In this document: positions 1 through 51,312 of the stretch, piece by piece
Position numbering within the stretch: the first letter of the stretch is position 1
How the letters are laid out: every line of letters starts with the position of its first letter
Assembly (NCBI GenBank): GCA_029882975.1
Contig: JAOUJW010000040.1
Span: forward strand, 1-51,312
Length of the DNA: 51,312 nucleotides
Reading direction: 5' to 3'
Source of the DNA: Gammaproteobacteria bacterium
GTDB lineage: Bacteria > Pseudomonadota > Gammaproteobacteria > SZUA-152
The notes under the pieces: model-generated
Databases searched by the model: none
What the model was told of the DNA's origin: nothing
The model's input: the letters and a program-made list of their open reading frames with translations, nothing else
Program-made: the position numbers and the translations under genes

Positions 1-2
1 AT

Positions 3-2603
3 GCCTTTGGGTTCACCACGCAAACGGGCATCGAGCTGAACACCCAAGTAGTGTCCAATGCCACTGCCGTCACGGGAATAAATATCGCGGCTCCCATTTC
101 CATAGCCGGGGGGCAGTACTCCATCAATGGTGCTGCCTTTACCACAGTGGCCGGTACCATAAGCAATGGCCAAACCGTTGCGGTGCGCTTAACCTCGGCC
201 TCTGTGCCACTGACCGACACTATCGCCACCGTCACTATAGGAGGGGTGAGTGGTACTTTTACCGCTATAACCGGTAACAACACCCCGAATGCCTTTGGGT
301 TCACCACACAAACGGGCATCGAACTGAACACCCAAGTAGTGTCCAATGCCACTGCCGTTACGGGAATAAATATCGCGGCTCCCATTTCCATAGCCGGGGG
401 ACAGTACTCCATTGATGGTGGTGCCTTTACCACGGTGGCCGGTACCATAAGCAATGGCCAAACCGTTGCGGTGCGCTTAACCTCGGCCTCTGTGCCACTG
501 ACCGACACTACCGCCACCGTCACTATTGGTGGGGTGAGTGGTACTTTCACCGCCACTACCGGTGACAACACCCCGAATGCCTTTGGGTTCACCACACAAA
601 CGGGCATCGAGCTGAACACCCAAGTAGTGTCCAATGCCACTGCCGTCACGGGAATAAATATCGCGGCTCCCATTTCCATAGTGGGGGGACAGTACGCCAT
701 CGATGGCGGTGCTTTTACCACGGTGGCCGGTACCATAAGCAATGGCCAAACCGTTGCGGTGCGCTTAACCTCGGCCTCTGTGCCACTGACCGACACTTTC
801 GCCACCGTCACTATTGGTGGGGTGAGTGGTACTTTTACCGCTATAACCGGTAACAACACCCCGAATACCTTTGGGTTCACCACACAAACGGGCATCGAAC
901 TGAACACCCAAGTAGAGTCCAATGCCACTGCCGTTACGGGAATAAATATCGCGGCTCCCATTTCCATAGCCGGAGGACAGTACTCCATTGATGGTGGTGC
1001 CTTTACCACGGTGGCCGGTACCATAACTAACGGGCAAACGGTTGCTGTACGGTTGACATCCGCAGGAATAGCGCTAACAGATACCACAGCCACCGTCACT
1101 ATTGGTGGAGTGAGCGGTACTTTCACCGTCACAACCGGTGACAATACCCCGAATGCCTTTGGATTTACGACTCAAATGGGCATCGAGCTGAACACCCAAG
1201 TGGTTTCTAATACCTTTGCAGTTAGTGGTATAAATATCGTGGCTCCTATTTCCATAGCCGGAGGACAGTACTCCATTGATGGTGGTGCCTTTACCACGGT
1301 GGCGGGCACTATAACCAACGGCCAAACCGTTGCCGTGCGCTTAACCTCAGCCTCTGTACCACAGACGGATACCACCACGACCCTGACCATAGGCGGGGGA
1401 AGTGGCACCTTTACCGTTACCACAGGGGATAACACTCCGAATGCTTTTAGTTTTACCAGTCAGACGGGGGTTCCGGTGAGTACTCAAGTGGTATCCAACA
1501 GTGTCACCATTACCGGTATTGATATCAGTTCTCCCATCTCGATTGTCGGAGGAGAGTACTCCATAGACGCTGGTGCGTTCACGACCCTATCCGGGACCAT
1601 CACTAACGGTCAGGTTGTGGCGGTGCGCGTGACATCAGCGTCCGTGGGTCTGAGCGACACCATTGCCACTTTAACTATTGGCGGCGTTAGTGCTAATTTC
1701 ACGGTTACGACTGCCGGCGGCAGTGATACGGTACCAGACCCATTTTCGTTTACCGATCAAACGGGTGTTTCATTAAGCGCGGTAGTTGAATCCAATGCCA
1801 TTACTGTTAGCGGCATTACTGCTCCCAGTGCGATTAGCATCGTCGGCGGTGAGTATTCCATTGATGGTGCTGCCTATACTGCCGTTGCCGGCACGGTGAA
1901 CAATGGGCAAAGTGTTACGTTACGTCTAACTACTTCAGCATCGGCCTTTACTGCTACCAGTGCCACTCTGACTATTGGCGGCGTGAGTGACATTTTTACA
2001 GCGACCACCGGTGACAGTGATACATTTCCTGACGCCTTTGTTTTCTCGCCACAGAGCAATGTTTTGCTCAATACATTTATTGAATCCAATAGCGTCACGG
2101 TTACCGGTATTACTGCGCCGGCAATTATCAGTGTCACTGGAGGCGAGTATTCCATAAATGGTGGTGCTTACACTCAAAACAACGGAACCGTGAGTAATGG
2201 CCAGACCGTTACACTGCGCCAAACATCGTCTCCCATTCACTCGACTGCCACTAGCGCCACACTCAACATTGGTGGTTTGGACGGTACGTTTACGGTGACC
2301 ACTGAAACTCAGGTGGATGATGGTACACCCAATGCGTTTTCTTTTAGCAGTCGTACCAATATGGAATTGAGTACCTTGGTCCTGTCCAGTTCGACAACGG
2401 TAAGTGGAATCAATATTGCCGTTCCCATCAGCATAGTAGGCGGTGAATATAGCATTGACGGTGGTGCTTTCACTTCGGCAGCGGGTATGGTAACCGCTAC
2501 CCAGCTGGTGCGAGTCCGCCTGACTTCTGCATCTACACAGGAAACAGCAGCGACAGCAACCTTGACCATCGGTGGTGTCGACGGTACTTTTACCGTTACT
2601 ACC
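3..2603 (+). repeat. Nine tandem in-frame repeats, ~288 bp period
   Basis: Units start at 3, 291, 579, 867, 1155, 1443, 1740, 2034 and 2334. The first five are exactly 288 bp (96 codons) and nearly identical; the last four diverge and vary in length (297, 294, 300 and about 270 bp). Units 1 and 3 share variants that 2 and 4 lack, and the reverse, so a two-unit (576 bp) block seems to have been duplicated. Because the window opens inside the array, total copy number is unknown. Confidence 0.95.
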
Positions 2604-4670
2604 CGGGGTTATCGCATAGGTGGTACGATTTCCGGGTTGGCCAGTCCTTCTCTGGAGCTGAACCTAAATGGCAGTTTGGGTTTTCAAGCAGAAACTGATG
2701 GCGCATATGCCATGGGCAATCTCACCAATTCAGCAACCTATGAAGTAACGGTTAGCCTTCAGCCCACAGAGCCGGACCAGGTATGTAACGTCAGCAATGG
2801 CAGCGGTACCATCGGCGGTGCGGATATTACAAATGTTATTATTGACTGCACTGTTGTGAATTACAGCATTGGCGGTAATGTGAGCGGTTTAAGCGGTTCA
2901 GGTTTGGCACTGCAGATTAACGGTGCGGAAATCATTCCAGTAGGAAATGGGGTATTTGGATTTTCTACCACCATACCTGATTTAAGCCGCTACGATATCA
3001 GTATCAGCAGTCAACCCACGGGCGAAACCTGTGTACTGAGTAATGCCTACGGTATTGTCAGAGGTGCTAATGTTTCCGATGTGACGGTTCAATGTAATCC
3101 CACAGGGGTCGCTTTGTCCACATTACGACCTATACAGGATAACCAAGCCATTGTTATTAATTTTGATCAATCCATGGCTCCGGCCAGTTTGGTGCTAGGT
3201 GGTGATTTAAGCAGTCAGGGTGTTTTTGTCTGGAGTACCACTACCGTCGCTAACGATACTCTGACCTTTACCCCTACGACAGTCTGGTCTTTGGGTATGA
3301 ACCAAACTCTGAGTGTTGACGTCAACAATGCTTCAGGTCAGCCAATCATTCCACAGTCTTTGGCTTTTGATGTATTCAATGCGCCCATCTATTTTGTCAG
3401 CGGCTCCGCGTTGGATGATACAGGCGACGGCCTGAGTCCGGTCACGGCTTTACGGACACTGCAGGTGGCGATAAATAATGCGGTTCCGCCGGCGGTGGTA
3501 GTGGCGAATGCCGGGGATCATAATATCAGTGCAGCCATTAGCCTTCGTGATGGCGTATCCTTATACGGCGGTTACAAGCAGGATTTTAAAGATCGGGATG
3601 TGGGACGTTATGTGACGGATGTTTTATCGCCGGGAACCAATAATGCAATAGTCGCCGGTAACGGAGTTACTTCCAGCACAACTGTAGACGGATTATCGGT
3701 TCACTCATCCGCCAGTACCATAGTGTCTATCAGTAGCAGCGCGGAGCCGGTATTCAGAAACAATACCATTGTGGCTGAAACCTCCATAGGTTCTCAATAT
3801 ATAATGCGTATTATCGGATCAAGTCCCGTGATAGAGAGCAATACCTTGTTGGGTTCGCGTGGGCGTGGGAGTTTTCAGTATGGGGTTTATATCACTGGAT
3901 CCGGGCCAATCCTTCGTAACAATACCATCGTTGCCGCGAGAGGTTTTTACGTGTCATTTGCATATGGTGTGTACCTAAGTTCAAGCACCGGAACCTTAAT
4001 TACCGGAAATTTAATCACTCCACTGACACAAACCGGGGCATTTGCCTATGCTATAAATAGTAGCACTTCCGTATTTGAGGCTTACAATAATATAATCCAT
4101 GCCGGGGATGGCTCCTTTAACTACGGCTTGAATTTGTCGGGAGTTTCCAGTCCGATTATTCGTAATAACATTATCAATGGCGGTACCGGAGCTTTTGAAT
4201 ATGCGGTTTATTTGAGCTCAGATGTTACACCGTTTATAGATAATAATATTTTGTATACGACCAGCAACGATCGCTGTGTACACACAAATGGCGCTGGAAC
4301 CAACTTGAGCAGTTTTAGGAATAACGATTTGTATTCCTGTTCGTCACTTATGTATTTTTATGTGGATGGCAGCGGCTGTGCCGCCAATGATATTTGTCCC
4401 GCCACAATCGATGAGTTGAACACAACTGTACCTAATGCTTCGAGCAATGTGAGTGTGGATCCCCTGTATGAATCCGAAGGTGGTTTGGATGGAGATGTCA
4501 GTACGCCATTGGACAATGACTGGCATTTCAGTCTCAGCAGTCCCATCAGCGTAACGCAGGGTGGTTTGAATGGTATTGATGATGGCGGTTGGGGCTTTAA
4601 CAGCGATAAAGACGGTATAGTCAGACCTGCCACCGGGAGTCCCTGGTCCATCGGGCCATACGAGCCGTAG
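3..4670 (+). CDS. Giant repeat-containing surface/exported protein, 5' end outside the window
   Basis: The reading frame is open from the first bases of the window, so the true start and any signal peptide lie upstream; the GTG at 51 is only the first possible start inside. The visible ~1555 residues read in order as: nine tandem beta-rich repeats of 90-100 residues (bases 3-2603; recurring motifs ISIAGGQYSIDGGAF, NGQTVAVRLTSA, ATVTIGGVSGTF); two ~84-residue modules starting YRIGG/YSIGG, each with a Cys pair (2604-3107); a segment resembling a bacterial Ig-like (Big_5) domain (about 3108-3388); and a right-handed beta-helix region (about 3390-4650) starting YFVSG and rich in NNTI-type turns. 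This architecture is typical of secreted or cell-surface adhesin-like proteins. No enzyme site or C-terminal anchor is visible, and the protein ends with IGPYEP. Function is unknown; adhesion or matrix binding is inferred from architecture only. Confidence 0.85.
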   Translation, partial: AFGFTTQTGIELNTQVVSNATAVTGINIAAPISIAGGQYSINGAAFTTVAGTISNGQTVAVRLTSASVPLTDTIATVTIGGVSGTFTAITGNNTPNAFGFTTQTGIELNTQVVSNATAVTGINIAAPISIAGGQYSIDGGAFTTVAGTISNGQTVAVRLTSASVPLTDTTATVTIGGVSGTFTATTGDNTPNAFGFTTQTGIELNTQVVSNATAVTGINIAAPISIVGGQYAIDGGAFTTVAGTISNGQTVAVRLTSASVPLTDTFATVTIGGVSGTFTAITGNNTPNTFGFTTQTGIELNTQVESNATAVTGINIAAPISIAGGQYSIDGGAFTTVAGTITNGQTVAVRLTSAGIALTDTTATVTIGGVSGTFTVTTGDNTPNAFGFTTQMGIELNTQVVSNTFAVSGINIVAPISIAGGQYSIDGGAFTTVAGTITNGQTVAVRLTSASVPQTDTTTTLTIGGGSGTFTVTTGDNTPNAFSFTSQTGVPVSTQVVSNSVTITGIDISSPISIVGGEYSIDAGAFTTLSGTITNGQVVAVRVTSASVGLSDTIATLTIGGVSANFTVTTAGGSDTVPDPFSFTDQTGVSLSAVVESNAITVSGITAPSAISIVGGEYSIDGAAYTAVAGTVNNGQSVTLRLTTSASAFTATSATLTIGGVSDIFTATTGDSDTFPDAFVFSPQSNVLLNTFIESNSVTVTGITAPAIISVTGGEYSINGGAYTQNNGTVSNGQTVTLRQTSSPIHSTATSATLNIGGLDGTFTVTTETQVDDGTPNAFSFSSRTNMELSTLVLSSSTTVSGINIAVPISIVGGEYSIDGGAFTSAAGMVTATQLVRVRLTSASTQETAATATLTIGGVDGTFTVTTRGYRIGGTISGLASPSLELNLNGSLGFQAETDGAYAMGNLTNSATYEVTVSLQPTEPDQVCNVSNGSGTIGGADITNVIIDCTVVNYSIGGNVSGLSGSGLALQINGAEIIPVGNGVFGFSTTIPDLSRYDISISSQPTGETCVLSNAYGIVRGANVSDVTVQCNPTGVALSTLRPIQDNQAIVINFDQSMAPASLVLGGDLSSQGVFVWSTTTVANDTLTFTPTTVWSLGMNQTLSVDVNNASGQPIIPQSLAFDVFNAPIYFVSGSALDDTGDGLSPVTALRTLQVAINNAVPPAVVVANAGDHNISAAISLRDGVSLYGGYKQDFKDRDVGRYVTDVLSPGTNNAIVAGNGVTSSTTVDGLSVHSSASTIVSISSSAEPVFRNNTIVAETSIGSQYIMRIIGSSPVIESNTLLGSRGRGSFQYGVYITGSGPILRNNTIVAARGFYVSFAYGVYLSSSTGTLITGNLITPLTQTGAFAYAINSSTSVFEAYNNIIHAGDGSFNYGLNLSGVSSPIIRNNIINGGTGAFEYAVYLSSDVTPFIDNNILYTTSNDRCVHTNGAGTNLSSFRNNDLYSCSSLMYFYVDGSGCAANDICPATIDELNTTVPNASSNVSVDPLYESEGGLDGDVSTPLDNDWHFSLSSPISVTQGGLNGIDDGGWGFNSDKDGIVRPATGSPWSIGPYEP

Positions 4671-4677
4671 TGATACA

Positions 4678-4705
4678 GCTGCCGCCTCATGGACGAGGCG
4701 GTGGT
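4678..4705 (+). terminator. Hairpin after the repeat protein, possible terminator
   Basis: A 7-bp perfect stem (CCGCCTC at 4682-4688 with GAGGCGG at 4695-4701) around a 6-nt loop starts 12 bases after the stop codon and can be extended by wobble pairs. There is no following T-run, so intrinsic termination is uncertain. Confidence 0.4.
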
Positions 4706-4781
4706 AAGATTAAGGCAAAGAAGTCTATATTAGGCCCGGTTCTATTTACTAAAAGGCCGCTAATTTTGGTGCAGGTCATCT

Positions 4782-5225
4782 ATGAAATATTCTGCTAAAC
4801 CTTATGAACTGGTACTGCCTGACGAATACCTTAAGTCGCCTGTTTGGATAATGGCACTTGAGGATTCTGATCTACCGGGGTGGGATGAAACCTGGAGAAA
4901 ACCCGTCTCAGGCAGTGCGAATGTTCCGGATAAATCCACGGGGCTATTTATCGGTCTGCGAATTCGAAATTTCGATATTATTGCAAATGCATTGTTCTTT
5001 GATAAAGTCATGTTTCCTTTAGCTCCCGATGGGAACGCAGAGTGTGACTGGATCGGTGAGATACTTATATGGCACGATGACGCATGGAAATCTCCATCGC
5101 ACGTTTCGCTCAACGATTTTGCTTTTCCTATAATTTTTGAGGCAATTCCTACCATAAGAAACGAAGAGCGGGTTTTGTTTACGTTGAAAAACAAAGATAG
5201 CCTCTGTGCGATAAAGACCGACTAA
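4782..5225 (+). CDS. Hypothetical protein, 147 aa
   Basis: I do not recognise this protein. It is soluble-looking, acidic and Trp-rich (PVWIMALEDSD, PGWDETWRKP), without a signal peptide or membrane segment. The ATG is preceded by CAGG at a good distance. It stands alone on the plus strand, 111 bp after the giant repeat protein and 125 bp before a small membrane protein gene. The hydrophobic core pattern in the second half (ANALFFDKVMFPL, DFAFPIIFEAIPTI) suggests a folded domain rather than a chance frame. Some doubt remains because no family could be assigned. Confidence 0.6.
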   Translation: MKYSAKPYELVLPDEYLKSPVWIMALEDSDLPGWDETWRKPVSGSANVPDKSTGLFIGLRIRNFDIIANALFFDKVMFPLAPDGNAECDWIGEILIWHDDAWKSPSHVSLNDFAFPIIFEAIPTIRNEERVLFTLKNKDSLCAIKTD

Positions 5226-5350
5226 TCGATGATAAGACGAAGTCGGGACCACAGTTAGGGATAATGGATAGGGCGCTGGAGCAGGGTAAGGGTATCGGGG
5301 GTGATGAAAAGCGGCTATGAAACTAAGCAGACAGTGAGAAGTAGGCTAAT

Positions 5351-5818
5351 ATGGAACTGGTCTTATCAGCGATAATAATAGGAGTCATAGCTACGGCAGC
5401 TTTAGATGTTTGGGCCGAAATACTCAGCAAGGGGTTTAAGTTACCGACAACAAACTGGGGCATGGTTGGAAGGTGGTTTGGACATTTACCCGGAGGAAGA
5501 CTCATACATAAGCCAATTTCAAATAGTAAAAAAATAAAGTATGAGCGGGCGATAGGTTGGGTGCTTCATTATGCCATAGGAATAGCTTATGCTTATATTT
5601 ACTTAGTTATGGTCCATGGCAGCCCCGGCGTTGTTTCAGCATTGGCCTTTGGCTTAGCGACGGTTTTAGTTCCTTGGTTTATTCTTCAACCGGGTTTAGG
5701 TTTAGGGTGTTTTGCCAGGCTGGCTCCCAAGCCGAACGTTACAAGATTAATTAGCTTGTCTATGCATATTGTATTCGGGTTCGGGCTTTATTTAGGATGG
5801 GCCGTGCATACCCTCTAG
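5351..5818 (+). CDS. DUF2938 family membrane protein
   Basis: This 155-residue integral membrane protein has about four hydrophobic helices (residues ~3-25, ~72-92, ~95-117, ~132-152). The N-terminal part with ALDVWAE followed by NWGMVGRWFGHLPGGR, and the later QPGLGLG, match what I know of the DUF2938 family, small inner-membrane proteins of unknown function. The start ATG has TAGG upstream. It is convergent with the SnoaL-like gene at 5882-6223, and the 63-bp gap shows no obvious terminator. Substrate or partner cannot be inferred. Confidence 0.8.
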   Translation: MELVLSAIIIGVIATAALDVWAEILSKGFKLPTTNWGMVGRWFGHLPGGRLIHKPISNSKKIKYERAIGWVLHYAIGIAYAYIYLVMVHGSPGVVSALAFGLATVLVPWFILQPGLGLGCFARLAPKPNVTRLISLSMHIVFGFGLYLGWAVHTL

Positions 5819-5881
5819 TGACACCGTCTCTGCTTGTGTATTCCGTACCCGGCGATGTCGTGTCAGCTGGAACTTATCCGC

Positions 5882-6223
5882 TTATATAAATTCTCTGGAA
5901 TCAAATATCAGCAATATGCTGCGTATTTTTCCATTGTCGCAAGTAAAAGTTTGCGACATATTCACTTCAATCCCCAATAATGGTTTTCGGAAAGTGTAGA
6001 CAAGCGAAGCTGTATTGTTTTTTTCGAAGGCGTGTAATAGCTCGTACTCTAAATGGCTTGGTGGATCCTTGATCAAGGAGTCTATATAGTCATCAGCGTT
6101 GTTAAATTGTACCAACGGTCCTTCAAAAACCAAATCCTCGGCTAGAAGCTCCTTCATGGCCATTAAAGGGGTGGAGCCGAAGAAGCAATCCATATACTTT
6201 TGTGCCAATTCCATGGGAGTCAT
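5882..6223 (-). CDS. SnoaL-like / NTF2-fold protein
   Basis: This 113-residue protein has the usual layout of a small SnoaL-like (NTF2-fold) domain: an N-terminal helix (MELAQKYMDCFF), a segment LLAEDLVFEGPLVQF followed by a DDYIDSL helix, then beta strands ending in GKIRSILLIFD. Such proteins include small isomerases, hydrolases and ligand-binding proteins, so the reaction is unknown. GAGGA precedes the ATG on the minus strand. It is divergent from the tautomerase gene at 6335 across a 111-bp shared intergenic region, which suggests but does not prove common regulation. Confidence 0.7.
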   Translation of the reverse strand: MTPMELAQKYMDCFFGSTPLMAMKELLAEDLVFEGPLVQFNNADDYIDSLIKDPPSHLEYELLHAFEKNNTASLVYTFRKPLLGIEVNMSQTFTCDNGKIRSILLIFDSREFI

Positions 6224-6334
6224 TGTTTGTCCTCAGTAGGGTTTAGATTTAGTTTTAAAAACACTGCGGGAACTTTACAACACCTTAAGTCTCATAAGAA
6301 TAACGATTGTTGAAATCATAAAAAACGGAAAAAC

Positions 6335-6748
6335 ATGCCTACAGTAACAATAGAAGTAAAAAGACATTGGTCCGCTGAACAAAAACAGCAAATCTTGACG
6401 GCGATTCATGGCGCTATGGTGGATGCACTGAAAATTCCCGAACACGATAAGTTGATGCGATTTATTGAACACAGCCCGGAGAACTTCGTCACTCCGCCTG
6501 ATACATCGGATAACTATACTCTGGTTGAGGTTTCTTTGTTCAGCGGGCGTAGCCTGGATGCAAAACGAGCCTTGTACGCCGCTATTGTAGCCGGGTTGCA
6601 ACCCTTGGGGATTGATCCTATGGATATCAGAATCGTATTGTATGAAGTGCCGCCGGACAATTGGGGTTTGCGCGGTGGGATACCGGCATCTGAGTTAAAT
6701 TTTGGATTTAAACGGGAATGTGATCACCCTTTAGGGTTTAAGGATTGA
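6335..6748 (+). CDS. Tautomerase family protein
   Basis: This 137-residue protein starts MPTVTIEV, keeping the N-terminal Pro (Pro2 before Met removal) that serves as catalytic base in the tautomerase superfamily. It continues with EQKQQILTAIHGAMVDAL, the first helix of the beta-alpha-beta fold, and a second copy-like half with GRSLDAKRALYAAIVAGL and IRIVLYEVPPDNWG, as in the longer Tautomerase_2 type. The physiological substrate is not predictable. Its 3' end overlaps the 3' end of the rhodanese gene on the other strand by 25 bp. Confidence 0.8.
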   Translation: MPTVTIEVKRHWSAEQKQQILTAIHGAMVDALKIPEHDKLMRFIEHSPENFVTPPDTSDNYTLVEVSLFSGRSLDAKRALYAAIVAGLQPLGIDPMDIRIVLYEVPPDNWGLRGGIPASELNFGFKRECDHPLGFKD

Positions 6749-7173
6749 GTTTTTATGGCGACGGGGCCTTGTGCGCGCCAAGCCTCCATTCCACCTATTA
6801 GGTTTTTAGCGCCGACAAAACCCGCTTTGTTGAGTAAGGCCGTCGCGCGCGGCCCACGGGAGCTGCCCTCGTTACAGTAAACAATGATTTCTTTGGTTTT
6901 GTGAGTGGCAAATTCGTCCAGACGCCGCTCCAATTCACCAATGGGGACAGATACGGCGTTGGGGATATGGTCTTTGTCATAAGCGCTTTTTTCCCGCACA
7001 TCCAGCACCAATACACCGGTTTGGGCTAGCAGCAAGATGGCATCACTGACGCTCATGGATTCCACGTGGGGCGTTGACAGTGTTGGTTTACCGGCGTTGC
7101 TGACAGCAAACAAAACGACTAATAGACAGATCCCTAACAAAGTCGCAATTTCTGTGCGTGGTATTGCCTGCAT
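6724..7173 (-). CDS. Membrane-anchored or periplasmic rhodanese-like protein
   Basis: This 149-residue protein has one N-terminal hydrophobic segment (residues ~9-27, an uncleaved anchor or signal peptide) followed by a single rhodanese domain: VLDVREKSAYDKDHIPNAV, then the active-site loop with Cys100 in YCNEGSSRG, and a C-terminal GGMEAW helix. The loop cysteine is present, so sulfur transfer is possible. AGGAG lies upstream of the ATG. It is downstream of, and on the same strand as, the GNAT-C39 gene with a 116-bp gap, so a joint transcript is possible. The donor and acceptor of sulfur are unknown. Confidence 0.85.
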   Translation of the reverse strand: MQAIPRTEIATLLGICLLVVLFAVSNAGKPTLSTPHVESMSVSDAILLLAQTGVLVLDVREKSAYDKDHIPNAVSVPIGELERRLDEFATHKTKEIIVYCNEGSSRGPRATALLNKAGFVGAKNLIGGMEAWRAQGPVAIKTQSLNPKG

Positions 7174-7289
7174 GGCTTACTCCTGGTGGTTTTACGCCCG
7201 GGGGCTAATCTCCTTTTAACTATAACGGCGGCGAGGGGGCGGATAACGAGAACTCGGTCACGGAATGTGACTACGGCTTACAATATCCG

Positions 7290-8432
7290 TTACTGTCCCA
7301 ATACCAGCAGGCAGCGCAGACGTTTGCGGCCAAATCGGGCCATGGAGTGGAACATACTGCGGGTAACCGGTACATGAATATAGTCGGTTTCACTCAATTG
7401 CGAGCTGGCCACGTCCGGGTCGTTAATATAGAAGAATTCAGCGTCGTACCCGGTGATATAAACCCAGTGGGGTGCCTTGTTACGGTTTAAGCGCCAAGTG
7501 CTGATCAGTGCAATGACCGGTTTACCTTGTTCCAGGATTTTGTCCAGTTCCTCATCATCCAAGGTGCTGATATTCAATTGAATATCGGTTTGGTCAATTC
7601 TGTGCAAGAAGTCTTCGTGAACCAACTCCATGACCGATTTTTTTTCCGGGTCCCGAACGCCGTCGGTAAAGGGGGCCGCATGGGAGTTCGTATACAGCTG
7701 GACTTTAAAACCCCTCTGATTGGCGCTGAGGGCCAGTCCGTGGGGAGAACAACCGCCGTGGCCGGAGGTCATAAAGATGGTGGTCGCCTCACGCCAGATC
7801 TGCAGTTCCTCGGAGCGGGAAAATGGATAATTCGGGTCGACGGTTTTAAAACCCATCATTAAAGCGGCCGGTCCGCAGGTAAAATCCGTGGTTTGGCGGT
7901 AATAGGGTTTGGTTGAGGCATGGCTGCGAACCGGTTGGCGTAAGCGTTTTTCCATGCGCAAGGCGTCTGCGCCGTCATCGTAGTAGGCGCTGATGCGGTC
8001 AATGATTTTGTAGTGGTATTTCTCGTACAGTTTGATCGCGGTAAAATTGTTTACGTTGACTTCCAGCCGTAAAAAAACACAATGATGGGCCAGCGCAGTT
8101 TGTTCAGAGGCAGCCATTAAGAGGTTTGCTAAACCCATACCGTGGTGCCTGGTCGAAATCGCGATAGAGTACATTCTGGCCAAATTGGTTCCTGATCGAT
8201 ACAGATTGAGCACATAACCCAGAATCTGCTTGCCGTCGTCCAGTACCACAAGATCGTGCGGGCCTGGTTTGATCAGTCGCTGAAAACTGCGTCTGGAGAG
8301 TCTATCGGTATCAAAACACTCTGTTTCAATGTCCAAAAGTTGGGGTATATCTGCAGCTAAGGCCAGCCGTGTATTTATGGTGGGCAAAGGTTTTTGGCTG
8401 GTGCGGCGGTTGATTAATTTAGCGTTTGTCAT
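7290..8432 (-). CDS. GNAT acetyltransferase fused to a C39-like peptidase
   Basis: This 380-residue two-domain protein starts with a GNAT N-acetyltransferase (residues ~20-165; acetyl-CoA loop STRHHGMGLANLLM at ~93-106, then EVNVNNFTAIKLYEKYHY). Residues ~172-380 form a papain-fold C39-like peptidase with Cys186 in TDFTCGPAALMMG, His322 in PHWVYITGYD and Asp338 in NDPD, the expected catalytic triad. The fusion is known in gammaproteobacteria next to RimK-like ATP-grasp genes, and here such a gene is divergent across 175 bp. Comparative genomics has linked such sets to peptide synthesis or peptide tagging. Whether the peptidase trims the ligase product and the GNAT domain caps it is inference. 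The domain calls are firm, the pathway is not. Confidence 0.88.
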   Translation of the reverse strand: MTNAKLINRRTSQKPLPTINTRLALAADIPQLLDIETECFDTDRLSRRSFQRLIKPGPHDLVVLDDGKQILGYVLNLYRSGTNLARMYSIAISTRHHGMGLANLLMAASEQTALAHHCVFLRLEVNVNNFTAIKLYEKYHYKIIDRISAYYDDGADALRMEKRLRQPVRSHASTKPYYRQTTDFTCGPAALMMGFKTVDPNYPFSRSEELQIWREATTIFMTSGHGGCSPHGLALSANQRGFKVQLYTNSHAAPFTDGVRDPEKKSVMELVHEDFLHRIDQTDIQLNISTLDDEELDKILEQGKPVIALISTWRLNRNKAPHWVYITGYDAEFFYINDPDVASSQLSETDYIHVPVTRSMFHSMARFGRKRLRCLLVLGQ

Positions 8433-8607
8433 ACTGATGTCTTGAAAATTTCAGCTATTATAATCCAGGATGTTCAATTAAGCATAGACACTGACTATCT
8501 CTGATAGAAGCAACCTCCACGATAAGTTTACAAAAATATTTGTTGTTTTTTTAAAAGCAGGCAGCATAACATACACCACTTCTTAACATCTCTTTTGAGA
8601 CTATAGT

Positions 8608-10086
8608 ATGACTGATTTTTATGTGGTCGTGGACGACCCAAGCGACTGGCAGCCCTATTACCCCAGCCAGGATGTGATAAGTTTTGACGATTATCTTGAT
8701 AAAGTAGGAGCAGCAAAGAAAAGCCGAGTCCGAATCATAAATTTGTGCCGATCGTACCGTTACCTGGGTACCGGTTACTATTGTTCCTTATTGGGCGAAG
8801 CCCGGGGGCACCATGTGTTCCCGTCAGCGGCGACCATTAATGAGTTACATCGCAAAAACCTGTCCTTAATGGACTTGGACGATGCCGTTAAGGTCCTGAA
8901 AAAACTACCCGCAGGGCAGGCAGGGGATACCTTACAGTTTCGTTGTTGGTTCGGACAAACTCAGGACCCAAACTACAGCCGTATTGCCCAGATCGTTTTT
9001 GAACGTTACCCCTGTCCTATTCTCGAGGTGAGTCTTAGCTTTAAAATCGAATGGCAGGTACGCCAGGTGAAAGCTATTTCACTGAAATCCCTAAGTAATC
9101 CGGAGGAACAGGAGGCCTTTGCCAATACCTTCGAGCAATTCAGTCGCAAGATGTGGCTCAAACCCAAAGCCAGAAAAACCTATCGATACGATTTGGCCAT
9201 ACTGGTGGATCCGGAAGAGTCTATTCCGCCAAGCAATCCAAAGGCATTAAAATCCTTTGTCAAAGCGGGTAAGCAATTGGGTATTGATGTGGATATGATT
9301 ACCCGACGGGATTTTGTCCGTGTGTCAGAGTACGATGGTTTATTCATTCGCGAAACCACGGCAGTGGATCACCACACCTATCGATTTGCCAAGCGGGCAG
9401 AGGCGGACGACTTGGTGGTTATCGATGATTCCACGTCCATATTGCGGTGTACGAATAAGATCTATTTGGCAGATTTGCTCAAAACTCATCGCATCCCCAC
9501 GCCTGTTACGGTGGTTCTGAATCAACCGGATACCAAAGAACTGGAAAAATTGGTAGAACAAATCGGGTTACCCATTGTGCTCAAAATTCCTGATGGCTCA
9601 TTTTCACGAGGTGTCATAAAAGCGGATACCTTTGAACAGCTTCAGGCGGGGGTTAAAACCTTATTAAAAGAATCAGCGCTTTTGCTGGCGCAGGAATTTT
9701 TGTATACCGATTACGATTGGCGTATCGGTATTCTCAATAACAAACCGTTGTACGCCTGCCGGTATTATATGGTGCAAGATCATTGGCAAATCTATAAGCA
9801 TAATGCCAATGGGGCTGCGAAGTCCGGTGGATTTGATTCCATTCCTACTTTTGAGACACCCAAGGCGGTACTGGATGTGGCCGTGCAAAGTTGTAAACTC
9901 ATTGGCAATGGTCTGTACGGTGTGGATATCAAGCAATCGAAAGATCGCGTTGTGGTAATCGAAATTAATGATAATCCCAGCATCGAATCCGGCGTGGAAG
10001 ATGGTTACCTGGGGGAGCAGTTGTATGTAGAAATTATGGGTGAGTTTCTACGGCGTATGGAAGCCAGAGGGCGTACCAAACACTAA
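8608..10086 (+). CDS. RimK-like ATP-grasp ligase with N-terminal RLAN domain
   Basis: This 492-residue protein has an N-terminal domain of ~200 residues (starts MTDFYVVVDDP, includes RIINLCRSYRYLGTGYYCSLL), typical of the 'RimK-like ATP-grasp N-terminal' domain. A pre-ATP-grasp part follows, then an ATP-grasp domain (residues ~270-490) with the lid LPIVLKIPDGSFSRGV, the basic strand YDWRIGILNNKP and the Mg-binding strand EINDNPSIESG (Glu452, Asn454). ATP-grasp enzymes of this group join an amino acid or peptide to a carboxylate through an acyl phosphate. It is much longer than RimK itself (~300 aa), so S6 glutamylation should not be assumed. It is divergent from the GNAT-C39 gene, and the DUF155 gene starts one base after its stop, which indicates an operon. 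Confidence 0.88.
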   Translation: MTDFYVVVDDPSDWQPYYPSQDVISFDDYLDKVGAAKKSRVRIINLCRSYRYLGTGYYCSLLGEARGHHVFPSAATINELHRKNLSLMDLDDAVKVLKKLPAGQAGDTLQFRCWFGQTQDPNYSRIAQIVFERYPCPILEVSLSFKIEWQVRQVKAISLKSLSNPEEQEAFANTFEQFSRKMWLKPKARKTYRYDLAILVDPEESIPPSNPKALKSFVKAGKQLGIDVDMITRRDFVRVSEYDGLFIRETTAVDHHTYRFAKRAEADDLVVIDDSTSILRCTNKIYLADLLKTHRIPTPVTVVLNQPDTKELEKLVEQIGLPIVLKIPDGSFSRGVIKADTFEQLQAGVKTLLKESALLLAQEFLYTDYDWRIGILNNKPLYACRYYMVQDHWQIYKHNANGAAKSGGFDSIPTFETPKAVLDVAVQSCKLIGNGLYGVDIKQSKDRVVVIEINDNPSIESGVEDGYLGEQLYVEIMGEFLRRMEARGRTKH

Positions 10087-10087
10087 A

Positions 10088-10879
10088 ATGAACGGTTTAG
10101 ATATTTATACATTATGTTGTTGTGAACAATTGGACTTTGTTCAATTAAAACTACAACACCCGGATAGGGGGCGTTTTAGCAGCTACCGTAATGCGGTGCA
10201 CTGGCCTCAGGAACGGGGGGATGTGTATTTGTTCGACTATGGCGCATTAGTGTTTTGGGATGTGGACCCGGAGCGCAGGACGCGAGTAATTGACGGTTTG
10301 GCGCCCTATATGTTTAACCCGCTATCCGACAATGTAGACGACGAATTTACCTATGAGGTCACCGACGGCCAACGGCGAATCAATGATGACCATATTAGAG
10401 TTTCAGAACATGATGTGATGACCCAATTGGCGTTGAGCCATGCCATGGCTCAATCGACCAAATTGGGTTCGTTTGAGCAACGCATACAGGACACCATTAA
10501 CGATACCGCGCACATTCCAAAAAACATTGCAAATACAGGCAGTTCACGCTTGGGACGCAAAGCGTTGGCGAAATTGCGAGGGCGTTTGTTTTTGGCAAAA
10601 AGCGATATTATGCTCAAGTACGACTTGCTGGATGTGCCCGATTTCTTTTGGGAATATCCGGAACTGGATGGTTACTACAATATGCTGGCGGACTATTTGG
10701 AAGTTCGACAGCGTGTGGAAGTGCTAAGCAAAAAACTGGAAACCATACACGAGCTGTTTGAAATGATGGCTGACGAGCAAAAGCATAAGCATTCATCGTT
10801 GTTGGAATGGATCATTATCTGGCTGATTGCTTTTGAAATTGTGGTGTTTCTGGTTCACGATATTTTTGATTGGATCTAG
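10088..10879 (+). CDS. RMD1/YagE (DUF155) family protein with C-terminal membrane anchor
   Basis: I place the start at ATG 10088, one base after the RimK-like stop; a longer frame from GTG 10040 would overlap that gene by 47 bp and adds unrelated residues. The 263-residue product matches the RMD1/RMND1/YagE (DUF155) family: a beta-rich N-terminal half containing YLFDYGALVFWDVDPE, a helical segment with LALSHAMAQSTKLGSFE, PDFFWEYPELDGYY, a coiled coil (VRQRVEVLSKKLETIHELFE) and a terminal membrane helix after SSLLEWIIIWLIAFE. Mitochondrial members are inner-membrane proteins needed for translation; bacterial roles are unclear. Tight coupling to the ATP-grasp gene suggests they act together. 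Confidence 0.82.
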   Translation: MNGLDIYTLCCCEQLDFVQLKLQHPDRGRFSSYRNAVHWPQERGDVYLFDYGALVFWDVDPERRTRVIDGLAPYMFNPLSDNVDDEFTYEVTDGQRRINDDHIRVSEHDVMTQLALSHAMAQSTKLGSFEQRIQDTINDTAHIPKNIANTGSSRLGRKALAKLRGRLFLAKSDIMLKYDLLDVPDFFWEYPELDGYYNMLADYLEVRQRVEVLSKKLETIHELFEMMADEQKHKHSSLLEWIIIWLIAFEIVVFLVHDIFDWI

Positions 10880-11104
10880 CGCCGGCAGGTGGTATTTTAA
10901 AACGGCAGGGTGCAACACCGCGTTGAGTGCTGCGCCCCGCAACAGTACAACCCAACCCGTCAGACGAGGATGCGCGATGTGCGGGTCTGACAGTATTCCC
11001 TCCATGGGCGGCACCATGAATTCAGTATAAACGAGCAGGATGAAGCCCTTCTTATCAATCGCTTAACAGAACCTTAAAGATTTTATCTCAGCATTGACCC
11101 GAGA

Positions 11105-11581
11105 CTAACGGTGGGTTTTGATAATGGCTTCGATATTGGGGGTCGCTGCATTGATTTGTGCCAGCGTGAGTTCCTGCGTTGCCTTTAACGCTCTGCGTAT
11201 GCAGTCGTTGTAAAGCGTGCGAACGCTGGAGTCCAGGCCTTGGGACTTATCAAGGAAATAACGCTCCATTTGGGAAAGGGTTTTGGCATCGCAGTGTTGG
11301 GTAATTATTGCGCTGACTTGCGGGCCCATCGTTGCCCAGCTGATTTGGTTTAGCAGTGTTTGGTTAATGGCTTCCAAAGTTTGTCGCTTTTGACTGGGTT
11401 CCATTTCCGCCAAGGTTTTGTTCTTGTACTGTTGTAAATAACCTACCAATGCTCGGTTTACTACTCGGTTCCAGGCAGCTTCCCAGGAACGATCCAATAC
11501 ATCCGGTGCTGACGCAGTGGCGGACGTGGCGGCGAACGCCGCTAAAAGCAAAGTAATAATGGCTTTAGGGTTGTGTAGCAT
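11105..11581 (-). CDS. Small exported protein of unknown function
   Basis: This 158-residue protein has a clear N-terminal signal peptide (hydrophobic IITLLLAAFAATSATASA, likely cleavage after an A-x-A near residue 24). The rest is helical and polar, with a loosely spaced Cys pair (QHCDAKTL and YNDCIRRAL) that could form a disulfide in the periplasm. I do not recognise the family; the helix-rich pattern is only vaguely like small periplasmic DUF2059-type proteins. GGGA precedes the start at a long distance. It is divergent from the lipoprotein gene at 11776 across 194 bp. The 225 bp between it and the DUF155 gene hold nothing I can identify. Confidence 0.65.
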   Translation of the reverse strand: MLHNPKAIITLLLAAFAATSATASAPDVLDRSWEAAWNRVVNRALVGYLQQYKNKTLAEMEPSQKRQTLEAINQTLLNQISWATMGPQVSAIITQHCDAKTLSQMERYFLDKSQGLDSSVRTLYNDCIRRALKATQELTLAQINAATPNIEAIIKTHR

Positions 11582-11775
11582 AATAACAAATCCCGTTCGA
11601 TGTTTGATTCTAATAGCTATCGGTACTCGTGAATAAGACTTGATGCCGAGTCCGCCGGATAATTGATTGATCGTCGAAAGTTCAGAACTGTGACGCCGGT
11701 CACACGAATTGTTACGAATAATTTAAATGTAAACGATATTAAAATAATCCGGCACAACTTCTTAACGGCTCAACA

Positions 11776-14736
11776 ATGACCTATTTCAATTTCTCAATGC
11801 GTTTTATAGCTACGACTGTTTTTTTGATTCTTGCTGCATGTGGCGGCGGCGGAGGTGGTGCTGGAGAAGGAGGCGGTGGTGGCGGAGGCGGAGGCGAAGT
11901 CATCCTTGACTGTAACGTGTGTATGAGCGGAAAACCCTCATTTGCTGCCAATACTATCCCGGCCGGCAGTTCCGGTAGTATGACCGTACCTATCAGTACC
12001 GACGTGGTATCGGTAACCGCATCTTTGGTTCTGCCCGGTAATGATACGATTTCTCTGAGCAGTGTTATCAATTCCGGCGGTACTTCCGCAACCTTCGATT
12101 TCACTCCGCCAACCTACATTGATGTAGGTCAGTACTATGCCAGGATTACCGTTTCTGACGGTGCGGGAAATAGCACGCGTTACACTTTGAGCGCAGCAAC
12201 CTCCACGACGCAATACACCATGGAGACCAGCAGCGACTATGGCTTTAACTGGACCAGTCCGGTTAGTTCCGGAATTAACCTGGCCTATGTCACTGTGGGT
12301 ATGTTAAGCGGTGTGCCCTACCTGACTGCCAGTCCGGTATTGGATCCCATACCGATGGTTGCCGGACGCCCGGCTACAGCGACACTGCCGGTATCCACCG
12401 GAACAGCCAGTGTTAAAGTCACCGTGCACGATTCATCCTCGGCTCAGGTGGAAATCGGCGCCGGTACAACAACCCATGGAGGTAGTGCCGGTAGTGTGGA
12501 TGTGGCCTTAGATGTTCCCGATTCGATTCATTATTCCGCAACCGCTAAAATTGAGATCTCCGATAGCAGCGGAAACAATATTTCCCGCTATTTCATCGAA
12601 TCCACAGTAGGATTGACCCCGCTGATTATTCAACAGTCAACGGATGCCGGAGTGAGTTGGAGTACTGTGCGCACAACGGCCTTTGCCATGTCGGCCTTTA
12701 ATATCGTATACCCACCGACACCGGTGCTCACCGGTGAGGTCAGTCTCAGCCCGGCGCTGATTTATGCCGGTCAGACCGTGGAAGTCAGTATTATCGCCAC
12801 AGGCAATGCCTCGGATTATAGTGTGAATTTTCTCGATGTCAGCGGTGTCTCCGGGGGAACAGCCTCTGTACAAAACGGTGTTGTTCCCGTGCCCATTGGG
12901 ACATCGGCAAGCGGCGACTATTATCCCAGGTTGGTAATCAGTGACAGCTCCGGGGTGAACATGACGCGGTATACTAAACAAGTTTCAGGCACTGCCTATG
13001 AAGAGGAACAGTCTTTTGACAGTGGTGTCAGCTGGGGGGCGGTGAATCTCATGGCTTACAATGCGCCGGTGCTACAGGTAGTCCAGGCTTTGGCTGCAGC
13101 ACCGACCATGACGACGGCACCATTGATCAGTCATAGTGATGTGGACACCGGGTTTACGCTTACTGTCGATGTAGCTACGGACAGCGCAGCAAACATTGCA
13201 GTGAATTTAGTGGATTCCACCGGAACCCTGGTAGGTACCGGTACAGCCGTGGCCACATCTGCCGGGACACTAAGCGTGGCTGTAACCGTTGATGGGACTG
13301 CGTCTCCCGGTGCTTACTATCCCATGGTTACCTTGGATGATGGTTCCGGTGCTGTTTCGCAATACAGTCGTGATGCGGCATTGTCGGTTGTCCACTACGC
13401 CTTAAAACAATCTTCCGACAGCGGTGTCACTTGGTCTGTGAGCGGTTCGGTGGGTGCAAAACTTCCGTGGTTAAACGTGGCGCAGCCGATTGTGGGTGCC
13501 CCCGTATTAACCGGAGCGCCAAGCTTTGACAAAACTGCGGTGCTTCCCGGAGAAATAGTAACCCTTACACTGCCAGTAAGTACAGATACCGTAACGGTAG
13601 ATGTGAGTATGATTTACCAAACCTGTCCTTTGTGCGGCACCACCACTGCCGGTACTGCCAGTGTGACCAATAGTGGTAACGCCAGCATAGCCATTCCTAT
13701 CACCATGGGCGATGCGGTGACCACATACAGTTCCAGTCTGCTGGATTACAGTGCTAAAGTGGTTCTTAAAGATGTTTCCGGCCAGTTGCTGAGTGAATAC
13801 GAACCGGACTGGGGGGGCACGATGACTTATCGGGTGCGTCAATCCGATGATGCCGGTGGTAATTGGATCAGCTACATGGGCCCATTGATGGCCGATCAGG
13901 TGACCATGCGGTATTATTCCGAGGGGACTTTAACCGCCCCCACACCCATTGGCACAGCGCCGCTGTTGTTTAACGGTGTTGCCAAGGCAGGCGGCAGTTT
14001 TGGCGTGTTTGCAGCCGATGACGGTTTTGACAGTTATTATTCCTTTACCGTCAAACCATACACTTCCTATTCCATCATTTTGACGGACCCAAACAACAAT
14101 ATTATCCAAAGGCCTTTTAAAACCAGTCCAAGCAACGATCCCACCGCAGTGGTATGCACTGCCGCCGATGCCAATACCTGTATCATTCGCAGTGATTCGG
14201 GGCAAACGACGCTTTATGTCGTAGCGGATGCTGTGTACACATCCTCAAACGGTGGTGCACAGTACCAGTTTGAGGTCACGGAATATCCGGCGGAAACAGT
14301 AGCGCAGACCATTGATTTTGAAACGGGTGTATTCCCGGCTTCACTGGTATTGACCTATTCAGGTAGCAGTAACATCCAGTGGGCGATCAGCACAGCGCAG
14401 AACACCACCGCTGGAGGCGCTAACAGTATTTACGCCAATATACCTGCATTTGAAAATAATGCCTGTTTCAGTATCTCCGTGGAGGGTATGGCCCGGGTCG
14501 ATTTTAACTATATCGCTGATACGGTCCGAAACGTGGGTGACTTTCTTACCTTTTACGTGAATGGTGTACAACAAGGGCAGTACACCGCCAAGACCGGATG
14601 GACCGCCGCTAATTTTGCCTTAAGTGGCGTGGTGGGAACTCGGGATATGTTGAGTTGGTGTTTAAACCGTGATCCAATGTCTTCTGGACTAAACCCGGTG
14701 TCCGCCTATGTGGATGACATTGTGCTGACCCCGTAG
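11776..14736 (+). CDS. Large lipoprotein: glycine linker, five Asp-box modules, PPC-like domain
   Basis: This 986-residue protein opens with a lipoprotein signal peptide ending in LAAC (lipidated Cys22), followed by an almost pure glycine linker (residues 23-40). Five beta-rich modules of 125-145 residues follow, each ending in S-x-D-x-G-x-x-W at residues 152-159, 288-295, 413-420, 546-553 and 690-697. This matches the Asp-box of sialidase/BNR-type beta-propellers. Next comes a PPC-like domain (about 725-845, Cys pair TAVVCTAADANTC) and a C-terminal jelly-roll-like domain (about 850-986) ending DDIVLTP. It is probably an outer-membrane, surface-exposed binding protein. No catalytic residues are recognisable and the ligand is unknown. 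Gene context gives no further clue. Confidence 0.85.
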   Translation: MTYFNFSMRFIATTVFLILAACGGGGGGAGEGGGGGGGGGEVILDCNVCMSGKPSFAANTIPAGSSGSMTVPISTDVVSVTASLVLPGNDTISLSSVINSGGTSATFDFTPPTYIDVGQYYARITVSDGAGNSTRYTLSAATSTTQYTMETSSDYGFNWTSPVSSGINLAYVTVGMLSGVPYLTASPVLDPIPMVAGRPATATLPVSTGTASVKVTVHDSSSAQVEIGAGTTTHGGSAGSVDVALDVPDSIHYSATAKIEISDSSGNNISRYFIESTVGLTPLIIQQSTDAGVSWSTVRTTAFAMSAFNIVYPPTPVLTGEVSLSPALIYAGQTVEVSIIATGNASDYSVNFLDVSGVSGGTASVQNGVVPVPIGTSASGDYYPRLVISDSSGVNMTRYTKQVSGTAYEEEQSFDSGVSWGAVNLMAYNAPVLQVVQALAAAPTMTTAPLISHSDVDTGFTLTVDVATDSAANIAVNLVDSTGTLVGTGTAVATSAGTLSVAVTVDGTASPGAYYPMVTLDDGSGAVSQYSRDAALSVVHYALKQSSDSGVTWSVSGSVGAKLPWLNVAQPIVGAPVLTGAPSFDKTAVLPGEIVTLTLPVSTDTVTVDVSMIYQTCPLCGTTTAGTASVTNSGNASIAIPITMGDAVTTYSSSLLDYSAKVVLKDVSGQLLSEYEPDWGGTMTYRVRQSDDAGGNWISYMGPLMADQVTMRYYSEGTLTAPTPIGTAPLLFNGVAKAGGSFGVFAADDGFDSYYSFTVKPYTSYSIILTDPNNNIIQRPFKTSPSNDPTAVVCTAADANTCIIRSDSGQTTLYVVADAVYTSSNGGAQYQFEVTEYPAETVAQTIDFETGVFPASLVLTYSGSSNIQWAISTAQNTTAGGANSIYANIPAFENNACFSISVEGMARVDFNYIADTVRNVGDFLTFYVNGVQQGQYTAKTGWTAANFALSGVVGTRDMLSWCLNRDPMSSGLNPVSAYVDDIVLTP

Positions 14737-14756
14737 TCAAACCTCAAAGGTCATGG

Positions 14757-14781
14757 CCGTTGCGCCCTTGTGGGCGCGCGG
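14757..14781. terminator. Hairpin between convergent genes
   Basis: GCGCCC (14762-14767) pairs with GGGCGC (14772-14777) around TTGT, with flanking CCG/CGG pairs adding to the stem. It sits between the lipoprotein stop and the methyltransferase stop, where a bidirectional terminator would be expected, but lacks a T-run on either strand. Confidence 0.4.
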
Positions 14782-14784
14782 TTG

Positions 14785-15522
14785 TCAGGTGGACCAGATT
14801 TTTACGGTCAAAGGCCAGGATACAAGTTGTACCTTGGTGTCCCACAGCTTATTTACGCTGTCTGCTATTTCAGTGACTGGATTGTGCTTATTGGCTTCTT
14901 CAAAACGTTTGACGGCAGACCAGGTGCGCAAGTAGTTCAAGAGTTGATTCGCTGTCCACAAGCTCTGCATTTTGAATTCCGGCGCGGCTATTTGTTTTAG
15001 GGGAAACGTAGCTTCTGCATATCCACGTTCCACTTGCGTACGTTCCTCAGGCCAATAGGGTTCCAGGGTGGGGCCATACAGTTGATTAACGATAGCATCT
15101 ATGGCAGGTGTAATTCGGCTCAGGCCGTAGGTCCAAACCGCCAATATGCCACCGGGTTTGAGAACCCGTTGCACTTCACGCGAAAATTCCGGCAGCGAGA
15201 ACCAATGCAACGCCTGGGCAACAGTAATCAAATCCAGTGACTGGTCTGCAAAGGAGGTTTTTTCTGCTTTTTCCACTTTGTAGAGAACATTGGGGTGTGG
15301 TTGCGCGTTTTGTATTTGGTTTTCACTGGCGTCGGTGGCCGTGACCCTTCTGAAATGTTGTGCCAGCCGGCAAGCGGCTTGGCCACTGCCGGTGGCACAA
15401 TCCCAGGCCGAGTGTAAAGAAGGGGCTATATCAGCGAGATAGGCAAACAGTTCCGGAGGATATCCGGGGCGGTAGTTTCTGTAAGCACTGGAAGCGTCAG
15501 AAAAATGATCTTTAAAAGACAT
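14785..15522 (-). CDS. Class I SAM-dependent methyltransferase
   Basis: I choose the start at 15522 (product MSFKDHFSDA..., 245 aa): AGGGA lies 6 bases upstream, and this is the usual N-terminus of the family. A frame beginning at 15627 would add 35 unrelated residues. Motif I is DCATGSGQAA (residues 41-50), followed by TATDASENQI, then VAQALHWF and LKPGGILAVWTYG (post-motif III region). It resembles the small Methyltransf_11 group related to yeast trans-aconitate methyltransferase; the actual substrate is unknown. It is divergent from dapB, in the place where dnaJ is often found in related genomes. Confidence 0.8.
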   Translation of the reverse strand: MSFKDHFSDASSAYRNYRPGYPPELFAYLADIAPSLHSAWDCATGSGQAACRLAQHFRRVTATDASENQIQNAQPHPNVLYKVEKAEKTSFADQSLDLITVAQALHWFSLPEFSREVQRVLKPGGILAVWTYGLSRITPAIDAIVNQLYGPTLEPYWPEERTQVERGYAEATFPLKQIAAPEFKMQSLWTANQLLNYLRTWSAVKRFEEANKHNPVTEIADSVNKLWDTKVQLVSWPLTVKIWST

Positions 15523-15611
15523 GGCAATCCCTGGTTCGGCGATGATCTCAGCGTCCAAACCTACCATTAAATCGTCAACCCGTGTACCCTTTGTAGCTCG
15601 GTACAATGTAG

Positions 15612-16466
<855 letters not shown>

Positions 16467-16525
16467 TTCCTGGTTGCAAAGAATTGATATAGCACAAATA
16501 AATGTTAAAAAACCGGTATCGGGAC

Positions 16526-16554
16526 TTTCAATAAAGGGCCTATCAAAGTAGAAT
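16526..16554 (+). promoter_or_regulatory. Possible promoter for carAB
   Basis: TTTCAA (16526-16531) and TAGAAT (16549-16554) are spaced 17 bp. The -10 match is good, the -35 match poor. A start near 16561 would give a leader of about 160 nt covering the mini-ORF and terminator upstream of carA. Confidence 0.35.
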
Positions 16555-16637
16555 AGCGGAAGTCTCTATCGGCTATCCATGGCCTTTGAGGCATAATGCC
16601 ATCCGTGGCAAAAGCCTGAATTCGAGAACGTAGGTTA

Positions 16638-16655
16638 ATGAATTTGTTTTTTTAA
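16638..16655 (+). CDS. Possible carA leader peptide (5 codons, U-rich)
   Basis: ATG AAT TTG TTT TTT TAA encodes MNLFF, preceded by TAGG only three bases from the ATG, so the ribosome site is tight. The codons include a run of seven T (16647-16653). The stop codon ends two bases before the terminator hairpin at 16657. U-rich short leader ORFs just before a terminator are the hallmark of pyrimidine-sensing attenuators such as E. coli pyrBI. That it is translated is an inference. Confidence 0.35.
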
Positions 16656-16656
16656 G

Positions 16657-16690
16657 ACGGGAGAGATGTGTAACATCGCTCCCGTTTTTG
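16657..16690 (+). terminator. Intrinsic terminator / attenuator in the carA leader
   Basis: ACGGGAG (16657-16663) pairs with CTCCCGT (16679-16685), and GATGT (16665-16669) pairs with ACATC (16673-16677). Together they form a 12-bp stem with one A-G mismatch and a 3-nt loop, followed by TTTTT (16685-16689). It lies about 33 bases before the carA start, so it would stop transcription before carA unless prevented. It could alternatively end a separate small RNA from the dapB-carA gap. Confidence 0.75.
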
Positions 16691-16722
16691 TGCATATAGA
16701 ATTTGTGTATTTGGAGGGCGTG

Positions 16723-17853
16723 TTGAGAAAACCGGCAATTTTGGCGTTAGCTGACGGAACGGTATTTCATGGAGTGTCCATTGGTGCTGCGGGACAATCC
16801 GTTGGTGAGGTGGTTTTCAACACAGCAATGACCGGTTATCAGGAAATTCTTAGCGACCCTTCTTACGCGCGTCAAATCATCACTCTAACTTATCCTCATA
16901 TCGGTAATGTGGGCACCAACGCAGAAGACCAGGAATCCGATGCTGTTTATGCCAGCGGTTTGGTGATTCGGGATCTGCCGCGCCTGGCAAGTAACTGGCG
17001 CAAACAACAAACTCTTGAAGAGTATTTGCAACAACACAATACGGTAGCTATTGCAGATATTGATACCCGCCAGTTGACGCGAATTTTGCGAGAAAAAGGG
17101 GCTCAAAACGGTTGTTTGATGGCCGGCGAGCACATCGACGAAGCGCAGGCCATCGCCGCCGCCGGCGATTTTCCCGGATTGGTGGGTATGGATTTGGCCA
17201 AGGAAGTAACCACGTCGGAAACCTATACCTGGAACCAGGGTTGCTGGCAACTGGGTCAAGGCTTTCCGGAAATCTCCGAAGCAGAACTCCCTTACCATGT
17301 GGTCGCCTACGATTTTGGCGTTAAGAAAAATATTCTGCGTATGCTGGCGCAACGAGGTTGTCGCTTGACCGTAGTACCGGCACAAACGCCTGCAGCCGAT
17401 GTGCTGGCTCTGGAACCGGATGGTGTGTTTTTGTCTAATGGACCTGGAGATCCTGAACCTTGTGAATATGCTTTGGCTGCCATTCAAGAACTGCTGAATA
17501 CCAATATACCCATGTTTGGGATTTGTTTGGGGCATCAGTTACTGGCGCTGGCCAGTGGTGCCCGCACCGGCAAAATGAAGTTCGGCCACCATGGTGCCAA
17601 TCACCCGGTACAGAACCTGGACAGCAAAGAAGTGTTGATTACCAGTCAAAACCACGGTTTTGCTGTATTGGAAGAAGGAATGCCGGATTATTTGGAAGCG
17701 ACCCATAGATCCTTGTTTGATGGCTCATTACAGGGCTTGCGCCATAAGACCAAAGCGGTTTTTGGTTTTCAGGGCCACCCGGAGGCCAGCCCCGGTCCTC
17801 ACGATGTAGCACCTCTGTTCGACCAATTTGTCGACTCCATGCGTAAAGATTAA
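16723..17853 (+). CDS. carA: Carbamoyl-phosphate synthase small subunit (glutaminase)
   Basis: CarA releases ammonia from glutamine and passes it to CarB for carbamoyl phosphate synthesis (arginine and pyrimidine pathways). I choose TTG 16723, giving [12 protein letters not shown]..., with GGAGGG 4 bases upstream; GTG 16720 is an alternative, and ATG 16666 is unlikely because it lies inside the terminator hairpin. The ~376-residue product has an N-terminal CPSase_sm_chain domain and a C-terminal class I glutamine amidotransferase domain with nucleophile Cys268 in FGICLGHQ and the His/Glu pair in [12 protein letters not shown]. carB follows 25 bases later. Expression is probably governed by the leader terminator. 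Confidence 0.95.
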
Positions 17854-17878
17854 AAAATTAGGTAAGCACTGATACATC

Positions 17879-21096
<3,218 letters not shown>

Positions 21097-21100
<4 letters not shown>

Positions 21101-21576
21101 GCGGAAAAGTACCCATTACTGCGCGAGGGGCGGAAAAGTTAAGGGCGGAGCTGAAAGAATTAAAAAACGTCGCCAGACCCAGAGTCATTGAGGCAATAGC
21201 CGAAGCGCGGGCTCATGGCGATTTGAAAGAAAATGCAGAATATCACGCGGCGCGGGAACAGCAGAGCTTTATTGAAGGGCGTATTGCCGATATTAACGGT
21301 AAGCTGGGTAATGCTCAAATTATTGATATTACCAGTATTGCACCTACGGGTAAGGTTATATTCGGGACCACGGTTGAGTTGATCGACGAAGACAGCGGTG
21401 AAGAAATCGTGTATCAAATCGTCGGTGAAGATGAAGCTGATATTAAAGAAAAACGTATATCCAATACCTCACCGATAGCACGCGCGCTTATAGGTAAAGA
21501 AGAAGGGGATGTGGTTGAAGTGCAAGCCCCTGGCGGGGTTCGCAGTTACGAGATTGTGAGTGTGAAGCACATCTAA
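21097..21576 (+). CDS. greA: Transcription elongation factor GreA
   Basis: GreA rescues backtracked RNA polymerase by stimulating transcript cleavage. The 159-residue product (E. coli 158) has the N-terminal coiled coil ([15 protein letters not shown], then [20 protein letters not shown], carrying the acidic Asp/Glu tip) and the C-terminal FKBP-like domain ending in [18 protein letters not shown] and [10 protein letters not shown]. The start overlaps the carB stop by four bases. The carB-greA linkage is conserved in Pseudomonas-like gammaproteobacteria. Confidence 0.98.
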
Positions 21577-21604
21577 CTCTTTTGGGTTTTTACTCGGGTA
21601 TTTT

Positions 21605-22045
21605 ATGAAGTTCCTGGAAGCGATTCATGACGTGGCACTGGTGTTTTGGATTGGTGGCTTATGGTCCATCGGTTATTTATCCGCGCCCGTACTTTTTTCC
21701 GTATTGGACAGTCGCCAATTGGCGGGGCAAGTCGCCGGGCGACAATTTGAATTAATTGCGATTGTTGGTTTTGTTTGCGCAACGGTACTGTTGGCATCTT
21801 TGTGGGTTCGTTGTGGCAAGGTGTGGCAGCTTTGGTTGGTGCTGACCATGTTGGTGCTGGTGTCAGTAGGCTTTTTTGGACTTCAGCCGATGATGCAGGA
21901 ACTCAAAGCAATGGGTATAACACCAGGTAGCGAGCAGGCTACAGCGTTTGGTCGGCTGCACGGTATTTCCAGTCTCTTGTATTTGCTCACCAGTGTGATG
22001 GGCTTGGTTTTAGTGATAAAACCTGCTAACCCAAAGCGGGTTTAA
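21605..22045 (+). CDS. DUF4149 family membrane protein
   Basis: This 146-residue integral membrane protein has about four helices and the start MKFLEAIHDVALVFWIGGLW, then SAPVLFSVLDSRQLAG and a late RLHGISSLLYLL, the DUF4149 pattern. A gene of this family lies at the same place (between greA and yhbY) in Pseudomonas. Molecular function is unknown. It is convergent with yhbY and the two stop codons overlap by four bases, so no room is left for a separate terminator. Confidence 0.85.
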   Translation: MKFLEAIHDVALVFWIGGLWSIGYLSAPVLFSVLDSRQLAGQVAGRQFELIAIVGFVCATVLLASLWVRCGKVWQLWLVLTMLVLVSVGFFGLQPMMQELKAMGITPGSEQATAFGRLHGISSLLYLLTSVMGLVLVIKPANPKRV

Positions 22046-22341
22046 TCTTTGGGTAATTGAATCTGGGGTTTTTGAGCGGCGCGGTAAATTGTGGCGACAT
22101 GCCCAATCAAATACACGACCTGACTTTTGGTTTGGTCGCAGATTTGTTGCAATAAAGCCGTTTTAGCGTCTTTGTCCAGCGCGCCCAACTTAATTTTCAT
22201 AAGCTCGTGGTGCTCAATGCTGGAAGCAATTTCATCCATTACGGCTGTGGTTAAACCGGCATTTCCCAGGGTTACCACAGGTTTCATGTTGTGAGCACGG
22301 GCTCTTAAAAAGCGTTTTTGTTTCGCGGTTAAAGATTGCAT
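22042..22341 (-). CDS. yhbY: Ribosome assembly RNA-binding protein YhbY (CRM domain)
   Basis: YhbY is a small CRM-domain protein associated with pre-50S particles. The 99-residue product matches the full family length: KQKRFLRARAHNMKPVV, the conserved GxxG loop in LGNAGLT, HHELMKIKLG and the final helix/strand SQVVYLIGHVATIYR. It is transcribed away from the membrane-protein/rlmE/ftsH genes, with only 12 bp between the yhbY start and the next ATG on the other strand, so promoters of the two directions must lie inside neighbouring genes or overlap. Confidence 0.95.
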   Translation of the reverse strand: MQSLTAKQKRFLRARAHNMKPVVTLGNAGLTTAVMDEIASSIEHHELMKIKLGALDKDAKTALLQQICDQTKSQVVYLIGHVATIYRAAQKPQIQLPKD

Positions 22342-22353
22342 AATAGGGTCAAT

Positions 22354-22641
22354 ATGTTTTCGAAAGACAATTCCAAAAAAACCAACGGTTTCGGAGTGGC
22401 ACCCAGTCCCTTTAATGCTGTAAAGCTGGAGCTGGGAGTTATTTTGGTGCTAAGCCTATGTGTTTGGCTGGCGGCGGAGTTTATCACAGCCAACGATTTT
22501 GTACAGTTGTTAATATTGTCAGGCTTCAGCGTGGCTGCAACCGTTTGGTTGATTCTGCGGACTAAGGTTTTGTTAAGTAAAGGTTTATTGACCAAAGAAA
22601 ACCACAAGAAAGACCCGGACTCGGGTTCAGAATCGAACTAA
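22354..22641 (+). CDS. Small two-helix membrane protein before rlmE
   Basis: I use ATG 22354 (AGGG 6 bases upstream), giving 95 residues; the in-frame TTG at 22336 would overlap yhbY. The product has a short basic/polar N-terminus, two adjacent hydrophobic helices (residues ~28-45 and ~51-69) and a charged C-terminal tail ([15 protein letters not shown]), so both ends are probably cytoplasmic. I do not recognise the family. Its stop codon overlaps the rlmE start (TAATG), so the two are translationally coupled. It is not part of the yhbY-rlmE-ftsH order known from E. coli and Pseudomonas. Confidence 0.7.
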
Positions 22642-23276
22642 TGCCTTCCAAGTCCCGCAGCAAAAGTAGCCGCCGCTGGCTGCAGGATCATTTTGATGAT
22701 CCTTATGTAAAACAATCTCAACGCGACGGATATCGCTCCCGAGCCGTTTATAAACTCATAGAGATTCAGGAAAAAGACAAAATCATCCGACCTGGACAGC
22801 GGATTGTAGACCTGGGAGCGGCCCCCGGCGGTTGGTCCCAGGTGGCTTCTCAATGGTTGGACAATAAAGGGAAAATCTATGCCTTGGATGTGTTACCCAT
22901 GGATACCATAGAAAATGTAGAGTTTATCCATGGAGATTTCACGGAAGAAAGTGTTCTGGAACAATTACTTCAAAGTATGGGTCCAAGTAAAGTGAACCTT
23001 GTAATGTCAGATATGGCCCCCAATATAAGTGGTATACGGGCGGTGGATCAGCCCAAGTCTATGTATTTGGCGGAGTTAACTTTGGATTTGGCTCAAAATG
23101 TGCTGCAACCTGGAGGGGATTGTTTGATGAAAGTTTTCCAGGGTGAAGGTTTCGATGAACTGATCAAGCGTTTACGAAAGCATTTTACCAAGGTCATCAC
23201 ACGCAAACCCAAAGCCTCTAGACCCAAATCCAGGGAAGTGTATCTCCTGGCAAGAGGGTTTAAAAGCTTAGAATGA
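22641..23276 (+). CDS. rlmE: 23S rRNA (uridine-2'-O-)-methyltransferase RlmE (FtsJ)
   Basis: RlmE methylates the 2'-O of U2552 in 23S rRNA during late 50S assembly, using SAM. The 211-residue product has the SAM motif [13 protein letters not shown] and the Lys-Asp-Lys-Glu tetrad: Lys in AVYKLIEI, Asp in [11 protein letters not shown], Lys in [10 protein letters not shown] and Glu in [10 protein letters not shown]. The N-terminus [20 protein letters not shown] is the usual basic start. It precedes ftsH, as in most gammaproteobacteria, with a 95-bp gap that may hold an ftsH promoter, though none stands out. Confidence 0.97.
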
Positions 23277-23371
23277 AAGAGGTAGAACTTTACTAAAATG
23301 GAAGATATTTCATTGAATTTGGTGTATAGATACTGTAGAACGAACTCATACAAGAGCAGAGGCTTCTTATC

Positions 23372-25291
23372 TTGAACGATTTAGCTAAAAACCTTCTACT
23401 TTGGGTGGTCATCGCCATTGTGCTGGTGTCCGTATTTAATAATTTCACACCTCGGCCGCATGCTGCGAAACAAATGGATTATTCCGAATTTGTTGCAGAA
23501 GTGCGCAATGGTATGGTGAAACGAGTCATCGTGGAAGGCCGCAGCATTCATGGCGAAACCTCCGCTGGTGATCATTTTTTCACGTACAGCCCCGGTGATC
23601 CCGATTTAGTGGGTGAGTTGCTGGAGAACAATGTCTCCATTGATGCCAAGCCGCCGGAGCAGCAAAGCATCTTGATGCAGGTGTTTATTTCCTGGTTCCC
23701 CATGCTGTTGTTGATTGCCGTATGGATATTTTTCATGCGTCAAATGCAGGGTGGCGGCGGTGGTCGCGGTGCCATGTCGTTTGGCAAAAGCAAAGCCCGT
23801 ATGTTGGGTGAAGATCAGGTAAAAGTGACATTTTCCGATGTGGCTGGTGTGGAAGAGGCCAAGGAAGAAGTGGCGGAGCTGGTGGAATTTCTCAGCGATC
23901 CGGGTAAATTCCAAAAACTGGGTGGCAAAATTCCACGTGGCGTACTCATGGTGGGTTCCCCGGGAACCGGTAAAACCCTCTTGGCCAAAGCCATTGCCGG
24001 TGAAGCCAAAGTCCCGTTTTTCACCATTTCCGGTTCCGACTTTGTGGAAATGTTTGTGGGTGTGGGGGCTTCCCGCGTACGCGATATGTTCGAGCAAGCC
24101 AAAAAACACGCCCCATGTATTATATTTATCGACGAAATTGACGCCGTAGGCCGACATCGTGGCGCCGGTTTGGGTGGTGGGCATGACGAGCGCGAACAAA
24201 CCCTAAACCAATTATTGGTGGAAATGGACGGTTTCGAAGGTAATGAAGGCATTATCGTCATAGCCGCAACCAACCGACCAGACGTTCTGGATCCTGCTTT
24301 GCTGCGTCCCGGTCGATTTGACCGTCAGGTGGTGGTTCCCTTGCCCGATGTACGTGGTCGCGAGCAGATCCTCAAAGTACATATGCGCAAAGTACCTTTG
24401 GCGGACGATGTGAAGCCCAATATTATTGCCCGTGGCACACCCGGTTTCTCCGGCGCCGATCTGGCGAATCTGGTGAACGAGGCGGCTTTGTTTGCTGCTC
24501 GAGCCAACAGTCGTTTGGTCAATATGGACTTTTTTGAAAAGGCCAAAGACAAAATCATGATGGGCGCGGAGCGCAAGTCCATGGTTATGAGTGAGAACGA
24601 AAAGAAACTCACCGCCTATCACGAAGCCGGCCACGCTATTGTGGGCCTGAATGTGCCGTCTCACGATCCGGTATACAAAGTTACTATTATTCCCAGAGGC
24701 CGTGCCTTGGGTGTAACCATGTTTCTTCCGGAAGAGGATCGCTACAGTGCCAGCAAAGAACGCTTGGAAAGCCAAATTTCCAGCATGTTCGGCGGTCGTA
24801 TTGCGGAAGAATTAATTTTCGGTCCGGAAAACGTCACTACCGGTGCCAGTAACGATATTCAACGTACCACTGAAATAGCCCGAAATATGGTAACTAAGTG
24901 GGGGTTGTCTGAAAAACTTGGTCCTATGGTGTACAGCGAAGACGAAGGTGAAGTGTTCCTGGGCCATTCTGTGACACAACACAAGAATGTTTCCGGTTCC
25001 ACTGCCAAGCTCATTGACGAAGAAGTGCGTGCCATTGTGGATAGAAACTATGCTCGTGCCGAGCAAATTCTTAAAGACCATATGGATGAACTGCACGCCA
25101 TGTCTGACGCTTTAATGAAGTATGAAACCATCGACCAGGATCAAATCAACGACATCATGAACGGGCGTACGCCCAGGCCGCCGGAAGGTTGGAGTGACGG
25201 CGGTGACGCATCCGGTTCCACCCGCCAGGAACACAAGCAAGATAAGCCGTCCAACAACGGTAATATCGGCACGCCTGCAGGCGAACACTGA
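23372..25291 (+). CDS. ftsH: ATP-dependent zinc metalloprotease FtsH
   Basis: FtsH is a hexameric inner-membrane AAA protease that degrades membrane and regulatory proteins. The start is TTG 23372 (product [13 protein letters not shown]...), with AGAGG upstream. The 639 residues contain TM1 (about 5-23), a periplasmic domain, TM2 (about 100-120), the AAA module with Walker A GSPGTGKT (195-202) and Walker B IIFIDEID, the second region of homology [19 protein letters not shown], and the zinc site HEAGH at 417-421. A Gly/Gln/Lys-rich tail follows. folP begins 5 bases after the stop. Confidence 0.98.
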
Positions 25292-25296
25292 GTGGT

Positions 25297-26148
25297 ATGA
25301 CACAGCGGTTACACTGCGCTGACAAGGCTCTGGACTTAAACACACCCCAAGTGATGGGGGTGTTAAACGTAACCCCCGACTCCTTTTCGGACGGGGGTTT
25401 GTTTTTGGATCAAGAAAAAGCTTTGCAGCAAGCTCGCTTAATGGTTCAGGAGGGCGCTTCCATCATCGATATCGGTGGTGAATCCACCCGTCCCGGGGCT
25501 ACTTCGGTGAGTGAACAGGAAGAACTGGATCGGGTGATACCGATCATTGAGTTATTACGGCGTGAACTGCCCACCATTGTTTCTATTGATACCAGCAAAG
25601 CCGCAGTGATGCGCGAAGCAGTGGCGGCGGGAGCAGGCCTGATCAATGATGTGGCGGCATTGCGAGGTGAGGGCTGCATGGCAGTGGCGGCCCAGTTGAA
25701 TGTGCCGGTGTGCCTCATGCATATGCAGGGTGAGCCCGGGACCATGCAACATCAACCCCAATATGAGAATGTGGTCCAGGAAGTAAAGCAGTTTCTGGAG
25801 CAACGAATTGCCGCTTGCATAGCTGCCGGTATGAGCAGAGACAAGCTGCTCATTGATCCGGGTTTTGGATTCGGCAAGAGCACGCAACACAATTTAAGTC
25901 TGGTCAAACATTTGCATGAGTTTCACTCGCTGGCGTGCCCTATATTGGTGGGATTTTCTCGCAAATCCACCATTGGAGCATTGTTGAGTGCAAACGATAT
26001 ACCCAGACCTGCGGACCAACGTTTATTTGGCAGTCTGGCGCTGGCCAGTATCGCCCAATGGCAAGGTGCCAGTATATTTCGAGTTCATGATGTGGCCGCT
26101 ACAGCCGATGTATTAAAAGTAGGTCGTGCGCTGTTGCAATCACCGTGA
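25297..26148 (+). CDS. folP: Dihydropteroate synthase
   Basis: FolP condenses p-aminobenzoate with hydroxymethyl-dihydropterin pyrophosphate to give dihydropteroate in folate synthesis; it is the sulfonamide target. The 283-residue TIM barrel has all signatures: MGVLNVTPDSFSDGG, DIGGESTRPGA, SIDTSKAAV, INDVAALRGEG, LMHMQGEPGTMQ, LLIDPGFGFGKS, LVGFSRKSTIG and a final FRVHDVAAT. The ATG is 5 bases after the ftsH stop, so it is in the same transcript. The 111 bp to glmM may allow a separate promoter. Confidence 0.97.
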   Translation: MTQRLHCADKALDLNTPQVMGVLNVTPDSFSDGGLFLDQEKALQQARLMVQEGASIIDIGGESTRPGATSVSEQEELDRVIPIIELLRRELPTIVSIDTSKAAVMREAVAAGAGLINDVAALRGEGCMAVAAQLNVPVCLMHMQGEPGTMQHQPQYENVVQEVKQFLEQRIAACIAAGMSRDKLLIDPGFGFGKSTQHNLSLVKHLHEFHSLACPILVGFSRKSTIGALLSANDIPRPADQRLFGSLALASIAQWQGASIFRVHDVAATADVLKVGRALLQSP

Positions 26149-26259
26149 ATTTTGCAAAATGGGAATAATACGTGTTAACGGCGTAAATAATTAAGTGCGT
26201 TGTAGTCACAAATCAGCATAATAATACCCTTTAAGTGGTAACAATTTTGAGAGTGCAGC

Positions 26260-27612
26260 ATGAGTCAACGAAAGTATTTTGGCACTGACGGAATCCGCGG
26301 TTGTGTGGGTCAGGGGGTTATAACTCCCGAATTTGTGATGAAGCTGGGCTGGGCCGTAGGCCGGGTATTGGCCAGTGGCAGTTTCAACGGCAGAAGCCGA
26401 GGCAAGGTGGTCATCGGCAAAGATACACGAATTTCGGGCTATATGTTTGAGTCGGCGCTGGAAGCGGGGCTTTCAGCTGCCGGTATTGATATTCTTTTGT
26501 TGGGCCCCATGCCCACTCCTGCCATCGCCTATCTCACCAGTACCTTACGGGCACAGGCGGGCATTGTTATCAGTGCTTCCCACAATCCCTATCAAGATAA
26601 TGGCATTAAGTTTTTCTCTGCCGATGGCATGAAGCTGTCCGATGAAGTGGAGCTGGCCATTGAAGCGGAGTTGGAAAAAGAGATGCATTGTGTCGATTCG
26701 GCCAAATTGGGTAAGGCGGAAAGGGTTGAGGATGCCGCAGGCCGCTATATCGAATTTTGTAAAAGTACCATCCCTCCTCGCATGAGTTTAAAAGGATTAC
26801 GTATCGTTGTGGATTGTGCCAACGGTGCCACCTACCATGTTGCACCCAGTGTGTTTATCGAGCTAGGAGCAGATGTTATCACCATTGGTAACAAGCCTAA
26901 CGGCCTGAATATCAATGAACAATGCGGTTCTACAGCGCCCTCCTTGTTACAACACACCGTTCTGGAGCAGCATGCAGACCTGGGTGTGGGTTTGGATGGA
27001 GATGGTGATAGGGTCATTATGGTTGATCATACCGGCGAACTGCTGGATGGGGACGAGCTACTGTTTATCATCGCTATGTCCAGGTCGGAGACCAACGCCA
27101 AACCCGAGGCGGTTGTGGGTACTGTCATGAGCAATCTGGGGCTGGAGCATGCGCTGAAGCAGCACGGTATTGAGTTGGAGCGAGCCAAGGTAGGGGATCG
27201 CTATGTCATGGAAATTTTACAGCAAAATGGCTGTGTGTTGGGTGGTGAAGGTTCGGGGCATATCATTTGTCTGGACCGCACCACTACGGGAGATGGCGTG
27301 GTTTCCGCACTGCAAGTGCTGGTAGCCATGCAAAATAGCGGTAAAAGCCTGAATCAGCTCAAGTCCGGTATGACCAAGTATCCCCAGGTCCTGGTAAATG
27401 TTCCCGTCAGTGGGAAAGTAGACTTGGAAAACCAGCCTATTAGAGAAGCCGTGTCGGCAGTGGAGTTGCAACTTAAGGATCGGGGGCGGGTTTTGCTCAG
27501 GCCTTCCGGTACTGAACCCTTAGTGCGGGTAATGGTGGAAGGTCGGGATGCTGTAGAAGTGGAGCAACTTGCGGAACAACTAGCGGAAAAGGTTAAACAA
27601 GCCCTTTCATGA
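26260..27612 (+). CDS. glmM: Phosphoglucosamine mutase
   Basis: GlmM converts glucosamine-6-phosphate to glucosamine-1-phosphate for UDP-GlcNAc, needed for peptidoglycan and LPS. The 450-residue product has the phosphoserine loop ISASHNP (phosphorylated Ser at residue 107), the metal loop DGDGDR, the sugar loop GGEGSGHII and the C-terminal phosphate site [15 protein letters not shown], all intact. The N-terminus [10 protein letters not shown] is the usual one. The folP-glmM order is conserved across gammaproteobacteria. The 211 bp to tpiA contain no clear gene. Confidence 0.98.
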
Positions 27613-27823
27613 CGCTGTTTTTCTAAGAAATCTTCTAACCACGGATTTTTTCTGTCGACCCGGCGCCGTCCAGGTTGAGCCAAACCCGTATTGAGGTCTG
27701 AAAATTCCTGTAAATAGGTGTTCGTTCAGGATATTTGCGCCGGCAAATTGATTTTTTCGGCGTCTGCGGTTAAGCTTCCAGCCCGATTTTTAGGTTTGTG
27801 GAAATTTAACAAAGGGGATTAAC

Positions 27824-28576
27824 ATGCGTCAACCGCTCGTAGCCGGCAACTGGAAACTCAATGGCTCCAAAGAGAACAACAAACAGCTGCTTGAAGCCAT
27901 TATGGGCGGATCTGCTGATGTCAAAAATGCAGAAATCGCTGTGTGTCCTCCTTTCGTGTATTTACAGCAGGTGGCTGACATGCTGAAGGGCAGCAATATC
28001 AGCTACGGCTCCCAAAATATTTGTGAGCAGGAATCCGGTGCTTTTACCGGTGAAGTGGCGGCTGCCATGCTGAATGATTTCGGTTGCAAATATGCCATTA
28101 TTGGCCATTCTGAGCGCCGTTCGATATACGGTGAAAGTGATGCGCTCATTGCTCAAAAATTTGTCGCTGCTAAAAAAGCAGCCATAATACCAATATTATG
28201 TGTAGGAGAATTATTGGAGGAACGTGAATCGGGTCAAACTGAAGCGGTTGTTGGCAAACAGCTGGATGCAGTGTTGGACCTCGCCGGCATTGAGGCATTT
28301 AGTCAGACTGTTATAGCCTATGAACCGGTATGGGCCATCGGCACGGGTAAAACTGCATCGCCGGAGCAAGCACAGGATGTCCATGCGTTTATTCGAGCGC
28401 GCCTGGCGACAAAAAATGCCGATGTGGCTCAAGCGATACAGATTCTTTATGGTGGCAGTGTCAAAGCGGATAACGCGGCCGATCTGTTTGCACGTGAAGA
28501 TATTGATGGCGGGCTGATCGGCGGGGCTTCCCTGCAAGCCGAGAGTTTCTTGGCGATTTGTAAGGCCGCCGGTTAA
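27824..28576 (+). CDS. tpiA: Triose-phosphate isomerase
   Basis: TpiA interconverts dihydroxyacetone phosphate and glyceraldehyde-3-phosphate. The 250-residue TIM barrel carries Asn9/Lys11 in GNWKLNG, His95 in IIGHSERR, the catalytic Glu167 in [14 protein letters not shown] (with the flexible loop) and the phosphate-binding YGGSVK and [16 protein letters not shown] precedes the ATG. The glmM-tpiA-secG order is the one found in Pseudomonas. Confidence 0.98.
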
Positions 28577-28626
28577 ATTAAATAGAGGTGGGAATACCTG
28601 TTGCAGGTGGCCCGTTAAGTGTCCTT

Positions 28627-28658
28627 ATGGTTAGGATCAACAATGGTTAGGATCAACA
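28627..28658 (+). repeat. 16-bp tandem duplication of the secG initiation region
   Basis: Two exact copies of a 16-bp unit (ATGGTTAGGATCAACA at 28627 and 28643) run directly into the secG start, which itself begins ATGGTTA. Each unit contains an AGGA 6 bases before the next ATG. The two upstream ATGs open 7-codon frames (MVRINNG) that end at TAG 28648 and TAA 28664, the second overlapping the secG start. Confidence 0.95.
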
Positions 28659-29117
28659 ATGGTTAATACAGTTTTAATGGTTATTCATGTTTTTGTCGCG
28701 CTGGGCATCATTGGCTTAGTGTTACTCCAACATGGTAAAGGCGCAGACGCGGGTGCTGCTTTCGGTGGTGGTGCTTCCGGTGGGGCGTCAGGCTCCGTTT
28801 TTGGTGCGCAGGGTTCCGCCACATTTTTGTCGCGATCTACCGCGATTTTGGCAACGGTCTTTTTTGTCACCAGCTTGTCCCTGGCCTATTTGTCTCAGGC
28901 GCCCAAAGAACAGAAAAGTAGCGTAGAGCAATTGATTGAAGAAAAAGTACCCGTTCCAGCCGCTGAAATGCCCAGTGAGATTCCTGCGGCTCCAGCTGAC
29001 AGCTCTGAGCTGCCTGCTGTGCCATCGATGGATACTCAACCGGTGCAACAAGATACAGACGCTCAAACCGCTACGGAGACACCTTCTGCGCCAGAGGAAA
29101 CGGCGCCGAAAAAATAG
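28659..29117 (+). CDS. secG: Preprotein translocase subunit SecG
   Basis: SecG is the small, non-essential SecYEG subunit that assists SecA-driven export. The 152-residue product has two membrane helices (residues ~3-25 and ~50-72) and the conserved linker LVLLQHGKGADAGAAFGGG. The tail after residue ~80 is Glu/Pro/Ala-rich and longer than in E. coli SecG (110 aa). AGGA lies 6 bases before ATG 28659. Two mini-ORFs made by a 16-bp duplication sit just upstream. tRNA-Leu follows 65 bp after the stop. Confidence 0.95.
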   Translation: MVNTVLMVIHVFVALGIIGLVLLQHGKGADAGAAFGGGASGGASGSVFGAQGSATFLSRSTAILATVFFVTSLSLAYLSQAPKEQKSSVEQLIEEKVPVPAAEMPSEIPAAPADSSELPAVPSMDTQPVQQDTDAQTATETPSAPEETAPKK

Positions 29118-29182
29118 TCGTAATGAATATCACACATGACTAATGTGTGGTAGACGTTACAGATTGGAAACGATTTTATTAC

Positions 29183-29267
29183 GCCGATGTGGTGGAATTG
29201 GTAGACACGCTGTCTTGAGGGGGCAGTGGCGAAAGCTGTGCCGGTTCGACTCCGGCCATCGGCACCA
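29183..29267 (+). tRNA. tRNA-Leu (anticodon GAG)
   Basis: This is an 85-base class II tRNA. Acceptor strands GCCGATG and CATCGGC pair perfectly, followed by encoded ACCA. The anticodon stem CTGTC/GGCAG encloses loop TTGAGGG with GAG at 29217-29219. A long variable arm and a T-arm (CCGG TTCGACT CCGG) are present. Its place after secG is the classical one in gammaproteobacteria. Confidence 0.98.
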
Positions 29268-29290
29268 TTTAAGTAGTGAAAACTGCTGTC

Positions 29291-29326
29291 AAAAAGCGCT
29301 GTATAAGCTTATACAGCGCTTTTTTA
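29291..29326 (+). terminator. Intrinsic terminator after tRNA-Leu
   Basis: A perfect palindromic stem, AGCGCTGTATA / TATACAGCGCT around AGCT (29295-29320), is flanked by A-run and T-run (TTTTTT from 29320). It ends the secG/tRNA transcript and separates it from nuo; the A/T flanks allow it to work in both directions. Confidence 0.93.
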
Positions 29327-29515
29327 TTGTCTGCTATTAAAACGGCCTTATGTAATTGTAAAGTATACTGATGCGGAATTTAACCGGACTAAAGCTGAAC
29401 TGCTGCTGAACAATAAGAATGGATCTAATCTCACTGCCGGTTTACTTTACAAAAATATTAGATTTTGATAATTAACTTTTTGATTATACATTAATATTCA
29501 AGGTGTTTTCCTAAC

Positions 29516-29545
29516 TTGACAAGTGAATCTGGTCTAGCCTAGACT
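29516..29545 (+). promoter_or_regulatory. Likely promoter of the nuo operon
   Basis: A consensus -35 TTGACA (29516-29521) is followed after 18 bp by TAGACT (29540-29545). It is the only strong promoter-like pair in the 348 bp between the tRNA terminator and nuoA. The predicted start near 29552 leaves a leader of about 120 nt that contains the inverted repeat at 29563-29615. Confidence 0.55.
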
Positions 29546-29562
29546 CGACCTTCGCTTTTTTT

Positions 29563-29615
29563 ACCGCTGTTTGTTATTTAAATGAGTTTTAAATAACGAT
29601 TAAAAAAACAGCGGT
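29563..29615 (+). promoter_or_regulatory. Long imperfect hairpin in the nuo leader
   Basis: ACCGCTGTTT (29563-29572) pairs with AAACAGCGGT (29606-29615), and directly inside it GTTATTTAAA (29573-29582) pairs with TTTAAATAAC (29588-29597). The loop is 5 nt, with an 8-nt bulge GATTAAAA on the 3' side. There is no T-run after it, so it is more likely a leader structure or a protein-binding site than a terminator. The flanks, 29327-29515 and 29616-29674, show no gene. Confidence 0.7.
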
Positions 29616-29674
29616 GTAATCAGTGAGTACTGGCTGTAATAAAAATAATTATTAGGGTGGGGAGCAGTAACAGT

Positions 29675-30031
29675 ATGCTTGAAAACTATTTGCCAATTTT
29701 GGTGTTTGTCGTTATTGGGATTGTTATGGGTGTGGCACCTATAGCAGCCAGCTATTTGCTGGGGCCAAGCAAACCCTACGGCGAAAAACTCTCGCCTTAC
29801 GAATGCGGATTCGAAGCATTCGAAGATTCACGTATGAAGTTCGATGTACGTTTCTATCTAGTAGCTATCCTGTTTATTATTTTTGATCTTGAGATTGCGT
29901 TTCTGTTTCCGTGGGCCGTTGTGCTTAACGAAATAGGCATGTTCGGTTTGATCGCCATGGCGGTGTTTCTTGGTATTTTAGTTATCGGATTTATTTACGA
30001 GTGGAAAAAAGGGGCCTTGGAGTGGGAGTAG
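29675..30031 (+). CDS. nuoA: NADH-quinone oxidoreductase subunit A
   Basis: NuoA is a small membrane subunit of complex I at the junction between the peripheral arm and the membrane arm. I choose ATG 29675 ([11 protein letters not shown]); an upstream GTG at 29657 is in frame but lies over the GGGTGGGGAG ribosome site. The 118-residue product has three membrane helices and the conserved loop [29 protein letters not shown]. It is the first gene of the nuoA-N operon, and its 3' end overlaps nuoB. Confidence 0.96.
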
Positions 30032-30501
30032 AAGGAATATTAGAAAAAGGTTTTACCACAACAACGGCTGACGCATTAATTAACTGGGCACGTACGGGTT
30101 CCTTGTGGCCCATGACTTTTGGTTTGGCTTGTTGTGCCGTTGAAATGATGCACGCGGGTGCATCCCGATACGATCTGGATCGTTTCGGCGTTATTTTTCG
30201 TCCCAGCCCCCGTCAATCCGATGTCATGATCGTTGCCGGCACTCTGGTGAATAAAATGGCGCCTGCACTGCGAAAAGTTTACGATCAGATGTCAGAACCG
30301 CGATGGGTTATCTCCATGGGTTCCTGTGCCAATGGCGGTGGCTACTATCACTATTCCTATTCCGTGGTTAGAGGATGCGATCGAATCGTGCCGGTGGATA
30401 TTTATATCCCGGGATGTCCGCCTACTGCAGAAGCATTGCTCTACGGTATCATACAACTGCAAAATAAAATAAAACGCACAAACACAATCGCGCGTGTATA
30501 A
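30022..30501 (+). CDS. nuoB: NADH-quinone oxidoreductase subunit B
   Basis: NuoB carries the terminal [4Fe-4S] cluster N2 that hands electrons to quinone. I use GTG 30022 ([11 protein letters not shown], 159 aa), overlapping nuoA by 10 bases; an in-frame GTG at 30001 would give a longer, less typical N-terminus. The N2 ligands are in [10 protein letters not shown] (tandem Cys), MGSCANGG and IPGCPPTAE. The hydrophobic [13 protein letters not shown] segment is the usual quinone-site helix. Confidence 0.96.
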
Positions 30502-30515
30502 AGAGATGATGAATC

Positions 30516-31199
30516 ATGAGTGATGCAAGTTCGACGCTGAAACAGCGCCTGTTGGAAAAATTACCGGCAATCATTTCCGCCGAGGATGCTTTCGATCAAG
30601 TGACCATCGAATTGCCTACGGTAGATTTTATTCAAAACTGTATCTTGTTACGGGACCATCCGGATCTGCGTTTTGAGCAATTAACGGATGTTTGCGGTAT
30701 CGATTACTTGTCCTATGGCGATGTGGAATGGGAAACGGTTTCTGCAACCGGAACCGGTTTCAGTCGCGGCGTGAATCGTGCCGAGACAGTCAGTGCGGGT
30801 GCAAGCAACACAGATCGGTTTGCCGTTGTTTATCACTTAATCTCTGTAAGCCATAACAAAAGACTACGAGTCAGAGTGCGCGTTGCCACGGATGCACCGA
30901 TTGTGGATTCCGTTGTCGATATATGGAGTGGTGCCAACTGGTACGAACGTGAAGCGTTCGATCTGTACGGTATTATGTTTAGAGGGCACCCGGATTTGCG
31001 GCGTATATTGACCGACTATGGTTTTATCGGTCATCCGTTCAGAAAGGATTTTCCGCTGATTGGCAATGTGGAGATGCGCTACGACACTGAAAAACAACGG
31101 GTCGTCTATGAGCCCGTCAGTATAGAACCTAGAACACTTGTACCGAAAGTCAAACGAGATGATAACCGATACGTTAGTTCGGTCACGGAAGGGGAATAA
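30516..31199 (+). CDS. nuoC: NADH-quinone oxidoreductase subunit C (30 kDa)
   Basis: NuoC is a peripheral-arm subunit that packs against NuoD and NuoB. The 227-residue product has the 30-kDa family signature [24 protein letters not shown] and [10 protein letters not shown]. It is encoded separately from nuoD, unlike the fused nuoCD of E. coli, and carries an internal insertion (residues ~70-100, [17 protein letters not shown]) between conserved strands. nuoD starts 2 bases after its stop. Confidence 0.96.
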
Positions 31200-31201
31200 G
31201 C

Positions 31202-32455
31202 GTGGCTGAAATCAGAAACTACACCTTAAACTTTGGACCGCAACATCCATCCGCTCACGGCGTATTGCGCCTGGTATTGGAATTGGATGGTGAGACCATA
31301 GAGCGAGCTGATCCACATATTGGTTTGTTGCACCGAGCCACAGAAAAGTTGGCGGAAAGCAAACCGTATAACCAAAGCATTCCGTATATGGATAGGCTGG
31401 ATTACGTTTCCATGATGAGCAATGAACATGGTTATGTTCTGGCTTTGGAAAAGTTGCTGGGAGTAGAAGCTCCCATTCGTGCGCAGTACATCAGAGTGAT
31501 GTACGACGAGATCACCCGTATCCTGAACCACCTCATGTGGCTTGGTGCCCACGCTTTGGATATTGGCGCCATGACAGTATTCCTTTACGCGTTTCGCGAA
31601 AGGGAAGACTTGATGGATGCTTACGAAGCAGTATCCGGTGCACGCATGCATGCGGCTTATTATCGTCCCGGCGGCGTATACCGCGATCTTCCCGAGTCGA
31701 TGGCCAAGTACACGGCGTCTAAGTGGCACAGCCAAAAAGAAGTGGATGTAAAGAATAGTAATCGTCAGGGTTCTCTGCTGGATTTCCTCGAAGATTTTAC
31801 CAATCGGTTCCCGGGTTGTGTCGATGAATACGAAACCTTGCTCACCGACAACCGTATCTGGAAACAACGTACCGTAGGTATTGGCGTGGTTTCACCGGAA
31901 CGAGCGTTACAACTGGGGTTTACCGGACCTATGTTGCGAGGCTCCGGTATTGAATGGGATCTTCGTAAAAAACAACCGTATGAAGTATATGATCAACTGG
32001 ATTTTGATATTCCGGTGGGCTTAGGTGGCGACAGCTACGATCGCTATTTGGTACGCATAGAGGAAATGCGTCAATCCAATTACATTGTAAAGCAGTGTAT
32101 TGACTGGTTGCGACAAAATCCCGGCCCTGTCATGTTAGACGACCAAAAACTGGCCCCCCCGAAACGGGAAAGTATGAAAAGTGACATGGAATCATTGATC
32201 CACCACTTTAAATTGTTTACTGAAGGTTATGCATTACCGGAAGGGGAAGTATATACCGCTGTTGAGCATCCTAAGGGTGAGTTCGGTATTTATTTGGTGT
32301 CCGATGGCACCAATAAACCTTTCCGTTTGAAAATCAGAGCACCGGGGTTCGCGCACCTGGCTGCCTTGGATGAAATGGCGCGAGGTCATATGTTAGCGGA
32401 TGTGGTGGCCATTATTGGTACGCAGGACATCGTGTTCGGTGAAATTGACCGTTAA
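31202..32455 (+). CDS. nuoD: NADH-quinone oxidoreductase subunit D (49 kDa)
   Basis: NuoD forms most of the quinone-binding cavity with NuoB. GTG start with GGGG upstream; 417 residues, the normal length for an unfused NuoD. Conserved features include [22 protein letters not shown] (quinone-site His pair in QHPSAHG), [38 protein letters not shown] and the C-terminal [18 protein letters not shown]. It is related to NiFe-hydrogenase large subunits but lacks their metal ligands. Confidence 0.97.
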
Positions 32456-32469
32456 AAGGCAGATTGATT

Positions 32470-32985
32470 ATGGCAGCACATATAGATGAAAACGCGTTGA
32501 GCCGACAGAAGTTGTTATCCGAAGATACACTGGCTCAAATAGACCAGTTCTTGGCGAAATATCCCGAAGACCGAAGACAGTCTGCGGTGATGCCGTCCTT
32601 ACGTGTGGCTCAGGAAGCCAATGGTGGATGGTTGACCGTTCCTATCATGGACGAGATTGCAGCCTATCTGAAAATTCCTCCAATTGCTGTGTATGAGGTT
32701 GCCAGTTTTTACTCCATGTACGAGCACAAACCTGTTGGACGACACAAGATATGTGTGTGTACCAATATTTCCTGTCTGTTGTGCGGTTCGGAAGAAATCG
32801 TGGCCCATTTGGAGAAAAAACTGGGTATTAAAATGGGAGATACCACGGACGATGGTCGTATCACCTTAAAGGAAGTCGAGTGTCTGGGCGCTTGTGTTGG
32901 TGCGCCTATGTTTCAAATTGGCACCGACTACTATGAACATTTAACACCGGAAAAAATCGATTCGATTTTGGATCAACTGGATTAG
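32470..32985 (+). CDS. nuoE: NADH-quinone oxidoreductase subunit E (24 kDa)
   Basis: NuoE binds the [2Fe-2S] cluster N1a in the NADH-oxidising module. I use ATG 32470 (MAAHIDENAL, 171 aa); the frame is open from TTG 32464. The helical N-terminal domain is followed by the thioredoxin-like domain with the four ligands in CTNISC and CLGAC. VASFYSMYEHKPVGRHKI is the usual linker. Spacing to nuoF is 3 bases. Confidence 0.96.
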   Translation: MAAHIDENALSRQKLLSEDTLAQIDQFLAKYPEDRRQSAVMPSLRVAQEANGGWLTVPIMDEIAAYLKIPPIAVYEVASFYSMYEHKPVGRHKICVCTNISCLLCGSEEIVAHLEKKLGIKMGDTTDDGRITLKEVECLGACVGAPMFQIGTDYYEHLTPEKIDSILDQLD

Positions 32986-32988
32986 GCT

Positions 32989-34263
32989 ATGGCAAACGAA
33001 GTTTGTTTCAGAAATAACCATCTGGAAAATTCCTGGGAACTGGATACCTACGTCAGTAGCGGCGGCTATGAGATGTGGAAAAAAATTCTTAAGGAAAAGA
33101 CCTCACCGGATGACATTATTGCGGAACTGAAAACCTCTGCGTTGCGAGGACGTGGCGGTGCGGGATTTCCCACCGGGTTGAAGTGGAGTTTTATGCCACG
33201 CAATACCCCAGGGCAAAAATACATTGTCTGTAACTCCGATGAGGGTGAGCCGGGAACGTGTAAAGATCGTGATATTCTACGATACAACCCGCACCAACTG
33301 GTGGAAGGTATGGCCATCGCCGGTTATACCATCGGCGCGACTAAAGGTTACAACTATATTCGCGGCGAGTTCTGGGAACCCTATGAACGCTTTCAAGCGG
33401 CAATCGACGCTGCTTACGAGGCAGGTTTACTGGGCAATAATATTTTGGGTTCCGGAGTGGACTTCGATTTGTATACGCACTTGGGTGCCGGTGCATACAT
33501 ATGCGGTGAAGAAACCGCATTGATCGAATCCATAGAAGGTAAGAAGGGGCAACCACGATTTAAACCGCCTTTTCCCGCCAGTTTTGGATTATATGGCAGA
33601 CCCACCACCATAAATAACACCGAGACTTTGGCTTCTGTACCGCGGATTTTAGAAAAAGGTGGACAGTGGTTTCTGGACCTGGGTAAACCCAATAATGGCG
33701 GGTCAAAAATCTTTTCTGTCAGTGGGCATGTGAATAAACCGGGTAATTATGAAGTTCCCATGGGTACACCTTTCGCCGAATTGCTGAAAATGGCCGGAGG
33801 TGTGCGGGATGGACATAAACTTAAAGCGGTTATTCCGGGTGGATCCTCCACACCGGTGGTTCCCGCAGATGTCATGATGCAAACGGATATGGACTATGAC
33901 TCCATAGCCAAGGCCGGTTCCATGCTAGGTGCAGGATCCGTCATCGTCATGGACGAAACGACTTGTATGGTAAAGGCTTTGGCTAGGTTGTCACATTTTT
34001 ACTACGAAGAATCCTGCGGTCAATGTACTCCTTGCCGCGAAGGGACCGGCTGGTTAGCCCGCATGGTTCACCGAATTGAACACGGTCATGGCAGACCGGA
34101 AGATTTGGATGTGCTGATGAATGTATCGTCCAAAATCGAGGGCAGAACTATATGTGCCCTGGGTGATGCGGCTGCAATGCCGGTCGCCAGTTTCATTAAG
34201 CATTTTCGGGATGAGTTTCAATATCATATAGATCACAAAACCTGTATGGTAGGCGCCTCCTAA
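32989..34263 (+). CDS. nuoF: NADH-quinone oxidoreductase subunit F (51 kDa)
   Basis: NuoF binds NADH, FMN and cluster N3. The 424-residue product has [17 protein letters not shown] (nucleotide/FMN loop), [32 protein letters not shown] with [14 protein letters not shown], and the N3 ligands in [14 protein letters not shown] plus the later Cys in [11 protein letters not shown] 104-bp gap to nuoG is unusually long for this operon and contains no clear ORF or hairpin. Confidence 0.97.
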
Positions 34264-34367
34264 GGGCGCAGTTAAAGATAATAAACAACGGGTGTCATTA
34301 CTGCAGCTATTGCTAATGAACTTATGCTTAAACATAGAGCGGACATAGTTAAGGGTTTTAGATAACG

Positions 34368-36731
34368 ATGGTTAGCATCGAAATTGATGGAAAAGAGATA
34401 GAAGCACGCGAAGGTGCCATGATCATCGAGGCAGCCGATGAGGCTGGTATTTACATACCTCGATTTTGTTATCATAAAAAACTGTCAATAGCGGCGAACT
34501 GCCGCATGTGCCTGATCGAAGTAGAGAAGGTGGGCAAACCCCTGCCTGCTTGTGCTACACCGGTTACCGATGGTATGAAAGTCTTAACCCGTTCCAACAA
34601 AGCGATTGAAGCACAGAAGGGCGTGATGGAGTTTTTGTTGATCAACCATCCCCTGGATTGTCCTATCTGTGATCAGGGCGGCGAATGTGAATTGCAGGAT
34701 ATTGCTGTTGGTTACGGTAACGATGCGTCTGAATACGGCGAAAAGAAACGCGTGGTTAAAGACAAAAATCTGGGGCCCCTCATAGCCACTGATATGACCC
34801 GTTGTATTCATTGTACCCGTTGTGTGCGTTTTGGTGATGAAATTGCCGGCCTGCGCGAATTGGGAGCCACCGGTCGTGGCGAACATACGGAAATCGGTAC
34901 CTATGTTGCTCAAGCCGTGACTTCTGAGATTTCCGGTAACGTTATTGATTTATGTCCGGTTGGCGCATTGACTTCCAAACCCTTCCGTTTTTCCGCAAGA
35001 GCCTGGGAAATGACTCAGCGGGACAGTATCGCGCCACATGATTGTTTGGGCTCCAACATTCACGTTCATGTGAGCAACAACAAAGTGATGCGGGTAGTGC
35101 CTCGGGAAAACGAATCGATCAATGAGACCTGGATTTCCGATCGGGATCGATTTAGTTATGAGGCCCTCAACTCCAACAGTCGTTTACAGAAACCCTTAAT
35201 TAAAACCAAAGGTCAATGGCAACAGACCGATTGGGATGTAGCGTTGAATTTTACCATTGAAGGTGTTCAAAGAATGCTCAATGGATACGGTGGTGAGAAT
35301 ATGGGAGTGCTCACCTCCGCGGTCGTATCGACAGAAGAAATGTATTTGCTGCGAAAGTTAAGCGATTCTCTGGGCATTAATAATCTGGACTATAGAATCC
35401 GCCAGCAGGATTTTTCCGATCAGAACATAGAACCGGTGTATCCATGGTTGGGACAGAACATTGCCGATTTGGAAAACAATGACAGCATTCTTTTAATCGG
35501 TTCCAACATTAGAAAAGATCAACCTTTGGCTGCACACCGCTTACGTAAAGCGGCGCATAAAGGCACAAAGGTTATGTTTATCAACACGGTCGATTACGAT
35601 TTTTGTTTACCCGTGTGTGCAAAATTAGTGACTAACCCGGTCGCCTACACAGCGGAACTGGCTGCAGTGGCCAAAGCAATTGCTGCGAAGAGCGGTAAAT
35701 CGTTACCGGAAGAGATCAATAAACAATTGACGGATGTGGAGGTTGCTCAGGCGCATGAAGATATAGCGGCTAATCTTGTGTCCGGTTCCAATAGCAGTGT
35801 CATTTTAGGACCACAAACTCTGAATCATCCGGACCTATCCGGCATTCGCTTGATGGCCAATCTAATCGCACAGTTAAGTGACAGCAAAGTGGGTTACTTG
35901 CCCGACTACGGTAATAGTAGTGGAGCACGACTCAGTGCCTGTGTTCCTCATCGGGATCTTCATGCAGATAGCCAAGACGGACTGGATGCTTTGACTATGT
36001 TCAAGAATCCACGCAAAGCCTATTTACTATATGATGTCGAACCGGAAGTGGATAGCGCAGAACCGACCCTGGCTAAGCAGGCACTAAGCGATGCGGAATT
36101 TGTGGTTTGTTTTAGTAGTTTTGACAGCCCGGGTATGCGTGAATACGCTGATGTGATTTTACCCATCGCACCGTTTACAGAAACCTCCGGTACCTATATC
36201 AATATAGAAGGGGTTTGGCAAAGCGTCAGCGCTGTGGTGCCAACCCTGGGTGACGCCAGACCCGGTTGGAAAGTCTTACGCGTGTTGGGTAATTTGTTCG
36301 GTTGCAATGGCTTTGATTTTATGAGTACAGAAGAGGTTCGTGACGAACTGAAGCAAATCGTGGGTGAACGCAAGCCTGATAATCTTATGACTGTACGCGG
36401 TACGCCTAAAATCCAAAAACCCAATGGTGAAATCAAACGCATTTCCGAATGGCAAATGTACGTGGGAGACAGTTTGCAACGCCGAGCGACAGCGCTGCAC
36501 GAAACGATGGACGGCGGCCCGGCAAAAATATTTATTAATTCCAGTTTGGCCGGGGAATTGGGGTTACAAAACGGTGATCGAGCCAGTGCGACTATGGATG
36601 GGCGAGAAGTGGTTTTACCGGTGGTTTTGACAGATGCAGTAGCAGATCGATGTGCATTGATTCATGCAGGATGTGAAGAAACGGCAGTATTAAGTACAGG
36701 CTTAGGAGCATTAACCATAACTCGGGTATAG
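34368..36731 (+). CDS. nuoG: NADH-quinone oxidoreductase subunit G (75 kDa)
   Basis: NuoG is the largest peripheral subunit, holding clusters N1b, N4 and N5. The 787 residues start with a ferredoxin domain (CYHKKLSIAANCRMC and PACATPV for N1b), then CDQGGECELQD in the His/Cys N5 region, then CIHCTRCVRF and CPVGAL for N4. A long molybdopterin-oxidoreductase-like domain without cofactor function completes it. In the segment where E. coli and Thermus hold N7 (HDCLGSNIHVHV...), the Cys series is missing, so N7 is probably absent, as in mitochondria. Confidence 0.96.
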   Translation: MVSIEIDGKEIEAREGAMIIEAADEAGIYIPRFCYHKKLSIAANCRMCLIEVEKVGKPLPACATPVTDGMKVLTRSNKAIEAQKGVMEFLLINHPLDCPICDQGGECELQDIAVGYGNDASEYGEKKRVVKDKNLGPLIATDMTRCIHCTRCVRFGDEIAGLRELGATGRGEHTEIGTYVAQAVTSEISGNVIDLCPVGALTSKPFRFSARAWEMTQRDSIAPHDCLGSNIHVHVSNNKVMRVVPRENESINETWISDRDRFSYEALNSNSRLQKPLIKTKGQWQQTDWDVALNFTIEGVQRMLNGYGGENMGVLTSAVVSTEEMYLLRKLSDSLGINNLDYRIRQQDFSDQNIEPVYPWLGQNIADLENNDSILLIGSNIRKDQPLAAHRLRKAAHKGTKVMFINTVDYDFCLPVCAKLVTNPVAYTAELAAVAKAIAAKSGKSLPEEINKQLTDVEVAQAHEDIAANLVSGSNSSVILGPQTLNHPDLSGIRLMANLIAQLSDSKVGYLPDYGNSSGARLSACVPHRDLHADSQDGLDALTMFKNPRKAYLLYDVEPEVDSAEPTLAKQALSDAEFVVCFSSFDSPGMREYADVILPIAPFTETSGTYINIEGVWQSVSAVVPTLGDARPGWKVLRVLGNLFGCNGFDFMSTEEVRDELKQIVGERKPDNLMTVRGTPKIQKPNGEIKRISEWQMYVGDSLQRRATALHETMDGGPAKIFINSSLAGELGLQNGDRASATMDGREVVLPVVLTDAVADRCALIHAGCEETAVLSTGLGALTITRV

Positions 36732-36869
36732 AGGCTCGAGTTTGTTGGAATGAAGCAGGGTTTTTTTGACTGTCCATAACGTTTTGCAACGTAACGGTCG
36801 AAGTAACCGATGTCGGAACGGTGGAAATCACCGGGTTTAGAACGTATTAGAAAAAAAAGCGACACCAGG

Positions 36870-37964
36870 ATGCTAGAATTTATAGAACAATATTTAACAT
36901 GGTTACCACCGGACGTGGCGCACAGTGTAGCTGTGATTGCCGTTATCTTATTTAAGATCGGTGTACTACTTGGACCATTGCTGGGTGCGGTGGCGTATCT
37001 GACGCTGGCCGAACGTAAAGTAATCGGTTACATCCAAGTGCGCATTGGCCCAAACCGGGTCGGTCCACGAGGATTGCTGCAACCCATCGCGGATGCAGTA
37101 AAATTGCTGTTTAAGGAAACCATTCTTCCGACCAGTGCTAACCGTTTCTTGTTTTTGTTGGGGCCGGTTTTGACCTTGGCGCCGGCGCTTGCCGCTTGGT
37201 CTGTTGTGCCGTTTTACGACGACATGGCACTTGCCAATATTAATGCAGGTGTATTGTATATTCTTGCCATGACCTCTATCGGTGTTTATGGCGTTATCAT
37301 CGCCGGCTGGGCTTCTAACTCCAAATATGCCTTTCTGGGAGCTTTACGTTCCGCTGCGCAAATCGTCTCTTACGAAATCGCAATGGGGTTTGCCATTGTC
37401 GGTGTGTTACTGGCCGCCGGTAGCATGAACATAGGAACTATTGTCAACGCTCAAAACGGCAGTTTGTTGCATTGGTTTTGGTTGCCCTTGTTACCGTTAT
37501 TTGGCGTGTATTTTATTTCAGGTGTGGCGGAAACCAACCGCGCTCCGTTTGACGTAGCGGAGGGTGAATCAGAGATCGTAGCGGGATTCCACGTCGAATA
37601 CTCCGCCATGACTTTCTCTGTATTCTTTTTGGCGGAGTACGCCAATATGATTCTGATTGCCATGTTGACGGCGCTGATGTTTATGGGTGGCTGGTTAACT
37701 CCTTTCCAGGGAATTCTACCCGAGTCCGTTCTCACCGCACCGGGAATCGGTTTACTGTTGGGTAATGGCATACATTGGTTGATCATCAAGACGGCCGTCT
37801 TTCTGTTTATGTATTTGTGGTTGCGAGCCACTTTTCCCAGATATCGTTATGACCAAATCATGCGCCTGGGTTGGAAGGTGTTTATTCCCATTACTATCGT
37901 TTGGTTGCTGGTAGTGGGTTGGGGCGTTGTAGCCAATGTAGGACCCTGGTTCGATAAAGTTTGA
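36870..37964 (+). CDS. nuoH: NADH-quinone oxidoreductase subunit H
   Basis: NuoH lies at the base of the membrane arm and closes the quinone chamber. I choose ATG 36870 ([13 protein letters not shown], 364 aa); an in-frame ATG at 36810 would add 20 charged residues not typical of the family, but neither start has a convincing ribosome site. Signatures: [27 protein letters not shown] near the N-terminus and the acidic loop [21 protein letters not shown]. About eight membrane helices are expected. Confidence 0.93.
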
Positions 37965-38079
37965 TCTGTTCTCAGAGCATGTTGTTACCCAATGTTCGTA
38001 GAACCGGTCGTCGTCAGGGCGAAGAACGGAATATAACAGGAGAAATCCGGAAGAACCTAAAGCCGGTATTAAAGTAAGC

Positions 38080-38568
38080 ATGAATACCATAGCCAATTAC
38101 ATTAAAAGTTTATTCTTATTGGAACTGTTTCGGGGTCTGGCATTGACCGGGCGGTATTTTTTCCGCAAAAAAATTACCGTACAGTATCCTGAAGAGAAGA
38201 CCCCTATGTCTCCTCGCTTTAGAGGATTGCACGCATTGCGACGCTATCCCAACGGTGAAGAACGCTGTATCGCCTGTAAATTGTGTGAGGCCGTGTGTCC
38301 GGCATTGGCTATAAAAATTGAATCTGAGAAGCGCGCAGATGGCACCCGGCGTACCACGCGCTATGACATCGATCTGACTAAATGTATTTTTTGTGGATTT
38401 TGCGAAGAATCCTGTCCGGTGGATTCCATTGTTGAAACTCATATATTTGAGTATCACGGTGAGGAACGCGGCGATTTGTATATGACCAAGGAAAAATTGC
38501 TTGCGGTTGGTGACAAATATGAAGCGGAAATTGCTGCCAATAGAGCAGCAGACGCTCCTTATCGTTAA
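38080..38568 (+). CDS. nuoI: NADH-quinone oxidoreductase subunit I (23 kDa)
   Basis: NuoI carries clusters N6a and N6b, linking NuoG to N2. The 162-residue product has an amphipathic N-terminal helix that lies on the membrane and two ferredoxin motifs: Cys63/66/69/73 in [12 protein letters not shown] and Cys102/105/108/112 in [12 protein letters not shown]. The 115 bp before it, after nuoH, hold no clear gene. Confidence 0.97.
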
Positions 38569-38585
38569 GAGAAGAATATAAAAGC

Positions 38586-39191
38586 ATGGGTATAGAACAA
38601 ATATTATTTTATGTGTTTTCGGTGATACTGGTATTTGCCGCTACTATGGTGGTTACGGTGCGTAACCCGGTATTTGCTGCTTTGTTTTTAGTGTTGGCAT
38701 TTTTCACCAGCGCCGGCATTTGGCTGTTGTTAGAGGCGGAATTTCTTGCCTTAACCTTGATACTGGTTTATGTGGGCGCGGTCATGGTGCTGTTTTTGTT
38801 TGTGGTGATGATGCTGGACATCAACTTGGCCACATTGAAAAAGGGTTTTTCCATCTATGTGCTCATCGGTTTGGTTGCGGCACTCACCATGATGTATCAA
38901 TTGTCCACCGTTGTGGGGCCGGAACGTTTTGGTCTTCACAAAGACCCTGATCCAACACCTAAAGCGGCGGACTACAGTAATACCGCAGAAATCGGTCGGG
39001 TGCTGTATACAGAGTATTTGTATCCGTTTGAGATTGCTGCCGTCATCTTGCTGGTAGCGATTATCGCCGCCATTGCATTGACTATGCGTAAACGTACTCG
39101 CCGGCAGCAGCTGGGGCCGGAAGAACAAGTCAAAGTTAAACGTAAAGACCGAGTTCGCTTGGTGAAAATGGCTACAGAGAAAAAACAATGA
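38586..39191 (+). CDS. nuoJ: NADH-quinone oxidoreductase subunit J
   Basis: NuoJ is a five-helix membrane subunit next to NuoK. The 201-residue product shows the family pattern: [18 protein letters not shown], then [28 protein letters not shown], a loop, and a last helix [21 protein letters not shown]. The C-terminal tail is basic ([19 protein letters not shown]). nuoK begins 55 bases after the stop. Confidence 0.95.
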
Positions 39192-39246
39192 TAAAAATGA
39201 CACAGATGAATTGCACCCGTCAGTGGGTACTGAGGGAGGGGGGAGA

Positions 39247-39552
39247 ATGATTCCTTTATCGCATTTTCTCATTCTAGGCGCTGTTTTGTTCTGCATCAGT
39301 GTGGCCGGTATTTTTCTAAACCGAAAAAACGTGATCATTCTTTTGATGGCCATTGAGCTGATGTTGTTGGCTGTCAATATGAATTTTGTGGCATTTTCCC
39401 ATTATCTGGGTGATGTGGCGGGGCAGGTGTTTGTGTTTTTCATACTCACTGTGGCGGCGGCGGAAGCGGCCATCGGTCTGGCCATATTGGTGGTGTTGTT
39501 TAGAAACAAAGACACTATCAATGTCGACGAGTTGGATTCTTTAAAAGGGTAA
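39247..39552 (+). CDS. nuoK: NADH-quinone oxidoreductase subunit K
   Basis: NuoK is a three-helix MrpC-like membrane subunit of the proton path. I choose ATG 39247 ([10 protein letters not shown]), directly after a strong GGGAGGGGGGAGA ribosome site; the frame extends up to 39211 but that part overlays the ribosome site. Length 101 aa matches E. coli (100). The conserved membrane glutamates are in [13 protein letters not shown] and [13 protein letters not shown]. Confidence 0.96.
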
Positions 39553-39561
39553 GCGCAAAAC

Positions 39562-41511
39562 ATGGAAAACGTTTATTTAACCATTGTTCTCGCGCCGTTA
39601 CTGGGGGCGATTGTTGCGGGTTTGTTCGGTAAACAAATCGGACGGGCCGGGGCTCATTGGGTCACTATTATTGGTGTGGCGGTATCATTCGTTTTGTCGG
39701 TAGTGGTATTTAAAGACGTCATATATGACGGTGCTGCCGTTTATAATGCCACCGTTTACCAGTGGATGTTTACCGATAACATCAATTTTGAAGTTGGGTT
39801 TTTGGTCGACTCCTTAACCGCGGTGATGCTGATCGTGGTGACTTTTGTATCCTTTATGGTACACATTTACACCATTGGTTATATGCATGACGACCCCGGT
39901 TATCAGCGTTTTTTCAGCTACATCTCCCTGTTTACTTTCTCTATGCTGATGTTGGTCATGTCCAACAACTTTTTGCAGCTTTTCTTTGGTTGGGAGGCCG
40001 TGGGTCTGGTTTCCTATTTACTGATCGGCTTCTGGTTCAAGCGTGAATCAGCCATTTACGCTAACTTAAAAGCCTTCCTGGTAAACCGTGTAGGGGATTT
40101 TGGCTTTTTATTGGGTATTGCTGCCATATTGATGTATTTCAATTCCTTGGATTATACCCAAGTCTTTACTGCCGCACCGGCTATGGCCAAAGAAACCATC
40201 GAAGTCTTCCCCGGTACGGCGTGGTCCTTAATGACGGTCATTTGCATTCTGCTGTTTATCGGTGCCATGGGTAAGTCTGCACAGGTACCATTACACGTGT
40301 GGCTACCTGATTCCATGGAAGGTCCTACACCTATATCTGCGTTGATTCATGCAGCAACTATGGTCACTGCCGGTATTTTTATGGTGGCGCGGATGTCGCC
40401 TCTGTTTGAGCTTTCGGAAACTGCGTTGACCTTTGTTCTGGTGATTGGCTCAATTACGGCTTTATTTATGGGTTTCCTGGGTATCATACAAAACGATATC
40501 AAACGCGTAGTAGCGTATTCGACCCTGTCTCAGCTGGGATATATGACCGTTGCCTTGGGCGTGTCTGCCTACGCGGCTGGCATTTTTCACTTAATGACTC
40601 ATGCGGCATTCAAAGCCTTGTTGTTCCTTGGGGCCGGGGCGGTCATTATTGCGATGCACCATGAGCAGGATATTCGCAAAATGGGTGGTGTTAAGAAATA
40701 CATGCCCATTACCTATTGGTGTATGTTGATCGGTTCATTGGCCTTGATCGGCTTCCCGGGGTTTGCCGGATTCTTCTCAAAAGACGCGATTATCGAAGCA
40801 GTACACGCTTCAACCATTCCCGGCGCCGGTTTTGCCTATGTGTGTGTGCTCCTGGGGGTAGTGGTCACCGCCTTTTACAGTTTCCGCATGTTCTTTTTAG
40901 TATTCCATACCGAAGAGCGCATGGATCACCACACCAAGGAACACCTACACGAATGCGGCAAGGTCGTGTGGGTTCCGTTAGTCGCATTGGCGGTACCGTC
41001 TGTTATTGCCGGGTGGATTTTCATCGAACCCATGTTATTCGGAAAACTGTTTGCAGATTCGATTTTTGTGGCACCGGAACATGATGTATTGAAAAAAATC
41101 AGCTTCGACGGGGAAATGAGTTTTATTGCCCATGGTGTTATGGGTCCGGCTTTTTGGCTGGCCATGACCGGTTTAGGAGCAGCGGCGTTATTGTACCTAC
41201 GCTTTCCTGAAGTTCCCGGAAAGATTAAGAATGCGCTTAATGTGTTGTACAAGGTACTGGATAAAAAATACGGCTTTGACGATTTCAACGATTTTTTCTT
41301 TGCCGGTGGAGCCCGTGGTGTAGGGGGGTTCTTGTCCAAGTTTGGTGACACTAAACTCATTGACGGCATCATGGTAAACGGTACAGCGAAAGCGGTGGGC
41401 TGGTTCTCATCCGTGGTACGCCATATCCAAACCGGTTATATGTATCACTACGCATTTGCCATGATCATTGGTTTGGTAGCGTTTGTTGTGCTGTTCTTAC
41501 CTAAAAGTTAG
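39562..41511 (+). CDS. nuoL: NADH-quinone oxidoreductase subunit L
   Basis: NuoL is the distal antiporter-like proton-pumping subunit with the long lateral helix. The 649-residue product has the Mrp-type core: FFGWEAVGLVSYLLIGFW, FLVNRVGDFGFLLGI, GAMGKSAQVPLHVWLPDSMEGPTPISALIHAATMV (pump Lys/His network) and KRVVAYSTLSQLGYM. The C-terminal part includes LDKKYGFDDFNDFFFAGG before the anchor helix. It starts 9 bases after nuoK. Confidence 0.97.
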   Translation: MENVYLTIVLAPLLGAIVAGLFGKQIGRAGAHWVTIIGVAVSFVLSVVVFKDVIYDGAAVYNATVYQWMFTDNINFEVGFLVDSLTAVMLIVVTFVSFMVHIYTIGYMHDDPGYQRFFSYISLFTFSMLMLVMSNNFLQLFFGWEAVGLVSYLLIGFWFKRESAIYANLKAFLVNRVGDFGFLLGIAAILMYFNSLDYTQVFTAAPAMAKETIEVFPGTAWSLMTVICILLFIGAMGKSAQVPLHVWLPDSMEGPTPISALIHAATMVTAGIFMVARMSPLFELSETALTFVLVIGSITALFMGFLGIIQNDIKRVVAYSTLSQLGYMTVALGVSAYAAGIFHLMTHAAFKALLFLGAGAVIIAMHHEQDIRKMGGVKKYMPITYWCMLIGSLALIGFPGFAGFFSKDAIIEAVHASTIPGAGFAYVCVLLGVVVTAFYSFRMFFLVFHTEERMDHHTKEHLHECGKVVWVPLVALAVPSVIAGWIFIEPMLFGKLFADSIFVAPEHDVLKKISFDGEMSFIAHGVMGPAFWLAMTGLGAAALLYLRFPEVPGKIKNALNVLYKVLDKKYGFDDFNDFFFAGGARGVGGFLSKFGDTKLIDGIMVNGTAKAVGWFSSVVRHIQTGYMYHYAFAMIIGLVAFVVLFLPKS

Positions 41512-41569
41512 CCTTTAACGTTAACGAGTGTTTCGAATCAGAGATAAAGAATAAGAAGGATTCAGTTGA

Positions 41570-43087
41570 ATGGTTTCGGATTTTCCACTACTTAGCCTGG
41601 TCATCTGGACACCCATCCTAGGGGGGGTGCTGGTATTGCTGGCCGGTAAAGATCAGCATGCACCGATAGCGCGATGGTTGTCTTTGTTGGTGTCTGTGCT
41701 TACTTTGCTAATGTGTATGCCTCTGTACACCCAATTTGATATTGGCACTCACCAAATGCAGTTTGTTGAGCAGGTACCTTGGATTGCCCGATTTGATATT
41801 TACTACCACCTTGGTCTGGATGGTATTTCCATGCCGTTGGTATTGTTGACCGCCTTCACCACCGTTATTGTCGTTATTGCCGGATGGGAAGTGATTCAGG
41901 AGAAAACCGCTCAGTACATGGCGTCATTCCTGATCATGAACGGTTTGATGATTGGTGTATTTTCCGCTCTGGACTCGATTTTATTTTATGTGTTCTGGGA
42001 AGCTATGTTGATACCTATGTTTTTGATTATTGGTATCTGGGGTGGCCCAAATCGCGTCTACGCGACTATAAAGTTTTTTCTATATACCTTCCTGGGTTCC
42101 GTTTTTATGTTGGTGGCGCTGATATACATGTACAGCCAATCCGGCACTTTTGGAATTCTGGATTTCCACAATCTACGCCTTAGTCTGACGGAGCAGCTAT
42201 TCATCTTTGTTGCATTTCTACTGGCGTTTGCGGTTAAAGTGCCCATGTGGCCGGTACACACTTGGTTGCCCGATGCGCACGTGGAAGCACCTACCGGCGG
42301 TTCCGTCGTACTGGCCGCGATCATGTTGAAAATGGGAACCTACGGTTTTGTCCGTTTTAGTTTACCGATTACGCCGGATGCGTCAATGCAACTGGACGGG
42401 TTAATGATTACCTTGTCTTTGATTGCCGTGGTTTACATTGCCTTTGTCGCACTGGTACAGAAGGATATGAAAAAGCTGATTGCATATTCCTCTATATCGC
42501 ATATGGGGTTTGTTACCTTGGGTTTCTTCATTGTGTATACGATAGTCGATACCACCAACACCACTCAAGGGGTGGCATTGGGCATTAACGGAGCCTTGGT
42601 ACAAATGATTTCACACGGTTTTATTTCCGGTGCCATGTTCCTTTGCGTCGGCGTTATGTACGATCGTTTGCACAGTCGCCAAATAGCCGATTACGGCGGT
42701 GTGGCCAATACCATGCCTATATTTGCAGCATTTATGGTGTTTTTTGCAATGTCCAATGCCGGACTTCCGGGTACATCGGGGTTTGTTGGCGAGTTTATGG
42801 TAATCCTGGCGTCATTTAAGGCCAATTTTTGGATTGCATTTGCTGCTGCGACAACGCTGATCTTTGGTGCCGCCTATACCTTATGGATGGTTAAGCGCGT
42901 CGTGTTTGGCGAGGTGGGCAACGAGAAAGTCGCCAAACTACAGGATGTGAATAATCGAGAATTCTTTTTCCTGGGTATCCTGGCTGTTGCCGTACTGTTG
43001 TTAGGACTATGGCCGGCTCCGCTACTGGATGTGATGAACGCAACCGTTGATCACCTGGTTACACAGATTACTCAATCGAAGTTATAA
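41570..43087 (+). CDS. nuoM: NADH-quinone oxidoreductase subunit M
   Basis: NuoM is the middle antiporter-like proton-pumping subunit. The 505-residue product has [39 protein letters not shown] (essential Glu), [27 protein letters not shown] and [23 protein letters not shown] lies upstream of the ATG. nuoN starts 4 bases after its stop. Confidence 0.97.
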
Positions 43088-43091
43088 AAAG

Positions 43092-44558
43092 ATGAACAGT
43101 ACAATGAATTTTGAGATGCCAAATTTTGCTCCCGCCATTCCGGAAATTTTCGTGCTGTCCATGGCGTGCCTTATATTAATTGTGGACCTGTACTTATCCG
43201 AAAAGAACAGAGTGGTGACCTACTTGTTGTCTCTGGGGACTTTGGTGGTTGCCAGTTTGCTCACTGTTAGCAATCACAGCCCGGATACGATACTTACTTT
43301 TAGTGGAACTTTTATCAGTGACACTATGGGTGATGTACTCAAAATCTTTATCTACCTGGTAACAGGCCTGGTTTTCATTTATTCCCGCACTTATTTGCAG
43401 GACAGGAACCTATTTAAAGGCGAATACTACGTCCTGGGATTGTTCGGTGTCCTGGGTATGATGATTTTGGTTTCGGCGCATAACTTTCTTACCATCTATC
43501 TGGGTTTGGAGTTGTTGTCCTTATCCTTGTATGCATTGGTTGCCATGCACCGCGATAATCACGACGCTTCAGAAGCCGCCATGAAATACTTCGTACTGGG
43601 GGCTTTGGCATCCGGAATGCTGCTATACGGCATGTCGCTGTTGTACGGAGTCACTGGTTCATTGGATATTGAAAAATACAGCCAATTGTTACAACAGTTA
43701 CCGGCGGATGAGAGAATGGCCTTGGTTTTAGGTATGGTCATGGTGATCGTCGGTATCGCCTTTAAACTGGGCGCAGTACCGTTTCATATGTGGGTACCGG
43801 ATATCTACCACGGTGCACCCACTGCCGTAACCTTGTATATTGGTACCGCACCCAAACTGGCAGCATTTGCCATGCTAATGCGCTTATTGGTGGAGGGGTT
43901 GGGCAGCATCCACAGCGAGTGGCAAGGTATATTGATTATCATGGCTATATTGTCCATGGGTGTAGGTAACGTCATCGCCATTGCCCAAACCAATATTAAA
44001 CGCATGCTGGCTTACTCAACCATATCTCATGTGGGCTTTATTTTGTTGGGGATACTGGCGGGCAACAAAGCCGGATATTCAGCTGCCATGTTTTATACCA
44101 TTGTCTATGCCATTATGAGTTTGGGCGGTTTTGGTATGATTATCCTGCTCAGCCGAGCCGGGTTTGAGGCCGACAAATTGGATGACTTCAAAGGGCTGAA
44201 TCAAAAAAGCCCTTGGTTTGCCTTCATGATGTTAATACTTATGTTTTCCATGGCAGGCGTACCACCGACAATTGGCTTTTTTGCCAAACTGTCCGTACTG
44301 CAAGCGGTGGTGGGAGTGAGCAGTGCCAACCTGGTTTGGGTGGCTGTTGTCGCGGTGATTTTCTCAATCATTGGCGCGTTCTACTATATCCGTATGGTTA
44401 AAATCATGTATTTTGACAAACCGGATAACAACGACGCGATTGAGTCCAATCCTGAGATGAAAATTCTCATCAGCGCGAACAGTCTGGCTGTGCTGGGCCT
44501 GGGTCTGTTTCCCCACAGTTTGTACGCGCTGTGTATGGCTTCCATGCCGGGACTCTGA
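43092..44558 (+). CDS. nuoN: NADH-quinone oxidoreductase subunit N
   Basis: NuoN is the proximal antiporter-like proton-pumping subunit. I use ATG 43092 ([20 protein letters not shown], 488 aa); a frame from 43047 would overlap nuoM. Conserved: [16 protein letters not shown] (essential Glu), [46 protein letters not shown] and [14 protein letters not shown]. It ends the nuo operon; 31 bp later lies the convergent FkbM-type gene. Confidence 0.96.
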
Positions 44559-44589
44559 AACTACCAGAAGCTGTAATTCAGCCGGTGCT

Positions 44590-45843
44590 TCAGTATAACT
44601 CCAGCTGAATTCGTTGATAGTTAACATCCTTTTCTTTGGGTATGGCGTAAAGAATGGTTTCGTAGCGCATGAAGCCATAATGTTCAATGTAGTAATTGTA
44701 GTCAGATAAACCTTGCATCATCGTCGCTGGTAAAGTCAAATAGTGCGTGGGGTTGTGATAGATAGACAAGGCCACTTGACAACGATATCGAGTGCAGACT
44801 TCTACGATATCATCAATCACATGTTCCTCTCCGCCTTCCAAATCGAATTTCATGTAGTCCACTTGAGGTAGAGCGTAAGTTTCGATTAAATCGTTCAATG
44901 TCAGGCAAGGAAACGTTTTAACCGGTAAGCCGGCGGTTTTAGCCGAAGGCAGACCGATGACCTGATCTTGATTACCACCCACCGGAAGTTCAATTTCTCC
45001 TTTGTAGTTGGTCAGGGCCGCGTCAACAAACGTGAGTGTCTGTGGATATTGTTTGCAAAACTGTCTTACATAAGGCGTTAAAAACTCTGTACCCAGTGGA
45101 TCAATGCTGACGATGCTGCCATCGGGGCCGGTTTTTCCCAATAGAAACGGGATTTCTGAACCGGTGTGAACTCCTGCGTTGATTACGATATCCCCGGGGT
45201 TAATATTTACATAATTCATATATTGAACCCGGTGAAACAAGCGAGAAAAATACAAATCCCAAACTTCGGGTGCGCTACCGTTCAGTAAGGTTTTGTAGTG
45301 ATATTTACTGCTGAAATCCGTTAACCTGTCCGAAATATATTGCACTACGGCTGTATTTTCCTGCCACAGGTTTTTCCAATGGTTTAAGTATCCTGTTTCT
45401 GCCCAGATAAAGTTATTTCCACTAACGCTGAACGCTCCCGGCATTTTGTCGGAAAAAAATTCGATCAATCCGGGTAATGCCAGTTTTGAGAAGGAAAGTG
45501 GTTTCTCATTATAGCTGGCGCGATTTAAGTGTTTCGAAAATGACTTGGCGGCCTCCCAATAGGACCAAGTATCTCCCATGGGAATGGGCATAAAAACACA
45601 ACGCGACTTTGTATCGGGATCAGCTTGAAATTCAAAAGCATCTAAAGATTCCGGTTCGCAAGAGACAATGAGTTGTTTGGAGTCAGAGCTTAACGCTTGT
45701 TTGAGGTCCGGAATGAATCCCAGAAATCTGCCTTTGGGATTGCTGATTTCCAAGACTGCTTTCAAATGCTGGTTGATGTCGGTGTCTTGACCGTAAATAA
45801 AGTAATCTCTGTCTGCAATTTGTGCGGGAGCGTAATAGAACAT
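44590..45843 (-). CDS. FkbM family methyltransferase
   Basis: This 417-residue protein has a C-terminal SAM-dependent FkbM domain (from about residue 200): motif I INAGVHTGSEIPFLLG, SIDPLGTEFL, and the family hallmark VDYMKFDLEGGEEHVI. The N-terminal ~200 residues are not recognisable and may bind the substrate. FkbM relatives O-methylate sugars or polyketides, often in surface polysaccharide loci, but no such genes are nearby. AGGAAGGAA precedes the ATG on the minus strand. It faces nuoN and occupies the position where rimP-nusA is often found after the secG/tRNA-Leu region. Confidence 0.83.
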   Translation of the reverse strand: MFYYAPAQIADRDYFIYGQDTDINQHLKAVLEISNPKGRFLGFIPDLKQALSSDSKQLIVSCEPESLDAFEFQADPDTKSRCVFMPIPMGDTWSYWEAAKSFSKHLNRASYNEKPLSFSKLALPGLIEFFSDKMPGAFSVSGNNFIWAETGYLNHWKNLWQENTAVVQYISDRLTDFSSKYHYKTLLNGSAPEVWDLYFSRLFHRVQYMNYVNINPGDIVINAGVHTGSEIPFLLGKTGPDGSIVSIDPLGTEFLTPYVRQFCKQYPQTLTFVDAALTNYKGEIELPVGGNQDQVIGLPSAKTAGLPVKTFPCLTLNDLIETYALPQVDYMKFDLEGGEEHVIDDIVEVCTRYRCQVALSIYHNPTHYLTLPATMMQGLSDYNYYIEHYGFMRYETILYAIPKEKDVNYQRIQLELY

Positions 45844-45987
45844 GAAAATTCCTTCCTTGGTTTTGCAGGTAACTTGAGCAATTAATATGCCGTAACGGAT
45901 TACGAAATATGAGTTTACAAAAAGGTGACATTTAACCTTGGACCGATATACTTAAGAAACCAGCCGAAAATTATATGGAGACTTTCT

Positions 45988-46713
45988 ATGGACCGTACCA
46001 AATCCAGCGGAATGGTTTTATTAGGTATATTCGTGGCAGCGGGGTTAGCATCAGCCGGTTATTTTGTCAGCCAGACTTTGTATAACGCCAAAGTCGCTCT
46101 CAACACGGCCGAAGCGAAAGGACTGGCCGAACGTCGGGTAACGTCGGATCAGGCAAATTGGTCAGTGGGGTTTAAAGTATCCGGAGCCAAACGCGCCCAA
46201 GTTCCGCAGTTGTACCAACAAGCAGAACAACATCAGGCAACGATTCGAGATTTGTTAAAACAAAATGGATTCGATGATGCCGAGATTGAATTGGGTGTAT
46301 TGGATTACAGCTACCAGGAATACCGGGACGATAAACAAAAACTGGTGGATCAGATTCACATGCTGAGTGGTTCGATTAATGTGGAAACGTCAAAAGTAGA
46401 CAAAGTCGGTGCTGTCCGTGCCAGTGTAAACAAATTGATTGCTAAGGGGATCGATGTGGAGAACCGGCCACCAACCTACCGGTTTACCCGCTTAAACGAC
46501 ATCAAGCCGGAAATGTTGCGGGAAGCAACCAAGAATGCTCGCCTTGCCGCCAATGAGTTTGCAGAAAATGCCGGTGTCAACGTAGGGGGAATTCGCGATG
46601 CGCGACAAGGGAGTTTTTACGTTCGTGACGCCGGTTCCGAATACGGAGATACAGCTAAAATAGAGAAAGACGTTCGCGTGGTAACCACCATCACTTTTTA
46701 TTTAACCGAATAA
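45988..46713 (+). CDS. SIMPL domain-containing (DUF541) exported protein
   Basis: I choose ATG 45988 (MDRTKSSGMVLLGIF), with TGGAG upstream; the frame is open from 45925. The 241-residue product has an N-terminal signal anchor (residues ~9-30) and a SIMPL domain: LAERRVTSDQANWSVGF near the start, repeated KQNGFDDAEIELGVLDY and a terminal VRVVTTITFYL. SIMPL proteins are periplasmic or membrane-anchored and poorly understood; some are linked to oxidative stress or signalling. It is divergent from the FkbM gene with a 144-bp gap. Confidence 0.82.
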   Translation: MDRTKSSGMVLLGIFVAAGLASAGYFVSQTLYNAKVALNTAEAKGLAERRVTSDQANWSVGFKVSGAKRAQVPQLYQQAEQHQATIRDLLKQNGFDDAEIELGVLDYSYQEYRDDKQKLVDQIHMLSGSINVETSKVDKVGAVRASVNKLIAKGIDVENRPPTYRFTRLNDIKPEMLREATKNARLAANEFAENAGVNVGGIRDARQGSFYVRDAGSEYGDTAKIEKDVRVVTTITFYLTE

Positions 46714-46945
46714 CGTGGCTATCCTGGTGTCGAACCAACCGAGGAATTTGTAAGAGAATAAAACATTGTTGAATAACCGAAATGGCGGTTTCACACTTGG
46801 CTTTGTAGGGTGCGTAGCCCACCTTGTAAAAAAAGGGGATGCGTCCGTCCTGCCAAGTCTGCCAATGTACGAGTACTTAGTATGTTTGTTGCGGAACTGT
46901 CAGAGAGACTGGAGGTGGCTGAAAATGAAGCTTAAAGCTTCAGGT

Positions 46946-46982
46946 ATAAAAAAACCGGCCATAGATCGGGGTATGGCCGGTT
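46946..46982 (-). terminator. Intrinsic terminator reading leftwards
   Basis: AACCGGCCATA (46953-46963) and TATGGCCGGTT (46972-46982) form an 11-bp perfect stem with an 8-nt loop. On the minus strand it is followed by a run of seven T (complement of the A-run at 46948-46954), the form of a strong intrinsic terminator. No clear minus-strand gene lies upstream of it. Confidence 0.8.
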
Positions 46983-47725
46983 AAGGGTTTTCCAGTACTT
47001 GCGACTGGAAGTTGTGTCAGCTTACGTAACGAGCGAGCTGACTACCAGTGTCGTAACAGGGGTTGTTGGCGACACCGGCATCGGGGTTCAGTTACTGGTA
47101 TTAATTGTGGTGAAAAACCGAAAACGCTATTAGCAACAGGCTGGTACACTGTTGGGAACCAAGATCGTTGAGATTGGCGTAGGAGTTTTTGCGCATACCG
47201 AAGCAGCGTAAGCAAATTCGTGTGCTGGTATTGAATTGTACGATGTTTCCAGACAAGACTGTCCATATTGCCGCCCCCTTTGTAACCATCAAATAGGCCT
47301 GTAAACCTTTGGTCTGCGAGTTTCAGTAACACCTACTGAAACGTCTACCTACTGTTAGTGCTACAACGATCCGTTTTAATCGCTGCGCCGTAGTTCCGAC
47401 AGTGCCGGATTTATTATCGTGGCTCTTGGTTCTTGGGGGGAATAAAAAAGACATGATAAACAAATAGATAGCCCCAAGTTCCGTGCCTGGCTGCAAGTAG
47501 GTTGTTTACAGGCGTTAAAGAGTACTATACCAGCAAAATACCTAAGTACAAGCACCTAAGTACTTTTTATTTATTATAATTTCGTATATTCTTAGAAAAA
47601 ATACTAATAATTGTATTCTAAGCTGGTGTTAATGTTAAAATGGTAAGCTATGAGATAATTATTAAGTCTTTTTAATCAATGAATTAGAGTGGATTCGCTG
47701 GGAAAACCAAAAAAAACATGTGAAA

Positions 47726-47751
47726 ATTGTTTACGTAAACAATATTATAAT
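47726..47751 (+). promoter_or_regulatory. 18-bp perfect palindrome next to TATAAT, kinase gene promoter
   Basis: ATTGTTTACGTAAACAAT (47726-47743) is a perfect palindrome, and a consensus -10 TATAAT starts two bases later (47746-47751). The palindrome covers the -35 region, where no TTGACA-like hexamer is seen, the arrangement of an activator- or repressor-controlled promoter. The leader to the kinase ATG would be about 150 nt and includes a small hairpin GATACA-GGGT-TGTATC (47853-47868). Confidence 0.6.
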
Positions 47752-47909
47752 GTTGGATCAAAGGGGGGCTTTCTTGAGCAAGCATGGCTTGTTTAGTCCC
47801 TCTACTATATCAATGACCACCGTAAGTAAGCGTATACGCAAAGCAGTACTGTGATACAGGGTTGTATCCGGAGAGTTGAAGAGGTGGATGAGACACATGC
47901 GGATAACTA

Positions 47910-49769
47910 ATGCAGTCGCTGTCATTAAAATTTCGGATTACGGCCCTGGCCTTACTGGTCGCGGTGGTACCGTTGTTCATTTTCAATATTATCAGTGCGA
48001 AAAGCACTAGAGACAACATGATCCAAACGGTATCCAACGGCATTCAGGCTGAATCCATATTGTTAGGTGATATGGTTAGTCGTTTTTTGTCTCAACGATT
48101 GAATAATGCGATGTTGCTGCGACAGACCGTAGCGATTTGGGACAAAAATCCTGAAAAACTGACCCAGCTCAAAGACTATCTCCATTCCATCAGTGCTGAA
48201 CAAGAAACCATTAATGATATAAAGTTAGTCGATAGTTCCGGTAAAGTTCTTATTAGCAGCACTCAAGCTGGTAGCGAGGGGTTATATCTCTGGGATGTAA
48301 CTGTAGGTATAAAAGACTTGTTTAACAAAACTCGCGATGCGGCTAATGACAGCATTTATACTTCTGAAGCTCGACAAAGTAAACTAGGCGCCGAATTTAA
48401 TCTTCTTACAGCTGTTCTGGATGATCACGGTAAAGCCGGCCATGTATTGGTTATAGAAAGTAATATCGACGATATTCGTAAAACAGTGGTGGAGTTCAAC
48501 AAAGGCAGGCGTTTAAGCCGGGATACCTATGTGGTGGACAAATTGGGCACCATTATTGTTACCAACCATGATACTAATGCGAGCTTCGCACCATTACCGG
48601 ATACCCGTATACAACCGGCTATGTTGAGTGAAGGTAAGCACGGTATCGCTTTTTACAAAAACTCGCAAAATGTCCGTGTGGTGGCGGGATATCGAGATAT
48701 TGAAGAGATGGGCACCAATAAGGGTTTAAACTGGAGTATTATTACAGTTACCCCCATCGAACAAATCGTAAAACCCGCCCAAGAGACCAGTCAAGTACTC
48801 AATTCCATCGGAATTTTAGTGTCTGGTATCGCTGTTTTAGTGGCCTACGTGTTTGCCGGTAAAATATCCGTGCCCTTGCAACGCACAGTAGCGTTGGCAG
48901 AGGAGATTCGCAGAGGAAATTATTCCCAACGTTTGGAATCCAATTTAGGTGGCGAAATAGGTTCTCTGGCAACCGCTATCAATGAAATGGCGGATAAAGT
49001 GGAACAACGCACGGCGGAAATCGTTACTCGTAATGAAAAACTCACATCTGAGATTGTCGAACGTAAAATTGCTCAGGATCGACTTCAAAAAATTTCACAT
49101 AAAATTGTGCGGCTGCAAGAAGAAGAACGTCGTCGGGTTTCACGTGAATTGCATGACGGTATTAATCAATTGCTCGTATCCGTTAAATATAAAATAGAAA
49201 ACTTTGGCGAGAAATTCAGTGTGGATTCCGAGCAAGCATTAAAAGACATAAAAACTGCACAGATATTTTTAGATGAAGCCATCGCGGAAGTAAGGCGGGT
49301 ATCGCATGACTTACGTCCCAGCGTATTGGATGATCTGGGGCTGGCGCCGGCGTTGGCTAATTTGATTCGACGCTTTTCCGAGCGAAGTTTGTTGGATGTG
49401 GAATTGAAAGGGGCACAAGATGGTAATTTTTTACGCTTACCGTCTGACGTGGAAACAGCCATGTACAGAATTGTACAGGAAGCGTTAACTAACATAGATA
49501 AACACGCCAATGCCACAAAAGTGTTGGTGAATTTGTCCCACACAGATGCCAATGTTACGATTAGAATTGAGGATAATGGCGAAGGTTTTAGTTTACAAAA
49601 GGCTATGCGGAAATCCAGAAACTCTCAGGGCATGGGCTTACGCAATATGCGAGAGCGTATTGAATTGTTACAAGGATCGTTTTTTATACATTCCGATATT
49701 GGAAGAGGCACATTTATAGAGGTGCGAGCGCCTCTTAAAATACATACACCGTTAAATTTAGAAACTTAG
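47910..49769 (+). CDS. Sensor histidine kinase, NarL-partner (HisKA_3) type
   Basis: This 619-residue membrane kinase has TM1 (residues ~7-29), a periplasmic Cache-like sensor of ~260 residues (IKLVDSSGKVLISS, then YVVDKLGTIIVTNHD), TM2 (about 296-318), a HAMP domain (ISVPLQRTVALAEEIRRGNY), a coiled coil, a HisKA_3 dimerisation domain with phospho-acceptor His415 in RRVSRELHDGINQ, and an ATPase domain (IVQEALTNIDKHA N-box, EDNGEGF, GMGLRNMRERIE). The signal sensed is unknown. The response regulator gene follows 17 bases later. The ATG has a poor ribosome site, while a strong GAGGTGG precedes an out-of-frame ATG at 47888. Confidence 0.93.
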   Translation: MQSLSLKFRITALALLVAVVPLFIFNIISAKSTRDNMIQTVSNGIQAESILLGDMVSRFLSQRLNNAMLLRQTVAIWDKNPEKLTQLKDYLHSISAEQETINDIKLVDSSGKVLISSTQAGSEGLYLWDVTVGIKDLFNKTRDAANDSIYTSEARQSKLGAEFNLLTAVLDDHGKAGHVLVIESNIDDIRKTVVEFNKGRRLSRDTYVVDKLGTIIVTNHDTNASFAPLPDTRIQPAMLSEGKHGIAFYKNSQNVRVVAGYRDIEEMGTNKGLNWSIITVTPIEQIVKPAQETSQVLNSIGILVSGIAVLVAYVFAGKISVPLQRTVALAEEIRRGNYSQRLESNLGGEIGSLATAINEMADKVEQRTAEIVTRNEKLTSEIVERKIAQDRLQKISHKIVRLQEEERRRVSRELHDGINQLLVSVKYKIENFGEKFSVDSEQALKDIKTAQIFLDEAIAEVRRVSHDLRPSVLDDLGLAPALANLIRRFSERSLLDVELKGAQDGNFLRLPSDVETAMYRIVQEALTNIDKHANATKVLVNLSHTDANVTIRIEDNGEGFSLQKAMRKSRNSQGMGLRNMRERIELLQGSFFIHSDIGRGTFIEVRAPLKIHTPLNLET

Positions 49770-49786
49770 AGTGGGTGGTAATAACT

Positions 49787-50455
49787 ATGAGTGAAAATAC
49801 AATGGGCTCATTAAATACAATGGGGCACAGCGATCACATCGTACAGGAAAAACCGAAAGTAAAGGTGCTTCTGGTGGACGATCATGCGGTGGTGAGAGAT
49901 GGCATTCGGGCACGATTGGAACGGGAGTCGGAGTTTGAAGTGGTGGGTGAGGCGATCAATGGTCGTGATGCCATACACAAGGTGACCTCCTTAAGTCCCG
50001 ACGTGGTGTTGATGGATATTAGCATGCCGGTTATGAATGGAATGGATGCCGCCAAGCATTTACGCGAAAACTACCCGGATACTAAAGTGATCATCCTTAC
50101 CATGCACGAGCATAAAGAATATATTCAGGGAGTGATTCGATGCGGTGCACATGGTTATATCGTTAAAGACGTCTCAGCCAGCGAAATGATCAGTGCCATT
50201 AAAACCGTTTGCGAAGGCGACACGTACTACAGCTCTTGTGTTTCGCAAATGATGTACGATGATTTTTCCAAATCCGGTGGTGGAGAGAGCGATAAACTGG
50301 GTTTAACGCAACGGCAGAAAACGATTCTGGCTTTGGTGGAGCAGGGTATGAGCAGTAAGGCTATAGCCAACGAACTCAACATCAGTGTACGCACAGTGGA
50401 AGCGCATCGCCATAACATCAAGATCAAGCTGGACGCGCAAAACGCCGGCACTTGA
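49787..50455 (+). CDS. LuxR/NarL-type response regulator
   Basis: I choose ATG 49787 (MSENTMGSL, 222 aa). The receiver domain (residues ~25-140) has the acidic pair in LLVDDHAVVRDG, phospho-acceptor Asp77 in VVLMDISMP, Thr in ILTMHEH and Lys in IVKDVSASE. The DNA-binding domain follows (LTQRQKTILALVEQGMSSKAIANEL, then SVRTVEAHRHNIKIKLD). The protein stops at QNAGT, about a dozen residues short of the usual end of the GerE helix-turn-helix, so the last dimerisation helix is missing or shortened. It works with the adjacent kinase; the palindrome upstream of the kinase is a possible target. Confidence 0.93.
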   Translation: MSENTMGSLNTMGHSDHIVQEKPKVKVLLVDDHAVVRDGIRARLERESEFEVVGEAINGRDAIHKVTSLSPDVVLMDISMPVMNGMDAAKHLRENYPDTKVIILTMHEHKEYIQGVIRCGAHGYIVKDVSASEMISAIKTVCEGDTYYSSCVSQMMYDDFSKSGGGESDKLGLTQRQKTILALVEQGMSSKAIANELNISVRTVEAHRHNIKIKLDAQNAGT

Positions 50456-50465
50456 TTATCAGTCA

Positions 50466-50502
50466 AGTCTCTGGCAGGGGGTATCCGGCCAGAGACTCCT
50501 TA
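50466..50502 (+). terminator. Terminator after the response regulator gene
   Basis: AGTCTCTGGC (50466-50475) pairs with GCCAGAGACT (50488-50497), a 10-bp perfect stem with a 12-nt loop, 10 bases after the stop codon. The T-run after it is weak (CCTTACCTTAT). Confidence 0.65.
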
Positions 50503-50520
50503 CCTTATATAGCCATTGTA

Positions 50521-50596
50521 TGGCGTCCCCGAGAGGACTCGAACCTCTAGTACAGACTTAGGAGGTCTGGGGTTTATCCTGTTAACCGACGGGGAC
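50521..50596 (-). tRNA. tRNA-Arg (anticodon CCU)
   Basis: Read on the minus strand it is a 76-base tRNA. Acceptor GTCCCCG/CGGGGAC pairs perfectly, discriminator G and encoded CCA follow. D-stem GGTT/AACC, anticodon stem CAGAC/GTCTG with loop CTCCTAA (anticodon CCT, complement of 50560-50562), and T-stem AGAGG/CCTCT with TTCGAGT are all present. Confidence 0.97.
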
Positions 50597-50823
50597 AGTT
50601 AGGGTGCGTAGTATAACAATTTTATTGCAATTGTTCAGAAAATTACCCTCTAAGTCTCTATTTTATAACAATAAAATATCTAAGTCTTTGAATAATTGAG
50701 ACTTATAGCGGTTGGGCCTGGAGAGCGGTCCGAAAATCGGTTTTCCAGAATTTATTGTCCTCAAATTCCAAAACCATCCATTATACTTATATAGCAGTGA
50801 CATCAAATTACCGAGGTAAGGCT

Positions 50824-51309
50824 GTGTCTAAACTACGCGACGGTTCTTTATCCAAGAGCCCGTATGCGGTCTCAATAGATGAGGTGTTTGCGGATTTTCA
50901 AACCTCTCGGCACGGCTTGGCGCATTCAGAAGCCGCTTCTCGATTGACCCACTATGGACCTAATGAATTACCCAGGCCCAATCCCCCGCATGTGGCAATG
51001 GTGTTTTTGCATCAGTTTGCCAGTCCTCTCATTTATGTGTTAATAGCCGCAGCACTGCTGGCCGTCAGTATCCAGGAATGGTCGGATGCCGGGTTTATCA
51101 CCGCGGTTTTAATGCTCAATGCGGTCATCGGTACTTTTCAAGAATACTCCGCGCAACGGGCCGCCCAGGCTTTGCGTAATTTGGTGAGCGCCAAAACCCG
51201 GGTTTTACGCCAAGGTGAATCCTACGAGATCAACGCAAGGGAATTGGTACCCGGCGATGTGGTGTTGCTGGAATCGGGGGATAAGATACCTGCTGATTTG
51301 CGATTATAG
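50824..51309 (+). CDS. Cation-transporting P-type ATPase, 5' part, frame broken at window edge
   Basis: I choose GTG 50824 with GAGGT 6 bases upstream (product M-SKLRDGSLSKSPYAV...). The 161 visible residues comprise the cation-ATPase N-terminal domain (HGLAHSEAASRLTHYGPNELP), helices M1 and M2 (LIYVLIAAALLAVSI, AGFITAVLMLNAVIGTFQEY) and the start of the actuator domain (LVPGDVVLLESGDKIPADLRL), as in P2-type Ca2+/H+ pumps. A full protein would be ~900 residues with a DKTGT site. The frame meets TAG three bases before the window ends, exactly where the family reads DLRLIE. One missing base would explain it (sequence-end error or mutation). Ion specificity cannot be told. Confidence 0.8.
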   Translation: MSKLRDGSLSKSPYAVSIDEVFADFQTSRHGLAHSEAASRLTHYGPNELPRPNPPHVAMVFLHQFASPLIYVLIAAALLAVSIQEWSDAGFITAVLMLNAVIGTFQEYSAQRAAQALRNLVSAKTRVLRQGESYEINARELVPGDVVLLESGDKIPADLRL

Positions 51310-51312
51310 AAT

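Follow-up and report, generated by a model that had tools for sequence, protein, structure and literature searches.

A DUF155 (RMND1-family) membrane protein as a recurring partner of RLAN-type ATP-grasp ligase and GNAT-C39 peptidase genes: a candidate peptide-processing system

The window analysed here, a 51,312-nucleotide stretch of a gammaproteobacterial genome of the SZUA-152 lineage (contig JAOUJW010000040.1), carries four neighbouring genes whose coordinates and above-cut-off Pfam scores agree with their placement in an earlier note on the same DNA. A 149-aa rhodanese (6724-7173, minus strand; 70.7 bits, cut-off 22.2) is followed by a 380-aa GNAT acetyltransferase fused to a C39-like (DUF3335) cysteine peptidase (7290-8432, minus strand), which is divergent from a 492-aa RLAN-type, RimK-like ATP-grasp ligase (8608-10086, plus strand), and the latter precedes a 263-aa DUF155 protein of the RMND1/Mrx10 family (10088-10879, plus strand). 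The 175 bp that separate the divergently oriented genes of GNAT-C39 and ligase (8433-8607) presumably hold both putative promoters. The ligase stop codon ends at 10086, and the 1-nt gap reported before the DUF155 gene is right provided that the ATG at 10088 is the start, as the open frame has a further GTG at 10040. Membrane anchoring of the DUF155 and rhodanese proteins, likewise proposed earlier, agrees with hydropathy scans (rather than a topology test), in which the most hydrophobic 19-residue stretch of each (residues 238-256 at the C-terminus of DUF155, 9-27 of the rhodanese) is as for a single anchor.

The ligase is assigned to the RLAN type by an RLAN domain (PF14401, 153.9 bits, cut-off 25) followed by a RimK-type ATP-grasp domain (PF08443, 43 bits, cut-off 21), and its K326, R372, D440, E452 and N454 are identical in all 38 aligned proteins. 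By structure comparison, the ATP-grasp part of its model is nearest to ArgX (Z 28.4), LysX (28.3) and RimK (27.7), with Ddl at 24.8; the RimK-like fold seen in this model is one that leaves the substrate unfixed. The curated cut-offs do not classify the protein as RimK (TIGR00768, 82.2 versus 143.4; PRK10446, 39.1 versus 331). A scan of nine window proteins gave no aspartic-protease match.

In the fusion protein, DUF3335 (275.7 bits, cut-off 25) and Acetyltransf_1 (50.9 bits, cut-off 20.7) share one chain with the catalytic Cys, His and Asp residues, which identifies it as a GNAT-DUF3335 fusion, an architecture described in excerpts of PMC10318531. All 22 aligned proteins share Q180, C186 and H322, and at position 338 twenty of them have D and two have E, which bears out the intact Cys186/His322/Asp338 triad claimed earlier. 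The top matches of the GNAT domain among solved structures are N-alpha-acetyltransferases, and by the curated cut-off it is not RimI (TIGR01575, 67 versus 86.4 bits). The proposed association of this fusion with the ligase is upheld, as 27 of 29 strong DUF3335 matches adjoin RLAN on the same contig. Iyer et al. 2009 reportedly predicted such a pairing of an RLAN ligase with a GNAT-peptidase, which corresponds to the two window genes; to our knowledge the pair is still a prediction and its product is not known.

The DUF155 protein is recognised by PF02582 (165.1 bits, cut-off 27) together with its C-terminal membrane stretch. Its predicted model has a pLDDT of 88.7 and gave zero Foldseek matches below E 0.001. 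With VIA-align, whole-length matches of the CorA/CmaX/MRS2/ZntB type were obtained at Z of about 7-9.3, interspersed with unrelated helical bundles; CmaX scored Z 9.3 (rmsd 4.4, 188 residues aligned) and the others Z 7-9, within the background for helical proteins. Among solved structures there was no sequence relative of DUF155 (a single chance match had E 0.54), and a literature search combining RMND1 with CorA/MRS2 had no RMND1 among the matches listed. Mitochondrial RMND1/Mrx10 has the DUF155 domain and the membrane stretch in common with the window protein. In excerpts of PMC7564844, RMND1 is a component of a complex in the inner membrane with a supporting role in mitochondrial translation, and a proposed ribosome tether; the data on its exact role are described there as still limited.

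The DUF155 gene recurs beside the ligase in many genomes. In a class draw of 369 genomes, with DUF155 counted over its cut-off (G315 and G052, with matches under it, were left out), RLAN occurs in 80, DUF155 in 49 and both in 28, against 10.6 expected (Fisher p 4e-9, a value that ignores kinship). The two genes lie within 5 kb of each other in 9 of these 28, whereas distance alone would predict between about 0.1 for a genome of 3 Mb and 0.3 for one of 1.1 Mb, thus the linkage exceeds chance. They are unlinked in 17 and linked only at 7 kb in 2 more. Of the 80 genomes with RLAN, 52 lack DUF155, and of the 49 with DUF155, 21 lack RLAN. In a phylum draw of 299 genomes, RLAN is found within 5 kb of DUF155 in 13 of 32 DUF155 genomes, 11 of which belong to one family outside the class (f200); among the remaining DUF155 genes, 8 were viewed with 1.5-kb flanks only and two (G402, G522) were left out. 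DUF155 is also near RLAN in 3 of 79 named loci, which are the best-scoring 80 of at least 582 (one uncounted) and lean to window-like ligases. In a same-genus relative (G369), RLAN and GNAT-C39 are present and a DUF155 match is absent. The link of DUF155 to the ligase and GNAT-C39 genes drawn in the earlier note is accordingly not confined to the window genome and extends, in many gene orders, over several families and one of another class; the refuting condition given in that note leaves it standing.

Across the class draw, the named records and another class, DUF155 lies at most 5 kb from RLAN, GNAT-C39 or both in 26 loci, which show eleven gene orders. These include type B loci, which have a separate C39 peptidase; L088, where the GNAT-C39 profile caught a 291-aa ORF in a genome without a DUF3335 match, and L198, which has the same contig number and length as L092, were left out of the gene-order count. 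Type A makes up 34 of the 54 class-draw loci, a lower bound since the greedy gene-calling step missed GNAT-C39 in one genome (G127), where the DUF3335 search places it beside RLAN. In nine of ten type A loci examined, DUF155 overlaps the next system gene or lies within 32 bp of it, and the tenth is the window, where 1 bp precedes the DUF155 ATG. The linkage requires 6 changes when mapped on the ligase tree; on the DUF155 tree it requires 7, of which 5 are forced by starred branches (the DUF155 trees exclude one protein, of 159 aa, that is cut at a contig end). Furthermore, in family f200, and even in its genus g325, both deep DUF155 subfamilies adjoin RLAN, GNAT-C39 and DUF2817.

The zinc hydrolase DUF2817, a partner overlooked in the earlier note, occurs in 18 of the 24 GNAT-C39-bearing DUF155 loci. 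It is absent from the window's genome and present in both family relatives with the same divergent layout (L198, L199), at the position of the 8433-8607 gap. Its H78, E81, H229 and E297 are conserved in 30 of 30 proteins by column counts, a first, stricter motif having fitted 11 of 30, and it has a weak AstE/AspA match. Other hydrolases nearby are FGase in type B loci and, at some of the type A loci, ArgE, a housekeeping gene whose presence may be incidental. Methylomicrobium sp. wino1, a culturable non-pathogenic carrier, has the ligase, GNAT-C39, DUF2817 and DUF155 genes. The rhodanese, which had been counted as a cluster member, was rejected, as a one-sequence profile (E 1e-6) finds it near RLAN in 1 of 54 class-draw loci, namely the window, and in 0 of 79 named loci, and the 20 wide phylum loci show none.

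We tentatively propose, at a little under an even chance, that the RLAN ligase, GNAT-C39 and DUF155, joined by DUF2817 where it is retained, form one inner-membrane system that makes and unmakes amide bonds on polypeptide ends. The ligase would activate a carboxylate with ATP and attach an amino acid to the tail of a peptide or protein, like RimK and LysX/ArgX; the C39 domain would cut the peptide, the fused GNAT domain would acetylate and so block the alpha-amino group, DUF2817 (elsewhere perhaps an M14 enzyme) would re-hydrolyse the product, and DUF155 would dock the enzymes at the membrane. The peptide-tagging role suggested in the earlier note is an inference. The one-system reading draws on the recurring DUF155 linkage, its tight spacing in type A loci, the repeated changes on both trees and the use of both subfamilies in f200, as well as on the conserved catalytic residues and the resemblance of the enzymes to tail ligases and N-alpha-acetyltransferases. 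It is weakened by the unlinked genomes, by the many genomes with only one of the two genes, by G369 lacking DUF155, by the absence of DUF2817 from the window's genome and by the disregard of kinship in the Fisher p.

The closest known parallels are RimABK of Pseudomonas, in which RimK is an ATP-grasp ligase and the RimB protease removes the ligase's additions to the tail of the ribosomal protein RpsF (excerpts of PMC11957791), and RloABC, which adds a membrane protein to a ligase/protease set (excerpts of PMC12239564). In all of these a RimK-like ligase adjoins a protease, and as we read it the proposed cycle may be comparable to RimK with RimB. In contrast to RimABK, the window has a C39-like protease in one chain with a GNAT, the cluster type has DUF155 and DUF2817 in addition, and the ligase carries an RLAN domain and scores under the RimK cut-offs. 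True RimK genes over the cut-off coexist in 10 of 10 linked genomes, and the idea that the RLAN ligase is the sole RimK of its genome was rejected. LysX/ArgX with LysW offers the closest fold for the ATP-grasp module and likewise combines a ligase with a zinc hydrolase, but a LysW carrier was rejected, since none of the ten linked genomes exceeds its cut-off (one match, 16.1 versus 53.2 bits, in G000). Among the literature matches listed, DUF155 or DUF2817 was not found tied to RLAN ligases, and as recurring partners they go beyond the earlier ligase/GNAT-peptidase prediction in the literature searched.

Osmolyte NAGGN and brain NAAG are N-acetyl peptides whose pathways combine a GNAT, an ATP-grasp ligase and a zinc hydrolase, and the product here could similarly be a free N-acetylated short peptide, acetylated by the GNAT, extended by the ligase and processed or recycled by C39 and the zinc hydrolase. 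We consider this possible, if rather unlikely. The neighbouring hydrolases do come from N-acyl amino acid and carboxypeptidase families, and a gene for a tail-bearing substrate was not recognised nearby; however, the GNAT is closest to protein N-terminal acetyltransferases and RimI, the ligase model to protein-tail ligases, and a soluble metabolite needs no membrane docking protein. The cluster also has the C39 peptidase and DUF155 beyond those pathways, the NAGGN synthetase TIGR03103 is absent from window protein matches at E 0.001 (in L199 it scores 19.7 against a cut-off of 569), and ArgE may not belong to the set.

A RiPP-type pathway, in which C39 would remove the leader of a ribosomal precursor, GNAT would cap the new N-terminus and the ligase would modify the core, fits the C39-type fold with its conserved catalytic residues, and graspetides are made by ATP-grasp enzymes (PMC8939145). 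We regard it as very unlikely, and a RiPP precursor was rejected: of 1097 short ORFs (20-90 aa, free of overlap with larger ORFs) within 2.5 kb of the ligase or GNAT-C39 in 133 loci, none is conserved past near relatives, the widest similarity groups spanning five Marinobacter loci and three loci of a single family. Moreover, the C39 chain has no transporter domain, scores 20.5 against the cut-off of 22 for the bacteriocin leader peptidase (PF03412), and is accompanied by no ABC exporter seen in the window. DUF155 might instead be a passenger, placed next to the ligase pair by history and doing a separate membrane job, since most DUF155 genes lie away from RLAN and most RLAN loci lack DUF155. 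This too is improbable, as the eleven orders with changing orientation speak against frozen synteny, two deep subfamilies fill the slot in a single family, and DUF155 adjoins GNAT-C39 or DUF2817, not the ligase gene, in HdN1, Methylomicrobium wino1, L173, L239 and L241.

Within the one-system reading, DUF155 in bacteria might provide the membrane platform for a machine that edits ribosomal or nascent protein ends at the inner membrane. We hold this more specific version to be doubtful; it is suggested by analogy, because kin of the ligase (RimK), the acetyltransferase (RimI) and the tether (RMND1) act on or near the ribosome.

The co-occurrence, in several bacteria, of a ligase, a combined peptidase and acetyltransferase, an RMND1-related membrane protein and, in many cases, a zinc hydrolase suggests one unstudied peptide-processing system. 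Its two recurring partners, hydrolase and membrane protein, limit the chemistry to be considered and hint at where the system acts. RMND1 is a human mitochondrial disease gene and DUF155 is its domain. Since the bacterial set contains definable enzymes, it would open the DUF155/RMND1 family to gene-removal tests in strains that can be cultured.

All four genes of the cluster, for which the earlier note had proposed a joint role in peptide tagging, are present as it described: a rhodanese gene (6724-7173, reverse strand), a gene for a GNAT fused to a C39-like (DUF3335) peptidase, GNAT-C39 (7290-8432, reverse strand), an RLAN-type RimK-like ATP-grasp ligase gene (8608-10086, forward strand) and a gene for DUF155, a membrane protein of the RMND1/Mrx10 family (10088-10879, forward strand). 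The ligase and GNAT-C39 genes are divergent with 175 bp between them, the rhodanese gene lies 116 bp downstream of GNAT-C39, and the reported 1-base spacing of ligase and DUF155 is confirmed, provided that DUF155 starts at its ATG. The peptidase catalytic residues, previously described as intact in the window, are kept across the aligned GNAT-C39 proteins, and those of the ATP-grasp domain are likewise conserved in the aligned ligases. The top matches of the GNAT part among solved structures are N-alpha-acetyltransferases; its top NCBI model is RimI, an identity ruled out by its score of 67 bits, under the cut-off of 86.4. A tautomerase gene (6335-6748, forward strand) converges with the rhodanese gene and overlaps it by 25 bases (6724-6748), and two large repeat-rich ORFs lie on either side of the cluster (51-4670 and 11776-14736), one of 1539 aa with numerous near-identical repeats and one of 986 aa that is lipoprotein-like, in which a cysteine close to the N-terminus precedes a run of glycines.

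The ligase and GNAT-C39 are tightly associated. In a 185-genome draw of the class, RLAN is present in 44 genomes and DUF3335 in 33, 29 of them with strong matches, and 27 of these 29 adjoin RLAN on the same contig; the two exceptions are a genome without an RLAN match (G154) and one with RLAN on a different contig (G060). Neighbourhoods containing GNAT-C39 (type A) can be distinguished from those combining RLAN with a separate C39-like peptidase, a GCS2-type ligase and an FGase-type hydrolase (type B), and a 70-ligase tree puts all 12 type B rows in a single clade, separate from the 46 type A rows. Type B is a second ligase operon (L056, L176, L191 and others), tightly spaced in L056 and L176. 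Among 79 named loci, 45 have a full GNAT-C39, and 28 have only a short ORF (<250 aa) recognised by GNAT-C39 profile and length alone; six of the latter, from Rhodanobacteraceae and relatives and Halomonadaceae, were entered in the tree and fall inside the type A clade.

A class draw of 369 genomes has 80 with RLAN and 51 with DUF155, of which 49 score over cut-off; the two families are found together in 28 genomes against 10.6 expected (Fisher p 4e-9, kinship not corrected). The two genes lie within 5 kb in nine of these 28, spanning seven families (G000, G004, G094, G101, G242, G249, G271, G318 and G335), 7 kb apart in two genomes of one genus (G022 and G170), and unlinked in 17. DUF155 is near RLAN in 3/80 named loci, namely those of gamma proteobacterium HdN1, Methylomicrobium sp. 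wino1 and a MAG with the same contig as the family relative G370. Of 299 genomes drawn from the phylum, 32 have DUF155, and in 13 of the 32 RLAN lies within 5 kb; one family outside the class, f200, supplies 11 of the 13, and there 11/13 DUF155 genes are linked. Among 20 DUF155 loci of this draw fetched wide, RLAN is near in 12, one (L239) has GNAT-C39 and the DUF2817 zinc hydrolase with RLAN absent within 6 kb, and seven have no system gene near DUF155, including one (L242) whose contig ends 1.6 kb past it. In two genomes of one genus (L042 and L175 in G101 and G318), the RLAN-DUF155 pair is followed about 4 kb further downstream by a true RimK gene.

The 26 loci left once a false label and a duplicate were removed display 11 gene orders. 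Two of these loci are type B, both with DUF155 convergent, and in ten type A loci DUF155 overlaps its neighbour or lies within 32 bp of it, taking the ATG as start in the window; the gap is 51 bp in L199, from a family relative. DUF155 linkage requires six changes on the 70-ligase tree and seven on a 59-protein DUF155 tree, a quick tree with long branches flagged, where five are forced by starred branches. On the latter, both deep subfamilies are represented among the DUF155 proteins that f200 uses. Members of one follow GNAT-C39 and then RLAN, and DUF2817 faces these three genes; members of the other precede DUF2817, and these two genes face RLAN and GNAT-C39. A careful 38-row tree excluding f200 again spreads the linked genes over both subfamilies. 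Replacement of this kind, as read from these trees, would be expected of a system that requires a DUF155 protein of one sort or another. Whole-length matches of the DUF155 model (10088-10879) are mostly CorA, CmaX, MRS2 and ZntB, membrane proteins with a comparable head, stalk helix and membrane end, but their Z scores do not rise above background.

A zinc hydrolase often accompanies the set. DUF2817 is found in 18/24 GNAT-C39 loci having DUF155 and in 13/79 named loci, and H78, E81, H229 and E297 are invariant in 30/30 proteins, a pattern that we take to be like that of M14/AstE-type zinc enzymes. Within 5 kb, 17/34 type A class-draw loci have a zinc hydrolase of some type (ArgE-type M20 in seven, M14 in six, DUF2817 in four). 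Three M20 proteins checked (L033, L060 and L197) are over the ArgE cut-off; ArgE is a housekeeping enzyme and may be a mere neighbour. In several families (L033, L041, L060 and L197), an M20 gene and the GNAT-C39/RLAN pair are divergently oriented, with ArgA next after in L041 and L060.

The structural neighbours of the ligase model (pLDDT 87) are ArgX (Z 28.4), LysX (28.3) and RimK (27.7), enzymes acting on protein tails, followed at lower rank by Ddl (24.8) and glutathione synthetase (22.5). On this model the first three are tied as closest, and the fold does not fix the substrate. RimK itself was tested and rejected, as the window ligase is under the RimK cut-offs. On our preferred reading, the ligase, the cysteine peptidase, the alpha-acetyltransferase and the zinc hydrolase would form a cycle in which a peptide end is made, cut, capped and removed, with DUF155 holding the cycle at the membrane. 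For other ATP-grasp families, it has been proposed that a linked GNAT may cap the ligase product (PMC4431377). The main rival is that the product is a free N-acetyl peptide, which we consider rather unlikely. LysW over cut-off was not found in 10 linked genomes, nor a local RiPP precursor among short ORFs near ligase/GNAT-C39 loci. In action, the nearest precedents for the proposed cycle are RimK with RimB (PMC11957791) and RloABC, which has a membrane part (PMC12239564). Among the literature matches listed, with subscription papers mostly outside coverage, none links DUF155 or DUF2817 to RLAN ligases.

Within the family of the window, both relatives that share its layout (G370 and G375) have DUF2817 between GNAT-C39 and RLAN, and a genome-wide search gave no DUF2817 match in the window genome, thus DUF2817 was probably lost there. 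RLAN is present in four of 24 sampled family genomes (G000, G369, G370 and G375) and DUF155 in three. G369, of the same genus as the window, has no DUF155 match in its genome, and its RLAN/GNAT-C39 pair, which adjoins M20, is only distantly related (43% and 36% identity). This patchy distribution looks like transfer and loss.
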